64,000 nt of DNA. Source: Psychrobacter luti (GTDB lineage Bacteria > Pseudomonadota > Gammaproteobacteria > Pseudomonadales > Moraxellaceae). The position numbers and the translations under genes were made by a program. Below, in pieces: positions 1 to 64,000 of this stretch. The stretch is from assembly GCF_014192115.1 (NCBI RefSeq), contig NZ_JACHXL010000003.1, positions 186,001 to 250,000 on the forward strand, written 5' to 3'. The notes beneath the pieces are model-generated. The model saw only the letters and a list, made by a program, of their open reading frames with translations, was not told the origin of the DNA and did no database searches. Numbering within the stretch: the first letter of the stretch is position 1; every line of letters begins with the position of its first letter.

Positions 1-555
1 GTTTATAATGCGCTGGCTGCGATTACTATGGCAACCGACGAAGGCGTGGATGACGAAGCGATTAAGCGCGCTTTGCAGAAATTCGAAGGCGTTGGTCGCC
101 GCTTTGAGCAGCATGCCTCTGTAGATATCGATGACGGCAATGTTTTGCTCATTGACGATTATGGTCATCACCCAAGAGAAGTCGACGCGACCATTAAAGC
201 GGCCCGTCAAAGCTTCCCTGAGCGCCGCTTAGTGATGATGTTCCAGCCACATCGTTATAGTCGCACCCGTGATTGTTTTGATGATTTCGTCGAAGTACTT
301 TCAAGTGTCGATGAGTTATTGTTATTGGACGTTTATGCTGCTGGTGAAAGTCCGATTGCTGGTGCTGATACCAAAGCTTTAGCACGTAGTATCCGTTTGC
401 GCGGTGCCGTTGAACCGACGATTATCGATAAGGATAATTTGGCACCAGTAATGCAGCGTTTGCTTCAAGCAGATGACATGTTGATTACCCAAGGTGCGGG
501 TAACGTTGGACAAATAGCGATTGAATTGGCCGCCAATAATTTATATATCAAATAA
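1..555 (+). CDS. murC: UDP-N-acetylmuramate--L-alanine ligase, C-terminal part (cut by window start)
   Basis: Frame 1 is open from base 1, so this is the last 184 residues of a gene that starts outside the window. MurC adds L-alanine to UDP-MurNAc in the cytoplasm, the first amino-acid step of peptidoglycan precursor synthesis. Visible are the Mur-ligase C-terminal domain motifs [10 protein letters not shown] (about residue 50) and [13 protein letters not shown] (about residue 80), and the end motif ITQGAGNVG. The stop is followed 29 bases later by ddl, as in dcw clusters of gammaproteobacteria, so the two are probably co-transcribed. The family call is secure; only the C-terminus can be judged. 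Confidence 0.96.
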
Positions 556-584
556 GCCGCAAACGAATTTTAGGAACGAGACTC

Positions 585-1691
585 ATGACGACTCATAACC
601 AAGAAAATGAAAGCAACATTGATAAAAGTATTGATAATAAAACTATCGATACCGAAGTAAGCATCTCCATTATCAATCCAGAGGCAGCCCTAGCAGCCGC
701 TGCCCAAGCAGAGAATAACGATGTGGAAAACCAGCAATCAAGCCAAAATACTCTATTAAATGTTGCTCCTAGCAAAGTAAAAGATGCGAGTGAGTTTGGT
801 AAAGTGGCCGTGGTTTACGGTGGCAGTAGCAACGAGCGCAGTGTCTCTTTGGATAGTGGCGCGGCTGTTTTACAAGCGCTACAAAACCGAGGCGTTGATG
901 CCACGCATTTTGATCCGAAACACCAAGATATTACTGAGCTTCGTCAATATGACCGCGTGTTTAACGTTTTGCATGGTCGCGGTGGCGAAGACGGCTTGTT
1001 ACAAGGCGTACTGCAATGGTTTAATATTCCGCAGACTGGTTCTGGTATTTTGGCATCAGCACTGGGTATGGATAAAGTACGTACCAAGCAGCTGTGGCAA
1101 GGTTGTGGTTTATCAACCGCACCTTTTTCATTGCTAACCGCTGATACCGACTGGCAGCAAGTGGTTAATATGTTAGGACTGCCACTGATTATCAAGCCCG
1201 TTCATGAAGGCTCAAGCATTGGTATGACCAAGGTTAATAATCTTGATGAGCTTCCTGCTGCTTATTCAACCGCCGTACAGTGCGGTGATGCAGTGATGGC
1301 TGAGCGTTGGATTACCGGTCGCGAATTTACCATTGTTATTATCGATGATGAAGCTTATCCGGTTATTCGCCTTGAGCCTGCTGATATCACCAACTTCTAT
1401 GATTTTGAAGCCAAATACAACCGTAACGATACCAGCTACTACATTCCCTGCGGTCTAAGCGCTGCGGATGAAAAGCATTTGCAAGATTTGAGCTTGGCTG
1501 CATTCCGTGCGGTTGATGCAAAAGGTTGGGGACGTATCGATGCGATGCAAGACGAAGCGGGCAACTTTTGGCTGCTTGAAATTAATACCGTACCGGGCAT
1601 GACCAGTCATAGTTTGGTACCCATGGCAGCCAAAGCTCGCGGTATGGATTTTGAGAGCTTGTGCTGGCATATTTTGGCGCAAACTGTATAA
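585..1691 (+). CDS. ddl: D-alanine--D-alanine ligase with N-terminal extension
   Basis: ATP-grasp enzyme joining two D-alanines for the peptidoglycan stem peptide. The catalytic body begins near residue 72 (GKVAVVYGGSSNERSVSLDSG core), followed by the ATP-grasp motif KPVHEGSSIGMTKV (about 205) and the C-terminal metal/substrate motif EINTVPGMTSHSL (about 334). The usual enzyme is about 305 residues; this one is 368 because of roughly 70 N-terminal residues rich in Asn, Ser, Glu and Ala with no recognisable fold. The ATG at 585 has AGGA at 572-575, so the extension is probably translated. It follows murC in the dcw cluster. Confidence 0.95.
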   Translation: MTTHNQENESNIDKSIDNKTIDTEVSISIINPEAALAAAAQAENNDVENQQSSQNTLLNVAPSKVKDASEFGKVAVVYGGSSNERSVSLDSGAAVLQALQNRGVDATHFDPKHQDITELRQYDRVFNVLHGRGGEDGLLQGVLQWFNIPQTGSGILASALGMDKVRTKQLWQGCGLSTAPFSLLTADTDWQQVVNMLGLPLIIKPVHEGSSIGMTKVNNLDELPAAYSTAVQCGDAVMAERWITGREFTIVIIDDEAYPVIRLEPADITNFYDFEAKYNRNDTSYYIPCGLSAADEKHLQDLSLAAFRAVDAKGWGRIDAMQDEAGNFWLLEINTVPGMTSHSLVPMAAKARGMDFESLCWHILAQTV

Positions 1692-2258
1692 GTATTGATT
1701 AATGATTTTGCCGTTAGTTAATAGATGTACGATTAATAAATAGAAGATGCGTGCTTAACAAGCGTTCAATTGGCTATTAAATAATTTATTGGACGTCTTA
1801 TATATAGGTATGCAGATATTTAACATAAATCTGCTTATTATGTCTCGGCTAAAACAAGTTTTGATAGTTGTTTAATTATGATAATTAGCCTGTCTAAATA
1901 TAGCCAAATGTATCGCTAGCGCTGCTATAGCACAGCTTCATGTAAACTTGTGTAAATTCGATGTTAGTAGTAGGGGTTAGGCTATTGTTTAAATGTAAAA
2001 TACGTTAATATTGTAAATATTGGTCTATATTCGTGATATTTATGATTATTTACGCCGTTATCTCTTAAGTCATTCATTAAATGAGAAAAATGTTACGTTT
2101 TAATGACGATAAGTGCACGTTATAAACCGTTTTAGATAAATAAATTGATAATATGTTAGTTTTATAGATTCCTGCAATGTTTAGCAGATTTACTTTTAAT
2201 ACAAGCACTATTGGCGTTATGCAAATAGCTTTAAGCAAAAATAGGGACGAAGTTTATT
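1692..2258. other. 567-bp AT-rich gap between ddl and ftsQ
   Basis: No convincing gene, tRNA or terminator was found. The stretch is strongly AT-rich with stops in all frames. It carries a 15-base word (2101-2115) that recurs upstream of lpxC at 6180-6194, and the word TATAAACCGTT at 2121-2131 that recurs at 6120-6130. In most dcw clusters ddl and ftsQ nearly touch, so this gap probably holds a promoter for ftsQAZ; that is an inference. Confidence 0.5.
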
Positions 2259-3056
2259 ATGACTCAAACTGTCAATGACGTCGCTGACTTGATGAGTGAT
2301 AAGACCCGTCGCCCGACATCTAGTTTTCAAGTACCGACTACGGTCAGATATTTCTTTACGGTACTGGTGTTGGGTTTGCTTGTGCTGATATTAATCATGG
2401 GTGGTAAGGCACTACGCGACGCACCGCCTGCTGCTATTCATGTAGATAATCGAGATTTGACATTTGCGCAGTATCAAGCGTTACAGCATGTCATGAGCCA
2501 ACAGAGTGTCAGTAGTTTTTTTACCTCTGATTTGCAAGCGCTAAGAGATATTACTACCAGTTTGGCTTGGGTTGACCAAGTAAGCGTGAGCCGTGATTGG
2601 CAGCGCGGTATCGTCATTAAAGCCTTACCAAAACAGGCGGTGGCGAATTTCGGCACTGAGCGTTTGGTTGATGCAAAAGGGGCGGTTTTTGTCCCTGCTG
2701 ATAGTCGAGATTTAACACAAGAGCGTTTTGCGACGTTACAAGGTGACATGGCGCAAGCGCCTGTTATTATGCAGCAAATGCAGCAAGTCAATGATTGGTA
2801 TGCACCGCTTGGTATGCAAGTTGAAGATATTATCTTGTCACCAAGAATGACCTGGCTAATTCGCTTTGATAATGGTCAACGTGTCATCGTTGATAATGAA
2901 AACACTGCGCAAAAATTGTTGAATTTAAGTCAGCTACTTGGCAATCAATTAAGTAACCGCCGCGATGAAATACAGTCTGTCGATCTTCGTTACAAAAATG
3001 GATTTACAATCGCATGGAATCTCGCACCGCCAAAAACTATTGAAACACCACCGTAA
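2259..3056 (+). CDS. ftsQ: Cell division protein FtsQ
   Basis: Bitopic divisome protein that links FtsB/FtsL to the septal synthase complex. The 265-residue product has a cytoplasmic N-terminus of about 27 residues, one membrane segment at about 28-50 (FTVLVLGLLVLILIMGG), then a periplasmic POTRA-like region (IHVDNRDLTF onward) and the FtsQ beta domain, which includes VNDWYAPLGMQVEDIILSPR. The ATG at 2259 follows an AGGGACGAAG ribosome-binding site. Size and position between ddl and ftsA fit the family. Sequence conservation in FtsQ is normally low, so the call rests on topology plus synteny. Confidence 0.92.
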   Translation: MTQTVNDVADLMSDKTRRPTSSFQVPTTVRYFFTVLVLGLLVLILIMGGKALRDAPPAAIHVDNRDLTFAQYQALQHVMSQQSVSSFFTSDLQALRDITTSLAWVDQVSVSRDWQRGIVIKALPKQAVANFGTERLVDAKGAVFVPADSRDLTQERFATLQGDMAQAPVIMQQMQQVNDWYAPLGMQVEDIILSPRMTWLIRFDNGQRVIVDNENTAQKLLNLSQLLGNQLSNRRDEIQSVDLRYKNGFTIAWNLAPPKTIETPP

Positions 3057-3067
3057 ATGAATAAAAC

Positions 3068-3111
3068 ATTAAGGAAGCAGTCAAAACCTTATATTTGTCT
3101 GCTTTCTTAAT
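3068..3111 (+). promoter_or_regulatory. Hairpin between ftsQ and ftsA
   Basis: ATTAAGGAAGCAG (3068-3080) faces CTGCTTTCTTAAT (3099-3111): 13-bp arms with a single G-U wobble in RNA and an 18-base loop, starting 12 bases after the ftsQ stop. No T-run follows the right arm, so it does not look like a standard terminator. Processing, mRNA-stability or attenuation roles are possible. Confidence 0.55.
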
Positions 3112-3168
3112 ATAGAGAGTTTGAATACAATATCACCGCGTGCTGCTAGCGCTTTTTAATGATTTAAT

Positions 3169-3188
3169 GGAGACGTCATCTGGTCTCC
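3169..3188 (+). promoter_or_regulatory. Small hairpin in the ftsA leader
   Basis: GGAGAC (3169-3174) and GTCTCC (3183-3188) are perfect complements around an 8-base loop, ending 26 bases before the preferred ftsA start at 3215. It would place structure in the translation initiation region. Short, so moderate confidence only. Confidence 0.35.
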
Positions 3189-3214
3189 TGTTTAGCGATA
3201 ATTTGTCTGGTACC

Positions 3215-4507
3215 ATGAAAAATACTGAAAATCTGGTTGTTGTCCATCTAAGTGCCACGGCAGTATATGTCGTCATTGGCAGTGTTGTCTCTGCAAAAGA
3301 CATTCGTATTATGGGTGTGGGGCAAGTTAAGAATAGCGACTTTTATCAAGGTCAGATAAAGCATCGTGAACGTTTGCAGGGTGCTATCAAACAAGCCATT
3401 CAAGAAGCAGAAGATACGGCCAATTGTCGTGTACATAGTGTTTGGTTGACCATGGCGACGCCTGAGTTATTAAGTAAGAATAGTGCAGGCGATGTCAGAG
3501 TCGAAGACGAAGTCGTTCGCGCCAAAGATATGGTGCAAGCGCTGTCGAATGCGAAATCGCAAGACTTGTCGCCTGATTATTATTTGATGCATTGCTGTCA
3601 GCAAGGTATCTATATCGATAATCAAGAATTTATGGTTGATGATGCCATTGACATGGTCGCGCACAATATTACCGTGATGTATCACATGATGATGATGCCA
3701 GTGTCTAGCCGTCAGAATATCCAAAAATTATTACAAAGCTGTGACGTCGGTATCGATCATATTGTGTTTGATGCGGTTACCAGTGCCGAATATAGTTTGA
3801 TGAGTGATGAGCGCCAGCAAGGGGTTTGCTTGGTCGACATCGGTGCTAGTACCACCAGTATTTGCGTTTATAAAGAAAATAAGCTGATTTTCACTCATTG
3901 TATTGCTACGGGCAGCCATGAAGTAACGATGGATATTTCAGCCGATGTTGGTATTTCTATGATAGAGGCTGAAAGGCTTAAAAAAACGTATGGTACCGTT
4001 GATATCAATAGCGTCGATCCCAGCTCATTCTTTCTTTTTAAGCCTCAAGGCTCGGGCGATGAAATTAATATTGGTACGTATAATTTAGCGCGTATTATTG
4101 AAGCGCGATATGTGCAGATTTTTACTGAAGTGGTTCGTCAATTACATGATGCGGATTTGCTAGGCTATATTGATAAAGGGATTGTACTTACAGGTGGTGG
4201 CAGTGCTATTAAGGGCATGATACCTTTTGCCAAAAAGCTGCTGAAAATGCCGGTGGTATTGACCAATACCCATCCTGCTATCAGTGCTTATAATCATTTT
4301 GATAATGATGAATCGTTTAAGCAGCTGAATATGCAGGTCAATGATCGCGCTTATCAAACCGCGTTTGGTACATTACTATATAGTCAAAGCGAGCAGTTTC
4401 GCCGTAGTGAAAAAAGTGAGCCGGAAGCGATTCAAAAGAATCGTGTTACGGGTGTTTTTCAAAGTGCAGGGCAACGTTTTGCCAGTGTACTCAAAAAGAT
4501 ATTATAA
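3215..4507 (+). CDS. ftsA: Cell division protein FtsA
   Basis: Actin-like ATPase that tethers FtsZ to the inner membrane and recruits later divisome proteins. Of the 430 residues, the phosphate-binding strand is GVCLVDIGASTTSICVY (about 205), the second nucleotide loop is IVLTGGGSAIKGM (about 325), and the C-terminus ends in an amphipathic helix (QRFASVLKKIL) of the kind that inserts into the membrane. I chose ATG 3215 because the following residues align with the family start. The frame is open upstream to a GTG at 3140 and an ATG at 3167, and no strong ribosome-binding site marks any of them. It lies between ftsQ and ftsZ. Confidence 0.94.
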   Translation: MKNTENLVVVHLSATAVYVVIGSVVSAKDIRIMGVGQVKNSDFYQGQIKHRERLQGAIKQAIQEAEDTANCRVHSVWLTMATPELLSKNSAGDVRVEDEVVRAKDMVQALSNAKSQDLSPDYYLMHCCQQGIYIDNQEFMVDDAIDMVAHNITVMYHMMMMPVSSRQNIQKLLQSCDVGIDHIVFDAVTSAEYSLMSDERQQGVCLVDIGASTTSICVYKENKLIFTHCIATGSHEVTMDISADVGISMIEAERLKKTYGTVDINSVDPSSFFLFKPQGSGDEINIGTYNLARIIEARYVQIFTEVVRQLHDADLLGYIDKGIVLTGGGSAIKGMIPFAKKLLKMPVVLTNTHPAISAYNHFDNDESFKQLNMQVNDRAYQTAFGTLLYSQSEQFRRSEKSEPEAIQKNRVTGVFQSAGQRFASVLKKIL

Positions 4508-4740
4508 TCTGCTGTAAACTTACCCAGATGAAGCAGTTAAGAGCATGCCGCAATATTATAGGTAAGCATATTTAAAGCAACACCCTGTACAATAACGGCA
4601 TATATTGGCTAAACACAACTATTTAAGCCTTTGCCCTGTTTTATTTAAATACATTTATATATAGTAAGTCGATAGCGCGCCATATGAGTGTGTTACCACG
4701 TATCGACCATCACGCTATCTGCAACTGGAGAAACCTTTTT

Positions 4741-5937
4741 ATGTCAAAATACACCATGCCAGATGATAATCAGCTTCAAAACAATGGCCAGGCAAGCTTC
4801 ACTGTATTCGGTGTGGGCGGCGGCGGCGGTAATGCGGTTGAGCATATGGTACAACAAGGGATTAGAGGTGTAACGTTTGTCTGTGCCAATACGGATAAAC
4901 AAGCGCTTGATCGTCTGACAGCGCCGCATAAATTGCAGCTTGGCGCTAAGACCAACCGTGGTCTTGGCGCAGGGGCAAACCCAGAAGTGGGTCGTGAAGC
5001 CGCAGAGAGTGAAGAAGAAGCCATCCGTGCCTTACTTGAACACTCAGACATGGTCTTTATTACTGCAGGTATGGGTGGTGGTACAGGTACGGGCGCCGCT
5101 CCAGTGGTCGCGCGTATTGCTAAAGAGATGGAAGTGTTGACGGTAGCGGTTGTTACCACACCATTTAAGTTTGAAGGTGGTAAACGTATTAAGGCTGCTA
5201 AGGCTGGTATTGAGCAGTTGACCAATTTCGTTGACTCTATCATTACCATTCCAAACGACAAGCTTATGAGTGTGTATGGCAACATCTCTATGCAAGATGC
5301 CTTTAAAAAAGCCGATGACGTCTTGTTGCATGCGGTACAAGGTATTGCAGAAACTATCGCCAGCGAAGGTATGATTAATATTGACTTTAACGATATCCGC
5401 ACGGCGATGACAGCTAAAGGTCATGCCATGATGGGTATCGGTCGCGCTAGCGGCGATGATCGTGCGCGTCAAGCGACCGAGAAAGCCATCCGCTCACCAT
5501 TACTTGATGATTTACGTTTAGAAAATGCCAAAGGCTTACTCGTTAACGTCATTTCATCTGAGTCTTTATCATTGGATGAGATGAGCAAAATCAGTGTCAT
5601 CGTAGAAGAGATTACTGATATAGATGATGCGCATATTTTCTATGGTTCAGTGATTGATGAGAAAATGGGTGATGATTTACATGTAACAGTCATCGCAACC
5701 GGTCTGACCTTAGATGAAAATGCGGGTCAAGAGCCTGAAGTGGTAGAGCAGCCTGTGCCATCGGTAAATAGCACCCAGCCTGTGGATCCAAACTTGCATA
5801 CCAGCGCGCTTAACAGTCAAAAACAGTCGCAAGCTCAGTATCAAGAAAGCCCGATACGCGCAAATGTGACTCAAGAGCAGCCTAAAACCAAAACCAACAG
5901 TATTCAAGATTATCTTAAGCGCCAACAGAACAAATAG
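4741..5937 (+). CDS. ftsZ: Cell division protein FtsZ
   Basis: Tubulin-like GTPase that forms the cytokinetic ring. The nucleotide-binding loop GVGGGGGNAVEHM is near residue 23 and the tubulin signature GMGGGTGTGAAPVVA near residue 117. A Gln/Pro-rich linker of about 60 residues leads to the C-terminal conserved peptide IQDYLKRQQ, the docking site for FtsA and ZipA. The start at 4741 has GGAG at 4727-4730; an upstream in-frame ATG at 4684 would add 19 residues without family similarity. The 233-base gap after ftsA may carry a separate promoter. A terminator follows at 5991-6026. Confidence 0.97.
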   Translation: MSKYTMPDDNQLQNNGQASFTVFGVGGGGGNAVEHMVQQGIRGVTFVCANTDKQALDRLTAPHKLQLGAKTNRGLGAGANPEVGREAAESEEEAIRALLEHSDMVFITAGMGGGTGTGAAPVVARIAKEMEVLTVAVVTTPFKFEGGKRIKAAKAGIEQLTNFVDSIITIPNDKLMSVYGNISMQDAFKKADDVLLHAVQGIAETIASEGMINIDFNDIRTAMTAKGHAMMGIGRASGDDRARQATEKAIRSPLLDDLRLENAKGLLVNVISSESLSLDEMSKISVIVEEITDIDDAHIFYGSVIDEKMGDDLHVTVIATGLTLDENAGQEPEVVEQPVPSVNSTQPVDPNLHTSALNSQKQSQAQYQESPIRANVTQEQPKTKTNSIQDYLKRQQNK

Positions 5938-5990
5938 TACTTAGAATAAGTAGTCATTAAAATGAAAGCTTATTGTAGATAGTATGAATA

Positions 5991-6026
5991 AAAAAGAGCC
6001 AGTATTTCGATACTGGCTTTTTTGTG
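5991..6026 (+). terminator. Rho-independent terminator after ftsZ
   Basis: The stem AGCCAGTAT / ATACTGGCT closes a TTCG tetraloop, preceded by A residues and followed by six T. It lies 54 bases after the ftsZ stop and ends the dcw transcript, so lpxC needs its own promoter. Confidence 0.93.
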
Positions 6027-6300
6027 CCTGTCATTAAGCTTTGTCTATTTACAAGCGAGCTATTTATACAACCTTTATAAATAAAGTGACCCTCTATCGG
6101 ATTGCTGCTTATAAATAGCTATAAACCGTTATTTATCGGTGATTGACAGTTTATTGTCTGCTAAAAATCATCGTTAAAATAATGACGATAAGTGTTATCA
6201 ATCAAAGACATAAGCAAATTAACGCTTTTTAGCGCTAGCGAACTAGGGCCGGGTAATGCTACACTATGCCAATTGTAACAAAATATGTGAGAAGACAGCC
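6027..6300. promoter_or_regulatory. lpxC upstream region with word shared with the ftsQ leader
   Basis: AT-rich and gene-free. It contains TAATGACGATAAGTG at 6180-6194, identical to 2101-2115 upstream of ftsQ, and TATAAACCGTT at 6120-6130, identical to 2121-2131. A TTGACA at 6143-6148 could be a -35 element but no good -10 sits at the right spacing. A regulatory role is inferred from position only. Confidence 0.35.
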
Positions 6301-7218
6301 ATGAACCAACGAACCATAAAAACAGCAATAGCCGTTACAGGTACTGGTCTTCATAGTGGTCAACCTGTTGACTTAGAGTTTCATCCGCAGCCTATCAATA
6401 CGGGCATCGTATTTGAACGTTCTGATATTGTTGGTAGCAATCCTATTCCTGCCAGTGCCTTTTTGGTACAAGATACCATGATGTCATCAAATCTCGTATT
6501 TGGTGGCACCCGTGTGGGCACCGTTGAGCATTTGCTCAGTGCGGTCGCAGGACTTGGCGTTGATAACCTGTTAATCCGCGTGTCAGCCTCAGAAATACCG
6601 ATTATGGATGGTAGTGCCGCCCCATTTGTGGGTTTGCTGCTACAAGCAGGATTTTGTGAACAAGAAGCGTTAAAACGTTTTATTAAAATTGTGCGCCCAG
6701 TACGCGTTAAAGTTGATGATAAATGGGCAGAGCTACGTCCTTATGAGGGTTTTGAGCTCAATTTTGAGATTGATTTTGACCATCCTGCCATTAATAAAGA
6801 TTTTCAGCATGCACAATTGCAGTTTTCAACGCAGAACTTCATTGAGCAGTTGAGCTCAGCGCGTACTTTTGGCTTCTTACGCGATATTGAAACTTTACGT
6901 CAGAATAACTTGGCGCTAGGCGGTAGCATGGACAATGCCATTGTCATTGACGATGCTAGTATCCTTAATGAAGAAGGCTTACGCTTTAATGATGAATTTG
7001 TACGTCATAAAATTTTAGATGCGTTAGGCGATTTATATCTGATCGGTTATCCAATTTTAGGTCGTTTTAATGCTTATAAGTCTGGTCATGCACTAAACAA
7101 TATGTTGGTACGTGAAATATTATCGGACTCTAATAACTTTGAAATTGTAACTTTTGATGACAATGTAACCTGTCCTATCGAATATTTACCTTTAAATGGT
7201 TTAACAGTTGAAGGATGA
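6301..7218 (+). CDS. lpxC: UDP-3-O-acyl-N-acetylglucosamine deacetylase
   Basis: Zinc metalloamidase for the committed step of lipid A synthesis. The 305-residue length is typical. The zinc-ligand motif TVEHLLSAV is near residue 75, DGSAAPFV near 103, and HKILDALGDLYLIG near 236 carries the other two zinc ligands (His and Asp). The start at 6301 gives the family N-terminus (NQRTIKTAIAVTGTGLHSG core); an in-frame ATG at 6256 would add 15 unrelated residues. The gene closes the dcw region as in Pseudomonas and Acinetobacter and is followed by a strong terminator. Confidence 0.97.
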   Translation: MNQRTIKTAIAVTGTGLHSGQPVDLEFHPQPINTGIVFERSDIVGSNPIPASAFLVQDTMMSSNLVFGGTRVGTVEHLLSAVAGLGVDNLLIRVSASEIPIMDGSAAPFVGLLLQAGFCEQEALKRFIKIVRPVRVKVDDKWAELRPYEGFELNFEIDFDHPAINKDFQHAQLQFSTQNFIEQLSSARTFGFLRDIETLRQNNLALGGSMDNAIVIDDASILNEEGLRFNDEFVRHKILDALGDLYLIGYPILGRFNAYKSGHALNNMLVREILSDSNNFEIVTFDDNVTCPIEYLPLNGLTVEG

Positions 7219-7375
7219 ATACAGGAATATACACGAAGTATCGAAACATTTACGCAATATTACATAAAATGGTTATAAGTAGCACGAAATAATATTCGTT
7301 TAAATAGATGTTTTCTTTTTCATTTTACCAATAACCTGCTTCAGAGTAGGTAAAATAAAACATGTGGGGAATAAT

Positions 7376-7434
7376 AAAATCATCTGTCAGTGAGGTTCAC
7401 ATTGTGAACGCCACTGACAGATGATTTTTTTTGT
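7376..7434 (+). terminator. Long terminator hairpin after lpxC
   Basis: A 17-bp perfect stem (7376-7392 with 7412-7428) encloses a second small inverted repeat (GTTCAC/GTGAAC) and ends in a T-run of eight or more. It lies between the convergent lpxC and dciA genes. The T-run is on the plus strand, so it mainly serves lpxC. Confidence 0.92.
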
Positions 7435-7516
7435 TGATGAAATTACAAAAACGCAGCTTTATCCGCCTCAAATAAGGGTTTTGTTTACATAAGATTACAA
7501 AGTAAAGGGCGGATTT

Positions 7517-8032
7517 TTACGGATTAATCAAGCGTAAAAGTGCCTTTTTTAGATTTTCATCATTGGTGACATGCTCTGCAGCCTGTGATATAGTCCGCTT
7601 TGTGTTTTGGCTAAGAGTCTGATTTTCATGGGCTTTAAGAGGCTTTGATAAGGGTGCCGACGAGGCTTGTGATGATTTAGAATAATCGTTATGAGCAGTA
7701 TTTTTAGCTACGACGACGCGGATTTGCTTGAGTTGTTTAAATGTAATTGACTGCTCTGTTAACACCTGCAAATAAGCGCTCTGTAAATAGCGAATATGAT
7801 TGGCGGCAGTCATCGAGCCCACACTGAGTATAAGTTGCTCAGAAGTTAAGCCCACGACCCAGCAGTTATTGAGGATTTCCTCAGGTAGACAATCTACCAA
7901 AAGCTCTTTTACCTCGGTCGTAGCTTGCAGATATAAACGCATATTATCAGCCAATGTTTGAGGTAGCGCACTACCAGCAAAGGCTTGATGATCGATAAGT
8001 TTAGCAAGTCGGTTAGGTTGTTTTTTTGACAT
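7517..8032 (-). CDS. dciA: DUF721/DciA-family protein, probable replicative helicase loader
   Basis: A 171-residue basic protein with the DUF721 body at about residues 15-105 (RLAKLIDHQ, then CWVVGLTSEQLILSVGS and IRYLQSAYLQVL). DciA proteins deliver DnaB to the origin in bacteria lacking DnaC or DnaI. In Pseudomonas the gene sits beside lpxC, and the same neighbour is seen here, in convergent orientation. The C-terminal third is low-complexity (Ser, Lys, Thr), as in the disordered tail of known members. ATG 8032 has GAGTG upstream; a GTG at 8041 would add three residues. Family call good; function inferred from family and synteny. Confidence 0.8.
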   Translation of the reverse strand: MSKKQPNRLAKLIDHQAFAGSALPQTLADNMRLYLQATTEVKELLVDCLPEEILNNCWVVGLTSEQLILSVGSMTAANHIRYLQSAYLQVLTEQSITFKQLKQIRVVVAKNTAHNDYSKSSQASSAPLSKPLKAHENQTLSQNTKRTISQAAEHVTNDENLKKALLRLINP

Positions 8033-8196
8033 CGTGAACACTCATCTAATAGGTGACAAAATCGATATTCATCATAAACAGCGAGCTTTTGTACTAAGGA
8101 TTTTATCATGTTTATTTCATGGTCATCTTCCCTAAATTAATTCATGCTTTGTCACGGATGACGAGCAATCCTGTATTCACAATAGGTAGTAAATTT

Positions 8197-8925
8197 ATGA
8201 AACAAGCTTTATTAATTTTGTCAGTATTGGGAATGGGTATAGCACAGACGAGTGGTGCTGTCGAAACAACCTTTCAACCAAATAATACCTTGAGTCATAC
8301 CATCACAAATATCTCTACTTCTGCGAACTACGGTTCAAGTCGCAATATCTATAGCACCAAAAGTGGTGCTTATGTCTCAAGCAATGATGAAATCAGCCAA
8401 GCAATCGATAATTTAAGCGCCCATGCCAAGCAAAAAGAATATCAGCTTGCCTCGCTAACTAGCCGCTTGTCTTATGAGCAGCGCCAGCAGCAAGCAAGTT
8501 CGGTGCCAGATCGTTATTCTGCACCTGCGATTGCCGCCGCCAATGCTTCACGTGTGGCGCTATCTAGCAGTACTGGTTACTGTGCTCGTTATGTGCGTAA
8601 AGCATTACAATCAGCGGGTTATGAATTTACGCCTAACGCTTCGGCTTATCAGTATGCCTCTCGCGGTACATTGGCCCAAGCTGGCTTTACCAAAATCAGT
8701 AACAATATGCAGCCACAAGTAGGCGATGTCGTGGTCTATGATCGCACCTCAAGACGCCCACATGGTCATATTCAAATATTTGATGGTAATGATTGGGTTT
8801 CTGACTTCCGTCAAAACAGCATTAGCCCATACAGCGGTCATCATAACTATACGACATGGCGTGATTCAAGATACGTCGATGATGCATCAGATCGCGGTAT
8901 CTACCTTGCAATGGCTGACAAATAA
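8197..8925 (+). CDS. Secreted CHAP-domain protein, possible peptidoglycan amidase/endopeptidase
   Basis: A 242-residue product with a signal peptide (KQALLILSVLGMGIAQTSGA, cleavage expected before VETT), a Ser/Asn-rich spacer with a short helical stretch, and a C-terminal CHAP-like domain from about residue 125. The likely nucleophile is the Cys of GYCARYVRKAL and the likely general-base His is in RRPHGHIQIF. CHAP enzymes cut peptide bonds of peptidoglycan in the periplasm or outside the cell. An upstream in-frame ATG at 8119 would put 26 residues before the signal peptide, so 8197 is preferred. A terminator follows at once. Confidence 0.75.
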   Translation: MKQALLILSVLGMGIAQTSGAVETTFQPNNTLSHTITNISTSANYGSSRNIYSTKSGAYVSSNDEISQAIDNLSAHAKQKEYQLASLTSRLSYEQRQQQASSVPDRYSAPAIAAANASRVALSSSTGYCARYVRKALQSAGYEFTPNASAYQYASRGTLAQAGFTKISNNMQPQVGDVVVYDRTSRRPHGHIQIFDGNDWVSDFRQNSISPYSGHHNYTTWRDSRYVDDASDRGIYLAMADK

Positions 8926-8964
8926 ACAGCATCTAGATATAACGTAATTCGAAAGTTTTCTCCG

Positions 8965-9003
8965 AACCCAGTAATGATCTTTATGACATTACTGGTTTTT
9001 TTT
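8965..9003 (+). terminator. Terminator after the CHAP gene
   Basis: CCAGTAATG (8968-8976) pairs with CATTACTGG (8987-8995) and is followed by eight T. It lies 40 bases after the stop codon. Confidence 0.92.
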
Positions 9004-9069
9004 GCTTGGCATAATGTGATTGCTATTTAGAGGCGCTTGTTAGTTAAAGAAAATATTTAATTTAAAAAG

Positions 9070-10029
9070 TTATTTAGCCAGTGCTGTCTGTTTATCAAAT
9101 ACTGACCAATATTGCAGATTGTGGAAATCGGGTGGGGAGGCGTGTTTGGGTGCAAAATATAATGCCATTGTATCAAGCCTTGTACCAAACGTCGTACCAA
9201 AGCTTAAAATCACACAAGGATGAATGTAATCAATGGCAGTATCGTCCATATCAATTTTCGCGTTGGATAGTTGGCTTAAGGGCACAGTAAAGCTGCGTTG
9301 ATAAACATAAGGGTTAGCAGTGCTAGTTTTAGGTGTTAATGAATCGATAGCAGGTTCGATCTGCGCTGATAAGGAGTTTTGCTCTGTGTTTGCAGTGCCA
9401 TTATTCGCAATGCCATTACTCCCAGGGTAATGGCTGGCTGTCCAGTTAATAAACGCCTGCGTTTGTCCATCAGGTTGTAAAAGCGGCATTGGCGGCAGTG
9501 TGACGGGGTTACGATAGCTTCTAAAATGATAAAGCGCATAACGCCCGTCTGGATTGGCATTAATCTCAATATAAGCGCTTGTTTTATTAGCGTCCACTCC
9601 ATCAATGCCAAGCTCATTAACATCATTTATCGAAGCGCTATCATTTATTAACCTGTCTGTTATTAACCTACCTGCTAAAAAGCACTCAAGGCAAGTTTGC
9701 TCCCATAAATAGTCTTTGAAACCTACCTGCGTCGGTTGCCATTTTGACCAGTCTAATTGCGCCGCTAACGATTTAAGTGGCATGGTTACGCGATAATCAA
9801 GCTGTAAATGCCACTCTGGCTGCTGAGCGCTTTGGGTTATCTGTGCGGTTTGGGCTATCTGATTTGTTTGAGCTAAGGTTACGATGACTTCTACCTGAAT
9901 GCTTTGTAAGTCTTCTATCGTCACGCCAAGAGTCTGAGCATCAGCGGCGAGGGTGTCGGTTGCGAGGCATAGATGAAAAATTTGGCTCATAGGTCGATAA
10001 TATCCGCAGTTTAATAGTATTGAGGACAT
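9070..10029 (-). CDS. DOMON-like domain protein of unknown function
   Basis: A 319-residue protein resembling the single-domain DOMON-like (carbohydrate-binding-like beta-sandwich) family. The core motifs are KDYLWEQTCLECFLAG, then AYIEINANPDGRYALYHF and SYRNP. The family's typical length is nearer 200; this copy has a low-complexity insert around residues 200-235 rich in Asn, Thr and Ser. No signal peptide is evident, so it may be cytoplasmic. The start is uncertain: Met14 (9990) begins the conserved strand IFHLCLATDTL and may be the real one. It lies downstream of yhbY on the same strand but behind a terminator. Confidence 0.6.
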   Translation of the reverse strand: MSSILLNCGYYRPMSQIFHLCLATDTLAADAQTLGVTIEDLQSIQVEVIVTLAQTNQIAQTAQITQSAQQPEWHLQLDYRVTMPLKSLAAQLDWSKWQPTQVGFKDYLWEQTCLECFLAGRLITDRLINDSASINDVNELGIDGVDANKTSAYIEINANPDGRYALYHFRSYRNPVTLPPMPLLQPDGQTQAFINWTASHYPGSNGIANNGTANTEQNSLSAQIEPAIDSLTPKTSTANPYVYQRSFTVPLSQLSNAKIDMDDTAIDYIHPCVILSFGTTFGTRLDTMALYFAPKHASPPDFHNLQYWSVFDKQTALAK

Positions 10030-10210
10030 TTTATAGGCGCTCCGCTATAAGATGAACACAGAGCTACTGGTATGAATTTTGCGCAGCCTCTGTCTACGTA
10101 GGCACAGCAACCAAGGAAAATTAACACCAGTAGCGCGTTATAATACTTGTGCTGATTTTATTTAGGACTGACTATAAATAGAAAACAGGAAATAGGTTAC
10201 AAATAGCATA

Positions 10211-10238
10211 AAAGCCGCGAGCAAAATGCTGCGCGGCT
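10211..10238 (-). terminator. Terminator after yhbY
   Basis: On the minus strand AGCCGCG pairs with CGCGGCT, with an inner AGCA/TGCT stem and a one-base bulge, followed by TTTTA. It lies 45 bases beyond the yhbY stop and separates it from the DOMON-like gene. Confidence 0.8.
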
Positions 10239-10282
10239 CTTATTAAATATGATAGAACATAAACTAAGCTGAAAATAACAAC

Positions 10283-10594
10283 TTACTGCGCATGACGAGC
10301 AAGGTTTGATAGCTTAGGATTTGCATGTGGGTTTTTACGTAGCAAAAGCGCCATACGACCAATTGAATGAACCAAAGAGGCATTAGCCGCTGCTGCAAGC
10401 TGAGCACCGATGACATCGCGTTCTTCTTTCGTGCCAGCTGGGAGCTTTACTTTGATAAGTTCATGATCCGTTAAAGCGCGATCAATCTCTTCAGTAATGC
10501 TTGGGGTAATACCTTTGTTGCCAATCATAACGATAGGTTTTAGGTCATGACCAATGCCTTTTAGGCGTTTGATGGTAGCGTTATCGAGTTGCAT
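10283..10594 (-). CDS. yhbY: CRM-domain RNA-binding protein YhbY
   Basis: A 103-residue single CRS1/YhbY domain protein that associates with pre-50S ribosomal particles. The signature loop is MIGNKGITPSITEEIDRAL (about residues 22-40), followed by HELIKVKLPAG and the C-terminal GRMALLLRKNP. The length is the family norm. It diverges from rlmE, as yhbY and rrmJ/ftsH do in E. coli and many gammaproteobacteria, and the shared 391-bp region between them holds two inverted repeats. Confidence 0.95.
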   Translation of the reverse strand: MQLDNATIKRLKGIGHDLKPIVMIGNKGITPSITEEIDRALTDHELIKVKLPAGTKEERDVIGAQLAAAANASLVHSIGRMALLLRKNPHANPKLSNLARHAQ

Positions 10595-10647
10595 ATAATT
10601 CCTAGATGTTGGTAAAAATAAAAGATGGTGCTATTGAGAGCAGATAA

Positions 10648-10674
10648 TGACCATTATAGATAATCTATGGTCAT
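10648..10674. promoter_or_regulatory. Inverted repeat upstream of yhbY
   Basis: ATGACCAT (10648-10655) and ATGGTCAT (10667-10674) are perfect complements around an 11-base centre that includes further partial pairing (AGA/TCT). It lies about 55-80 bases upstream of the yhbY start, where an operator or a 5' UTR hairpin would be expected. Confidence 0.45.
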
Positions 10675-10820
10675 CTTGCATGAGATCAGCAGGATTTTGC
10701 ACGATTTTACGTGATGAAAATGTTAAACTGAAAGTATGAGTACATTATAAACGCTACGGTCTTATAAAGCAGTGTTTTCACCAAGAGAATTTAACCGTAA
10801 AAGGTTACAAGGTGCAGCAA

Positions 10821-10871
10821 AGGCGCTTAAGCTCTCTAGCAAGATAACTTAGTTAGAAAGCTTAAGCACCT
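10821..10871. repeat. 19-bp imperfect inverted repeat in the yhbY-rlmE divergent region
   Basis: The arm 10821-10839 (starting AGGCGCTTAAGC) pairs with 10853-10871 (ending GCTTAAGCACCT) at 15 of 19 positions around a 13-base loop. No T-run follows on either side, so a terminator is unlikely. It lies about 115-165 bases upstream of the rlmE start. Confidence 0.5.
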
Positions 10872-10883
10872 AATAATAGCCAT

Positions 10884-10951
10884 GTTATAGATAATTGTTT
10901 TATAAATAGACAGATATTGAATCGTTATAGATAACCACTTTATAAGTCGTT
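10884..10951 (+). repeat. Two imperfect direct repeats, 40-bp period, upstream of rlmE
   Basis: GTTATAGATAA starts at 10884 and again at 10924, each followed four bases later by TTTATAA. The second copy ends about 35 bases before the rlmE start. It may be a local duplication of a promoter segment. Confidence 0.4.
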
Positions 10952-10985
10952 AGCCGTGTTTTGCAAAGCAATAGGAGCAGTCATT

Positions 10986-11618
10986 TTGGTCACGCGTATT
11001 GAAAATAAAAAGTTGTCAAAGAGCAGTAGTGCTTGGATGCAGGAGCACATTGACGATCCTTATGTGAAAAAAGCCCAAATAGATGGCTACCGTGCCCGTG
11101 CTGCTTATAAATTGCTTGAGATTAATGAGAAGACCAATCTAATTAAGAAAGGCATGACCGTCGTCGACTTAGGCAGTGCACCGGGTAGTTGGTCGCAAGT
11201 TGCTGGTCAACTGGTTGGTGAAAAAGGCGTCTTGATTGCCTCCGATATTTTACCAATGGATACCTTGCCAGACGTCACTTTTATTCAGGGCGACTTTCGC
11301 GAGGCAGAAGTGTTCGACCGTATCATGGCAGAAGTGGGCGATAGACAGGTCGATGTGGTGTTGTCCGATATGGCACCGAATACCGCTGGCAATAGTGCTA
11401 TCGATCAGCCACGCATGATGTATTTATGTGAGCTGGCAGTCGATTTCGCCCTTGCAACCTTACCAGAAGGTGGCGCGCTTATTATGAAAGTGTTTCAAGG
11501 CGAGGGTACACAAGAATTACGCAAGCAGATGCAGGCGGATTTTAGTAAAATTCGTAGTATCAAACCGGGCGCTTCACGACCACGCTCAAAAGAGATGTTT
11601 TGGATTGCCATCAAGTAG
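10986..11618 (+). CDS. rlmE: 23S rRNA (uridine-2'-O)-methyltransferase RlmE
   Basis: SAM-dependent enzyme that methylates U2552 in the 50S A-site loop late in assembly. The SAM-binding motif is VVDLGSAPGSWSQVA (about residue 58). The catalytic K-D-K-E set fits Lys in RAAYKLLE, Asp in VVLSDMAPN, Lys in LIMKVFQG and Glu near the C-terminus (SKEMFW). I place the start at TTG 10986 because AGGAG lies at 10973-10977 and VTRIENKKLSK matches the family N-terminus; a GTG at 10956 would add ten residues without a site. ftsH follows, as in E. coli, but with a 460-bp gap. Confidence 0.95.
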   Translation: MVTRIENKKLSKSSSAWMQEHIDDPYVKKAQIDGYRARAAYKLLEINEKTNLIKKGMTVVDLGSAPGSWSQVAGQLVGEKGVLIASDILPMDTLPDVTFIQGDFREAEVFDRIMAEVGDRQVDVVLSDMAPNTAGNSAIDQPRMMYLCELAVDFALATLPEGGALIMKVFQGEGTQELRKQMQADFSKIRSIKPGASRPRSKEMFWIAIK

Positions 11619-12078
11619 CAGGTATGCAAACCTTTCTATTAAATGGTTTTAAGGTCAATCAGTTGCGCACATTTTCCATATGATGTTATTTCATCATCGA
11701 GCGTATTGCTGATTAAAATAAAACCGCTACAATCGTTAACTGAATAAATAGGAATGCTGCTTGAATTATTCAGGTTAGCACCACATATCATGGTATATTA
11801 ACTTTGTTTTGAATCTATATCGTTTTAAATATATACCTATTAAATCAAGGCTATATTTTAGGCAAAGTTGTTTTAAACAAAGTCGTCTAACAGCAACTGC
11901 TTTATTAGCTCAGTTATTTATGTTCGTTTGTATATTGATTTTGCTCGGGGTTTTAAGCTACTTAAATCCAAGCTTGAGCGATAATTTGCAATTGGGCATT
12001 GAATAATGAGACATACGTTTGCATATAGACGTCACGTGTTTAATAAACACACCAATAAGTAAGGGATGGGAATAACTA
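11619..12078. other. Gap between rlmE and ftsH, with a doubtful small ORF
   Basis: AT-rich with no terminator of good quality. It includes a 65-codon frame at 11809-12006 opening with TTG, predicted to encode one hydrophobic helix (LLAQLFMFVCILILLGVLSYL). No ribosome-binding site precedes it, so it is not called as a gene. The region probably contains the ftsH promoter. Confidence 0.4.
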
Positions 12079-13974
12079 GTGAGCGACATGGTAAAAAATA
12101 CCTTATTGTGGCTGGTGGTAATCGGCGTTTTAGTGCTGGTGTTTAGCGGCTTTGATCAATCCTCTGAGCCGGATAGCCTTAACTACTCTGAGTTTGTGAC
12201 CGCTGTGTCAGAAAATCAAGTAGCCAGTGTTGAAATCGATGGCGAGCAAATCACCGGCGAAAAGAAAAATGGCTCATCATTTGAGACCATTCGACCAGCC
12301 GTGGCTGACGAACAGCTAATGCCGCTATTGCGTGAAAACCAAGTTGAAGTGCAAGGTACCGCGCCTAAACGTCAAAGTGTCTTAATGCAACTATTGATAG
12401 CCAGTTTCCCAATTTTATTAATTATTGGTCTGTTCCTATTCTTTATGCGTAATATGCAGGGCGGCGCTGGCGGTAAAGGCGGTGGCCCGATGAGCTTTGG
12501 TAAATCAAAAGCCAAAATGCTGACCGAAGACCAAATTAAGGTTAACTTTGATGACGTTGCTGGCTGTGAAGAAGCCAAAGAAGAAGTCGTTGAAGTCGTT
12601 GAGTTTCTGCGTGACCCTGATAAATTTACTAAATTGGGTGCGACGATTCCACGCGGTATCTTGATGGTAGGTCCACCGGGTACGGGTAAGACGTTGCTAG
12701 CACGAGCCATCGCTGGTGAAGCTAAAGTACCGTTCTTCTCAATTTCAGGTTCTGACTTTGTTGAGATGTTCGTTGGTGTTGGTGCCTCACGTGTGCGTGA
12801 TATGTTTGAGCAAGCGAAGAAAAGCGCGCCTTGCATCATCTTTATCGATGAGATTGATGCGGTCGGTCGTCATCGTGGCTCTGGTATGGGCGGCGGTAAC
12901 GATGAGCGCGAGCAGACATTGAACCAATTATTGGTTGAAATGGATGGCTTTGAAGGCAATGAAGGTGTTATCGTCATTGCAGCGACCAACCGTGCTGATG
13001 TACTGGATAAAGCATTGTTACGTCCGGGTCGTTTTGACCGTCAGGTACAGGTTGGTTTGCCAGATATCAAAGGTCGCGAACAAATTCTGAAAGTGCATTT
13101 ACGTAAATTGCCAAATACCATCGGTGTCGATGCGCACGCATTGGCGCGTGGTACTCCTGGATTTAGTGGTGCGCAGCTTGCTAACCTTGTCAACGAAGCG
13201 GCCTTATTTGCCGCGCGTCGTAACAAGCGCAGCGTTGATATGAATGACTTTGAAGATGCAAAAGACAAGTTATATATGGGTCCTGAGCGTAAATCAATGG
13301 TCATCCGTGAGGAAGAGCGCCGTGCGACTGCTTATCATGAGGCAGGTCATGCCTTAGTCGCTGAGCTATTACCGGGCACCGACCCTGTGCATAAAGTGAC
13401 TATTATGCCACGTGGTTTTGCCCTTGGTGTCACATGGCAACTGCCTGAGCACGACCAAACCAGTATGTATAAATCAAAAATGCTCAGTGATATTGCAATT
13501 TTATTTGGTGGTCGTATTGCGGAAGAAGTATTTATCAATCAGATGTCAACGGGTGCCTCAAACGACTTTGAACGTGCAACCAAGATGGCACGAGCGATGG
13601 TTACTAAATATGGTATGTCAGATGCGCTAGGTATCATGGTCTATGAAGATGATGATAACTCACAAGGCTACTTCGGTGGTGGTGGTCGAACGATTTCAGA
13701 AGCGACACAGCAAAAGGTCGATGAAGAAGTGCGCCGTATGTTAGAAGAGCAGTATGACATCGCGCGCGAATTGATTGAAGGCAATCAAGAAAAAATGCAT
13801 GCAATGGTAGATGCTTTAATGAAATGGGAAACCATTGATCGCGATCAATTGCAGGACATTTTAGCCGGTGAACAACCTCGTCCGCCAAGAGTTTATCAGC
13901 ATAATGAAGTAAACTTATCGAAAAATGATGTGAAAACTACGAACTCAACACCGCCGCCATTACCAGCGATGTAG
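12079..13974 (+). CDS. ftsH: ATP-dependent zinc metalloprotease FtsH
   Basis: Inner-membrane AAA protease that degrades misfolded membrane proteins and regulatory proteins such as LpxC in E. coli. Two membrane segments (about 7-24 and 98-120) flank a periplasmic domain. Then come Walker [14 protein letters not shown] (about 198), Walker [13 protein letters not shown], the second region of homology with [21 protein letters not shown], and the zinc site HEAGHALV (about 423). The length of 631 is typical. The GTG at 12079 follows AAGGGATGGG; an ATG three codons later is an alternative. The Pro-rich tail ends in PPPLPAM. Confidence 0.97.
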
Positions 13975-14023
13975 TTTCTGGTTTATTAATTTAGTCTTTT
14001 AAGATTGCATCTATTTTTGATAG

Positions 14024-14054
14024 AAAAAGCCCTTTTCAATAAAGGGCTTTTTTG
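14024..14054 (+). terminator. Terminator after ftsH
   Basis: AAAAAGCCCTTT pairs with AAAGGGCTTTTTT around TCAAT, with the T-run at its 3' side, about 50 bases after the stop. Confidence 0.92.
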
Positions 14055-14178
14055 TTGCTACAATTTTATGAAGGCTTTAGGACAGCATAAGATTTGCTGC
14101 TATCATAGGCATTATAGCTTGGTAAATTATTGCTGTAGCTAAAACGATTTTACGAATTGAATTTATAATGGATACCTT

Positions 14179-15075
14179 ATGTCATTATTCCACCCTTTAC
14201 CTAATTATACGGTGATGAGTCGCGATAAAGTATTAGATTTATCACAGCCGCATATTATGGGTATTTTAAATGTTACCCCAGATTCTTTTTCTGATGGTGG
14301 GCAGTTTAATGCTGTCGATAGCGCCCTTGTGCATGCTAAAGAGATGATTACCGCAGGTGCAACCCTTATCGATATTGGCGGTGAGTCTACACGCCCAAAC
14401 GCGCAAGCCGTGGCGACTAGCGATGAAATACAGCGCGTTGTTCCAGTGGTTAAAGCAATTCGTCAGCAGCTAGGTGATGGCATATGGTTGTCAATTGATA
14501 CCAGTAATCCAGCGGTTATGCAGGCAGCTTTTGACGAAGGTGCAGATATTTGGAATGATGTACGAGCGCTTAAGCGTGACGGTGCCGCAGAATTAGCGGC
14601 AAAGCTTGATATACCTGTCATGCTTATGCATATGCGCGGTGAGCCGACGACAATGAATAATTTGGCACAGTACGACGATGTAATTAAAGACGTCAGTGCC
14701 GAGCTAGCAGCGCGTATCGATGAGGTAACGAGTGCCGGCGTTAAGCGTGAGAAAATTATTATCGATCCAGGTTTTGGCTTTGCAAAAGACTATGAGCATC
14801 ATTGCGCTTTATTAAGCCAGCTGACACGATTGCAAGCACTGGGATTACCAATGATGTTTGGTATTTCACGAAAGCGCTTTTTAGCAGAAGTGCTGACTAA
14901 AAGTGGAGTCGAAGCCGTTGCTACTACCCAAGCGCTAGAGCGTGATGCAGTCGGAACGGCTGCTGGAATTTTTGCGCTGCAGCAGGGTGCTAGCATTATC
15001 CGTACCCATAATGTCGCTATGATGCAGCAAGCTGTGGCATTATGGCAGCAATTATCGACTTATCATCAAAGCTAA
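14179..15075 (+). CDS. folP: Dihydropteroate synthase
   Basis: Condenses 6-hydroxymethyl-dihydropterin pyrophosphate with p-aminobenzoate in folate synthesis; the sulfonamide target. Both family signatures are present: IMGILNVTPDSFSDGG (about 27) and LIDIGGESTRPNA (about 62), followed by the TIM-barrel motifs DIWNDV, MLMHMRGEPTTM, IIIDPGFGFAKDYEHH and FGISRKRFL. The length of 298 is somewhat above the usual 280. It follows ftsH as in many gammaproteobacteria but behind a terminator. glmM does not follow; sdhE does. Confidence 0.96.
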   Translation: MSLFHPLPNYTVMSRDKVLDLSQPHIMGILNVTPDSFSDGGQFNAVDSALVHAKEMITAGATLIDIGGESTRPNAQAVATSDEIQRVVPVVKAIRQQLGDGIWLSIDTSNPAVMQAAFDEGADIWNDVRALKRDGAAELAAKLDIPVMLMHMRGEPTTMNNLAQYDDVIKDVSAELAARIDEVTSAGVKREKIIIDPGFGFAKDYEHHCALLSQLTRLQALGLPMMFGISRKRFLAEVLTKSGVEAVATTQALERDAVGTAAGIFALQQGASIIRTHNVAMMQQAVALWQQLSTYHQS

Positions 15076-15230
15076 TAGCCTAATAGCTTTTCATAAAATA
15101 GTTTTTATAAGAAAGCTTTTTATAAACGACATCTTTGTAAATACAGCTTAATCCTATTATTTATTAACCTTACTATTTATCTAAATGCCTATTCAGTCAA
15201 ATAGCCCTTTTAACCTGTGAGAACACTTTT

Positions 15231-15512
15231 ATGACGACTAGTAATCAACCAGAACCCACCCTCGAGCAACGCCGCATTATTTATCAAGCACGCCGCGGAT
15301 TAAAAGAATTAGACTTTTATATTGACCCTTATATTAAAGAGTTATATTTAACTGCTGACCCGAGTGAGCAAGCGACTTTTGCAGAAATGCTAACTCATGA
15401 AGACCCTGATTTATTGGACTACTTTACCAACCAAAGCCGTCCAGAAAATGAGGCCATATGGGATTTGGTCAATAAAATTAAAACATGGCGCCATAGTAAA
15501 GACTTGACGTAA
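15231..15512 (+). CDS. sdhE: Succinate dehydrogenase flavinylation factor SdhE
   Basis: A 93-residue DUF339/SdhE protein that promotes covalent FAD attachment to SdhA. The signature RGxxE is present as RRGLKELDF near residue 24. It is followed by the helical pattern LTADPSEQATFAEMLTHEDP and the C-terminal DYFTN with a Trp-containing helix. The length fits the family (80-95). The start ATG at 15231 follows GAGAACACTTTT. The next gene lies 41 bases downstream, the usual place for a YgfX partner. Confidence 0.93.
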   Translation: MTTSNQPEPTLEQRRIIYQARRGLKELDFYIDPYIKELYLTADPSEQATFAEMLTHEDPDLLDYFTNQSRPENEAIWDLVNKIKTWRHSKDLT

Positions 15513-15553
15513 TCATTTAAACTGTTGTTTTAAGTATGCTTGGAGATTCAACT

Positions 15554-16012
15554 ATGATATCGCCAACCTCGCTACGTATTGATACTCCTATCAAGCCTGC
15601 AAGCTATTTGCGCCTGTTATTTTATATGCTCTTAGCAGGTGTGATGGTGATATTGGCAGGACTTGCGTCATTGGCGTTGTGGCAATATGTACTCGTATTT
15701 GTGGTTAGCGTCGCCGTCGTCAGCTACTTGGCGTTATCGCGCCCGATGTTATTGCATCTAAGCCAGCCGCCATTGGATAAAAGCGTTTATCAGCATTGGC
15801 AATTACTCATGCGTAGCAGTCGCGGTGATGCCTTATGGCAAGCACAGCTTACTACGGTTACAAGTTATCAGTGGGTTATATGCTTAAGCTTTATTGTCAC
15901 AGAGCCTTATCAGCGCCATTTATCAGTAACGGTATTTCAGGATCAAGTCAGTGCAGAACACTGGCGCGAATTAACGATTTTGGCAAACACCATTTCTCAT
16001 AAAACCGCGTAA
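15554..16012 (+). CDS. Small membrane protein in the YgfX/CptA position
   Basis: A 152-residue protein with two adjacent membrane segments at about 20-65 (YMLLAGVMVILAGLASLALW and LVFVVSVAVVSYLAL) and a soluble C-terminal half. In enterobacteria sdhE is followed by ygfX, a two-helix membrane protein of similar plan. Sequence identity cannot be judged here, so the link rests on topology and position. ATG 15554 has GGAG at 15542-15545; a start at 15536 would add six residues. No catalytic motif is visible. Confidence 0.6.
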   Translation: MISPTSLRIDTPIKPASYLRLLFYMLLAGVMVILAGLASLALWQYVLVFVVSVAVVSYLALSRPMLLHLSQPPLDKSVYQHWQLLMRSSRGDALWQAQLTTVTSYQWVICLSFIVTEPYQRHLSVTVFQDQVSAEHWRELTILANTISHKTA

Positions 16013-16287
16013 ATAAGGCCAGTCTTATACGTTTTACTGGCATTCCTTTCATCTGTTTTCTTGTTAATCGCTAACGATATACTACATCCCATAACAAAAT
16101 GCCTATCTAGATATCGAAAGAGATTTGCTATATTGCAATGGAGCGTCAATAGCTAATTTATCTTAGTGAGTTTTTACAACGATTTGTTATAACCACTTGC
16201 CATACTTTTGGTAAATGGTTATTTGCATGAGTTAACTGGATAAAAAGCTTTTGATGAAGAATTTTTTATAATAAAAAGGAATCGATT

Positions 16288-17016
16288 ATGAGTTTATTAG
16301 GGAATTTAGTGAGCCAAGTGGCACGCAGTGCCATGGACCCAGAAGATGCGAAGCGCAATCCGGTCAATCAACGTATCAATCCACGCCGTACTGGCGGATT
16401 AGGGGATATCTTGGGTGGCGTATTGGGCGGTGGTAATCAGCCGAGTGGCTACAATCCGCAGCAGTATGAGCGCCGCGCTGATAATGGGTTTGGTTTAGAC
16501 GATATCATTGGCGGGCTCACAGGGGCCAACCAACGCGGTGGTATGAGCTCTGGTGCTGGTGGACTGGGTGATATTTTAGGTAGTGTATTGGGTGGTCAGG
16601 CGACTGGCGGTCGAACTTCTAGAAGTGGCTTTGGTGGTAAGGGTATGCTAATTGCTGCGCTTATGCCTATGGTGCTCAGTTGGATCAAACGTAATGGTGG
16701 TTTAAGCGGCGCTTTATCAAAAATCACCGGTATGGGCTATGATAATCAAGCGCGTTCTTGGATGAGTAATCAAGAAGCCAATGACAATCTGGACCCTAAT
16801 GAAATTACCCGTTTATTTGATGAAAGTGAAATCCAGCAGGTAGCCACACATACTGGCGCAAATGAGATGGAAGTACGCCAAGGTCTCGCTGAGCTGTTAC
16901 CTGAAGTGATGAATCAATTGACGCCCAATGGTAATTTGGATAATGAACCAGAAGCCAATGAAGAGATTGATCAAATTATGAATCAGTTATCCAGTCGTTT
17001 AGGGACGTTGAAATAA
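16288..17016 (+). CDS. DUF937 (YidB-like) protein
   Basis: A 242-residue cytoplasmic protein with no signal peptide. The N-terminal half is glycine-rich with recurring GDILGGVLGGG-type segments, two of them nearly identical (about residues 45-55 and 92-102), typical of DUF937. A short hydrophobic stretch (MLIAALMPMVLSWIKRNGG) follows. The C-terminal third is acidic and Asn/Gln-rich with IQQVATHTGANEMEVRQGL, resembling the YidB helical domain. The start ATG 16288 has AAAAGGAATC upstream. Biochemical function is not known for the family. Confidence 0.78.
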   Translation: MSLLGNLVSQVARSAMDPEDAKRNPVNQRINPRRTGGLGDILGGVLGGGNQPSGYNPQQYERRADNGFGLDDIIGGLTGANQRGGMSSGAGGLGDILGSVLGGQATGGRTSRSGFGGKGMLIAALMPMVLSWIKRNGGLSGALSKITGMGYDNQARSWMSNQEANDNLDPNEITRLFDESEIQQVATHTGANEMEVRQGLAELLPEVMNQLTPNGNLDNEPEANEEIDQIMNQLSSRLGTLK

Positions 17017-17070
17017 TTGACCACTTTGAAATTCAATATGATCAAATATCAACTTTAGCCAAAATATCAT

Positions 17071-17106
17071 AAAAAAGGAGCGCTTTTGATAAAGTGCTCC
17101 TTTTTT
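17071..17106 (+). terminator. Terminator after the DUF937 gene
   Basis: AAAAAAGGAGCGCTTT pairs with AAAGTGCTCCTTTTTT around TGAT, 54 bases after the stop. The remaining bases to 17329 are AT-rich and appear to be the promoter region of the transporter gene. Confidence 0.92.
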
Positions 17107-17329
17107 ATGCCCAATGATTTAACGCTATTATTAATAACTTATCTCTGTATATTTATGCTGTATGCTCAATAAATATGTTAAAAATGGTCAACAATAAAAA
17201 AATGGTTATATATATCTTATAAGATGTTCATATGACCCATGTGTTTTCCCTATCGCAGTTACTATTTCGATAGCATTTCATACGACATGATTGTGTGATT
17301 TTATAAGCATTCATAAGGATATATTTCTC

Positions 17330-18787
17330 ATGCCATTTAAACCTATTCAAGCAGCGATTGCCATTGTAGTTGGTTTAATCATCTGGTTTGTTATTCCGGT
17401 ACCAAATGGAGTCACACCCGAAGCGTGGCATATGCTGGCTTTATTTATTGCTACTATTGTCGCTATCATTGGTAAGGTGTTACCCATCGGCGCGATTGCC
17501 ATTATTGCCGTCACCTTGGTGGCGCTTACTGGGGTGACCAATGAGAGTCCAAAAGAAGCCATCGCTGATGCTTTATCAAGCTACTCAAGTCCTCTGATTT
17601 GGCTGATCGGTATCGCCGTGATGATATCGCGTGGCTTGATTAAAACGGGTTTAGGTCGGCGTATCGCGTATTATTTTATCTCTATTTTTGGTAAAAAAAC
17701 CATCGGGGTTGCGTATTCTTTAACCGCTGCAGAGCTGATGATAGCGCCTATTACGCCTTCTAATACCGCTCGAGGCGGCGGTATTATTCACCCAATTATG
17801 AAGTCGATTGCGCAAAGCTTTCATTCGACGCCAGAAGAGGGCACTCAAAATAAAATTGGCCGCTACTTAGCTATGGTTAACTACCATGCAAATCCGATTA
17901 CGTCGGGCATGTTTATTACCGCCACTGCACCAAATCCATTGGTGGTGGATTTGGTCAATAAGGCAACAGGTAGTGAGATTCAGCTGTCATGGACGACGTG
18001 GGCAGTGGCTATGTTCATACCAGGAATGTTGTGTTTATTATTAATGCCACTGGTGATTTATCTGATTTATCCGCCCGATGTTAAGGTAACGCCTGATGCG
18101 AAAAAGTTTGCTACAGACAATCTAACTGAGATGGGGCAGGTAAGTTTGCATGAAAAAATCATGTTGGGTGTCTTTGCACTGATGCTGATATTATGGGCCA
18201 ATATTCCAGCGCTGATTTTTGGTGAACAGTTAAGTGTTGATGCCACTACTACCGCGTTTATAGGTTTGACGACCTTGATACTGACTGGTGTTTTAACTTG
18301 GGATGATGTGCTCAAAGAAAAATCGGCATGGGATACCATTATTTGGTTTGGTGCTCTGATTATGATGGCATCATACCTTAATAAACTCGGTCTCATTAGC
18401 TGGTTCTCAGGCAACATCGAATCAATGATTGGCATGATAGGAGTCGGTTGGGTTGGTGCTGTGGTTATTTTGACTTTGGTATATCTCTATATTCATTATT
18501 TCTTTGCCAGTACCACCGCGCATATTACCGCGCTGTTTGCCGCTTTTTATGCGGTCGGATTAAGCTTAGGCGCACCGCCGATGTTATATGCGCTTATTTT
18601 AGCGGCAGCCGGTAATATCATGATGACGCTTACCCATTATGCAACCGGTACTGCGCCTGTTATTTTTAACTCAGGCTATGTGACATTAGGAGAGTGGTGG
18701 AGTATTGGTGCCATTATGAGTGTGGTTAATTTGGTCGTATGGATTGGCGCAGGCTTGGTTTGGTGGAAGCTGCTTGGTTATTATTAA
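17330..18787 (+). CDS. DASS-family (SLC13) anion:sodium or antiport transporter
   Basis: An inner-membrane transporter of 485 residues with about 12 hydrophobic segments. Family signatures are SNTARGGGIIHPIMKSIAQS (about 142-161) and a second half with TAHITALFAAFYAVG and NIMMTLTHYATGTAPV. These place it with the CitT/TtdT/2-oxoglutarate-malate translocator group of divalent anion:sodium symporters, which carry di- or tricarboxylates. The substrate cannot be told from sequence alone. The start at 17330 has AAGGA at 17314-17318; an in-frame ATG at 17291 adds 13 residues without support. It stands alone between a terminator and the convergent recX. Confidence 0.9.
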   Translation: MPFKPIQAAIAIVVGLIIWFVIPVPNGVTPEAWHMLALFIATIVAIIGKVLPIGAIAIIAVTLVALTGVTNESPKEAIADALSSYSSPLIWLIGIAVMISRGLIKTGLGRRIAYYFISIFGKKTIGVAYSLTAAELMIAPITPSNTARGGGIIHPIMKSIAQSFHSTPEEGTQNKIGRYLAMVNYHANPITSGMFITATAPNPLVVDLVNKATGSEIQLSWTTWAVAMFIPGMLCLLLMPLVIYLIYPPDVKVTPDAKKFATDNLTEMGQVSLHEKIMLGVFALMLILWANIPALIFGEQLSVDATTTAFIGLTTLILTGVLTWDDVLKEKSAWDTIIWFGALIMMASYLNKLGLISWFSGNIESMIGMIGVGWVGAVVILTLVYLYIHYFFASTTAHITALFAAFYAVGLSLGAPPMLYALILAAAGNIMMTLTHYATGTAPVIFNSGYVTLGEWWSIGAIMSVVNLVVWIGAGLVWWKLLGYY

Positions 18788-18813
18788 TGGTTAATAATGA
18801 TCGCTTAAACGAG

Positions 18814-19872
18814 CTAAAAGCGCTCATCTAAAGTCTCCAGAGTATAATTTAGCGCTTCAAAGCAAATATCGGTATTAAAGCCGCGATATTGTAAAAACCG
18901 TAGCTGGCGTGCTTTGTCTTTTTGTTCAGTCGGTATATCATCGCCGTATTTTTTGGTGCGTGCGCTGACTGCCAGTTTTAGCCAGTCAATGCCTTCAACT
19001 AAATTATCGGCGCTGTCATCTATAAACTCGCTAAATTCTTCTGATTCGGCATTCGCCATATCAATAAGCTCATCGATATTACCGGGCATAGCAATTTTTT
19101 TACGATAAAACTCCTGCTTGATACGCCCGCGTCCGCGCCCTTTGCGGATATTTTCACGTATAAGCATAAGAGTAGTGCGGTAATCGCTTTGATAACCTTT
19201 TTCTTCAAACTCATCGAGAAGGGCATCGATTTTGTCTGGGTCTTGCTCTTTATCAAGCAGCTTTTGCTTAAGCTCAGCCTTACCGTATTCACGGCGTGAT
19301 AAATAATAAAATGCTAACCAACGTAAGCGGCTTTCCGCTTTGATAGCGTCAATTTCCGCTTGTTTCTGTTCAGGAGTGCGTAAATACGCTTTGAGCGCAG
19401 AAGGTAGGTTGTCGAGGTCTGCTTGATGGCTTTCAGCAAACTCTTTTTGATGCTTGTCACTGTTTATAGGATTGTCATGAACGTTATTCTTAACTTCAGC
19501 GAGCATCTGCTTAATACTTTGAGCTTCTGGAGGCTGATAAGCAGGCACATCACTAAGCTCAGGGATAAAGTTAACCGCAGGATGAAAACGCTTTTTACGT
19601 TTCTTGGATTTAGAAGGATTTTTGTTAGTAGAAGAGTGAGCGTCAACTGGTTCTACCTCAAAGCCATAGTCATCAGATAACGAATAATCTTCACTAGAGT
19701 AGGTTGAATGCTTGCGCGTCTTAGCTATTTTTTTAGGCTTATCTTGATAGGAATGCTGAGAATGTTTGACAGATTCAGAAGATTTGATAGGTTTTTTTGC
19801 TTTGATGTTAGGGCTACTCGCTGAATCGGCGTCCGATTCAGCGAGTATTTCAGCTAAGGTTTTAATTTTCAT
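18814..19872 (-). CDS. recX: RecA regulator RecX with long N-terminal extension
   Basis: RecX caps RecA filaments and inhibits recombinase and coprotease activity. The RecX body occupies only the C-terminal half, from about residue 185: RLRWLAFYYLSRREYGKAEL, LLDEFEEKGYQSDYR and LRFLQYRGFNTDICFEAL. The first 180 residues are Ser/Lys-rich and probably disordered, against a family norm of about 150-200 residues in all. It lies 40 bases downstream of recA on the same strand. A perfect 14-bp hairpin falls in codons 9-19 (19816-19846), which could limit its expression. Confidence 0.92.
   Translation of the reverse strand: MKIKTLAEILAESDADSASSPNIKAKKPIKSSESVKHSQHSYQDKPKKIAKTRKHSTYSSEDYSLSDDYGFEVEPVDAHSSTNKNPSKSKKRKKRFHPAVNFIPELSDVPAYQPPEAQSIKQMLAEVKNNVHDNPINSDKHQKEFAESHQADLDNLPSALKAYLRTPEQKQAEIDAIKAESRLRWLAFYYLSRREYGKAELKQKLLDKEQDPDKIDALLDEFEEKGYQSDYRTTLMLIRENIRKGRGRGRIKQEFYRKKIAMPGNIDELIDMANAESEEFSEFIDDSADNLVEGIDWLKLAVSARTKKYGDDIPTEQKDKARQLRFLQYRGFNTDICFEALNYTLETLDERF
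19816..19846 (-). promoter_or_regulatory. Perfect 14-bp hairpin inside the recX 5' coding region
   Basis: ACTCGCTGAATCGG (19816-19829) and CCGATTCAGCGAGT (19833-19846) are exact complements around a three-base loop. In the recA-recX mRNA this would form about 26-56 bases into recX. No T-run follows, so it is not a classical terminator. In E. coli a hairpin terminator between recA and recX keeps RecX low; a similar effect here is an inference. Confidence 0.6.
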
Positions 19873-19912
19873 AACAAGTCATGATCATTGATAACGGTGA
19901 ATAAGTAAGCCG

Positions 19913-20971
19913 CTACTGTACAGGTTCAGAAGCCAGCTCTTCATTGGCTTCGTTAATATCTGTGGCTTTAGCGGTCTTTTTCGACCCAAGCTTTTCCTCA
20001 CGGATTTTGGCTTCGATTTCCTGTGCAATCGCAGGGTTTTCTTTTAAGAACAGCACAGAATTGGCTTTACCTTGACCGATTTTTTCATCGCCATAGCTAT
20101 ACCAAGAGCCAGCTTTGCCCACTGCACCAATCTCAACACCCAAGTCAATCACTTCTGCTAAATGGTTGGTACCTTCGCCATAAGTAATTTCAAATTCAGC
20201 CTGACGGAAAGGTGGTGCCATCTTGTTTTTGATGACTTTAACACGGGTTTGGTTACCGATGATTTCATCACCGTTTTTAACCGCACCGATACGGCGGATA
20301 TCCATACGTACCGAGGCGTAGAACTTAAGCGCGTTACCACCAGTTGTGGTCTCAGGGCTACCGAACATCACACCAATTTTCATACGAATTTGGTTAATAA
20401 ACACCACCATACAATTTGAGCGTTTGGCGTTACCGGTAATTTTACGTAGCGCTTGGCTCATTAGACGTGCTTGCAGACCCATGTGTGAGTCGCCCATCTC
20501 GCCTTCAATCTCCGCGCGCGGCGTCAACGCAGCCACGGAATCAATGACAATCATATCAACCGCCCCAGAACGCACTAGCATGTCGGTGATTTCAAGCGCT
20601 TGCTCACCATTATCAGGCTGAGAGAGCAGTAGGTCATCAGTATTGACGCCAAGCTTGCGCGCATAAACTGGATCTAGTGCATGCTCAGCATCGATGAAGG
20701 CGCAGACACCGCCTTGCTTTTGGCATTCTGCAATTGCTTGCAAGGTCATGGTAGTTTTACCCGAGCTTTCTGGACCGTAAATCTCAACGATACGGCCTTT
20801 TGGTAAACCGCCAATGCCAAGCGCAATATCTAGACCCAATGAGCCTGTTGATACTACATCTACGTCCATAATGGCTGAGTCATCGCCTAGGTGCATGATG
20901 GTATTTTTACCAAACTGCTTTTCGATTTGACCAAGGGCTGCTTTGAGGGCTTTGGCTTTATTTTCGTCCAT
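19913..20971 (-). CDS. recA: Recombinase RecA
   Basis: DNA-dependent ATPase for strand exchange and the SOS coprotease. The 352 residues include Walker [13 protein letters not shown] (about 66), Walker [11 protein letters not shown] (about 140), the L1/L2 DNA-binding loops ([20 protein letters not shown] and [20 protein letters not shown]) and the C-terminal acidic tail. It is followed by recX 40 bases on. Upstream is a 1.06-kb non-coding region with an inverted repeat (21124-21144) and DnaA boxes. No E. coli-type LexA box with both CTGT and ACAG at the right spacing was found. Confidence 0.98.
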
Positions 20972-21123
20972 ATAGGACTCCTTGTTATTAATAATAAGTG
21001 TGCTGATTATTTAGAACTGCTCGTCACAAACCACTTGCTCAATGGGGTAGCTTACAGGCTCAGTCGTCAGTAAGAGATGTTTTCAAGCAAAGTTGAAGTG
21101 GCTACAAATATTAGGTTTCAGAC

Positions 21124-21144
21124 GGTGATATCGAATATATCACC
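21124..21144. promoter_or_regulatory. Perfect inverted repeat upstream of recA
   Basis: GGTGATAT (21124-21131), a five-base spacer and ATATCACC (21137-21144), centred about 163 bases upstream of the recA start. The dyad has the size of a dimeric repressor site. No T-run follows on either strand. It does not match the E. coli LexA box. Confidence 0.45.
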
Positions 21145-21457
21145 CTACTATACAGTAAAATTCAATAATGAGAAAAGCAAAAAAAAGTTCATAAATTTTG
21201 CTAGTAAGTAAGCATGATAATAGCAGTGAGCTCAGTTAACACGTGATTTTCACATATTTTTTAAGCTAATCTGTTTTATATCACTGTTGATTAGATAAGG
21301 CAATTATAACAAAATCCAAGGCCAATATTGAGGGTGCTAAGAGGCTAAACGACAGTGAGTGTCGTATGATGTTCTATTCGAATATTTATAAAACAGGCTT
21401 ATTTTAACTTTCAGTTTCGAACTTGATGATAGGGTCATTTGTCAATATATTTATGAG

Positions 21458-21686
21458 TTGTCCACAATAAAAAAGGTGTTTTTATTGAGTGCTTGTGAAA
21501 CATCCATAACGGTTAAATTTATTTTAAAAATTTTAAAAATATATTACTTTGCTTTCAAATTTTGTCTAAGTAGTTGATTTTAAATGTTTTAAAAATTGTA
21601 CAAAAAATGAACGATTTTACCTAACCCTTTAAGCTGCCTAGGGAAATACTTGTCAAGTGGCGACTTATACACAGGGTTATCCACAG
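21458..21686 (+). promoter_or_regulatory. DnaA-box cluster beside an AT-rich tract
   Basis: TTATACACA (21665-21673) and TTATCCACA (21678-21686) both match the DnaA-box consensus TTATNCACA exactly, in the same orientation with starts 13 bases apart. TTGTCCACA at 21458-21466 differs by one base. Between them, 21510-21610 is almost entirely A and T, with runs of T4A5-type steps. This resembles the layout of an origin or of a DnaA-titration/reactivation site. It lies in the 1.06-kb gene-free gap (20972-22033) between recA and trmB, not next to dnaA. Confidence 0.5.
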
Positions 21687-21960
21687 CTTATGGGGAGAAC
21701 TCACGAAGCCCTTATGCTATCAATGTTTGCGCAGATATGAAATATTGCATGCAAGCCAAATATAGGCTATTTCTGTTTTTGCAACTTTAAATTTAGTCAT
21801 AAAATTGCTGTCTAATGCCTATGTTTCACATATTGCTAGCGGGTATCTAGTGGATATAGAGCACGCATTTAAAGGCTTTAACGATTTAAAAGTAGCTAGC
21901 ACAACGCGCGACGCCTTATATATCAACAGATAAAGTAGGGCAGGAGAGATATTCAGCCAC

Positions 21961-21997
21961 AAAAAAACGGCTAAGTACTTTTTCAGTATCTTAGCCG
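21961..21997 (-). terminator. Terminator after trmB
   Basis: On the minus strand CGGCTAAG pairs with CTTAGCCG and is followed by seven T. It lies 37 bases beyond the trmB stop. Confidence 0.9.
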
Positions 21998-22033
21998 CTA
22001 TAGGGCAATATCGCTAGGGTAGTGCTATCGAGA

Positions 22034-22906
22034 TTAGTCTTTGATATAGATTAAATCCCAAACACCATGTCCGCGCTCTAAACCGCGGCGCTCAAACTTG
22101 GTCATTGGACGAAAGTCAGGACGGTCGGTGAAATTACCGGCGCCTGCTTGATTGGTCAGCCCTACAAAACCATCCAACACTTCAACCATCCAAAAGGCAT
22201 AATGCTCCCAGTCAGTCGCCGTATGGAACCAGCCGCCTTGCTTTAAGCTGCGCGTGACAATCGCCATGCGCTCAGGACTGACAAATCGGCGTTTATAATG
22301 GCGCTTTTTTTGCCATGGGTCAGGGAAGTAAAGCTGGATACGATCAATATGGTTTTCTGGTAGCTGTTTCAGCAATTGAATAGCATCACCGTTAATGATT
22401 TTAACGTTGGTTAAACCTTGCGTACCTGCCATATAAGCGCATTTACCGATACCTGGCTCATGGACTTCGACACCAACGAAATTGCGCGTCGGCTCAGCAG
22501 CGGCCATCTCGATAAATGAATCACCCAAGCCAAAACCAATCTCTACCGTAAGGGGCGCGTCACTGCCGTTAAGGCTATCTGCGAATAACGCGCGCAAATC
22601 GTTAATGCCATCAAGATTGCCATCACCAAAACTGTTATTGGCTAAATAATGCGCAAACTCTGGCGCAGTCAGTGCCAGTTCGGCATTTTTATTCATATGC
22701 GTACGGCGTTTCATAAAGGTATTAACGATACGAATATGTTTGTCCGTTACATGCTCATTCTGGCTGCTAGTATCGGCATCCATGCTAGTTACAGTATCAG
22801 TTATAGCGTGAGTTTCAGGGTTCATAGGGTTAAGGCTATTAGGGTTTTGCTCATCAGTAGTATTAGCACCATTGATGTTGTCATTGATATCAGGATGTTG
22901 ACTCAT
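22034..22906 (-). CDS. trmB: tRNA (guanine-N7)-methyltransferase
   Basis: Makes m7G46 in tRNA. The SAM motif [15 protein letters not shown] (about residue 121), [15 protein letters not shown], and the signature [18 protein letters not shown] (about 193) are all present, with the C-terminal [17 protein letters not shown]. The first 60 residues are Asn/Thr/Asp-rich and have no counterpart in typical members of about 240 residues. An internal Met at about residue 66 (MKRRTHMNK) could be the real start. Followed by its own terminator. Confidence 0.94.
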
Positions 22907-23166
22907 AGGATTAACAAGGCTTAATTAGGTGGGTAAAGTTGCTTCATTATAAGTGAAATCGTGACTAGTGTGAACGGACAATCCACTTTTAGTAAGTTTG
23001 CCATATATTCTATGTATCACTACGGTTTCTCTAGGGTATACAAGGCCATAGACGATTTTTCTTTATAAAGATTGCATATATATGGGTTTTCTATAACTGG
23101 CTTTTGGCGTTATCATATAATATATCTTTGATACTGTATTTTTGAGAATCTATAGAGCAGACTGCC

Positions 23167-24096
23167 ATGTTATTTATCGAGACAGATTCGCCGCCCCCTT
23201 TTTATCAAGAACAGCTAACGCCTGAAAAGCGTCAGCAGCTTGATAAATGGTTTATCAGTCAGCGTAGCCAGTCATATTATCTTAAGCGCTTTGAGGCGTT
23301 TGATAAGCAAGGATATCTGTCGCCAAAATGGCATTGGGCCGCATTTTTTGTCACTTTTCCTTGGCTGCTGTATCGTAAGCGTTATATGGATGCGATTGTT
23401 TACAGCGTCGCAGGTTGGTCGTTTATTCAGCTTAATGTAGCGTTGGTGTTAGTAGCGTTTGAATTTGTGGCGATGCCTTATATTACCGATGCTTATCAGA
23501 TGGGCATACGTATCGTTATTGCGGCACTGATATGGCTGTTTTGGTCGGTCATGGTTGCACGCTGGACGGACGCTTATTATTACCGTATGGCAAGGCGTGA
23601 GATTGCTGATTCTATCAATGACTATCCACGCGATGAGGCAGCACAAAAAGCGCATTTAAAAAAAGAAGGTGGGGTTAGCTTATTTGGCTTGGGCTTGGGC
23701 TTTGGGTTTTTTGCCTTTGCTTTAATGGTAATAAAGGTGCAGTTTTTACCCATTGTCGCTAAGCCTAAAGAAAATGAAGTATTGTTTGATGCTTACGATA
23801 CGGCTAAAACTGCGCAAAATCGTGTGGCACTGGCATATCGGAAAACAGGGCAGTGTCCTAGTAATCTTACTTTAGATATGGGCACAAAGCAGGTACATAT
23901 CGATATTGATACCAAAGCCGCGGGCGTGCCAGCAACAGACTGCGCAGTCCTAGCTACCATCCAGAACGTTAAGTTCCCGATTCGCTACTTAAATGAGCAG
24001 ACGCTGGTCTTTTATCATGTGCCCGATAGCGATAATTGGAACTGTATGACCTCATTAAATAAAAGACAGGCGCCTAAAGGTTGTAATGAGAACTAA
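23167..24096 (+). CDS. DUF2628 membrane protein with a pilin-like C-terminal domain
   Basis: A 309-residue protein. Residues 50-140 match the DUF2628 pattern (SPKWHWAAFFVTFPWLLYRK, then two hydrophobic segments), and a further membrane segment lies at about 172-198 (LFGLGLGFGFFAFALMVIKV). The last 110 residues are soluble, with ALAYRKTGQCPSNLTL and a terminal pair of Cys in NWNC...KGC, much like the alpha-beta loop start and the D-region disulfide of type IV pilins. The N-terminal methylated helix of a true pilin is absent. The role is unknown; it stands alone, converging on the antiporter gene 13 bases away. Confidence 0.7.
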   Translation: MLFIETDSPPPFYQEQLTPEKRQQLDKWFISQRSQSYYLKRFEAFDKQGYLSPKWHWAAFFVTFPWLLYRKRYMDAIVYSVAGWSFIQLNVALVLVAFEFVAMPYITDAYQMGIRIVIAALIWLFWSVMVARWTDAYYYRMARREIADSINDYPRDEAAQKAHLKKEGGVSLFGLGLGFGFFAFALMVIKVQFLPIVAKPKENEVLFDAYDTAKTAQNRVALAYRKTGQCPSNLTLDMGTKQVHIDIDTKAAGVPATDCAVLATIQNVKFPIRYLNEQTLVFYHVPDSDNWNCMTSLNKRQAPKGCNEN

Positions 24097-24109
24097 AAGT
24101 TTTTGACAC

Positions 24110-25996
24110 TTAAGGTTTAGAGTCAGTGGCCAGATCATCTTTATCATCCACTGGTATCGCTTGGCTCTTTAAGGCCTCATAAAAATCAGTCAAATCCATT
24201 TTACGGGCTTTATCGATATCCTCATCAAATAAGCTTTCAAGCTCTGCCATCGCTGACTGTGCTGACTCAATCATGCTAGCTTCATCACCATAAATGGCTT
24301 GCTGACGTTCTATCAAATCATCATCATAATCACGGAAAGTCTGTACCGTTTCGCGCGCCTTTTCTGGTGAAATACCGAGTAATTGTAATGATTCGCGCGA
24401 CATATCTAAAGATGATAAATAGGTTTCCCGCCAAATATGACGCACACCGACTTCACGCAGGCGATAATAGTGCTGGCGGTCACGGGCGCGTGCTAAGACA
24501 ATCATATCAGGATAGTTTTTACGCAAATATTGGGCGGTAGTGATAGAACGCTCTAAATCATCGATGGCGAGAATAAAGACGCGCGCTTTTTTAATGCCGG
24601 CAGCGCGTAATATCTCGGGGTTTTTTGGATCGCCATAATAGACTTGGTTACCAAACTTACGCACGAAATCGACGCGATTTGCCGAGCGTTCAATGGCGGT
24701 AAATTCGATATTATGCATACGCAGCACACGACCAATAATCTGACCAACGCGCCCAAAACCGGCAATAATCACCTGATGCTCATGATCAGGAATGGCATCG
24801 TACTCGCGGCTTGGTTTGCTTTTAGCAAATATTGGCTCACCGATTTTTTCTAAGAGTAAAAATGCCAGTGGCGTCAGTGCCATAGAAATGGTGACGATAA
24901 GATTTAAAGTATTGGCAAGCTCAGGACGCAACACATTTTGCGCCGTAGCAACACTAAATAAGACAAAAGCAAACTCACCACCTTGAGCAAGGGTCACGCC
25001 CAATCTAATGCTGGTTGGCCAGCGATTGCCTGATATTTTGGCAATGGCGGTAATAACACCGAATTTAATCACCATCAATGCCATGGCACAGCCGATGATA
25101 AACACAGGCTTTGCTAAGATGAGTTTGACATCGGTAAGCATCCCGACCGACATAAAAAACAGCCCTAGCAGCAGCCCTTTAAAAGGCTCGATACTGGCTT
25201 CTAACTCATGACGATACTCAGAATCCGCCAGCAATACGCCGGTTAAAAAAGCGCCTAATGCCATCGATAGACCGATTTGCCCCATCAAAATAGACACGCC
25301 CATGACGATAAATAAAGCGACTGCGGTTAAGAGTTCTGATGCGCCACTAGATGCCACAAATTTAAAGAAAGGTCGAATGATATAACGGCTGGCAAAGATG
25401 AGTCCGGCGAAGACGGCAAAAACTTTACCAAAATAAATCAAATCGTAGCTCTGTTCGCGCACCCCTGACAAAAACGGAATGACAGCTAATAAAGGGATAA
25501 CGGCAATATCTTGGAATAATAAAATCGTAAAGGCTTCACGGCCGTGGGTACTTGAAAGCTGCTGTTTTTCTGTCAGTATTTGTAGCACAAAAGCAGTCGA
25601 TGATAGGGCCAGACCAAACCCGACGATAAAAGCAGTATCAAGTGGCAAGGCAAAAAACTGATGTAATAGCCACATTAATAGCGTGCCGGTCAGACCGACT
25701 TGTAAACCACCAAGGACGAATATTGAACGCCGTAGCGCCCATAATCGCGAAGGTTGTAGCTCAAGGCCGATAATAAACAACAGCATGACCACGCCAAACT
25801 CAGAAAAGTGTAATAAGCTTTCTGCATCGCCTGCAACATCTAAACCACTGGGGCCTAATATCAATCCTGTGATGAGATAACCTAAAACCGTCGCGATGCC
25901 AAAACGTTTACCAAGGGGTACAAAGAGCAGGGCTGCTCCCAAGAAGATGGTAGCTTGTAACATTAAATTTGGTGAGCCGGCGGCGGCAGCGAGCAT
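24110..25996 (-). CDS. CPA2-family monovalent cation:proton antiporter (KefB/KefC-like) with RCK domain
   Basis: A 628-residue inner-membrane transporter. About 12 hydrophobic segments fill residues 1-385, including the family motif HGREAFTILLFQDIAVIPLL (about 150). A cytosolic RCK_N Rossmann domain follows, with HQVIIAGFGRVGQIIGRVLR near residue 412 and VYYGDPKNPEILRAAG. The arrangement is that of KefB/KefC/YbaL potassium efflux systems, which protect against electrophiles or acidify the cytosol. No KefF/KefG ancillary oxidoreductase lies beside it. KefC versus YbaL assignment is not possible from sight. Confidence 0.9.
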   Translation of the reverse strand: MLAAAAGSPNLMLQATIFLGAALLFVPLGKRFGIATVLGYLITGLILGPSGLDVAGDAESLLHFSEFGVVMLLFIIGLELQPSRLWALRRSIFVLGGLQVGLTGTLLMWLLHQFFALPLDTAFIVGFGLALSSTAFVLQILTEKQQLSSTHGREAFTILLFQDIAVIPLLAVIPFLSGVREQSYDLIYFGKVFAVFAGLIFASRYIIRPFFKFVASSGASELLTAVALFIVMGVSILMGQIGLSMALGAFLTGVLLADSEYRHELEASIEPFKGLLLGLFFMSVGMLTDVKLILAKPVFIIGCAMALMVIKFGVITAIAKISGNRWPTSIRLGVTLAQGGEFAFVLFSVATAQNVLRPELANTLNLIVTISMALTPLAFLLLEKIGEPIFAKSKPSREYDAIPDHEHQVIIAGFGRVGQIIGRVLRMHNIEFTAIERSANRVDFVRKFGNQVYYGDPKNPEILRAAGIKKARVFILAIDDLERSITTAQYLRKNYPDMIVLARARDRQHYYRLREVGVRHIWRETYLSSLDMSRESLQLLGISPEKARETVQTFRDYDDDLIERQQAIYGDEASMIESAQSAMAELESLFDEDIDKARKMDLTDFYEALKSQAIPVDDKDDLATDSKP

Positions 25997-26072
25997 CTGG
26001 AATCCTTAGCAGTAACGATAAAATCAGCAGTACAACGGGGTAGATCAATAATCAAAAAATTTTGAACATCGT

Positions 26073-26777
26073 TTATTTCTTATGGTAAATCTTCCACACG
26101 CCATTATCTGCCAGCGGATTACTATAAGCATCGTTACGGCGCTTACGCGGTGTCTGTCGACTGTCGACGATTTTAAAATCGGGCAGCGCATGAACAATAA
26201 GCCCCGTTCGATAAAAGCGTACGCGCTCAGGCTCTAGCATCTCGCCCTTGCTATCACGGCAAAATACATACGCACGCAAATCAATAAATTCACGATGCGC
26301 CACCAAACGCGCTTCATCATCATTATCAAATACGGCGCTCATAAGCGCAATTTCATCAGCGCTGTAATCGCCACATTTATCAGTAAGCGCACCGACCGAT
26401 CCAAAGCTTTTGGATTCTTTGGCACGGGTCTTGGTTAGATGGAGTCTTTGCACATGGTAGATAAATTGCGGTATCTCAAGGCTGGCTGGTAGCGGCAGAT
26501 AATCAGGCGGTAGGTTGGCCGCCGGATAAAACGCCATCGCACGCTCAAGCAGATTATGCCAACGCTGCTGATAGGCTTGGACTTCGGCTAAATTGCCTTC
26601 ATAAATCGGCATATCACGAATTTGACGCAAAATGTCAGGCGGAAACTGCTCGTCTCGAAAGCTGGCAATATCTTCTTGCAGCGTTGATAACAATGCCTTG
26701 GCATGCTTTTTACCCTCGCTTGAGATAGGGTCATCAATGTAGCTTGGAGCAACGAAAGGAGCGGAGCGTCTCGACAT
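26073..26777 (-). CDS. Conserved-looking protein of unknown function
   Basis: I do not recognise this 234-residue protein. It is charged and soluble, with no signal peptide or membrane segment. The N-terminal half is helical (KKHAKALLSTLQEDIASF, EVQAYQQRWHNLLERAM); the C-terminal half looks mixed and ends with VDSRQTPRKRRNDAYSNPLADNGVWKIYHKK-type basic sequence. Codon use matches the neighbours, supporting a real gene. It lies upstream of the antiporter gene on the same strand with a 76-base gap and may share its transcript. No catalytic motif could be picked out. Confidence 0.65.
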   Translation of the reverse strand: MSRRSAPFVAPSYIDDPISSEGKKHAKALLSTLQEDIASFRDEQFPPDILRQIRDMPIYEGNLAEVQAYQQRWHNLLERAMAFYPAANLPPDYLPLPASLEIPQFIYHVQRLHLTKTRAKESKSFGSVGALTDKCGDYSADEIALMSAVFDNDDEARLVAHREFIDLRAYVFCRDSKGEMLEPERVRFYRTGLIVHALPDFKIVDSRQTPRKRRNDAYSNPLADNGVWKIYHKK

Positions 26778-26978
26778 GGCAAAAGGTCATCAATTGATTA
26801 TGAATAAGGGTTTTAAGCCCTAAGTATACAGAATTTATATGAAAAATATGGCGGCGCGGCCAAATTTTCCATTATTTTTAACATGCTCTTACAATGATAA
26901 AAATCTGCGTGATATAAGCTTATTTGCAATAAAGATTTTTTATTTATCTTTTTTAAGCCACTTTTTAGGAGATTCTTT

Positions 26979-27287
26979 ATGAATCGTCATTTACCTTCTT
27001 CGTTGATTTACGATAATTGGCGTGGCTTATTAAGCATCTTTGGCAAAATAATTTTAGGGATTGTTGGTGTAGGACTGGCGCTGTTATTTGGATTTTGGTT
27101 ATTGCTTGCTTCCAATATGGGACCGGCTTATCTGCCAAACATTCTGGGCGGCGCGCTAGATTTTTGGATTCGCATGATGTTGTTAGGATTGGGATTAGGT
27201 ATTTGGCTAATAACAGCACTTTGGATAATTTGGCTGGTGCTGCGTTATGGCCAGCACTTTATAAAGAGTTACTTTATAAAACGCTAA
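26979..27287 (+). CDS. Small two-helix membrane protein, unknown
   Basis: A 102-residue protein with two clear membrane segments (about 20-45, FGKIILGIVGVGLALLFGFW, and 62-90, MLLGLGLGIWLITALWIIWL) and short basic ends. A strong ribosome-binding site AGGAGA lies nine bases upstream of ATG 26979, which supports translation. No family was recognised. It stands alone between divergent and convergent neighbours. After the stop, AACGTCGC and GCGACGT (27296-27335) can pair, but without a T-run. Confidence 0.65.
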   Translation: MNRHLPSSLIYDNWRGLLSIFGKIILGIVGVGLALLFGFWLLLASNMGPAYLPNILGGALDFWIRMMLLGLGLGIWLITALWIIWLVLRYGQHFIKSYFIKR

Positions 27288-27416
27288 TTGATAAAACGTC
27301 GCTCATAACTGACAACCAGATAGGCGACGTATTAATTGATAATTGCATGAAGGATAGCGTTTTAACATTTGGTTTTAATGTCTAATGATCCATATTTTAT
27401 TATTAATGTCATATGC

Positions 27417-28610
27417 TTAATGGTTGTGACCAATATGACTGTTAGCATCAGTCGGCTGCTGTGAGATATCGCAAACTAAGGCATCGCTATGCGTCTTATT
27501 TTGCGGATGCGCTAAGCTTTCAACTTGAATGGTCGCGTGGTGAATATCAAGTTCAAGGAGGCTTTTCTCTAAATTGGTAATCAAGATGCTAGACTCATAA
27601 ATACTCATTTCGCCATCGACGACCACGTGACATGATAGGGCGTTGAGACCACTGGTGATACTCCAAACATGCAGGTCATGGACTTGGCGTACTTGTGGAT
27701 GGGCAAGCAGTTTGTCCTCGACCTCCACCAGCGATATGCCCTCTGGTGTGCCTTCCATCAAGATATGTACCGAATCGCGGACGACGCGGTAACCACTAAA
27801 TAAAATCAATATGGCGACAATCACCGAGGCCGCCGCATCCGCCCAAACCCAGCCAAAACTCATCATCAAAAGCGCAGCAACGATAGCGGCAACGGATCCC
27901 ATCAAATCGCTCAAGACATGCAAATAAGCACTTTGCATATTCAGATTGACCGGTGCTTTACTCTCATTTTTCCCTTGACTGTCCTTGTTACTGCCAGCAT
28001 GACTGTGACCATGCGCATCTCCGCCGCGACTGCCGCGGTGCATCAGCCAAGCGACTAAAATATTGACCAACATACCAATGGTAGCAACGATAAGCATACC
28101 TTGGGTCGCAATCTCAGGCGGCGAATTAAAGCGCTTAATCGCCTCATAAAAAATCATGATGGCAATAATAACCAGCGTCGCACCATTGACCGTCGCCACT
28201 AAAATCTCAAAGCGTTTATAACCAAAGGTTTTTTGATGGGTGGCGGCTTTTTCACCAATTTTAAATGCCATTAACGTCGCGCCAAGGGCCACGGCGTCAC
28301 TGAGCATATGACCAGCATCAGACAGCAGCGCCAAACTACCAGTGAGCCAGCCGCCGATGGCTTCGACAAACATATAGGCAGTAATAATGATAAAACTAAA
28401 TAGCAAGGTACGCTGATAGCCTTTGGTATCGCGTGGTGCAACCGTCTGTTCCAGGTGTTCATCGTGGTCATGATTGTCTTGATTATCGTCAGTATAACTG
28501 TCCTTACTATAATGACCTTCTTCATCCTTTTGACCGTGCTTATGGTTATCAGCCGCATCCTCCTCATGAGAATGGTCATGTTTTTCAGGTTTTGGGTGGT
28601 TTTGATTCAT
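27417..28610 (-). CDS. Cation diffusion facilitator (CzcD/ZitB-like), likely zinc efflux
   Basis: A 397-residue inner-membrane cation:proton antiporter. There are six membrane segments between residues 65 and 275, with the metal-site HxxxD pairs SDAGHMLSDAVALG (segment II) and SDLMGSVAAIVAA (segment V). The C-terminal cytosolic domain contains HVLMEGTPEG-like and HDLHVWSITSG motifs. The N-terminal 55 residues are extremely His/Asp-rich, with another His cluster between segments IV and V (DAHGHSHAG) and at the C-terminus. This pattern marks the zinc-handling ZitB/CzcD branch. Longer than the usual 310 because of the His tails. Confidence 0.92.
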   Translation of the reverse strand: MNQNHPKPEKHDHSHEEDAADNHKHGQKDEEGHYSKDSYTDDNQDNHDHDEHLEQTVAPRDTKGYQRTLLFSFIIITAYMFVEAIGGWLTGSLALLSDAGHMLSDAVALGATLMAFKIGEKAATHQKTFGYKRFEILVATVNGATLVIIAIMIFYEAIKRFNSPPEIATQGMLIVATIGMLVNILVAWLMHRGSRGGDAHGHSHAGSNKDSQGKNESKAPVNLNMQSAYLHVLSDLMGSVAAIVAALLMMSFGWVWADAAASVIVAILILFSGYRVVRDSVHILMEGTPEGISLVEVEDKLLAHPQVRQVHDLHVWSITSGLNALSCHVVVDGEMSIYESSILITNLEKSLLELDIHHATIQVESLAHPQNKTHSDALVCDISQQPTDANSHIGHNH

Positions 28611-28827
28611 AACAACACTCAGGATGATAAAAGATAAGATTGATTATTTGTAAAGCTGTGGTTGCTGTATACAAACCAGACAGATATAAATAATTTAGCA
28701 TATTTAATAAATGCTTGCTGTATCTAGGCGGTAAACGATGAATTACCGATTTTGAATAGCATGGGTTAGTCACAGTGAGCCATAGTGTAATAATTCTAGT
28801 TAAAGAATCATGGTTAGGAATTGTATG

Positions 28828-31125
28828 TCACCAGCCAACAGGGTCAATATCCAAGGTTAGCTTCAGATATTTAGCGCTTGGCAAAGCAAGGACGGGCTGC
28901 CACCAATGATTTAATACCCGATGTAATTGCTGTCTATCTTTGCCTAACAGCAGTAACTGCACGTGGTAGCGACTGTTCTTTTTACTCATCGGCGCATCGA
29001 TAGGACCGAGGACGGCAAGATTATGCCCATTAGGCAAAATGGCAATAGCATCTTTAAGGGCTTGAGTAGTAGCCGCAAGGGTTTTACCTTCGCAGCGTAT
29101 TAGTGCGGCGTGGCTATGAGGCGGTAGCCCCATCATTTTGCGCTCTTGCAACAGCTTACGCGCAAACGATAGATAGCCATCTTTTACCAGTTTTAATAAC
29201 AGCTCATTATCGGGTTGTAGTGTTTGAATCAGTACGCGCCCCGATTTATCACCGCGACCGGCACGTCCAGCTACTTGAATCATAAGCTGTGCGGTATGTT
29301 CTGGCGAGCGAAAATCAGCTGATAAAAAGCCACGATCGGCATTGGGCAAGCAGACCAAGGTGACATTGGGAAAATGATGACCTTTGGCAACCATCTGCGT
29401 ACCAACTAAGATGGCAGGAGTGCCTTCATTGATACGTTGATAGATATTCTCCCAGCTGTCTTTACGTCTGGTGGTATCGCGATCGATTTGGATAATGGGA
29501 TACAGCTCTTTACTGGTTTGCGGATTAGCAAAAATCGCATGCAGGTTTTCGCTGAGCCTTGTGGTACCCATCCCTTTGGTATTCAAATTTTGACTGCCAC
29601 AATCAGGGCAAACCGTTGGAATATAGGCTTGCCAATCGCAGTGGTGGCATTTTAAATATGAGCTGCTTGAGTAGGAATTAGATTGAGATTGGCTATTATA
29701 ATGAACGGTTAAATGCGCATCACAGCGCGGACAATCTGCTTGCCAGCCGCAAGCTTCGCATAGCAAAACTGGCGCATAGCCGCGACGATTTAAAAATATT
29801 AATACTTGATCGCCAGCTTCTAGTGTTTGCTGTATTGCGCCAATAAGCGCATCGGTCAGACCAGTATCATAGTGTGCACCTGCGGCCGTCGTTTGTTGAT
29901 GAGTGCTTTGCAGGCGCGCATCAATCAGCTGCATGGTGGCAAGTTTGGCATTGCCAGGTCGAGTTTGCAGTTGACACTCTACCAGCTTACCGTCATCGAC
30001 CAGTTTTAGGTGCTCAAGAGAAGGCGTAGCAGTACCAAGCACAACGGGGACATTGGCTTGTAGTCCGCGATAAAGCGCGACATCAGCAGCATGATAGCGC
30101 AACGTATCTTGCTGTTTATAAGAGCCATCATGCGCTTCATCCACGACAATTAAGCCTAAATTTGCAAAGGGATAAAGCACCGCTGAGCGCGTTCCGATAA
30201 TGATTTGCGCATGACCGGTACGGCAATCTTGCCAGCCTTGCAGGCGATGGGTATTGTTCATACCTGAATGCAATAAGACAATATGAGCGGCAAAGCGACT
30301 GGCAAAACGCGCGCGCGTCTGTGGCGTCAAGCCAATCTCTGGCACCAAAATCAAAACTTGCTTGCCAGCTTCTAATACCGCTTGCATCGCCTGCAAGTAG
30401 ACTTCGGTCTTACCACTACCGGTAATGCCGTTTAATAAAAACCCCGTATATTGCTTGGCTTCATGAGCAGCAATAATCACGGCAACGGCAAGCTGTTGCT
30501 CTTCATTAAGGTCGAGCGGCATGGTTGCTAATTTAACAGGAGCAGGTGCTTGTTTGCTTTGAATATAGCGTTCGATAAGACCTTTTTCTTCTAGCGCTTT
30601 TAAAAAACTGCGCTGCATCCCTTCTAAGAGCAGAATGTCTTCACTAGCGCCATGCTCGCCATGTAATTTGAGCATATCAAATTGTTGCTTCTGCTTTTTT
30701 GCATTGGCGCGAAAGTCGTCGTCGCTTACATGCGGCAAAATTCGCCAATGGGTAATCAGTAAATCCAGCGGCTTACCTTGACGAACGAGCGTTGGCAACA
30801 TGACGGCCAAGACGTCACCGAGCGGATAGTGATAATAGCGCGCCAGCCAATGCGCCATTTTTAGCATACTGGCATCCAAAATAGGCTCAGCATCCAAGCA
30901 TTTATTAATAGGTTTGATCTTATTAACAGGTACGTCGCTATCCGCTGCAGCAATATGAGCAATAACGATACCGATTAAGGTTTGACGACCAAAGGATACT
31001 TCGATACGGCTACCAATAGGCGGTATATGAGATGAAGTGCCGTTTGGCAAAGCGCTGCTATCTGCTGGCAAGCTGTAGTCAAATACCCGATAAAGGGGAA
31101 CGGGTAGCGCAACTTGTAGCAACAT
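28828..31125 (-). CDS. priA: Primosomal replication protein N' (helicase PriA)
   Basis: Restarts stalled replication forks by loading the primosome. In 765 residues one sees the N-terminal DNA-binding domain, Walker A GITGSGKTEVYLQ (about 230), the DEAH box VVDEAHDGSYKQQD (about 325), and a zinc-binding region with eight Cys in CEACGWQADCPRC and CHHCDWQ...CPDC (about 455-515). Helicase motifs V/VI (VGTQMVAKGHHFPNV, IQVAGRAGRGDKSG) follow. The length is typical. It follows ridA on the same strand after two strong palindromes, so a separate promoter is possible. Confidence 0.97.
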   Translation of the reverse strand: MLLQVALPVPLYRVFDYSLPADSSALPNGTSSHIPPIGSRIEVSFGRQTLIGIVIAHIAAADSDVPVNKIKPINKCLDAEPILDASMLKMAHWLARYYHYPLGDVLAVMLPTLVRQGKPLDLLITHWRILPHVSDDDFRANAKKQKQQFDMLKLHGEHGASEDILLLEGMQRSFLKALEEKGLIERYIQSKQAPAPVKLATMPLDLNEEQQLAVAVIIAAHEAKQYTGFLLNGITGSGKTEVYLQAMQAVLEAGKQVLILVPEIGLTPQTRARFASRFAAHIVLLHSGMNNTHRLQGWQDCRTGHAQIIIGTRSAVLYPFANLGLIVVDEAHDGSYKQQDTLRYHAADVALYRGLQANVPVVLGTATPSLEHLKLVDDGKLVECQLQTRPGNAKLATMQLIDARLQSTHQQTTAAGAHYDTGLTDALIGAIQQTLEAGDQVLIFLNRRGYAPVLLCEACGWQADCPRCDAHLTVHYNSQSQSNSYSSSSYLKCHHCDWQAYIPTVCPDCGSQNLNTKGMGTTRLSENLHAIFANPQTSKELYPIIQIDRDTTRRKDSWENIYQRINEGTPAILVGTQMVAKGHHFPNVTLVCLPNADRGFLSADFRSPEHTAQLMIQVAGRAGRGDKSGRVLIQTLQPDNELLLKLVKDGYLSFARKLLQERKMMGLPPHSHAALIRCEGKTLAATTQALKDAIAILPNGHNLAVLGPIDAPMSKKNSRYHVQLLLLGKDRQQLHRVLNHWWQPVLALPSAKYLKLTLDIDPVGW

Positions 31126-31197
31126 AAAAGGGCTTCGCAGTCTTATCAGGTGAATGGGGATTAGGAAGAAAGATTAAAATACAAATAGATGGAGACT

Positions 31198-31226
31198 AAT
31201 AAGCTTAGCATGATGCTAAGCTTATT
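31198..31226 (-). terminator. Perfect 14-bp hairpin between ridA and priA
   Basis: AATAAGCTTAGCAT (31198-31211) and ATGCTAAGCTTATT (31213-31226) are exact complements around one base. It lies just beyond the palindrome at the ridA stop, on the path into priA. The T-rich tail on the minus strand is short, so termination may be partial. Confidence 0.6.
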
Positions 31227-31238
31227 ATCATTGAACAT

Positions 31239-31272
31239 AAAACAGTAGAGCTTAATTAAGCTCTACTGTTTT
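31239..31272 (-). terminator. 34-bp perfect palindrome at the ridA stop
   Basis: Bases 31239-31272 read the same on both strands (arms AAAACAGTAGAGCTTAA). The ridA stop codon overlaps its edge. With TTTTA on the minus strand it can act as a terminator for ridA, probably incomplete. Confidence 0.65.
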
Positions 31273-31651
31273 ATTCAATATACATAATAGATTCAATTTC
31301 AACCACACCGCCTTTAGGTAGCGCGGCAACTTGTACAGCTGCGCGGGCAGGGTATGGCTCGCTTAAGTTAGCGACAAACACTTCGTTTAGTGCAGCAAAG
31401 TCATTTAAATCGGTCAACGAGACGTTGAATTTGACCACATCATTTAAGCTGCCACCTGCAGCTTCACAAATGGCTTTGATGTTTTCAAATACTTGCTTGG
31501 CTTGCGCTTCAAAACCTTCTTTTAGCTCCATAGTGTCAGGATCAAAACCTAGCTGACCTGAAATATAAACAGTATTACCCACTTTTACCGCTTGTGAATA
31601 GGTGCCAACGGCCGCAGGTGCTTTATCGGTTTGAATGGTTTGACGAGTCAT
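31271..31651 (-). CDS. ridA: RidA family enamine/imine deaminase
   Basis: A 126-residue YjgF/RidA protein that hydrolyses reactive 2-aminoacrylate and related enamines. The signature SLTDLNDFAALNEVF is followed by YPARAAVQVAALPKGGVVEIE, which carries the active-site Arg and the C-terminal Glu. The length is exactly typical. It lies 146 bases downstream of spoT, the order seen in Acinetobacter and Pseudomonas relatives. Two palindromes follow. Confidence 0.96.
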   Translation of the reverse strand: MTRQTIQTDKAPAAVGTYSQAVKVGNTVYISGQLGFDPDTMELKEGFEAQAKQVFENIKAICEAAGGSLNDVVKFNVSLTDLNDFAALNEVFVANLSEPYPARAAVQVAALPKGGVVEIESIMYIE

Positions 31652-31797
31652 ATTATATCCTTATGATATTTTCTGATGTTTGTTTGGTTAAAAATTTAGC
31701 AATAATTGTTAGCTTATACTGAAAGCTTAAAATTAAATATAAAGGCAGATGCCTAATATTTGAAAGGGATAGATTTTAACATTTATTTTAACTGCTT

Positions 31798-33996
31798 TTA
31801 TAATTGGTATAGCCGGATAATATTAGGGAAGCCAAGTAATGAGCGTAGTTCGCGAATACCTTGCGCTAAATGATTGCGACTACGCACCACGATATGAATA
31901 ATGGTATCGCTGCTACGCACGTCAACCTTTTCGACCCCCATATTTAACTGGCGCAAATGATAAATCACTTCACTGATTTGCTCATCGCTTAGGGCGATTG
32001 AGAGCTTAAGATAAGCGGGGAAACGAATTTTGCTACCGTGTTCGTCTGAGTTGCTTTGTTTAATCGCTTTATCATTACGCCAGCGCAACTGAATAACTTG
32101 ATAAGGATTGTCTTTACGGATATCGTCTAATGAAAAGCATTTATGTCGGTGGACAACCAAACCATGACGGGATAAATGGCCGACAATAGGATCGCCATAA
32201 ATCGGGTGACAGCAGTTGGCAAAATCAAGCTCAACGCCGGACGCATTAACAATCAGCTGCTGTGGCTGGGTCATATCATCGATATGTTCTTGCGACTGAA
32301 TGTCACAGACCTCATCGCTAAACAAACGCGTGACCACCAGTTGTGGCAGTAGCGTACCCGAACTTATTTGCTCAAATAGCGCATTTTTTTCTGTGAGACC
32401 ACGCCATTCGGTGAGGTTTTTCCAGTCGCTTTCGCTTAAGTCATCGAGGCTTTTTTGATAAGTTTTTAGGGCGCGGTCTAAGGCTTGCATGCCATGATGC
32501 TGCTTATCTGCAGGAGATAAATCTTTAAACCAGCGTAAAATCTCTACACGGGCTTTATTTGTGACCACAAAGCCTAACCATTCAGCTTTTGGCTCAGAGT
32601 GGCTATTGACTTCAATCTCAACCAACTGTCCGTTTTTTAGTACCGTACCGAGTTTTGCATGTTTATGATCGACATTGGCACCGACGGCGACATTGGCACC
32701 GACGGCGACATTGCCGACCACGGCATAAGCAAAGTCTAGCGCAGTTGCCCCTTGTGGTAGCTCATAGGCACGCCCTTGTGGACTGTAGCAGATGATTTTA
32801 CTCGAGTGTAGATAGTCCATCAGCTCATTAATAGTAGAGACCGCCGCTGAAAAGTCAGGGCTATCCTCATTTAAGCTGTCTTCATCGTCGACCAAGTCTT
32901 TCATATTGCGTAATGACGCTTGAATGACCGATTGACTGACATCGGAGGCGTGTTCTGCGCCAATAACGCCAAGCCTTGCAGCGTTTTGCATTTGCTTGGT
33001 TAAAATCGTCACTTTAACAAAATCATTGTCGCGCTCATAAATCAGGGTCAGCGACTGATTGCCACCAGGCAGCGGACGGCGAATATTATCAGCGATATGG
33101 CTGTCATCAATCTGATATTTTTTAATCAAATAATAAGCCAATTTGTCACAGGCTTCGATATTATCAAGGACAATCTCAAACGCATAATGACGCAGTAGCG
33201 CATTGATTTCACCGCGATTACGGAAAAACTGTCTGAAGATAACCACGCGATTGTCTAAGACTTTGACCATACCATTCAAATCAAGATTGTTTAGAACAAT
33301 ACTTAAATAGCGATGAATGGCTTCTCTTTGAAAATTACGCCCAAGCCCATGCTGTAGCAGCTTATCAGACAGTTTGTTATACATATCTGAGTCAAGGTTA
33401 CGATAACACAATACTTCAATATAATCGGCAATGTCATTTAAACCCATTAAACGTGCAAAGGGCACATAAAAATCTAAGGTTTCTTGCGCGGTGGTGCGCT
33501 GTTTTTCTGGACGTACCGCATCTAGCGTCGACATATTATGTAGGCGGTCAGCCAGTTTGATAATCAATACCCGCGGATCAGCGAGGGTAGCCGTCAAGAT
33601 TTTATGAAAGGTGGCAGCTTTATTTTCTTGTTTATTATGGGTTGAAGATTTTAATTTGGTCACCCCATCGACCAGTCTTGCCACTATTTTGCCATAACGC
33701 TGCTCAATCTGCTCAGCACTGATTTCGGTATCTTCGACCGTGTCATGGAGAATGGCTGCAATAATCGTATCGCGATCTAAGCGAAAGCCTGCCAATATTT
33801 CGGCGACCGCAATCGGATGGGTAATATAAGGCTCCCCTGATTTGCGCTTGTCTTTGATATGCGCAATATCACCAAACTCACAGGCATCAATAATATCACT
33901 ACGTTCAGCCGCAGTGAGATAACCTACTGAGCGTAGCAGATTATATTGAGCGTCATCGACTAAAGGATGACTGAGTTTGGGTAAGGTTTGATTCAT
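31798..33996 (-). CDS. spoT: (p)ppGpp hydrolase SpoT with degenerate synthetase region
   Basis: RelA/SpoT homologue of 732 residues that sets alarmone levels. The HD hydrolase domain is intact: His60, H84-D85 in ILHDTVEDT, and KLADRLHNM with Asp150. The following synthetase region (about 240-345) keeps only a trace of the substrate loop (RPLPGGNQSLTLIY); the usual RVKDYI and EVQIRT motifs are missing, so synthesis is unlikely. A TGS domain (about 400-465, with a six-residue duplication VAVGAN), a helical region and a C-terminal ACT domain follow. An array of 18-bp repeats lies in the leader; AGGA at spacing 10 marks ATG 33996. Confidence 0.95.
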   Translation of the reverse strand: MNQTLPKLSHPLVDDAQYNLLRSVGYLTAAERSDIIDACEFGDIAHIKDKRKSGEPYITHPIAVAEILAGFRLDRDTIIAAILHDTVEDTEISAEQIEQRYGKIVARLVDGVTKLKSSTHNKQENKAATFHKILTATLADPRVLIIKLADRLHNMSTLDAVRPEKQRTTAQETLDFYVPFARLMGLNDIADYIEVLCYRNLDSDMYNKLSDKLLQHGLGRNFQREAIHRYLSIVLNNLDLNGMVKVLDNRVVIFRQFFRNRGEINALLRHYAFEIVLDNIEACDKLAYYLIKKYQIDDSHIADNIRRPLPGGNQSLTLIYERDNDFVKVTILTKQMQNAARLGVIGAEHASDVSQSVIQASLRNMKDLVDDEDSLNEDSPDFSAAVSTINELMDYLHSSKIICYSPQGRAYELPQGATALDFAYAVVGNVAVGANVAVGANVDHKHAKLGTVLKNGQLVEIEVNSHSEPKAEWLGFVVTNKARVEILRWFKDLSPADKQHHGMQALDRALKTYQKSLDDLSESDWKNLTEWRGLTEKNALFEQISSGTLLPQLVVTRLFSDEVCDIQSQEHIDDMTQPQQLIVNASGVELDFANCCHPIYGDPIVGHLSRHGLVVHRHKCFSLDDIRKDNPYQVIQLRWRNDKAIKQSNSDEHGSKIRFPAYLKLSIALSDEQISEVIYHLRQLNMGVEKVDVRSSDTIIHIVVRSRNHLAQGIRELRSLLGFPNIIRLYQL
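32671..32706 (-). repeat. 18-bp exact tandem duplication within the spoT TGS domain
   Basis: GACATTGGCACCGACGGC occurs at 32671-32688 and again at 32689-32706, with a partial third start (GACATTG) at 32707. It duplicates the six residues VAVGAN in frame, lengthening a loop of the TGS domain. Confidence 0.9.
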
Positions 33997-34032
33997 AAAG
34001 CGGCGATCCTATTTTCCAATACCTATTGGCCA

Positions 34033-34122
34033 GTTCAGAACAGCTTGTCGGTTCAAGATAGTTTCTTAGTTCAAAACAGTTTCTTGGCTTAATACGGTTT
34101 CTTGGTTCTGGACTGTTTAGGT
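34033..34122 (-). repeat. Five degenerate 18-bp tandem repeats in the spoT leader
   Basis: Units start at 34033, 34051, 34069, 34087 and 34105. On the coding (minus) strand the consensus is CAAGAAACTGTTTTGAAC, with three central units differing by two to five bases and the outer two more decayed. The array ends 37 bases before the spoT ATG. The rest of the 499-bp gap between rpoZ and spoT holds the rpoZ terminator and no gene. Confidence 0.7.
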
Positions 34123-34377
34123 AAATGGTGACTGAATGAATGCTGACCTACGCTATCAAAGCTTAAAGACGCAGAGCTAAAAAAGGGCAGACCACCCTCT
34201 AATTAATCGTAAATCGCCTTCAATGTCAACTACTAAGCGATTAGGCTATGCAAAAATTAAGAAATTCCCACTGAATGGTAGGGTTTTCGCTATAAACGGT
34301 CGTTAAAATTGCTGACTATAATGCCCCAGTATTAGTGACTTAGCATTATAAGTAGCGTCATAAATAGTCTTACAACC

Positions 34378-34403
34378 AAAAAACCACAGCCTATGCTGTG
34401 GTT
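34378..34403 (-). terminator. Terminator after rpoZ
   Basis: On the minus strand AACCACAG pairs with CTGTGGTT around CATAGG, followed by TTTTTT. It lies about 93 bases after the rpoZ stop and would separate rpoZ from spoT transcription. Confidence 0.9.
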
Positions 34404-34495
34404 CTTATTAATCAGGAATGTCATCACTTAATAAAGTGGTCATACAAGCTAAGTGCTAAAAGCCATGTTTCAAAAAGCTGGCTGATAAAGTCTTA

Positions 34496-34756
34496 TTAAA
34501 AGCTATGATCGCCTGATAACGCTAAATCTAATGAGCTTGTAGCAAAGTTATGCTCTGGCTGATTTAAAATATCACGGGTGATTTTGCCCGCAGCAATTTC
34601 ACGCAAGGCCAATACAGTAGGCTTGTCATTATCAACGTCAACTAACGGTTCAGCGATACCTTTGGCCAACTGACGGGCGCGTTTGCTTGCGACCAATACC
34701 AGCTCAAAGCGATTATCAACATTATCCAAACAATCTTCAATCGTCACTCGTGCCAT
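34496..34756 (-). CDS. rpoZ: RNA polymerase omega subunit
   Basis: An 86-residue omega subunit that assists assembly of beta-prime and forms one ppGpp site on RNA polymerase. The family N-terminus [19 protein letters not shown] and the following [10 protein letters not shown] are unmistakable. It lies between gmk and spoT, the usual gammaproteobacterial order, but is closed by its own terminator. The 220-bp gap upstream towards gmk contains no other gene. Confidence 0.97.
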
Positions 34757-34976
34757 AAATAGCTACCTCGGTTGTTTTTATTAGTCACGGAGCTTGCCCG
34801 CCACTCAATAAAAATAATATCAAAAATACAAAAGGGGATAGCTAGGCATTATAGCATTTTTTGTTTAGGCGCGTGGTTGCTTTTTATATCAGCTGGTACT
34901 TATATCTACGCCGCCGCGCGTAATGCTCAGATAAGGGGACGGATAATTCGATTTTAGTCTTAGTCTTTGCTTTCGG

Positions 34977-35603
34977 CTACTCTTCTACTTTAGTACTTAG
35001 TAAATTGGTAATGGTGCGATGATAACGCTGCTGTTGACGTTTAAGTGTCTGTCTATCAGCAACAATAATGGATTTTAGCTCAGTTAAAGCCACTTCGAAA
35101 TTGTCATTAATAATCACAAAGTCAAAATGTACGTATTGCGCCATCTCTGTTACTGCACCTGCCAAACGCTGCTCGATAACTTCTAGCGTATCCTGCGCGC
35201 GCGTCGATAGACGTTGACGTAAAGTGGCGATACTTGGCGGCAAGATAAAAATCATCGTCGCATCGGTAAATATTTTTTTCACTTGTAGCGCCCCTTGCCA
35301 GTCAATCTCTAAAATAACATCGACGCCTGCTTCTAACTGCGCCCGTACGCTTTGTTCTGAGGTACCATAGTAGTTGCCAAACACTTCGGCATGTTCTAAA
35401 AACTTGCCTTCACCGATAGCAGTGACAAATTTATTAACATCGGTAAAGTGATAATGATGACCATCAATCTCACCCGGACGCGGCGCGCGTGTGGTGTGCG
35501 ATACACTGACAGTCAAGTCATTGGTGGTGGCCAATAACTGTTTTACCAGCGAAGTCTTGCCCGTACCCGATGCGGCGGTAATAATAAATAATGAACCTGT
35601 CAT
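34977..35603 (-). CDS. gmk: Guanylate kinase
   Basis: Phosphorylates GMP to GDP. The P-loop [14 protein letters not shown] starts near residue 8, followed by [33 protein letters not shown] and [13 protein letters not shown]. The 208-residue length and the start at 35603 match the family. The frame stays open to a TTG at 35735, but the extra 44 residues are just a translation of 15-bp repeats, and TAGGA at 35612-35616 gives a ribosome-binding site eight bases before 35603. It heads the gmk-rpoZ-spoT-ridA series. Confidence 0.95.
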
Positions 35604-35725
35604 ACGATTTGTCCTAATGGATTGTTTCCTAATGAAATGTTTTCTAAGGTAGTCTGCTCTAATGCAATGTATTTTAATAAAGTGTGTCTTAGCAAAATCT
35701 AGGCTAGTAAAAATGTATCCTACTA
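35604..35725 (-). repeat. Eight degenerate 15-bp tandem repeats forming the gmk leader
   Basis: On the coding (minus) strand the unit consensus is TAGGAAACATTTCAT. Successive units begin with TAGGA, TAGCC, TAAGA, TAAAA, TAGAG, TAGAA, TAGGA and TAGGA. The unit nearest the gene supplies the Shine-Dalgarno of gmk and its end meets the ATG. The frame is open through the array, reading as degenerate pentapeptides (HFIRK-like), but no ribosome-binding site supports translation of it. Confidence 0.75.
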
Positions 35726-35771
35726 AAAGGCTCAAAACAGTTTTAGTAGATGGCTAAAAACTGGTAAAAAT

Positions 35772-35794
35772 AAAAAACGCCATCAGGTATGGCG
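35772..35794 (-). terminator. Minus-strand terminator-like hairpin upstream of gmk
   Basis: On the minus strand CGCCAT pairs with ATGGCG around ACCTG and is followed by six T. It lies about 170 bases upstream of gmk with no minus-strand gene before it (ispH diverges). It could end a short leader or small RNA, or act as an attenuator. Confidence 0.55.
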
Positions 35795-36077
35795 CTAGAA
35801 ACTTATATTGAATGGTAATCGATGCCTTTATTATAAACTGCTTTTAGCGCTTTTATTTTATTTAGCGCCAGCTTTTTATTACTTAGACGTTGTTCTGACA
35901 TACTTCTTAAATGAAAAGTAGCTTTTGCCAATGTGTTGTGAATTTAAAACATGGCTATTTTCAAAGGCAATAAAAGCAAATTATGCTAAAGTAGAGCATT
36001 GATTTTATCCCAGTTTTTAATGTGAAGCTGTTCGATATTTAGCTTTAACTATAAATTATCTAATGATAGGCCCTCTT
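35795..36077. other. Divergent gmk/ispH promoter region
   Basis: AT-rich and gene-free. It separates the minus-strand block (18.8-35.7 kb) from the plus-strand block (36-60 kb). Promoters for both directions are expected here, but no motif was good enough to place. Confidence 0.3.
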
Positions 36078-37034
36078 ATGCAAATTTATCTTGCCAATCC
36101 ACGTGGATTTTGTGCTGGTGTAGATCGCGCGATTGCGATAGTGAACGAAGCATTGACTCGTTTTGAGCCACCCATTTATGTGCGTCATGAAGTCGTTCAT
36201 AATAAATTTGTGGTGTCTGATTTGGCCAATCGCGGTGCGGTGTTTGTTGAAGAGCTACATGAAGTACCCGATGGCTCAATCGTTATTTTCTCAGCTCATG
36301 GCGTCTCAAAAGCAGTCGAAGATGAAGCGCAGCGCCGTGACTTAACGGTATTTGATGCGACTTGCCCGCTCGTTACCAAAGTGCATATCGAAGTGGCAAA
36401 ATTCGCCCAAGATGGTATGGATGCGGTATTGATTGGTCATGCAGGACATCCTGAAGTGGAAGGTACCATGGGGCGCTTCAATCGTCGCCACGGCGGTGAG
36501 ATTCATTTGGTCGAAAATGAAACCGATGTCGAAGCATTAACTGTACAGAATGCTGAGCACTTAGCTTTTGTTACTCAAACAACTTTGTCGATGGATGATA
36601 CCGCGCGTGTTATTGATGCATTGCGTGAAAAGTTTCCGAGTATTCAAGGCCCGCGTAAAGACGATATCTGCTATGCCACCCAAAACCGTCAAGATGCAGT
36701 CAAAGATTTAGCCAGTCGCTGCGAAGTAGTCCTAGTGGTTGGTTCACCAAACTCATCAAACTCTAATCGTTTACGTGAATTGGCCGAGCGTATGGATTGC
36801 CGCGCTTATCTGATTGATAATGCCACTGAGATGAATAGACGTTGGTTTGATGGTATACAAAGCGTCGGTGTGACCGCTGGGGCGTCAGCGCCCGAAGTAT
36901 TGATTCAAGAAGTATTACAGCAGCTGCAAGATTGGGGCGGTGATTTACCGAGCGAGCTGTCAGGTATCGAGGAAAATGTCACCTTTAGCTTACCAAAAGC
37001 CTTGCGTATTCCGGTCACGCAAGTAGGTAAATAA
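36078..37034 (+). CDS. ispH: 4-hydroxy-3-methylbut-2-enyl diphosphate reductase
   Basis: Iron-sulfur enzyme for the last step of the MEP isoprenoid pathway. The three cluster Cys are in [10 protein letters not shown] (about 12), [11 protein letters not shown] (about 96) and [11 protein letters not shown] (about 197); [13 protein letters not shown] and the Glu/His substrate motifs are also present. The length of 318 is typical. I place the start at 36078 because [13 protein letters not shown] is the family N-terminus and GATAGG lies before it; an ATG at 36063 would add five residues. A small membrane-protein gene follows one base after the stop. Confidence 0.97.
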
Positions 37035-37035
37035 C

Positions 37036-37275
37036 ATGAAAAAGCAGAAATTTGTCTTGGCAGAAGCGTCGCTTGATGAGATTAATAAGCAATTGAAAAT
37101 CAATATGTTTACCATTGTCATGCTGATATTGGTGCTTTTTCTTAATATCGCGCAATTTATGAGAGATTACAGCCTGCTATATGGTGCACTTATTGCCATT
37201 ATGGCTTTTTTCCTATTTGTAATGGCTAAAAGTCGTACGCTACTGACGATGAGAAAACAAGAGCTTACCAAATAA
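37036..37275 (+). CDS. Small two-helix membrane protein co-transcribed with ispH
   Basis: A 79-residue protein with hydrophobic segments at about 24-43 (FTIVMLILVLFLNIAQF) and 48-68 (LLYGALIAIMAFFLFVMA) and basic ends. The ATG is one base after the ispH stop, and the end of ispH supplies an AGGT ribosome-binding site, which argues for translational coupling. I do not recognise the family. Confidence 0.7.
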   Translation: MKKQKFVLAEASLDEINKQLKINMFTIVMLILVLFLNIAQFMRDYSLLYGALIAIMAFFLFVMAKSRTLLTMRKQELTK

Positions 37276-37397
37276 ATGATGAAGGCAAAGCAGATTTAAT
37301 CATCATTATAAACTATCAACACAAAGCTACCGACTTCTCACAGCGGTCAAAATTACTAAATCAATAAGAAATATTGGATTAAAGATTAAGGGTGTTC

Positions 37398-38213
37398 ATG
37401 TCAGCTTACTATCATTTTATCAAACGCGAACAACAAGAAGGCGGCCTCAGCGTTGCCCATTATCAGCCAACCAAGCATGCACAAGGCGCTTGGAATGAGC
37501 ACGAGCAGCATATGGCACCAGCGACAGGGTTGCTGACAGCAGAGCTCAATGCCTATGCCCCGCAAGCCAATACCCGTATTGCCCGTATCAGCCTAGATAT
37601 TTTAGGCTTGATTCCGCTTGATGATTTTACGATTACCACTCGTTGTATCCGCCCGGGTAAGACCATTGAGCTGATTGAGGCGGTCATGAGCAGTCGCGGC
37701 CGTGATGCGATTATTGCGCGTGCATGGCGTCTCATGACCCAAGATACCAGTGCAATTGCAGGTCTTGAAGATCAGAAATCGTTACATAAGCCTGAAGAGT
37801 TGCCCTCCTGGGATGGGATGAAAGGTTGGCCAGGTGGTTTTATTGAAAGTGTACGTTTAGTGTCTGAACCTGACCGTCGTCCTGGTCGTGGCATGGTATG
37901 GATCACCAACGATATGGAAATGGTAGAGGGCGCGCCTACCGATGATTTGGTGCATCTATTGGGTATGGTCGATACCGCCAATGGCGTAGTGCCGCGCCTC
38001 GGTCTTGGACTATCGCAGTTAGAGTGGATGTTTCCCAATACGGATTTACAAATCCATATGCATCGTATCCCAACAGGCAAATGGCTTGGCATCGAAGCCA
38101 TGCAGCAATATGGCGCTGATGGTATAGGGCTAACCAGTGCGGTACTGCATGATATATATGGTCCATTTGGTCGTAGCGAGCAAATCTTGACCATTCGTCC
38201 GATGCCGCGCTAA
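37398..38213 (+). CDS. Thioesterase-superfamily (double hotdog) protein, likely acyl-CoA thioesterase
   Basis: A 271-residue soluble protein. The N-terminal half has the hotdog pattern seen in 4HBT_3/TesB-like proteins: ATGLLTAELNAYAP, then ARISLDILGLIPLDDFTI and SSRGRDAIIARAWRLM. The second half (ELEWMFPNTDLQIHMHRIP-type sequence, then GIGLTSAVLHDIYGPFGRSEQ) forms the second hotdog. Such proteins hydrolyse acyl-CoA; the chain length is unknown. ATG 37398 follows AAGGG; a GTG two codons upstream is the alternative. Not linked to a fatty-acid operon. Confidence 0.75.
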   Translation: MSAYYHFIKREQQEGGLSVAHYQPTKHAQGAWNEHEQHMAPATGLLTAELNAYAPQANTRIARISLDILGLIPLDDFTITTRCIRPGKTIELIEAVMSSRGRDAIIARAWRLMTQDTSAIAGLEDQKSLHKPEELPSWDGMKGWPGGFIESVRLVSEPDRRPGRGMVWITNDMEMVEGAPTDDLVHLLGMVDTANGVVPRLGLGLSQLEWMFPNTDLQIHMHRIPTGKWLGIEAMQQYGADGIGLTSAVLHDIYGPFGRSEQILTIRPMPR

Positions 38214-38596
38214 AGGTTAGCTGCTATTTCATGAAGTACTATTTGATTATGCGTGAATCAATTCTATTTGAAGGTGAGATATTGAGCTCGTAGCCGCGCT
38301 GCTATTATGAAAAGTGTCTTTAGGCAATAAAGCCGTTTGGATAAAAAAACACTCTAAGTGGTTCTGAAAAATAAAACAAAATCATGTGGTTAATTAATTA
38401 TACAAATCAATACCAATCGGTTGTAATGGTGGCTAATCAGTCGACAAGCACGACAACATCACTACACTGACAGGTTATTAGGAAAAAGAATCATTATTTT
38501 TCGAACAAACTGACCTCTATTCTAAATCTACTGCTAGAAGCTTATTCAGAATAGGTTTTGTGTTTTCATCCATTTGTTTTTCAAAAGAGTATCACT

Positions 38597-40129
38597 ATGA
38601 GTAACGATATGAGCGATAAAAAATGTCCCTACGCACCAACCCAATTGACCATGAGCAATGGTGCACCAGTCGCTGATAACCAAAATAGTCTCACCGCAGG
38701 CAAGCGCGGACCGTTATTAGCGCAAGATATTTGGCTAAATGAGAAGCTTGGCAACTTTGTTCGCGAAGTGATTCCAGAGCGCCGTATGCATGCTAAAGGT
38801 TCTGGTGCTTTTGGTACCTTTACCGTCACCAACGACATTACTAAATATACCCGCGCTGCTATTTTTAGTGAAGTCGGTAAGCAAACTGAAATGTTTGCGC
38901 GCTTTAGTACGGTGGCAGGCGAGCGTGGTGCCGCTGATGCCGAGCGTGATATTCGCGGTTTTGCTTTGAAGTTTTATACCGAAGAAGGCAACTGGGACAT
39001 GGTCGGTAATAACACCCCAGTGTTCTTTTTGCGTGACCCGCGTAAATTCCCCGACTTAAACAAAGCAGTCAAGCGTGACCCACGTACCAATATGCGTTCG
39101 GCGACCAATAACTGGGATTTTTGGACCTTGCTGCCAGAAGCTTTCCATCAGGTTACCATCGTGATGAGTGATCGCGGTCTTCCAGCGTCGCATAGACATA
39201 TGCATGGTTTTGGTTCGCATACCTATAGTTTTTGGAATACAAACAATGAGCGTTTTTGGGTAAAATTCCATTTCCGTACGCAGCAAGGTATCAAAAACTT
39301 AACAGATGCAGAAGCGGCAAATGTGGTTGGTATGGACCGTGAAAGTCACCAAAAAGATTTGTATGATGCCATCGAAAATAGCGACTTTCCAAAGTGGAAA
39401 ATGTATGTGCAAATCATGCCAGAAGCTGAGGCTGACACTGTCCCTTATCATCCGTTTGATTTAACCAAAGTATGGCCAAAAGGTGATTATCCGCTGATTG
39501 AAGTAGGCGAGTTTGAGTTAAATAAAAACTCTGATAACTATTTTGTCGATGTCGAGCAGGCGGCATTTGCGCCAAGTAACCTAGTTCCAGGTATCAGCGT
39601 CTCACCGGATAAAATGCTACAAAACCGCTTGGTAAATTATGCCGATGCACAGCGTTATCGTATTGGGGTTAATCATCAACAGATTCCGGTGAATAAGCCA
39701 CGTTGTCCTGTGATGAGCAATCATCGTGATGGTCAAGGCCGTGTTGATGACAACTACGGCAGTCGTCCACATTATGAGCCAAATAGCTTTAGCCAATGGC
39801 AAGAGCAGCCTGAATACGCTGAGCCAACCTTAAAAATTAACGGCGATGCCGCGCACTATGATTTCCGTGAAGATGATAGCGATTATTTTAGCCAACCTAG
39901 AGCTTTGTTTAATTTGATGAGCGCTGAGCAGCAACAAGTGTTGTTTGAAAATACCGCACGAAATATGGCGGGTGTGCCTGACTTTATTCAGTATCGTCAT
40001 ATTCGTAACTGCAACTGGTGTGACCCTGCTTATGGCGAAGGCGTTGCCAAAGCGTTAGGCCTAACGGTTGACGAGGCGATGGCAGCTCGCGCGTCTGACC
40101 CAGCTCGTCATTTGGCCAGCTGCTTATAG
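38597..40129 (+). CDS. Heme catalase (small-subunit, clade 3-like)
   Basis: Breaks down hydrogen peroxide. The 510 residues include the distal His in [14 protein letters not shown] (about 63), the distal Asn in [20 protein letters not shown] (about 136), and the proximal heme Tyr in [13 protein letters not shown] (about 346). Length and lack of a C-terminal flavodoxin-like domain place it with small-subunit catalases such as KatA. The start at 38597 has AAAGAG upstream; an ATG at 38558 would add 13 residues. The 383-bp upstream region has no other gene and presumably the promoter; no OxyR site could be placed with confidence. Confidence 0.95.
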
Positions 40130-40191
40130 TTGATGATTTAATATTAAGTCATTTTTAAGCAAAAGCCGTTTATTAACTAAATATCAAAAAC

Positions 40192-40221
40192 ACCGCCTTA
40201 GGAGACTAGGGCGGTTTTTTA
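40192..40221 (+). terminator. Terminator after catalase
   Basis: ACCGCCTTA pairs with TAGGGCGGT (one bulged G) around GGAGAC, followed by six T, 63 bases after the stop. Confidence 0.88.
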
Positions 40222-40416
40222 TGGCTAATAATTTTTTTAACTTGGTTTGGGCTGTTTACGCTTGAAATTTTCTTCCGTGCCCCTATCTGATTAACCAGCC
40301 TCACAGTATTTGGAGCGCAGTCTTATTAACCAGATTGGCTATACTGTTGGTATTTGAAAATTTGCGATTTATGTGTGCTGGCAACAGCATTTTTGGTAAC
40401 AATAATAGGAGTTTTT

Positions 40417-42417
40417 ATGAGTGAGCAGACCCAAGCGGATAATAAAAACGCTAATAACCTTGATGTGAATAAAGAGACCCCTGAATTAAAAAAACATACC
40501 TTTGAAGCAGAAGTGGCGCAGCTGCTGCATTTAGTAACGCATTCGCTTTACTCTAACGCCGATATCTTTGTGCGTGAGTTGGTCTCAAACGCCTCTGATG
40601 CCTGCGATAAATTGCGCTTTGAAGCGACCAATGATGACAGTCTTTATGAAGATGATGGTGAGTTAAGAATCCGTATCAATGTCGATAAAGATGCTAAAAC
40701 CATTACCTTTACCGATAATGGTATTGGTATGAACGAAGCCGATGCGATTGAGAACTTAGGCACGATTGCCAAATCAGGTACCAAGGCTTTCCTAGATAAA
40801 TTGTCTGAATCGCAAAAACAAGACGGTCAATTAATCGGCCAGTTTGGCGTTGGTTTCTATTCAGGCTTTATCGTTGCTGACACCATCAGCGTTGAATCAC
40901 GCAAAGCGGGTGAAACTGCTGATAAAGGCGTGCGCTGGGTATCAGATGGCACAGGTAGCTTTACCGTTGAGCCTATCACTAAAGCCACGCGCGGTACGGC
41001 CATTACGTTGCATCTAAAAGAAGAGTATTCTGAAGGTGAAGACAGCTATCTAGACCGTGGCAAAATCAAGCGTTTAGTTAATAAATACTCAGACCATATC
41101 AGCCTGCCGATCCAGATGCGTAAAGAAGTTTGGCAAGAAGACGAAGTTGAAGAGGGCGACGACACACCAGCTAATGGACAAATGGTACTGACCGATGAAT
41201 GGGAAACCATTAATAAAGCCAGTGCACTTTGGACGCGCTCAGCATCTGAGATTGAAGATGATGAGTATGTCGATTTTTATAAAAATATCACCTATGACAT
41301 GGATGCGCCGCTGACGTGGACGCACAACCGTGTTGAAGGACGTGTGCAATATACCCAGCTGCTTTATATCCCTAAGAAAGCGCCGGTAGATTTATATACG
41401 CGTGAGCAGCAGCATGGTCTAAAGCTGTACGTCAAACGCGTCTTTATTATGGATGAAGCTGAGCAGTTATTGCCGATGTACCTACGTTTTGTTAAAGGGG
41501 TCATTGATTCAGCAGACTTGCCACTTAACGTCAGCCGTGAAATCTTACAAGAATCACGTGATGTAAAATCCATCCGTGATGGTAACGCGCGTCGTATTTT
41601 GACTTTGCTTGCTAGCCTTGCTAATAGCGAAGACAGCGATAAGCAAGAAAAGTTTGCTCAGTTCTATAGCGAATTTGGTGATGTGATCAAAGAAGGTCTT
41701 GGCGAAGACATGGGCAACCAAGAGCGTATTGCCAAATTGCTGCGTTATGCGACTAGCACCAATGACAAGGTTGAGACCAGCTTTGAAGACTATAAAGGCC
41801 GTATGAAAGAGGGTCAAAAGGCCATCTATTATCTCACAGCTGATAATTTGGCGGCGGCAAAAAATAGTCCTCAATTAGAGCTATTTAAGAAAAAAGGCAT
41901 CGAAGTTATTTTGATGACCAGTCGTGTCGATGAATGGGCGATGAACTTCTTAACCTCATTTGATGAGACACCGCTACAAAATATCGCTAAAGGTGCGGTA
42001 GACTTGGGCGACTTGCAGGATGAAGCTGAGAAGGCTGAAGCTGAAAAAGCACAAGAAACTATGAAACCTGTCGTTGATAAGTTAAAAACGGCTCTAGGCG
42101 AGCGTGCCAAAGACGTCAAAGTTTCAACACGTTTGGTAGATAGTCCAGCATGTCTAGTAGTTGGTGAAGGTGAATTATCACCACAAATGATTCAGATGTT
42201 AAAGCAAATGGGTCAAGATGTACCAGAGAGTAAGCCGACGCTTGAAGTCAATCCTGATCACCCGCTGATTAAAAAGCTTGAGAGTAGCGAGCAGTCTGAC
42301 GGCGATTTTGACAAGCTTGCGCAAGTGATTTTTGACCAAGCATTATTGGCGGATGGCGGTCAGTTAGATGATCCTGCTGCCTATCTAAAACGCGTCAATG
42401 AGCTATTGATGAGATAA
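40417..42417 (+). CDS. htpG: Chaperone protein HtpG (Hsp90)
   Basis: ATP-dependent Hsp90 chaperone of 666 residues. The GHKL ATPase motifs [36 protein letters not shown] and [16 protein letters not shown] are clear. They are followed by the catalytic-loop Arg region ([12 protein letters not shown], about 375) and a C-terminal dimerisation domain. ATG 40417 has AGGAG at 40408-40412; an ATG at 40354 would add 21 hydrophobic residues without a site. A terminator follows. No sigma-32 promoter was identified by eye. Confidence 0.97.
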
Positions 42418-42432
42418 TGTTTACTGTTTGAT

Positions 42433-42470
42433 AAAAAAGGAGGTCTTAATGTTAAGGCCTCCTTTTTTAT
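42433..42470 (+). terminator. Terminator after htpG
   Basis: AAAAAAGGAGGTCTTA pairs with TAAGGCCTCCTTTTTT (one mismatch) around ATGT, 16 bases after the htpG stop. The gene-free remainder to 42748 is AT-rich and holds the promoter region of the next gene. Confidence 0.92.
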
Positions 42471-42748
42471 TAGGTTTTTAGAGGGCTTTTCAAGCGATTT
42501 TTACAAATCAGCCTTATGCTCTTGACCGACAATCCGTTACAATCGCGATAGATTAGCGAGCCAAACGATTTTGTTGGGTTTTTCGCATCTTATACCTATT
42601 TATCGTAAATCAGATATGAAATTGCTGTCGATATGGCTTATGAAAATGTAGGATGGTTATATTAAACCTCCTATTAAAAAGCACTCACAGCAAAATACTT
42701 TATCATTGAGTTGCGTTATTTCTCTCGACTGGCTAGAGGTCTAAGTCT

Positions 42749-44212
42749 TTGTCACTTGCGTCGTTAAAAACTGTCTCACTTCAGCGCTTTTCGCTCAATT
42801 TCGCTGCCAATATTATTGCAACCTTATGGATGCTAGTAGGGTCAACGCGTGCTTTTTCTTGGGTAAAACCCACCTTTATTCAGTTCGCGGTCTTTGCTTT
42901 ATTAGCGCTAGGTAGCAATGTGCTTTTCTCGTGGCTAGCGGCAGAAAATGGTAGCGTCTTTAATGAGCAAGGATTGGTCAGTTATCTGATATGGCCGATG
43001 ATTATTCTGTTAGGTGGCATTATTTTGGCACGCCGCGCGGGTAATCAAACGCTGGTTTTTGTGCCTGTGGTGCTGTGGTTAGTCGCCGATACCTTATCTG
43101 CGCTACTGCAAAGCCTCGTGCAGTTTTTTGGCAGCTATGGCTGGCTACCGAGTTGGAGCTATTCACTTTTACCTATACTGTTTTTAGTGCTATTTTTATG
43201 GCAAACATTGGCTTTGTTATGGATTTTTTCCCGGCGCTTGCGAGTCCCTTGGTGGGAGCGCATTATTGTCATAATAGGGGCAGTGGCATTATTGACCATT
43301 TGGCAGCGCAATGTCGCTGACCAGCCGATATTTAAGCAAATCCCTGTTGAACCTGTACTAGAAGAGGCGGCCTTATACGAGCAGCCAAGATTGCTGCAGC
43401 AAGCCCTAGACCGCATTGATCCCAGTATACCGGGTAAAAGCGACTGGTATTTTATGGGCGTGGCAGGATTCTCTGATCAAAACGTCTTTCGCTCTGAGAT
43501 TAATAAAGTCCGTGAGCTGTTTGATGTGCGCTTTGGTACCAGCGGGCATTCATTGGCATTGATAAATAATAATTACACTTGGTTGGATGAACCCATTGCG
43601 ACTAAGACTAGTATATTGCGTGGCTTAAAAACCATCGGTCGGCAAATGAATGCTGATGAAGATGTGCTATTTATGACCCTATCATCGCATGGCGATCAAG
43701 ATTTTATTCATCTATCAAATCCGCCGCTAGCGATGGATAATTTGGACGCCACTTGGCTGCGTGAGGCGTTAGATGCTTCCGGTATTCGCTGGCGTATCAT
43801 CGTAGTGTCCGCATGCTATTCAGGCTCATTTATCGATGAGTTAGCCTCTCCAACGACGGTGGTAATTACTGCTTCAGCTGCTGATAAAATGTCGTTTGGC
43901 TGTACCAATACTGCTGAGATGACCTATTTTGGCCAAGCGTTTTTTGCCGAAAGTTTGCGTGAAAACACCAGCTTTTCTGATGCTTTTAAAGACGCCGCTT
44001 ACCGCGTACAGGAGCGTGAGCTTTATATGGGCTTTGAGCCGTCAGAGCCGCAAATGGTCATTGGTAGCTTAATGGAAACCGCCTTGCCAGCATTTGAGCA
44101 AGCCTTATTTGACAAAACACGACCGTCGCTTGCTAGCATGAGCAATAGTACTACCAACGCTGATACGACTTCAAGTGTGCCAATCAATACGGCTCCTGCG
44201 ACTCTTGATTGA
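42749..44212 (+). CDS. C13-family (legumain-like) cysteine peptidase with membrane domain
   Basis: A 487-residue protein. Residues 1-195 contain six hydrophobic segments; residues 220-470 are a peptidase C13 domain with the catalytic His in TLSSHGDQDF (about 313) and the catalytic Cys in VVSACYSGSFID (about 354), plus ITASAADKMSFGC. This is the clan CD fold shared with caspases and legumain. Substrates of bacterial members are not known to me. The start is TTG 42749 with AGAGG at 42735-42739. Low-complexity Ser/Thr tail. It stands between two single genes. Confidence 0.85.
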   Translation: MSLASLKTVSLQRFSLNFAANIIATLWMLVGSTRAFSWVKPTFIQFAVFALLALGSNVLFSWLAAENGSVFNEQGLVSYLIWPMIILLGGIILARRAGNQTLVFVPVVLWLVADTLSALLQSLVQFFGSYGWLPSWSYSLLPILFLVLFLWQTLALLWIFSRRLRVPWWERIIVIIGAVALLTIWQRNVADQPIFKQIPVEPVLEEAALYEQPRLLQQALDRIDPSIPGKSDWYFMGVAGFSDQNVFRSEINKVRELFDVRFGTSGHSLALINNNYTWLDEPIATKTSILRGLKTIGRQMNADEDVLFMTLSSHGDQDFIHLSNPPLAMDNLDATWLREALDASGIRWRIIVVSACYSGSFIDELASPTTVVITASAADKMSFGCTNTAEMTYFGQAFFAESLRENTSFSDAFKDAAYRVQERELYMGFEPSEPQMVIGSLMETALPAFEQALFDKTRPSLASMSNSTTNADTTSSVPINTAPATLD

Positions 44213-44307
44213 ATATTAATTGCCTATTGCTAGTTTCTAACTATTAACTCTAAATTACCAATTATCTTTCAACGCTTATTTTGTCTTAGATACAAAGGAT
44301 ATTACTC

Positions 44308-45198
44308 ATGAATAATGCTTACAACCATAGTTTTTCAGCCAGTAACCAGTTGACACAAAAAAGTGTCAATCGCTGCTTCGATGGAGAGCAGCATTACTAT
44401 AGCCACGAGTCGACGTCGACCAAAACGCCGATGACGTTTAGTATTTATCTGCCAGATGAAGCGCTTGCCGGTCGCCGCTGTCCCGCGCTTTTATATCTCT
44501 CAGGCTTGACCTGTAATGCCGATAACGTCACTCATAAAGCGCATTTTCAACAAAAATGCAGTGAGCTTGGCATGATTTTTATTGCGCCTGATACTTCTCC
44601 TAGAAGCAGTGAAAGTCACGATGTACCAAACGATGAGCGTTATTTTGTCGGGCAGGGCGCAAGCTACTATGTTGATGCGACGCAAGCACCGTGGTCAGAA
44701 CATTTTAATATGCAAAGCTATATCGTTGATGAATTATACGATTTGCTGCGCTCTGAGTTTCCGATTGATAGTATTGGTATCACTGGACATTCGATGGGTG
44801 GTCATGGCGCGTTATTGTTGGGCTTTAAGTTCCCAAGTAAGTTTGTCAGTGTCTCCGCCTTATCGCCTGTTTGCGCAGCCAGTGAGTCAGCTTGGGGGCA
44901 GGCCGCTTATACGGAATACTTTGGTGATGATAAATCATTATGGGCGCAAGCAGATGCTGCACAGTTGATTATGGAAGTTGGGCAGCAGTACACCAATATT
45001 TTGGTCGATCAAGGGGGTGCTGATAATTTCTTGGCAGAAGGACAACTGCAAACCTCTAAGCTCCAAGAAGCCTGCAATATAGCACAGCAGCCGCTGACAT
45101 TGCGCTATCTTGCTAGTCACGATCACAGCTATTACTTTATTCAGACAGTGATTGATGACCATATCGAACATCACTGGCGTATGGCGCAGATGGGCTAA
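44308..45198 (+). CDS. fghA: S-formylglutathione hydrolase
   Basis: Serine esterase of the glutathione-dependent formaldehyde detoxification route, releasing formate and glutathione. The 296 residues include the oxyanion region LYLSGLTCNADN, the nucleophile elbow ITGHSMGGHGAL (about 156), the acid loop LVDQGGADNFL and the catalytic His in SHDHSYYFIQ (about 275). ATG 44308 follows AAAGGA. The formaldehyde dehydrogenase partner (adhC/frmA) is not adjacent. A 79-bp structured element follows the stop. Confidence 0.95.
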   Translation: MNNAYNHSFSASNQLTQKSVNRCFDGEQHYYSHESTSTKTPMTFSIYLPDEALAGRRCPALLYLSGLTCNADNVTHKAHFQQKCSELGMIFIAPDTSPRSSESHDVPNDERYFVGQGASYYVDATQAPWSEHFNMQSYIVDELYDLLRSEFPIDSIGITGHSMGGHGALLLGFKFPSKFVSVSALSPVCAASESAWGQAAYTEYFGDDKSLWAQADAAQLIMEVGQQYTNILVDQGGADNFLAEGQLQTSKLQEACNIAQQPLTLRYLASHDHSYYFIQTVIDDHIEHHWRMAQMG

Positions 45199-45201
45199 GC
45201 C

Positions 45202-45280
45202 GGTTAAATAATGACCGCCTGATAGATAAGCTGACAGCCTGTCATATAACTTGACAGACAGTTACGCTGATTATTTAACC
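45202..45280. repeat. 79-bp element with inverted ends after fghA
   Basis: GGTTAAATAAT (45202-45212) and ATTATTTAACC (45270-45280) are exact complements; the pairing extends to 14 of 16 bases. The inner part holds GACAG/CTGTC repeats (GACAGCCTGTC and TGACAGACAG). No T-run follows. Confidence 0.5.
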
Positions 45281-45345
45281 AAGCGCACTTATTGGTATAA
45301 AATAGAGCTTGGTTGAATAATCAACGTTCTTAAAGGTAAGGTTTT

Positions 45346-45789
45346 ATGATAAATAGTCTGACAGCGTCGGTAAATGCGGGTGCAAATAATACAACGCATA
45401 AAGCTGAATCATTACTTACGGTTATGCAAGCTGATATGGCTGCTGCTATCAAGAATAAGCAGCAAGATAATATTGCGCAAAAAAGCAACCTGAAGCCCGC
45501 TGCCAGTAACGTGAAATCATCTTCTGTAACTACCGCTAAGGAGCCTGATGCTGTGCAACTATCACGGGTGATAGAGATGGCGTGGGAAGACAGGACGCCG
45601 TTTGAAGCGATAGAACAGAGTTACGGTCTCGATGAGACAGCAGTTATCAAGCTGATGCGTCAAGAGTTAAAGCCATCGTCTTTTCGCTTATGGCGTCAAC
45701 GTGTCACCAACCGTGTAACTAAGCATCAAGCAAAGCGCCCGTTTGACGTTGGTCGCGCCTATTGTAAAACCCAATATAAGCCGCGTTAG
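45346..45789 (+). CDS. DUF2805 / TIGR03643 family protein
   Basis: A 147-residue protein whose C-terminal 80 residues match the TIGR03643 pattern: LSRVIEMAWEDRTPFEAIEQ, then GLDETAVIKLMRQELKPSSF and RLWRQRVTNRVTKH. The helical content suggests a winged or helix-turn-helix DNA-binding fold, but no function is established. The first 65 residues are low-complexity (Ala, Asn, Lys, Ser), an extension compared with members of about 90 residues. The ATG at 45346 has AAGGTAAGG upstream. Confidence 0.8.
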   Translation: MINSLTASVNAGANNTTHKAESLLTVMQADMAAAIKNKQQDNIAQKSNLKPAASNVKSSSVTTAKEPDAVQLSRVIEMAWEDRTPFEAIEQSYGLDETAVIKLMRQELKPSSFRLWRQRVTNRVTKHQAKRPFDVGRAYCKTQYKPR

Positions 45790-45919
45790 TTATTTAGCTT
45801 TATTCATTTAATAGCCAGTTATTTACAGCCAATGCTTTAAAAGCAGTGATTTGAATGTCAGCAACATTAAAACCTTTTTTATTAAACTTTTATACAAACC
45901 TCAATTAGGTAGCTCAATT

Positions 45920-46609
45920 ATGATTAGCCCCTCTAAACCGTATCTAATCGCTCCTTCTATTTTATCTGCTGACTTTGCCAGACTGGGTGAAGAAGTAGAG
46001 CGTGTATTAGAATCGGGTGCGGATGTCATCCATTTTGACGTAATGGACAACCATTATGTGCCCAATCTAACTTTTGGTAGCATGATATGTAAAGCGCTGC
46101 GCGACTATGGTATTGAAGCGCCCATCGATGTCCATCTTATGGTATCGCCAGTCGATAGTATGATTGAGCAGTTTTTAGAAGCGGGTGCGAGTGTTATCAC
46201 CTTTCATCCAGAAGCCAGCGCCCATATTGACCGTTCTTTGCAGCTCATCAAAGATGGTGGGGCTGAATGTGGCTTGGTGTTAAATCCAGCGACGCCGCTA
46301 CATTATTTAGATTATGTAATGGACAAAGTTGACCAAATCTTACTCATGAGTGTCAATCCAGGTTATGGTGGTCAGTCATTTATTGAGGGCACCTTAGATA
46401 AAGTCCGTCAAGTTCGCCAACGTATTATTACCAGTGGTCGTGACATCAGACTAGAAGTAGATGGCGGCATTAAAGCCAGCAATATCCGTGCGATTGCCGA
46501 AGCAGGCGCAGATATGTTTGTTGCCGGTTCCGCTATCTTTAACCAAGAAGATTATAAAGCGGCTATCGATGCTATGCGCGCTGAGTTGGCCTTAGCAAAT
46601 GGCTATTAA
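45920..46609 (+). CDS. rpe: Ribulose-phosphate 3-epimerase
   Basis: Interconverts ribulose 5-phosphate and xylulose 5-phosphate. The TIM-barrel motifs are [47 protein letters not shown] and [12 protein letters not shown]; metal-ligand His and Asp residues fall in the expected strands. The length of 229 is typical. ATG 45920 follows TTAGGTAG; an in-frame ATG at 45851 would add 23 unrelated residues. It is not beside gph or trpS, its neighbours in E. coli. Confidence 0.97.
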
Positions 46610-46697
46610 TTACTCTTTATAGCCATCAGAATGAATGATAACTATAGAGTGATAATCATAGAATCATGACCAATAACCAGTCATGCAAAGGTGAAAT

Positions 46698-47087
46698 ATG
46701 GATACGAAAAAGCCAGTTAACGCCCCAGTATCGCCTCAATCTATCAAAGAGACTGAGTCACAGCTCGCTAGTTCGCAATTATCTAGCTTACCTTCACTAA
46801 GCTTAGTGCCCAAAGGTATTACCATTGGCATGGCGGCTTTTGCCTTGGTGCTCAGTCTTGCCGGTTACGGCTTTCGCTTGATAGTTGGTGAGGATGTGGG
46901 AGAGGTGTTACGACATGCGGCGGTCATAGTACCAGCCTTTATGATTGGTATTCCGCTGTTTTTCTGGGTAGGTTCGCGCATTTTAAATAAGGTTAAAGAC
47001 TTACATATAGCGAGCTGGAATGCCATTAGTTTGGGTTATTTGACCTCTTGTATATCGATTCTTTGGCTAATGGGTACTTATAGCTAA
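46698..47087 (+). CDS. Small three-helix membrane protein, unknown
   Basis: A 129-residue protein with a soluble Ser/Pro/Gln-rich N-terminus of about 38 residues and three hydrophobic segments (about 40-62, 76-96 and 108-126). AAAGGTG lies before ATG 46698. I do not recognise the family. It is the first of three small genes on the same strand between rpe and the ribosomal-protein genes. Confidence 0.6.
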   Translation: MDTKKPVNAPVSPQSIKETESQLASSQLSSLPSLSLVPKGITIGMAAFALVLSLAGYGFRLIVGEDVGEVLRHAAVIVPAFMIGIPLFFWVGSRILNKVKDLHIASWNAISLGYLTSCISILWLMGTYS

Positions 47088-47203
47088 TATAAGCGCCTCA
47101 TAATACCGATGTTTTTATGATTTAAAACTTTGCCTTTATTACACTTATCGATTTCTCCTCATTAATAAATCGCGCTTTATGACGTGACTGGACACTTGCT
47201 AGT

Positions 47204-47515
47204 ATGGCCACATCTTCTAAGAAAATCACCGATATCATTTTCCCAAAAGACCTACCAAACGGTTTATTTATTGCGCTGATTATTGCCTGTTTGTTATTAG
47301 GTTTATCCTACCTGCGTCACGGGACAGGGCTGCAAGGCTGGCTACACGTCTTTGAAAACTGGCTACTCATGCTGCTAATCATTCCGACCGCCACTGCCAC
47401 CGTTGCCTTACCATTCAAATACCGTGACCCTACGCTTGAGCTTAAACTGACCTATTATCTTGGTATGTTTGTCGCTTTCTTATTTACCTTGGCAAAATTG
47501 CGCTATTGGCGTTAA
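47204..47515 (+). CDS. Small three-helix membrane protein, unknown
   Basis: A 103-residue protein with hydrophobic segments at about 19-37 (GLFIALIIACLLLGLSYL), 49-67 (ENWLLMLLIIPTATATVAL) and 80-98. Basic ends suggest an inner-membrane location. The ribosome-binding site is weak. No family recognised. It could form a set with the membrane protein 116 bases upstream. Confidence 0.55.
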   Translation: MATSSKKITDIIFPKDLPNGLFIALIIACLLLGLSYLRHGTGLQGWLHVFENWLLMLLIIPTATATVALPFKYRDPTLELKLTYYLGMFVAFLFTLAKLRYWR

Positions 47516-47712
47516 GCATCAGTTTTTGTTGATCGAGCAGGGTAGAAGTGCATTTATGCAAAAGACTTGGACGTCAGCCCTTGAATTGTAGGCATAAAGC
47601 GTCCATTGTATGAGTAAGATAGTTTTGCCCGCATGACTGTAAGACGAGCGCTTTCATAAATAACATAACCGCATTTTTACAGGTGTAACACGGGATAATA
47701 AGGAAAAAATGA

Positions 47713-48024
47713 ATGCCATACGATATTGATAATGACATAGAAGTAGATAGCGACAGTAGTGATCAGTTTGCAGGATTTGCCAAAGAAACCACGCTTGAGC
47801 TGGTAGAAGCAGATGATGGTCGCTTATTGTTACGTGACGCTGAACAAGATGAAGCGCCACTCATGACCATTGATTTTTCTGAAAAGCTCAAAGAAATACT
47901 TGGCAGTGATACTCAGGCGATAGGTCAACATATGATTCATGCCGCGATTCAAGTCATCATGCAAAAGCAGATGAGCCAATGGCATGCTCATGTCTATGAT
48001 AAAGAGCCAACGCACTATAGTTAA
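47713..48024 (+). CDS. Small acidic protein, unknown
   Basis: A 103-residue soluble and acidic protein (Asp/Glu-rich first 60 residues). The C-terminal helix contains HMIHAAIQVIMQKQMSQWHAH. AAGGAAAAA precedes ATG 47713, and a good terminator follows, which supports a real gene. I do not recognise the family. Confidence 0.65.
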   Translation: MPYDIDNDIEVDSDSSDQFAGFAKETTLELVEADDGRLLLRDAEQDEAPLMTIDFSEKLKEILGSDTQAIGQHMIHAAIQVIMQKQMSQWHAHVYDKEPTHYS

Positions 48025-48067
48025 TGAATCACTGGTAAAAACGAATAAATGGTCAAAAAATTGGCAA

Positions 48068-48105
48068 TAAAAAAGGGTTTATCATTTGATAAACCCTTTT
48101 TTTGT
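48068..48105. terminator. Bidirectional terminator between the small acidic protein gene and rpmG
   Basis: AAAAAAGGGTTTATCA pairs with TGATAAACCCTTTTTT around TT. A-runs and T-runs on both sides let it work for the plus-strand gene and for the minus-strand rpmBG. Confidence 0.92.
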
Positions 48106-48163
48106 TCAAATAATTTATTTATAGAACATATTTATAAAAAATACATTTTATAAAAAATAACAA

Positions 48164-48319
48164 TTATTTGATTTTAGCTTCTTTAAAGATCACATGCTGG
48201 CGTACTTTTGGATCAAACTTTTTGATTTCCATTTTGCCAGGCATAGTGCGCTTGTTTTTGGTAGTGGTATAGTAATACCCAGTACCAGCAGTTGATACTA
48301 ACTTAATTTTATCTCTCAT
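48164..48319 (-). CDS. rpmG: 50S ribosomal protein L33
   Basis: A 51-codon gene. Read on the minus strand it gives [19 protein letters not shown] followed by a [17 protein letters not shown] segment and ends KEAKIK, the standard L33 sequence. This is the Cys-free form seen in proteobacteria, as opposed to the zinc-ribbon form. It lies 155 bases downstream of rpmB on the same strand, the conserved rpmBG pair. Confidence 0.97.
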
Positions 48320-48474
48320 GATAGCTTTCCTGTAAATGAGGGGTCTTCAAACGATGGGTATGGGTCTAAAAGATTAAATCGCTAACGATATTGACTTTAT
48401 CAGCCAATCAATCACTAGCGTCAAAGCAGCCTATATAACGAAAATCATCGCTAAGACAGGCTGCAAGTTTTTAC

Positions 48475-48711
48475 TTAAACTTTTTGACCTTGTGCGCGCA
48501 TATCTGCTAACACTTTGTCGATACCAAGTTTGTCGATAGTGCGCATACCTTTGGTAGACACACGTAGACGTACAAAACGATTTTCAGACTCTACCCAAAA
48601 ACGATGGTTATGAAGGTTTGGTAGAAAGCGACGACGGGTTTTGTTGTTTGCGTGCGAAACATTATTACCCACCATAGGGCGCTTTCCAGTCACTTGGCAA
48701 ACTCTAGACAT
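48475..48711 (-). CDS. rpmB: 50S ribosomal protein L28
   Basis: A 78-residue L28. The N-terminus [20 protein letters not shown] and the middle [17 protein letters not shown] are diagnostic; the C-terminus ends [13 protein letters not shown]. The length is typical. It precedes rpmG. The 485 bp upstream (48712-49196) are AT-rich, gene-free, and should contain its promoter and that of the divergent lipoprotein gene. Confidence 0.97.
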
Positions 48712-49196
48712 GGCGAACTCCTAATCTATGAGGTATGAGGGATTCTCATACCAGTCTGGGCAAGTTGCACGTTTTTGCGGCATGGACACAGCAAGCGGCA
48801 GCTTTGCACCAAACAAAACTATTATGAAGGTTGAGCTGATATTACTGTCATCTAAAGGCAAATAACAGGCAAACCAATTCAGAAAATTTTAAAGCCGACA
48901 TTTATACCATAAAAGTAATGAATACTCAAATATTTTTATAATAATCGCCGCTTTAAACGATAGCTATTATACCCTGAATTGCACGCGCTATGTGATTGAT
49001 TATTTAATAGTAAAGATTCATTTTTTAGTTGTAAGTTATGACAAAAGTCAGTAAAGTTGCGGTTATATATTTAATACAATCTGTTAATACAACTGTTATT
49101 ATTGTAATTCTATGTATCATTACCAATCAAATATGAAGCCATGTAATGATTATGTGTATTTACTCAAACAAATTGCGTCCGCCGCGGAGTTCAAAA

Positions 49197-51275
49197 ATGT
49201 CATATAGCTCACTACCTCTTACCTCTAAGTTATTCCAACTCACCTTTTTGACTTGTGCATTAGCTTTGGCGGGTTGTGGTGGTGGGGATACAGTAGATTC
49301 TATTGCACCAGTGCCTGATACAGGTGTGACACAGCCTGGTACGGGTGGTGGTAATGGAGGCGTAGGGAATGGGGATATAGGAAGTGTTCTTAAGATCAGC
49401 CCAATGTCACTCTTAGACTCTAATGGTAATTTAACTCGTACTATTTCAATGTCAGGCGCGACTGCAAAAGTAACTGTTACTGACGCTTCAGGGAATGGAG
49501 TCGGTGGGGCGTTGGTCACCTTCAATGGCGAAGGCGTTGGGTTTGGAACAACAAACGGTGCTGTATTGACTAATGCTGAAGGGGTTGCAACAACATCAGT
49601 AGTGCCATTATCTCCTAATGATACTGGTAGTTATAGTTTATCAGCCACAGCTAAATATGAGGATATGACTGACACTACCGCTGATTATAACTACTCTTTA
49701 CAAGCTGTTGATATTAGTCTAATTAATTTAAAAACTGGCGAAACTCTTTTAGAGTCAGGTGCATCAACTGTAGTTACTTTACAGACAAAAGATATCAGTA
49801 CTGGCCAATTTCAAAATGATGTTACCGTAAATTTTTCAGCTACCTGTGGTTCATTTGATCCTGCCAGTGTAGTTTCATCAAATCAGGGCAATGTTACTGC
49901 GACTTATAAAGCAATAGATAGTAATGGTAATTTATGTGAAGATAAACAAATCATTACCGCAGTAACAGCTAATAATACATCTTCTACTCAAAGTATCGAA
50001 GTTAATATCAAAGCTATAAAAGCTAGTAATATTATATATACTACCAGTGAGTCAGTGGTACTAGGTGCAAAGGATAGTGGTTCTTCATCTTCTGGTCAGA
50101 TTGAATTTACCGTATATTCTAACGGTGTGCCAGCAGCTAACCAAGAAGTGATACTTGATTTAGTTAAGGCCCCAATCGACTTTAACTTTATCTCGCAAGG
50201 TAATCGAGATTCTAAACCATTAAAAAGTAATTCATCAGGTAAGGTCACTGTAAATCTATATCCAGGTAATATTCCTGGACCAGTAGAGATTCAAGCCACT
50301 TTAAAATCAGATATGACTATCTCTGCTTCTGCTAAGAATATAGCTGTTGCTACAGGCAGACCTACGCAAAAAGGTATTACCCTCGCACTGGAAAAGAATG
50401 TTCTAGCTGATAATGCTATTGACACTTCAGGTGTGTCAGTCTATTTGACTGATCGTCAAGGCAACTTTGTTCCGGATGGCACAGTAGTTAGTTTTATCGC
50501 TGAAGGGGGCACCATTACTCCAAATTGCGCAACAACTCAAGGGAATTGCTCTGTAACTTTCACATCTCAGAATCCAAGACCTGCAAATGGTCGAGTTAGT
50601 GTGATTGCATACGTAGAAGGCGATAAAGCATACTCTGATTTAAACGGAGATAATGTCTATACGGCAGGCATAGATAGCCTGTTGGATAATATTGGTAACT
50701 TCTTTCGTGATGACAACGAAGATTTGAAATATAATCCAGGTGAGTTTGTTTACAAAAGAGGAGCGTTCCCAGCGAATGCTAAGCAAGCCTCTTGTGCGGT
50801 AAGCACTTTATCCCAACCTAACCTTTTCAATTTTCCGAGTATGGATAATCCTACTACATGCGATGACTCATTAGAGACGGTAATACGTAAACAAGTTATC
50901 ATGGGCTTTGCTAATGATACGCCAACCTTTTACAATTATACGGTTACTCCAGGAGCAATATCATTTGAAATGTATGGTAATAGCTTGAGAACAGTATCAA
51001 TGCCTTCTAACACTAGCTTAAGTCTTTCTGTACAGGATAAAACTCCTGACAATGATGTGAGTTGTGAAGCTGAAATTACCGATGGTAATTTAACTGTACC
51101 TAGTCTAGTAAGTTTGAAAAGAGTCGATGGCACTACAAATCAAAACTTTTTTGAAAGTAGTGAAGATATTCTCTATACGGTATCAACTGTTGGTTGTCAG
51201 GCTGGTGATAGTATTAAATTATCAGTCACAACTCCTTCTCCGACTTCAAAAACTACTACAGTTCAACTTTTTTAA
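49197..51275 (+). CDS. Large lipoprotein with bacterial Ig-like (Big_1-type) repeats
   Basis: A 692-residue protein with a lipoprotein signal ending LTCALALAGC (Cys about 28), a Gly-rich linker and at least four Ig-like modules with Big_1 features (VTVTDASGNGVGGALVTFNG; VYLTDRQGNFVPDGTVVSF). Around residue 500 the run DLNGDNVYTAGIDSL resembles a dockerin or EF-hand calcium loop. Likely outer-membrane anchored and surface exposed. ATG 49197 has CGGAG upstream; an ATG at 49146 would add 17 residues. Base composition is more AT-rich than the neighbours, with many ATA and TTA codons. Confidence 0.8.
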   Translation: MSYSSLPLTSKLFQLTFLTCALALAGCGGGDTVDSIAPVPDTGVTQPGTGGGNGGVGNGDIGSVLKISPMSLLDSNGNLTRTISMSGATAKVTVTDASGNGVGGALVTFNGEGVGFGTTNGAVLTNAEGVATTSVVPLSPNDTGSYSLSATAKYEDMTDTTADYNYSLQAVDISLINLKTGETLLESGASTVVTLQTKDISTGQFQNDVTVNFSATCGSFDPASVVSSNQGNVTATYKAIDSNGNLCEDKQIITAVTANNTSSTQSIEVNIKAIKASNIIYTTSESVVLGAKDSGSSSSGQIEFTVYSNGVPAANQEVILDLVKAPIDFNFISQGNRDSKPLKSNSSGKVTVNLYPGNIPGPVEIQATLKSDMTISASAKNIAVATGRPTQKGITLALEKNVLADNAIDTSGVSVYLTDRQGNFVPDGTVVSFIAEGGTITPNCATTQGNCSVTFTSQNPRPANGRVSVIAYVEGDKAYSDLNGDNVYTAGIDSLLDNIGNFFRDDNEDLKYNPGEFVYKRGAFPANAKQASCAVSTLSQPNLFNFPSMDNPTTCDDSLETVIRKQVIMGFANDTPTFYNYTVTPGAISFEMYGNSLRTVSMPSNTSLSLSVQDKTPDNDVSCEAEITDGNLTVPSLVSLKRVDGTTNQNFFESSEDILYTVSTVGCQAGDSIKLSVTTPSPTSKTTTVQLF

Positions 51276-51300
51276 AACTAAGTTGTAGCTAAATGAAATA

Positions 51301-51330
51301 AAACCCTCGACGTTATGTTGGGGGTTTTTG
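51301..51330 (+). terminator. Terminator after the Ig-like lipoprotein
   Basis: AAACCC and GGGTTT close an imperfect stem (CTCGAC/GTTGG inside) around TTAT, followed by a T-run. 25 bases after the stop. Confidence 0.75.
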
Positions 51331-51465
51331 TATTCATAATCTCAATAATTAAATACAAGCAACTCAATCAGCAAATTTTTGCAAAAGCGATTAGAATAGT
51401 CGGTTTCCTATGCCGCTAACTATATTTAGAATAAGCAGCAAGTTTCATTTTTAATTGGGCACATT

Positions 51466-52395
51466 ATGTCAGACAATACCACGACTGCTACAGCAAGCAT
51501 AAAGTCGAGCAAGACTTCTCAAAATACACCAGTTGCGGCTGCTATTGATACCGCGACTTTATTGATTAAATGCCGCGATCAAGCTGGCATTGTACAAGCC
51601 GTATCTGAGTTCATTCATCGTTATGGTGGCAATATTATTACGCTCGATCAGTATTCAACCGCTCATGAAGGTGGTCAGTATTTTATGCGTTTGGAGTTTG
51701 CTTTAGCAGGCTTGAGCGAGATTATGGATAATTTTGAAGCCAGCTTTGGGCATACGGTGGCCAAGCGCCATAATATGGCGTGGCGCTTACATAACAATGC
51801 GATTAAAACCAAGGTTGGCATCTTAGTGTCAAAGTTTGATCATGCTTTGTTGGATTTACTGTGGCGTCATCAGCGCGGATTATTAGATTGCGAGATTACG
51901 TCTGTTGTCAGTAATCATGAGGATTTGCGTCAAGCGGTAGAAAACTTTGGTATCACCTTCCATTATGTGCCAGTCAATAAGGATAATAAAGCCGAGGCGG
52001 AAGAGCAGATTCATACGTTAATGGCAGGCAATGACTTGCTGGTATTGGCGCGTTATATGCAGATATTATCATCTGACTTTGTCAAACGTTGGCCGATGCA
52101 AATTATCAATATCCACCATTCATTTTTGCCCGCGTTTGTCGGTGCCGACCCTTATCGTCAGGCTTATGAGAAAGGCGTCAAGCTTATTGGGGCGACCGCG
52201 CATTATGTCACAGCCGAGCTTGATCAAGGTCCTATCATTGAACAAGATGTGCATCGTGTGACCCATCGTCAAGGGGTGACAGAGTTACGGGCTATTGGCC
52301 GTGATATCGAGCGCAATGTCTTAGCACGCGCTGTGAACTGGCATGTGCAAAACCGCGTGATTGTGGCAGGTAATAAAACCGTGGTTTTTAATTAG
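51466..52395 (+). CDS. purU: Formyltetrahydrofolate deformylase
   Basis: Hydrolyses 10-formyl-THF to THF and formate. The N-terminal ACT domain begins near residue 28 (LLIKCRDQAGIVQAVSEFIH), followed by the formyltransferase fold with VGILVSKFDHALLDLLWRH, LARYMQILS and the active-site segment IINIHHSFLPAFVGADPY with catalytic Asn and His, plus the Asp region TAELDQGPIIEQD. The 309 residues exceed the usual 280-290 by a Ser/Thr-rich N-terminal run. Bidirectional terminator downstream. Confidence 0.96.
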   Translation: MSDNTTTATASIKSSKTSQNTPVAAAIDTATLLIKCRDQAGIVQAVSEFIHRYGGNIITLDQYSTAHEGGQYFMRLEFALAGLSEIMDNFEASFGHTVAKRHNMAWRLHNNAIKTKVGILVSKFDHALLDLLWRHQRGLLDCEITSVVSNHEDLRQAVENFGITFHYVPVNKDNKAEAEEQIHTLMAGNDLLVLARYMQILSSDFVKRWPMQIINIHHSFLPAFVGADPYRQAYEKGVKLIGATAHYVTAELDQGPIIEQDVHRVTHRQGVTELRAIGRDIERNVLARAVNWHVQNRVIVAGNKTVVFN

Positions 52396-52422
52396 AGTAG
52401 TTTTAAACTGACATGAGAGCGT

Positions 52423-52470
52423 AAAAAAAGGCTGCGAGTATTAGTATTTAATACTCGCGGCTTTTTTTCA
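52423..52470. terminator. Bidirectional terminator between purU and ypjD
   Basis: GCTGCGAGTATT pairs with AATACTCGCGGC (one bulge) around AGTATTT, flanked by seven A and seven T. It can serve both convergent genes. Confidence 0.92.
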
Positions 52471-52491
52471 TCAGATTGCTGCTTTTTTAAT

Positions 52492-53298
52492 TTATAACAG
52501 CATTTCTAACACAAATTTGCTACCGACAAAGCCAATTGCTAATAAAATAAACGCATAAATTGTCATGTTAGCAGCACGTTTGCCACGCCATCCTGCCCGC
52601 CAGTTGCCTAACAGTAGCGCGCCAAATAACAGCCAAGATAGGACGCTAAATACCGTTTTATGGGCAAGATGCTGCGCCATTAAGTCTTCTACGTAAATAA
52701 AACCAATCCCTAGCGCGATACTTAGCAAGACAAAGCCGACCAATAGCATGTCGAACAATAGGCTTTCCATGCTCTGTAGCGACGGCAGTTTATTTACCCA
52801 AAAGCGATGAATCGATTGGTGTTTTAGCTCACGTATTTGTAAGCGCAAAAATAGCGCTTGCAGCGCTGCCATCAGCAGCACACAATAGGCGGCAAGCGAT
52901 AGTAGGATATGCGCTTCAAGCCCGATACTGATATCCATGATGGGACGGTAAGGCGCGCGGCCAATATAACCGACAATCAATCCGACTAATGCCGTCGGTG
53001 CTGCTAAAATACCAAGACTAACGATAGGGCGGTATAAGCTAAAAATAACGTAGAAAAATAGGAAAAATAAACTGATCAGGCTAATGATGTTAAATAGGTT
53101 GAAATTTAGCCCATATAGCGTGACCACATGCGGATAAAGTAATGCTGCATGTGCCAACATACCGATAACCAATAAACCTAAGCTCACGCCTTTGTGGATA
53201 GGTTTATCCTGAATCAGCGCCCAACCAATGTAGATGCTGGCCAAAATATAAACCATGCCAGCCAGTAAAAATGCAAGTTGCAAGATAAAAAACCTCAT
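52492..53298 (-). CDS. ypjD: YpjD/CcsA-HemX-type inner-membrane protein
   Basis: A 268-residue integral membrane protein with eight hydrophobic segments. The conserved part GLEAHILLSLAAYCVLLMAALQALFLRLQ (residues about 127-155, given here as the position of the core AHILLSLAAYC) and GIGFIYVEDLMAQHLAHKTVFSV match the cytochrome-c-assembly-like CcsA/HemX family, with the heme-ligand-like His in both. In E. coli ypjD (corE) diverges from ffh, as here. Function in cytochrome assembly is not established for YpjD. Confidence 0.88.
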   Translation of the reverse strand: MRFFILQLAFLLAGMVYILASIYIGWALIQDKPIHKGVSLGLLVIGMLAHAALLYPHVVTLYGLNFNLFNIISLISLFFLFFYVIFSLYRPIVSLGILAAPTALVGLIVGYIGRAPYRPIMDISIGLEAHILLSLAAYCVLLMAALQALFLRLQIRELKHQSIHRFWVNKLPSLQSMESLLFDMLLVGFVLLSIALGIGFIYVEDLMAQHLAHKTVFSVLSWLLFGALLLGNWRAGWRGKRAANMTIYAFILLAIGFVGSKFVLEMLL

Positions 53299-53353
53299 CT
53301 CATGATGAGCGCAAAATCGCCGCTCAATTGAATGCTAAAATGGTATTATCAGA

Positions 53354-53370
53354 ATGATTAGAATAATCAT
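53354..53370. promoter_or_regulatory. Small inverted repeat in the ypjD-ffh divergent region
   Basis: ATGATTA (53354-53360) and TAATCAT (53364-53370) pair around GAA, about 60 bases upstream of ypjD. The rest of the 451-bp region is AT-rich, with ATTTGCAAA twice (about 53502 and 53517) and the ffh leader repeats. No 4.5S RNA was seen in it. Confidence 0.3.
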
Positions 53371-53698
53371 CCAATTTATCATAAAATGGCAAGCAATTGA
53401 GTGCCATATTACGGATTGATTATAAGCACTTGTAAGACAGTAGCGCTAAAATTTAGTATTTATTAGCTATAAACTTAAGTGGTCAGCTTTATTTAATCCT
53501 ATATTTGCAAACTGTCATTTGCAAAACGACTAAACGACTATAAGCTTTGCAGCGCCTTAATGTTATAGTGTTGATAATATGCTGCTTTTTATAATGATTT
53601 TTATAAAAACGCCACCTCATATGCTATAGCACACCTTAATAAGAGTTATCAGCAAGCAACGCTGAACCAAGTTTAATGACGTATTGTTGTCATAGTAT

Positions 53699-53746
53699 TT
53701 TTCACCAAGAATTATTTTCACTAAGAATTATTTTAATTGAGAGTCA
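53699..53746 (+). repeat. Three 16-bp tandem repeats forming the ffh leader
   Basis: TTTTCACCAAGAATTA (53699-53714), TTTTCACTAAGAATTA (53715-53730) and TTTTAATTGAGAGTCA (53731-53746). The first two differ by one base; the third is more diverged, contains the GAGAG Shine-Dalgarno, and ends three bases before the ATG. Confidence 0.75.
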
Positions 53747-53749
53747 TTT

Positions 53750-55303
53750 ATGTTTGATACCTTAACAGAGCGCTTATCGTCGAGCCTGCGTAATATCGTC
53801 GGCACTGGGCAGTTGACCGAAGATAATATTAAAGACACCTTGCGCGAAGTGCGTATGGCGCTGTTAGAAGCCGACGTCGCGCTACCGGTCACCCGTGATT
53901 TTGTGAAGCGAGTAAAAGAGCAAGCGCTTGGTGCTGAAGTGCTGAAAGAGTTGGCACCAGGACAAGCATTCGTTAAAATCGTCCATGACGAGCTGACCGA
54001 AATGATGGGTAGCGCCAATCAGCAGCTTGAGATGACAGGTAAACCGCCTGTTGTTTATTTATTAGCGGGTTTGCAAGGTGCGGGTAAAACCACCACCGCT
54101 GGTAAATTGGCGAAATTCTTACAAGAACGCCATAAGAAAAAAGTGATGCTAGTTTCTGCTGACGTTTACCGCCCAGCGGCAATTGCTCAGCTTGAGCAAG
54201 TAGCAGGGCAAGTAAATGCCAAGTTCGTCAATTCAAGTAGCGACGAGAACCCAATTGATATCGCCTTGCGTGCTATCGAAGAAGCGAAAATTCAGTATCA
54301 AGATATTTTGATTATTGATACCGCCGGTCGTCTGGCTATCGACGAAGCCATGATGGAGGAAATCAAAGCGCTTACCGCGGCGGTCAATCCATCTGAGACG
54401 CTATTTGTCGTTGATGCGATGACCGGTCAAGATGCGGCCAATACCGCGAAAGCCTTTAACGATGCGTTGCCATTGACGGGTGTTATTTTAACCAAGACCG
54501 ACGGTGATGCTCGCGGCGGCGCGGCATTGTCTGTACGTGCGATTACCGGTAAGCCGATTAAGTTTTTAGGTCGTGGTGAAAAATTAGACGCGTTAGAGCT
54601 ATTCCATCCTGAACGTATCGCTCAGCGTATTCTTGGTATGGGTGACGTCTTAAGTTTAGTTGAAGAAGTCGAGCAAAAAATCGACCGTGATAAAGCCGAA
54701 AAAATGGCGAAAAAGATGCAGAAAGGCGGCGAGTTCGACCTTGAGGATCTATTGACCCAATTTCAGCAAATGAAAAGTATGGGCGGCATGGCAGGCTTTT
54801 TAGATAAGATGCCAGGTATGGGCGGTTCTGATATGCAAAAAGCGGTTGAAGATGCCAAGCCTGAAGAAAAAGTACGGGAAATGGAAGCCTTGATTAATTC
54901 AATGACACCATTTGAGCGCAAAAATCCTGACAAGATTAATCCAAGCCGTAAGCGCCGTATTGCTGCCGGTTCTGGGCGTGAGATTCAAGACGTCAACCGT
55001 TTGCTCAAACAGCATAAGCAAATGGCAAAAATGATGAAAATGATTTCTAAGCCTGAAGGCATCAGTAAAATGATGAAGTCGATGCAAGGATTGATGGGTG
55101 GCGGCGCTGGAGCAGGTGGCGGCGGTGGTGGTCCATTATTCGGTGGCGGTGGTCAGCAAGGCGGTGTCAAAGATGTGAACCCGCAGCAAATGGCAAAGCA
55201 GATGGGACTCGATCCAAATAATATGCCTAGCACTGAAGAGATGCAAAAGCAGATGCAAGAGCTACAAAATCAAGGTCCAAAGAAATTTAAAACACGCTTT
55301 TAA
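53750..55303 (+). CDS. ffh: Signal recognition particle protein Ffh
   Basis: GTPase that binds 4.5S RNA and signal sequences to target membrane proteins. The 517 residues comprise the N domain, the G domain with GLQGAGKTTTAGKLA (about 107), DTAGRLAIDEAM and TKTDGDARGGAALS, and a Met-rich M domain with RKRRIAAGSGR (RNA-binding helix-turn-helix, about 400). The C-terminal Gly/Gln/Met tail is longer than in E. coli (453 residues), with a run of Gly around residue 450. It diverges from ypjD as in E. coli. rpsP does not follow; a terminator does. Confidence 0.97.
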   Translation: MFDTLTERLSSSLRNIVGTGQLTEDNIKDTLREVRMALLEADVALPVTRDFVKRVKEQALGAEVLKELAPGQAFVKIVHDELTEMMGSANQQLEMTGKPPVVYLLAGLQGAGKTTTAGKLAKFLQERHKKKVMLVSADVYRPAAIAQLEQVAGQVNAKFVNSSSDENPIDIALRAIEEAKIQYQDILIIDTAGRLAIDEAMMEEIKALTAAVNPSETLFVVDAMTGQDAANTAKAFNDALPLTGVILTKTDGDARGGAALSVRAITGKPIKFLGRGEKLDALELFHPERIAQRILGMGDVLSLVEEVEQKIDRDKAEKMAKKMQKGGEFDLEDLLTQFQQMKSMGGMAGFLDKMPGMGGSDMQKAVEDAKPEEKVREMEALINSMTPFERKNPDKINPSRKRRIAAGSGREIQDVNRLLKQHKQMAKMMKMISKPEGISKMMKSMQGLMGGGAGAGGGGGGPLFGGGGQQGGVKDVNPQQMAKQMGLDPNNMPSTEEMQKQMQELQNQGPKKFKTRF

Positions 55304-55347
55304 ATAAACGTTGATTATATTAGCAGTCACTATTAGCAAGTATTTTT

Positions 55348-55389
55348 AAAAAAAACCTCAAGCCTATATAAGATTTGAGGTTTTTTTTA
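55348..55389 (+). terminator. Terminator after ffh
   Basis: AAAAAAAACCTCAA pairs with TTGAGGTTTTTTTT around a loop of about 12 bases, 45 bases after the ffh stop. Confidence 0.92.
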
Positions 55390-55514
55390 CGTCTCTCTTA
55401 TTTAGACAAGTTCTCATCAATAAAGTATGAAAAAGGTATAAATTAATAAAATTTGCCTATCCTAAATGCTATGATAGGCGCTGTTTTATAATGCCAAGCG
55501 AATAAGTCGAGGTA

Positions 55515-56216
55515 ATGATGTTTTTAGCAATGGATACCGTGTTTGATCAGTGTTCGATCGCGATTTTAGATGCCAATGGTCAGGTGCTGTCGAGTCATAC
55601 TGAGACGGGTAAACGCCAGCAGACCCAGCAAATCCTACCGATGATTGATGCGGCATTGTCTGAGGCTAAAGTTCGTCTTGCTGATATAGAAGCATTGATA
55701 TTCAATCGCGGTCCTGGCGCATTTAGTGGTATACGAATCAATACGGCAGTGGTGCAAGCACTATCTGTCGCACATGATATCCCTTGTGTGGGTGTGTCTA
55801 GCCTGCAAGCAATTGCCCAATGTGCGTATCAAAAGTATGGTTTGAAGCAAGTATATAGCTCACTTGATGCGCGTATGCAGCAAGTTTATTTTGGGCAGTA
55901 CTCGATTTTAGGCGATGTAGCAGGCAATGCTATCATGCAGCCTATATTGGTTAATGATAGCGATAGCACCGAGCAGCTGCTTGATTATGATAGCCAAACA
56001 GCGCTTAATCTGCCTATCGTCGGTAATGGTGCGACGCTATTAAAAGCGAATGACGAACAAGTAGGTTATGAGGATGTCTCGCCGGATGCGGTAGTGATCG
56101 GACAATTGGGTATCGCCCAATTCACGAATGTTGGCGGTACTGATGCCGCCAATGCCTTACCAAGATATCTGCGCAACCAAGCATGGAAAACGCTCAAAGA
56201 GCAAGGTAAGGCTTAG
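55515..56216 (+). CDS. tsaB: tRNA threonylcarbamoyladenosine biosynthesis protein TsaB
   Basis: ASKHA-fold partner of TsaD in making t6A37 of tRNA. Motifs are the N-terminal LAMDTVFDQCSIAILD, the mid-region FNRGPGAFSGIRIN (about 66) and the interface helix VVQALSVAHDIPCVGVSSLQAIA. The length of 233 is typical. GAGGT precedes two adjacent ATG codons (55515 and 55518), either of which may start the protein. It is followed by uppP after 122 bases. Confidence 0.94.
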   Translation: MMFLAMDTVFDQCSIAILDANGQVLSSHTETGKRQQTQQILPMIDAALSEAKVRLADIEALIFNRGPGAFSGIRINTAVVQALSVAHDIPCVGVSSLQAIAQCAYQKYGLKQVYSSLDARMQQVYFGQYSILGDVAGNAIMQPILVNDSDSTEQLLDYDSQTALNLPIVGNGATLLKANDEQVGYEDVSPDAVVIGQLGIAQFTNVGGTDAANALPRYLRNQAWKTLKEQGKA

Positions 56217-56338
56217 TTTTTGCTTGAGACCATAAAATATAGTTCATCACAAAATATTTGCATCAAGAAAATATAGAATATTATAAAAGCAACGATCATA
56301 TAGGACAGGCGATAGCACTGTTTTTTAGGGAAGCAACT

Positions 56339-57181
56339 GTGGATATACTGTTATTAATCCAAGCGGTCATCATGGGTATCGTTGAGGGTATCACTGAATT
56401 TTTACCCATCTCCAGTACGGGATATTTGATTTTATCAGCGGATTTGATGGGCTTTTGGACCAAAGAAAAGGTTGATTTGTTTGTGGTGGTAGTCCAGCTT
56501 GGCGCTATCTTAGCAGTCATTTATGATTATTGGGATAGATTGTGGCAAGCGCTCATGGGGCTGCTGACCGGTAAAGCGGAAGGCATGAGCAATCCAAGAC
56601 AGTTGGGTCTAAGTTTAATTGTCGCGACCATTCCAGTGATGATTGTGGGCTTTACTTTCGCCGATGAGATTAAGACGTATTTGTTTAACCCTATCGTCGT
56701 TGCAATTATGCTGATTGTTGGCGGTTTGCTGATATTTTATGTAGAAAATCGCCCTAAAACAATTGTTGCGCAAGAAGCAGAAGATGTCAGCCTAAAAACG
56801 GCATTGATGATTGGGTTGATGCAGTGTCTGGCATTGATACCAGGGACTTCACGCTCTGGTGCGACTATTATTGGCGCACTATGGCTTGGTGTCTCACGTA
56901 AGGCTTCTGCTGAGTTTTCTTTCTTTTTGGGTATTCCAGTTATCGTAGGCGCGGCGTTATTAGATTTACTCAAGCACCATGACGTATTGACCAGTAGCGA
57001 AGACTGGTTGGTGCTCGGTATTGGCACTGTAGTTTCATTTATCGTCGCCTTACTTTGTATTCGCCTATTGGTTGCTTGGGTTAGCCGTCGTGACTTCAAA
57101 ATCTTTGCATGGCTACGTATTATCACTGGTGTGTTGGTATTGATCGCCGCGTGGGGTTTTGGCTATCAGATGGCAGGCTAG
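56339..57181 (+). CDS. uppP: Undecaprenyl-diphosphatase UppP (BacA)
   Basis: Integral membrane phosphatase that recycles undecaprenyl pyrophosphate for cell-wall synthesis and gives bacitracin tolerance. Both active-site motifs are present: EGITEFLPISSTGYLIL (about 16) and PGTSRSGATIIGALWLG (about 170). There are seven or eight hydrophobic segments, and the length is 280. I place the start at GTG 56339, which has AGGG at 56327-56330 and gives the family N-terminus DILLLIQAVIMG. An ATG at 56258 would add 27 residues that do not fit. Confidence 0.96.
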   Translation: MDILLLIQAVIMGIVEGITEFLPISSTGYLILSADLMGFWTKEKVDLFVVVVQLGAILAVIYDYWDRLWQALMGLLTGKAEGMSNPRQLGLSLIVATIPVMIVGFTFADEIKTYLFNPIVVAIMLIVGGLLIFYVENRPKTIVAQEAEDVSLKTALMIGLMQCLALIPGTSRSGATIIGALWLGVSRKASAEFSFFLGIPVIVGAALLDLLKHHDVLTSSEDWLVLGIGTVVSFIVALLCIRLLVAWVSRRDFKIFAWLRIITGVLVLIAAWGFGYQMAG

Positions 57182-57230
57182 AATATAGCCATGATTTATG
57201 GTTTTTTGAGCTATTAAAGTAAGGGCAATC

Positions 57231-58106
57231 ATGAGCAGTCTGCAACAAACATCAAGCAACTTTATGCATTGCCAACTTATTTATGTGAATGAAGCCCAAT
57301 ATACTCAGATTGAAAGCCTAAAAGCGCTCATAGCTCAGCATCAATTGCCTATTATTTTAGATATTGAGCCATTTACTGATAAGCTTAATCAAAAACGTCG
57401 CCAGCAGTTAAGTGAAACCTCTACTCAACCTATTCTCTTGTTGGACGAAAAAGATAGGCTTTCATGGCTGAGTGATGGTCTCAGTGTCGCACCTGAATGG
57501 GATAAGCTACAACGCCGGGTGGTGAGTGCGGGGCGTAAGTCTGAATTATTATTACAAGCTGCTAAAATGACATCGGATAGTACAGTCATTGATGCGACGG
57601 CAGGCTTTGGGCATGACAGCCTCATATTAGCCAGTACAGGCGCACGGGTCATTATGCTTGAGCAACAACCCCTGATGGCGTTGTTGTTGCTAGCTGAGCA
57701 GCAGCGTATGCGTGCGCTACCAAATTGGCAAAAGCTGATGAGCCGTTTGCAGATTATTAATACCGATGCGCTCAGTTATTTTACAAAACCACAAACTGAT
57801 GCTAAAGCAGTCGATGTGGTATATCTAGACCCTATGTTTCCAGAGGATAGCTATCAAAATAACAAAACGGGTAAAGGCGCCAAAGTAGGCAAGCATATGC
57901 AAGCCTTGCACCAATTGGTTAGTCCACCAACCCTAGAGCAAGAGAAACAATTGCTACAATCTGCGCAAGCCGTTGTCAGTCAGCATGGTGAAAAACAAGG
58001 CCGCGTAGTCGTGAAGCGTCCGCAACTTGCACCATTACTTGCCAATCAACCAGCCAGTGAGAGCTGGCATAACGAAGCGGTACGCTTTGATGGTTATTTT
58101 GTTTGA
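57231..58106 (+). CDS. rsmJ: 16S rRNA (guanine-1516-N2)-methyltransferase RsmJ
   Basis: SAM-dependent methyltransferase of the YhiQ/RsmJ family. Motifs are VIDATAGFGHDSLILASTG (motif I, about 117), VIMLEQQPLMALLLLAEQQR and the catalytic-type VVYLDPMFPED (about 198), followed by GKGAKVGKHMQAL. The length of 291 is slightly above the usual 250 because of an N-terminal region. It lies 49 bases after uppP. Confidence 0.92.
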   Translation: MSSLQQTSSNFMHCQLIYVNEAQYTQIESLKALIAQHQLPIILDIEPFTDKLNQKRRQQLSETSTQPILLLDEKDRLSWLSDGLSVAPEWDKLQRRVVSAGRKSELLLQAAKMTSDSTVIDATAGFGHDSLILASTGARVIMLEQQPLMALLLLAEQQRMRALPNWQKLMSRLQIINTDALSYFTKPQTDAKAVDVVYLDPMFPEDSYQNNKTGKGAKVGKHMQALHQLVSPPTLEQEKQLLQSAQAVVSQHGEKQGRVVVKRPQLAPLLANQPASESWHNEAVRFDGYFV

Positions 58107-58245
58107 TGGCTATTATTTGAAAAGATGCTTTTTAATAGGCGTTTTTTTTTCATCATAAGCAATGTACTTAGTTATTAAGCCTAGAATGCGCAGTTAGAAA
58201 TTTTATGTTTGCCAAGTTTGGATTTGTTAAATTTAGGAGCAAGGA

Positions 58246-58488
58246 ATGTCGACGCTAATCATATGGATGATGGGTGCAGGTTTATTATTAATTAATATTG
58301 TCTTACGCACTCGGATATTAAGATTAGAGGCGCGTTTAAAAGAATTGAGTAATCCGCAAGAGCAATTGGCTTTTTTGCGTCAACAAGCAGCACAAAAAGA
58401 TAAGGTTCCTGCGATTAAAGCTTTGCGTAAACAATATCCTGAGCTGTCGCTCATTGAGGCCAACAAATTGTGGCAACAAATCCAATAG
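58246..58488 (+). CDS. Small anchored protein with an L7/L12-CTD-like helix pattern
   Basis: An 80-residue protein: one membrane segment (about 3-22, LIIWMMGAGLLLINIVL), a short coiled coil (LRLEARLKELSNPQEQLAFL) and a C-terminal pattern KVPAIKALRKQYPELSLIEA that resembles the helix-turn of the ribosomal L7/L12 C-terminal domain. AGGAGCAAGG lies before ATG 58246. Proteins of this plan are found in other bacteria, but I know of no established role. Confidence 0.6.
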   Translation: MSTLIIWMMGAGLLLINIVLRTRILRLEARLKELSNPQEQLAFLRQQAAQKDKVPAIKALRKQYPELSLIEANKLWQQIQ

Positions 58489-58609
58489 TTCGCCAATCTA
58501 TTAATAATCTAATGTAATAATAAGCAATCTAATAGCACTTCATCTAAGAGCTGCCAAAAAAGTAGGCAAACACGCACAAAAAATCTTCTATCAATGATAA
58601 TAAAAAACC

Positions 58610-59527
58610 ATGACATTTAATGACAAACTACAAGCCTACCTGCAACTGACGCGCTTTGATAAACCAGTAGGTATAGAGCTACTGCTCTGGCCAACACTTT
58701 GGGGTGTGATGCTGGCTGCTATGGGTCAGGCGCAGCAACAAGGGGCAACGGCAGGTCTTCCTAATCTCAAGATATTGCTGATATTTGCGTTGGGCGCGAT
58801 TTTTATGCGTGCGGCGGGCTGTGCGATCAATGACTTCGCCGATCGCAAGGTCGATGGTCATGTCAGCCGTACCAAAGACCGCCCATTAGCAGACGGACGC
58901 TTATCTGCTAAAGAAGCCATTGCTGCTTTTTTAGTATTGGTATTGCTTAGTGCCAGTTTGTTGTTTTTTTTGCCTATTGCCGTATTTTATTGGTCGCTTG
59001 GCGCAGTCATATTGGCGTTTATTTATCCATTTATGAAACGTTATACGCATTTACCGCAAGTGTTTTTAGCCGCAGCGTTTGGGTGGGCGATACCAATGGC
59101 GTATGTCGCGATACAAGGCGCGCCTGATATCTGGTGTTGGCTATTGTTTATTGCTTATATGTGTTGGACAGTGGCTTATGATACCCAATACGCGATGGCT
59201 GACCGTGAAGATGATTTAAAAATCGGCGTCAAATCAACGGCCATATTATTTGGTCGCTATGATGTGATTATCATCTCGCTACTACAAACCGTATTTTTAC
59301 TTATTATGGGTACGGTTATGTGGCATTACTTTGCGCCAACCAGTGTAGGTGTGATACCAGTATTTGGTTTGGCGCTAGTGGCGATGATGTTTGCCAAGCA
59401 AAACAGCGCTTGTGCCAGTCGTCAAGCACTGACCTGTTTTCAGGCGTTTTTAGCCAATATATGGGTAGGGCGTTATGTCTTTGCTCTTATCGCAATCGCT
59501 TGTTTATGGACAACTTTTAATGGATAA
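58610..59527 (+). CDS. ubiA: 4-hydroxybenzoate octaprenyltransferase
   Basis: Membrane prenyltransferase of ubiquinone synthesis. Both Asp-rich motifs are visible: [20 protein letters not shown] (about 72) and [20 protein letters not shown] (about 196), within eight or nine hydrophobic segments. The length of 305 is typical. The stop overlaps the start of the next gene by eight bases, so the two are translationally coupled. The usual partner ubiC is not adjacent. Confidence 0.96.
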
Positions 59528-60197
59528 CTTCAAGAAGCTCTTAAAGTCAAAAGCGAAAAAGGGTGCTAATATTAATGCGCCAGTTATCGATTATCAAGCA
59601 AAGCTGGCTGAGCATGGTCTAACACGTGAGCAGGTTATCGCCACCGAGCGTAAATTGGCTAAGTTTGCCAATACCATGGATTCGCTCGTACGCGTGCCTT
59701 TTACCAAGCAGGGCATGGGCGCCGATGCAGCGCTTTCAACCATTCCGCTGGCGGGAGATTTAGCCGGACTGGCTTTGACAAGCTATGCCTTTATATTAGG
59801 TCGGCAGTTGGGCGTGCCTGCGCATAAAATGACGCCAGCAGTTAGGCTGGCGCTGGTTGATATGGTGGTTGGTATCGTACCTGGTATCGGCACGGTGCTA
59901 GATATTTTTATTCGTCCCAGTCGTAAGACTTTGACCATTGTGCATGAGCATCTACATGATGAATATGGCATTACCGAAACTATGCATATGGATCGACCGT
60001 TTTTGCATCAATCATTAGAAGATAAGCAGCAGCAAGGCCGCTTTGCTTTTTTTTGGCGCAATCCTATCGTTGCTTGGCTATATTTGCACATTCCTGATCT
60101 GCTTGGATTAATCGTTATTGTGGTCATCGGTTGGGGCTTATGGGCGATGATAAGCTGGCTGGTCAGTTTATTTGGTAAGACCACTGGTTTTGGCTAA
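59520..60197 (+). CDS. DUF4112 membrane protein
   Basis: A 225-residue protein with the DUF4112 core at about residues 45-145: [39 protein letters not shown] and [19 protein letters not shown], a region with two hydrophobic segments. A further membrane segment lies near the C-terminus ([20 protein letters not shown]). ATG 59520 overlaps the last codons of ubiA (ATGGATAA). The function of the family is unknown. Confidence 0.88.
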
Positions 60198-60212
60198 AGG
60201 TAAACTAGAGCT

Positions 60213-60253
60213 AAAAAGGGGGCAAATATCTATAATATTTGCCCCCTTTTTTA
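60213..60253. terminator. Bidirectional terminator between the DUF4112 gene and the lipoprotein gene
   Basis: AAAAAGGGGGCAAATAT pairs with ATATTTGCCCCCTTTTT around CTATA. A and T runs on both flanks serve both convergent genes. Confidence 0.94.
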
Positions 60254-60305
60254 TTGCTGAATTTATTATCTCTAATAGGCTCTAAGCGCAGTTTTATTGT
60301 TAAAA

Positions 60306-60923
60306 CTACTCAGTGATAACTTCTGCATCTACACTGATGGCCTCAAAGCTCATTGTTTTATTATTTTGAATAAGGTCGATGCTGCTACCACCGCCATGGC
60401 TGACCAGTTGAATACTGCCATCGTTTGAGCGATAAGTAGGGTTATTACCTTGGCCTTCTGGCGCACTCAAGGTCATTTTTGGTTTGCCCGGCAAGGTGAC
60501 GATAGCGTTAAGCACACCTTTTTCTGAGGTTTCAAAGATAACAAATAGCGTCTCACCGGTGGCGCTGCGATAGTTGACATCAGTGATTTGCGCACCTTTG
60601 ATGGCTTGTTCTGGATTGGGCGCTATCGCGGCAGTCTTTTCTGAAGTATCCGCTGCGCCAAGCTCGTTTTCTAATTCAGTTAAGCTCATATCTGCTTCTG
60701 CATTAACAGCAGACTTATCAGTATCTTCATCAGCAACTTTAGGTGCATTAATATTCGAGCTTACTGGCGTCGTTTGAGTGGTTGTGTCAGCAGAATTCTC
60801 ATTAACGGTCTCAGGTTCTGGTGTCTTTTGGCAAGCACTCAGTAGTGGTAGGCTTAATAGAGCGACAGAAATTGCTTTAAAGTATGGTTTTGATTTTACT
60901 AAGGTAAAAATATCGGCTTTCAT
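60306..60923 (-). CDS. Predicted lipoprotein, unknown function
   Basis: A 205-residue protein with a lipobox LLSACQKTPEPE (Cys at about 31), a Thr/Asn/Asp-rich linker of about 60 residues, and a C-terminal beta-rich domain with GAQITDVNYRSATGETLFVI and VNAIVTLPGKPKMTLSAP-like strands. The N-terminal 15 residues before the hydrophobic core are longer than usual; a start at a later codon is possible. No family recognised. It converges on the DUF4112 gene. Confidence 0.7.
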   Translation of the reverse strand: MKADIFTLVKSKPYFKAISVALLSLPLLSACQKTPEPETVNENSADTTTQTTPVSSNINAPKVADEDTDKSAVNAEADMSLTELENELGAADTSEKTAAIAPNPEQAIKGAQITDVNYRSATGETLFVIFETSEKGVLNAIVTLPGKPKMTLSAPEGQGNNPTYRSNDGSIQLVSHGGGSSIDLIQNNKTMSFEAISVDAEVITE

Positions 60924-61107
60924 AATAGACAGCTATCCATTTATAATGGTTATTTAAGTGTTTTAAGCTTTAAGGCTAGTCTAGCATTATTCTTCAAGGC
61001 GGCTTCTATACTGTTATAAATACATGCTTTGGCTTTGAGAGCATTTGTATAAAATAGCATCTGTATAAATATTGATAAAAGTTAGCGTAAAGTTAAATTA
61101 TTACCTT

Positions 61108-63252
61108 TTACGTTTTACGCAAGCGCGCCCGATTGGGTGATAATCGCGCTAAGGTAATGGCAGATAAAGGCGCAAAGCAGCTTAACATCATATCTGCTAA
61201 TGCTTCAGCGCATATCGGTGCTAAGGCATAACCCTTTGCACCCATGGCAGAGAGCGTCCAAATGCGGCGACTTTGCGCAAGTCGCCCGACTAAGGGATGG
61301 TAGTCAATCGTTTGGGTGCGCACACCGGCACGCGCTTGCCATGCGCTGGTATCGTCTGGCAGGACATTGCTTAATTCAGGAATATCCTCCATTAATTTGT
61401 CATAATTTTGCTGATTTTCTTCACGACGGATACCAGTACTGGCGTCAGCATCTACAAAGCTGGCGCCAAGTAAAAACTGTGGCTGGTTGTCGCTAATATT
61501 ATTCACTTCAGCATCACCACTTTGCACGATAAAGGGCGCGCAATAACCACTATATTTGAGCGGTAATTTAGGCAGACCAAGGACTTGCTCAGCAGTGGGC
61601 GTAAACCAAGATAATTGCCCACGAATGGTACGGCATTCAACGATACGTTTATCTAATTGATGGCTTTCATACGCGGCGCAAATCACCACATTGTCAGCGC
61701 AGATAGTAACAGGGTTCTGACTGTTATTACCATTATCACTGTCTTTATCACCAATCACCGTAACCTTATCTGCAGTTTCTTTGATATCGGTGACGCTAAG
61801 CTGCTGATAATTGATATTTGGATGTTTAAGAATAATGGTTTTTAGTGCTTGTGGATTGATCAGACCAGATTGTGGTAAATATAAATTGTCCGCTAAGTCT
61901 TTAGTTTTTAAACCGCTTAATTGCCATGCTTCTTCAGTCGTAATCGTGGTTGCCATCTCATTGGGATAATCGGCAATCTGCGCCGTGCCAATATTGGTTT
62001 TTATCAGCAAGTCTAACGTGCCTGTTTGCTCAAGTATTAGTGGCGTTTGTTGCATAACTGCTTGTTGATTAAAATAACGATATAGTCTGCCGCTATATAG
62101 ATAACCAATAGAGTGCAGGTGCTCATAGACATGATGAATGGGTGTCATGTTCGGCGCGAGGAGGGCACGTGGATTGCCAGAGGCGCCAGCAAGCGGCGCG
62201 ACCTTATCTACTATGGTGACTGCAATACCGCGATTGGCTAGCGTCCAAGCCGTAAGCAGTCCGGCAACGCCTGCGCCAATCACTACTGTATGGCTAGGAA
62301 GGTTTGGGTAAATTGAAGCATTACTATCGTCATTTAGAGATACAGACTCGATTGATAAAGTCTCAGTTGGTAGAGAATCAGTAATGCCAGCCATGACTGC
62401 CGTCAGCATTTCACGCTTGCGCCCAAAACCTTTCACCTTATTGATCTCAAAACCATGCGTTTGCAAGCCACGTTTGACGATACCGGCACAGCTATAAGTA
62501 GCGGCAGTCGTGCCAGTACGAGATAGGCGCTGCATCTGAGTAAATATCGTATCAGCCCACAAAGTCTCATTACAAGAAGGCGCGAAACCATCTAAAAACC
62601 AAGCATCAATATAAGGGCGATTGATAGAGGTCTCAGTTTCTAGGCTTGCCAAACTATCGCCTGCATCGCCCAACCAAATATCAAGCGTGATATTATCGTC
62701 GATAAAATTTAGTCGATGACAGCCCGCAATCAGTGGTGGATAGTTGGCTAAAAAATCTTCAATCAATTTTGCAAGTTCAGGGGCGCGCTGTACCCATAAG
62801 CTGAGTATCTGCGTTAAGTCGGAAAGTGGGATGGGGTATTTTTCAGTGGTGATAAAGTGTAAGCGGGCGCTTGTTAAATGCGGATGCTGAGCACGAAGCT
62901 CACGCCAAAGCTGCCATGTCGCTAAAAAATTCAAGCCCGTACCAAAGCCCAATTCAGCAATAGTAAAGCATCGCTTATCGGCAAGGTTTGCTAGGCGCTC
63001 GGGTAATTGGTTATGGGCTAAGAATACATGACGAGATTCTGCCAAGCCATCAGCATGCGAGAAATAGACATCGCCAAACTCCCCTGATACTGGCACTTGA
63101 TTGCCAGCATCATCGGTTTGCCATGCAATCTTAGCAGGGGTAATTACGTTCGGGGGAGCTGGTTTTTTAGGGGGTTTGCTGGCTTTATAAGGTTTATGCG
63201 AGTCAGAAGAGGTAGGCTTAGATATAGCAGATTTAGACTGAGGTTTAGACAT
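61108..63252 (-). CDS. mnmC: Bifunctional tRNA wobble modification protein MnmC
   Basis: Makes mnm5s2U34 in tRNA. The N-terminal methyltransferase domain (about 35-285) has [20 protein letters not shown] and [13 protein letters not shown]. The C-terminal FAD oxidoreductase domain starts with [21 protein letters not shown] (about 322) and contains [11 protein letters not shown] and [17 protein letters not shown]. The order is that of E. coli MnmC (methyltransferase first). The first 35 residues are Lys/Pro/Ser-rich and not part of a domain. The length of 714 is slightly above the usual 660-690. Confidence 0.95.
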
Positions 63253-63278
63253 AGGTCATCACATTTATAAAGGATTTA

Positions 63279-63830
63279 CTACCAGCGTTCACGGCGAACA
63301 AACACTAACCACGAAATAAAAATCCCGACCAATAAGCTAATTAACACTGTAAATGCACCATATAAAAACAATTGACCTTTGCTTTCATAAACCAAAACGT
63401 TTACTTGCGTTTGTAAGTCATTGACTTGACGCTGAAGCTGGGCATTACGGCTAAGCAATTCTTGATTGGCCTCAGATAGCGCTTTATTCGATGGTTGTAG
63501 CTGGGCTGCTAAGGTATCGTTAATGTTGGTCGCAGGCTGATCACTAGCAGCAAGGTTCGGTGCTGTAGTAGACACCATAGTTGAGCCAGTATTTGACGGA
63601 GTTATTTGATTCACATTGTTAGGCGCTAATACAGCATTAGGCGTTAGCGTGGCCGTTCCTGCCGCAGGGTCAGCATTGGTCACAGTTGGCGCTGCTTGTA
63701 CCGACAAGCTAGCAAGCAATATCAGGCTAGCAACACTAACGTTAGTGACGCGGCCATAAGCGCGCTCACTAGTATGATTAGTAACGTGATTAGAAACAGA
63801 ACTATTTAATAAAAATGACCGCTTAATCAC
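63279..63830 (-). CDS. Exported coiled-coil protein with C-terminal membrane anchor
   Basis: A 183-residue protein with a signal-like segment ([17 protein letters not shown], about 33-50), an Asn/Thr-rich linker, a coiled coil (about 112-148, [19 protein letters not shown]) and one C-terminal membrane helix ending in RRERW. The back half resembles E. coli YgiM, which has the same coiled coil, anchor and Arg-Trp end; the SH3 domain of YgiM is missing. The GTG start overlaps the stop of the upstream gene (GTGA), implying coupling. Confidence 0.65.
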
Positions 63831-64000
63831 GATGCTGCTACCTTATTGGCTGGTTTATCTGCTGCGCTGTCGGTAGGTGCAGGCAATGTCTGAACAAACG
63901 GCTTGATATCTACATGACTGTAGACCCCATCCCGCAAATAAGGCTCAGCGCTTGCCCATGCTTGCGCAGCATCGAGGGAATCAAAGTCAGCAATAATCAG
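63827..64000 (-). CDS. YciI-family protein, C-terminal part (cut by window end)
   Basis: The last 57 residues of a gene that begins beyond the window. The sequence [19 protein letters not shown] followed by [16 protein letters not shown] is the C-terminal half of the YciI/YCII fold, a dimeric ferredoxin-like protein. A Pro/Ala-rich tail of about 16 residues is added. Its TGA stop overlaps the GTG start of the next gene. In several relatives yciI neighbours a septation (ispZ/yciB) gene; this cannot be checked here. Confidence 0.85.

Follow-up and report, generated by a model that had tools for sequence, protein, structure and literature searches.

A probable DARS-type DnaA-reactivating element between recA and trmB in Psychrobacter

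What do the DnaA boxes behind recA of Psychrobacter luti do? We addressed this question in a stretch of 64,000 nucleotides (hereafter, the window; G000:C3:186001-250000) from a 2.97-Mb draft genome (17 contigs). Within it, recA (19913..20971, minus strand) and trmB (22034..22906, minus strand), both named in the original prediction and by their own sequence, enclose a gap of 1,062 bp. As predicted, this gap holds no gene: among open reading frames of at least 40 aa, the longest lying wholly inside it has 47 aa. An origin, a titration or reactivation site, control of recA by DnaA, and chance had all been offered as explanations for the boxes.

DnaA boxes in the recA-trmB gap and their conservation

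Two exact same-strand DnaA boxes are indeed present, both on the plus strand: TTATACACA (21665..21673), here called box III, and TTATCCACA (21677..21685), box II. The first starts where it had been placed, whereas the second starts at 21677 rather than 21678, which makes the spacing from start to start 12 and not 13 bases. The predicted near-match, TTGTCCACA, was found at 21458..21466 (plus strand), 207 bp before box III; we refer to it as the distal box. The tract at 21510-21610 had been described as almost pure A/T; it is rich in A+T (84%, 85/101) but not almost pure. Its richest 50 bp (21514..21563) reach 92% A+T, and the sequence of this spacer is weakly conserved.

The number of DnaA boxes in the window is ordinary (4 observed versus 3.65 expected); none of 200 dinucleotide shuffles of the window gave a same-strand pair within 40 bp. 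Across the genome, TTATNCACA occurs 113 times (63+50), versus 68 times (25+43) for the reversed pattern. The genome-wide clustering check proposed with the prediction returned, among the roughly 100 places listed, three groups with boxes no more than 60 bp apart: one beside dnaA (C2:68245-68479), one in the ribD-ribE gap (C2:61277-61545), and the recA-side pair.

Chance, which had been allowed for as the origin of the boxes, is excluded because the element that contains them is conserved across the genus. By blastn, a 421-bp query matches 103/105 Psychrobacter genomes and all 97 of those of good quality, the two misses being 77% and 83% complete. When 76 elements, each from a different genome, are aligned, they delimit a conserved non-coding element of about 300 bp (21438..21740, ends approximate), within which identity is high and beyond which the flanks decay, mostly to 30-60% per column. 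The pattern TTATACACAGGGTTATCCACA, with up to 2 mismatches, is found in 90/105 genomes of the genus.

Individual sites were scored in a second alignment (A1) of 55 elements chosen for diversity, including five second copies. All members pass a strict filter for the tandem pair, so the conservation of boxes II and III in A1 results from our choice of elements, while box I and the Fis and IHF sites played no part in that choice. The same filter kept two loci out of both alignments: L103, whose contig ends inside the element, and L113, whose second box is TTATACACA.

The original prediction saw the boxes but missed the conservation of the element and three of its parts. The first is a degenerate third DnaA box (box I, TTCTCCCCA, 2 mismatches; 21691..21699, minus strand), opposed to box II across a 5-bp gap and read as TGNGGANAA in 50/55 aligned elements. 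The second is a Fis-binding consensus, GNNYANNNNNTRNNC, at 21598..21612 (sequence GTACAAAAAATGAAC); it is complete in 51/55 elements, its outer G and C are invariant (55/55), and its variable bases are C or T (25/30) at Y and G or A (38/17) at R. The third is an IHF-binding consensus, TAANNNNTTGATW, at 21567..21579 on the plus strand (sequence TAAGTAGTTGATT), which is present in 48/55 elements when scored with Y as its first base (YAANNNNTTGATW). Both consensuses are used as given in PMC8682772. A Fis homologue was found in 13/13 genomes tested, including that of P. luti. The distal box lies mostly 206-209 bp from box III.

Within the element, conservation tracks the positions of the protein-binding consensuses. 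It is noteworthy that one of the best conserved words in the 76-element alignment, TTGTGAAACAT (21493..21503), contains a DnaA-box-like word on the minus strand (TGTTTCACA, 21494-21502, 2 mismatches).

A DARS-type core and competing explanations

Read as its reverse complement, the segment 21665-21699 is TTCTCCCCA-5-TGTGGATAA-3-TGTGTATAA, that is, box I, 5 bp, box II, 3 bp, and box III. This 9-5-9-3-9 core is identical in geometry to those in the E. coli K-12 gaps of DARS1 (TTATCCACT-5 bp-TGTGGATAA-3 bp-TGTGTATTA) and DARS2 (TTATTCACC-5-TGTGGATAG-3-TGTGAAGAA); with up to 3 mismatches, the pattern occurs at one site in the P. luti genome, and its reversed control at none. We take DARS2 to be the rppH-mutH gap and DARS1 the bioD-uvrB gap, an assignment supported by the equal geometry that both gaps hold. 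In the pertinent passages of PMC5742627, box I is opposed to boxes II and III, with equal spacing in DARS1 and DARS2. The Psychrobacter site likewise has three boxes with box I opposed to the other two, spaced by 5 and 3 bp, and it is non-coding and outside oriC.

Counted from the start of box III, the Fis site starts at 67 bp and the IHF site at 98 bp, and the distal box follows in most genomes. As consensus words, IHF and Fis sites are thus on the box III side, as in DARS2. The DARS2 order core-IHF-Fis was not found, since in Psychrobacter Fis lies between core and IHF, and the flanking genes are recA and trmB rather than mutH and rppH. Because the Fis-IHF order differs, we file the element as a DARS-type site and not as DARS2 itself. 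Judged by these features of its sequence, the element is very probably a DARS-type DnaA-reactivating sequence, and our best reading is a putative DARS variant in which Fis separates core from IHF. The predicted reactivation site fits, on account of the DARS1/DARS2 box geometry; the origin and the control of recA are not supported.

By analogy with E. coli DARS2, ADP-DnaA would bind the core, and a head-to-head pair of DnaA molecules on boxes I and II would loosen the ADP. Bending by IHF, together with Fis, would time the onset of this loosening, and DnaA freed of its ADP could then take up ATP and raise initiation competence at oriC.

The alternative that survives best, although we consider it unlikely, is a datA-like site, at which same-direction boxes around an IHF site gather ATP-DnaA and hydrolyse the ATP, or titrate DnaA. 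The distal box, the IHF site, and boxes III and II are so arranged, with the boxes in the same direction, and a profile model of the element (R1, described below) gives E. coli datA 13.3 bits. However, the DARS1 core and the DARS2 gap outscore datA with this model, and the distal box is missing in 11/84 evaluable genomes although the tandem pair is kept. Moreover, a box I that is opposed across a constant 5 bp is characteristic of DARS, whereas the essential datA boxes all run in the same direction according to PMC5742627, which also names the datA gap.

As a datA candidate, the ribD-ribE cluster is preferable to the recA-side element. This cluster (G000:C2:61277-61545; L069:5278-5546), which lies outside the window and 7 kb from the dnaA-side cluster, has five exact DnaA boxes, four of them in the same direction, with an exact IHF consensus between boxes (L069:5393). 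A 432-bp query taken from it matches 96/105 genomes of the genus, often partially, and the exact IHF word between the boxes is present in 4/12 loci read, including that of P. luti. We regard the cluster as a candidate datA-like or titration site.

Neighbourhood invites a further explanation, namely, that DnaA controls recA transcription through the element. We read the flanks in 85 of the 103 matching genomes, two of which could not be judged for recA, their contig ending too soon. The element has recA within about 1.5 kb in 73/83 evaluable Psychrobacter genomes, and trmB in 83/85. Yet recA is beyond that distance in the remaining 10/83, box III and the recA start are 694 bp apart, and RecA adjoins none of 20 loci in the family's other genera (TrmB, 1/20). 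The element has no fixed link to recA, and we find control of recA very improbable.

Other neighbours vary as well. Closer reading of three loci (L077, L083, and L086) places the element between an RlmH-like gene and trmB; in genomes G077 and G078, neither RecA nor TrmB is nearby. Many of the 20 loci from other genera adjoin a TtcA-like gene (named by eye), and in the one with TrmB (L187, genome G190) the element is flanked by TrmB on one side and a GroEL-like gene on the other, so the trmB side of this arrangement may be ancient. Five genomes (G037, G038, G039, G044, and G046) have the element twice, with the second copy (L076, L078, L080, L084, and L087) adjoining sugar-kinase-like and phosphoglycerate-mutase-like genes (names by eye). 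In these second copies, the distal box is missing from its usual place.

A secondary replication origin, which the proximity of DnaA boxes to an IHF site and an A/T-rich tract might suggest, is harder still to defend. As the original prediction expected for oriC, an oriC-type box cluster adjoins dnaA, on another contig. The recA-side element is not beside dnaA in Psychrobacter, lying 504-922 kb from it in 18 genomes, and its A/T tract is weakly conserved. In addition, R1 finds no match in the E. coli oriC stretch at E values up to 10 and gives at most 7.6 bits at the dnaA-side cluster of P. luti (11.5 bits at the ribD-ribE cluster).

Finally, a small RNA or short protein gene, to which the strong conservation and a 46-aa frame at 21650-21790 might point, is scarcely credible, since conservation tracks protein-binding consensus positions, Rfam gives two matches only, both well short of the threshold (21.1 bits against a gathering score of 38, and 16.4 against 50), and the frame is open for at least 46 codons in only 11/55 elements, on which ground the protein gene was rejected.

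Distribution of the element among Gamma- and Betaproteobacteria

To describe the range of the DARS-type element, we used a search by boxes only, with three boxes and a free gap of 0-14 between boxes II and I. Across the class, all 20 matches have a gap of 5 (reversed control, 0); they come from 17/369 genomes, so this strict pattern misses most class genomes. A scan of named genomes listed 80 loci of at least 120 stretches. Among the matches listed, and with groups assigned by us from genome record labels, the gap is 5 in 33/34 gamma/beta loci (12 of the 34 being Moraxellaceae) versus 3/49 others. Two of these three exceptions are in L244 and one is in L307, all metagenome bins.

Among the matches listed, 22 gamma/beta sites outside Moraxellaceae were picked on their boxes alone. 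An IHF word with at most one mismatch is present in 15/22, versus 2.23 in mononucleotide shuffles, and in 14 of these 15 it starts 97-100 bp from the box III start. The exact Fis word is present in 11/22, versus 0.73 in shuffles, and always starts at 64-66 bp. Seven of the sites have no IHF word and 11 have no exact Fis word. On the opposite side of the core, IHF was found in 0/21 gamma/beta sites and Fis in 1/21. The 48 sites listed from other taxa gave 5 IHF and 3 Fis words (2.83 and 1.83 in shuffles), as well as 10 IHF-like matches on the opposite side of the core. One site was excluded from these counts, its upstream sequence being missing.

The profile model R1 was built from Psychrobacter elements only. 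With E values that are rough, it matches 244/249 genomes and 16/16 genera of Moraxellaceae (E ≤0.01), 110/115 genomes and 79/83 genera in a sample of the order (E ≤0.001), and 118/143 genomes in a sample of the class, often twice per genome. As a control, box trios of other phyla, among the matches listed, reach up to 28.1 bits, mostly over the core part alone; this ceiling leaves aside the metagenome bins L244, L307, and L258, and most of the trios have other gaps. Class and order matches below about 28 bits may thus be mere box trios. By a count of the printed rows, 83/143 class genomes have a match of at least 30 bits, above the level of these trios, and the best match per locus scores 32.0-55.5 bits in the 22 gamma/beta loci among the matches listed. 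In 20 family, 18 order, and 18 class loci, which are among the best, the top match of each extends from the IHF site (model 3-10) as far as the box I end (140 or later); 2, 8, and 3 alignments, respectively, were viewed. Box I has one mismatch to the consensus in the eight order-level loci viewed and none in L225 and L226.

Some matches lie outside these groups. The three bins L244, L307, and L258, labelled Alphaproteobacteria, Aquificaceae, and Oligoflexia, score 35-42 bits, which may reflect wrong binning or true spread. In the single-contig class genomes G406, G416, G452, G454, G478, G494, and G504, the listed matches are at least 93 kb from dnaA; dnaA was located in 20 class genomes, and the match G497:3171050 was left unplaced. 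In G006 (C1:2018836-2020288), dnaA is in two pieces, one of them read through stop codons, which may be an assembly error or a broken gene.

We lean towards a broader view, in which DARS would be an ancient control element of gamma- and betaproteobacteria, often with a rigid order of core, Fis, and IHF (a 35-bp core, a Fis start at about 66 bp, and an IHF start at about 98 bp); the order in E. coli DARS2 would be a derived rearrangement, and the recharging of DnaA with ATP would be old. Replication timing by DnaA recharging may then predate E. coli and its relatives and be more widespread. With a DARS recognisable in Psychrobacter, other Moraxellaceae, and betaproteobacteria such as Nitrosomonas, the age and generality of DnaA recharging become open to direct test in laboratory strains; the element also supplies a motif with which such sites can be predicted and raises the question of how the Fis-IHF order matters. 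The passages that we cite report DARS sites from E. coli and its close kin (PMC4245941, PMC8682772, and PMC5010248); the species list of PMC8682772 ends with Vibrio and Shewanella, and the review PMC4451416 places DARS in "a number of Gammaproteobacteria," citing Fujimitsu 2009. Among the open-access papers listed, titles and abstract openings yielded no report of DARS in Psychrobacter, Acinetobacter, or Pseudomonas.

Comparison with DARS1, DARS2, and datA of E. coli

The E. coli systems offer a direct comparison. R1 was run on 350 kb of E. coli K-12 comprising DARS1, DARS2, datA, oriC, and three other stretches; as these were chosen by hand, the test is not a whole-genome one. The DARS1 core ranks first (24.3 bits), followed by two matches in the DARS2 gap, one about 300 bp beyond the core (17.5 bits) and one at the core itself (16.3 bits), and then by an AT-rich stretch (13.8 bits) and datA. 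These scores are modest, and the second-ranked match is off the core. A core-only score such as that of DARS1 is not specific by itself, because trios of other phyla reach 28.1 bits. The likeness to DARS is one of geometry and profile and not of plain alignment, since blastn of the element against E. coli genomes gave no match at E values up to 10.

The DARS2 gap holds two core-like stretches 320-380 bp apart (L143:2614-2760 and 2937-3081). Similar pairs are seen in two other class genomes, at G604:C209:4937 and 5317 and at G527:C4:288324 and 288679. A second core may survive as a remnant within DARS2.

With contigs taken as closed, the element lies at 0.355-0.557 of the replichore from dnaA in 18 Psychrobacter genomes (median, 0.389), with 15 below 0.45 and three at 0.55-0.56; it is on one arm in 14 genomes and on the other in 4. 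Four relatives in the family have it at 0.546-0.594. In E. coli, DARS2 is at 0.412, DARS1 at 0.659, and datA at 0.201. This position is in part just conserved gene order. According to PMC5010248, E. coli DARS2 is functional at an equal distance on the opposite arm.

Of the three E. coli systems, datA is, like the element, non-coding DNA with DnaA boxes and an IHF site, but its essential boxes are unidirectional in the account taken from PMC5742627, whereas Psychrobacter box I is opposed. DARS1 shares the core geometry and is the best R1 match in the E. coli DNA searched; R1 covers its core part only (model 103-152), and the Psychrobacter element adds IHF and Fis sites. DARS2 resembles the element in its core geometry, in the IHF-like and Fis words on the box III side with further DnaA boxes beyond, and in its place at about 0.4 of the replichore from the origin; its core match takes in both the IHF-like word and the core (model 5-157). 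It differs in its neighbours and in box I, which is degenerate in Psychrobacter. The IHF-like word of DARS2, with one mismatch, starts 87 bp from box III, versus 98 bp in Psychrobacter, and its Fis word (L143:2781-2795) lies beyond the IHF-like word. The E. coli order is thus core-IHF-Fis, in line with the IHF sites placed between core and FBS2-3 in the relevant portion of PMC4245941, whereas that of Psychrobacter is core-Fis-IHF.
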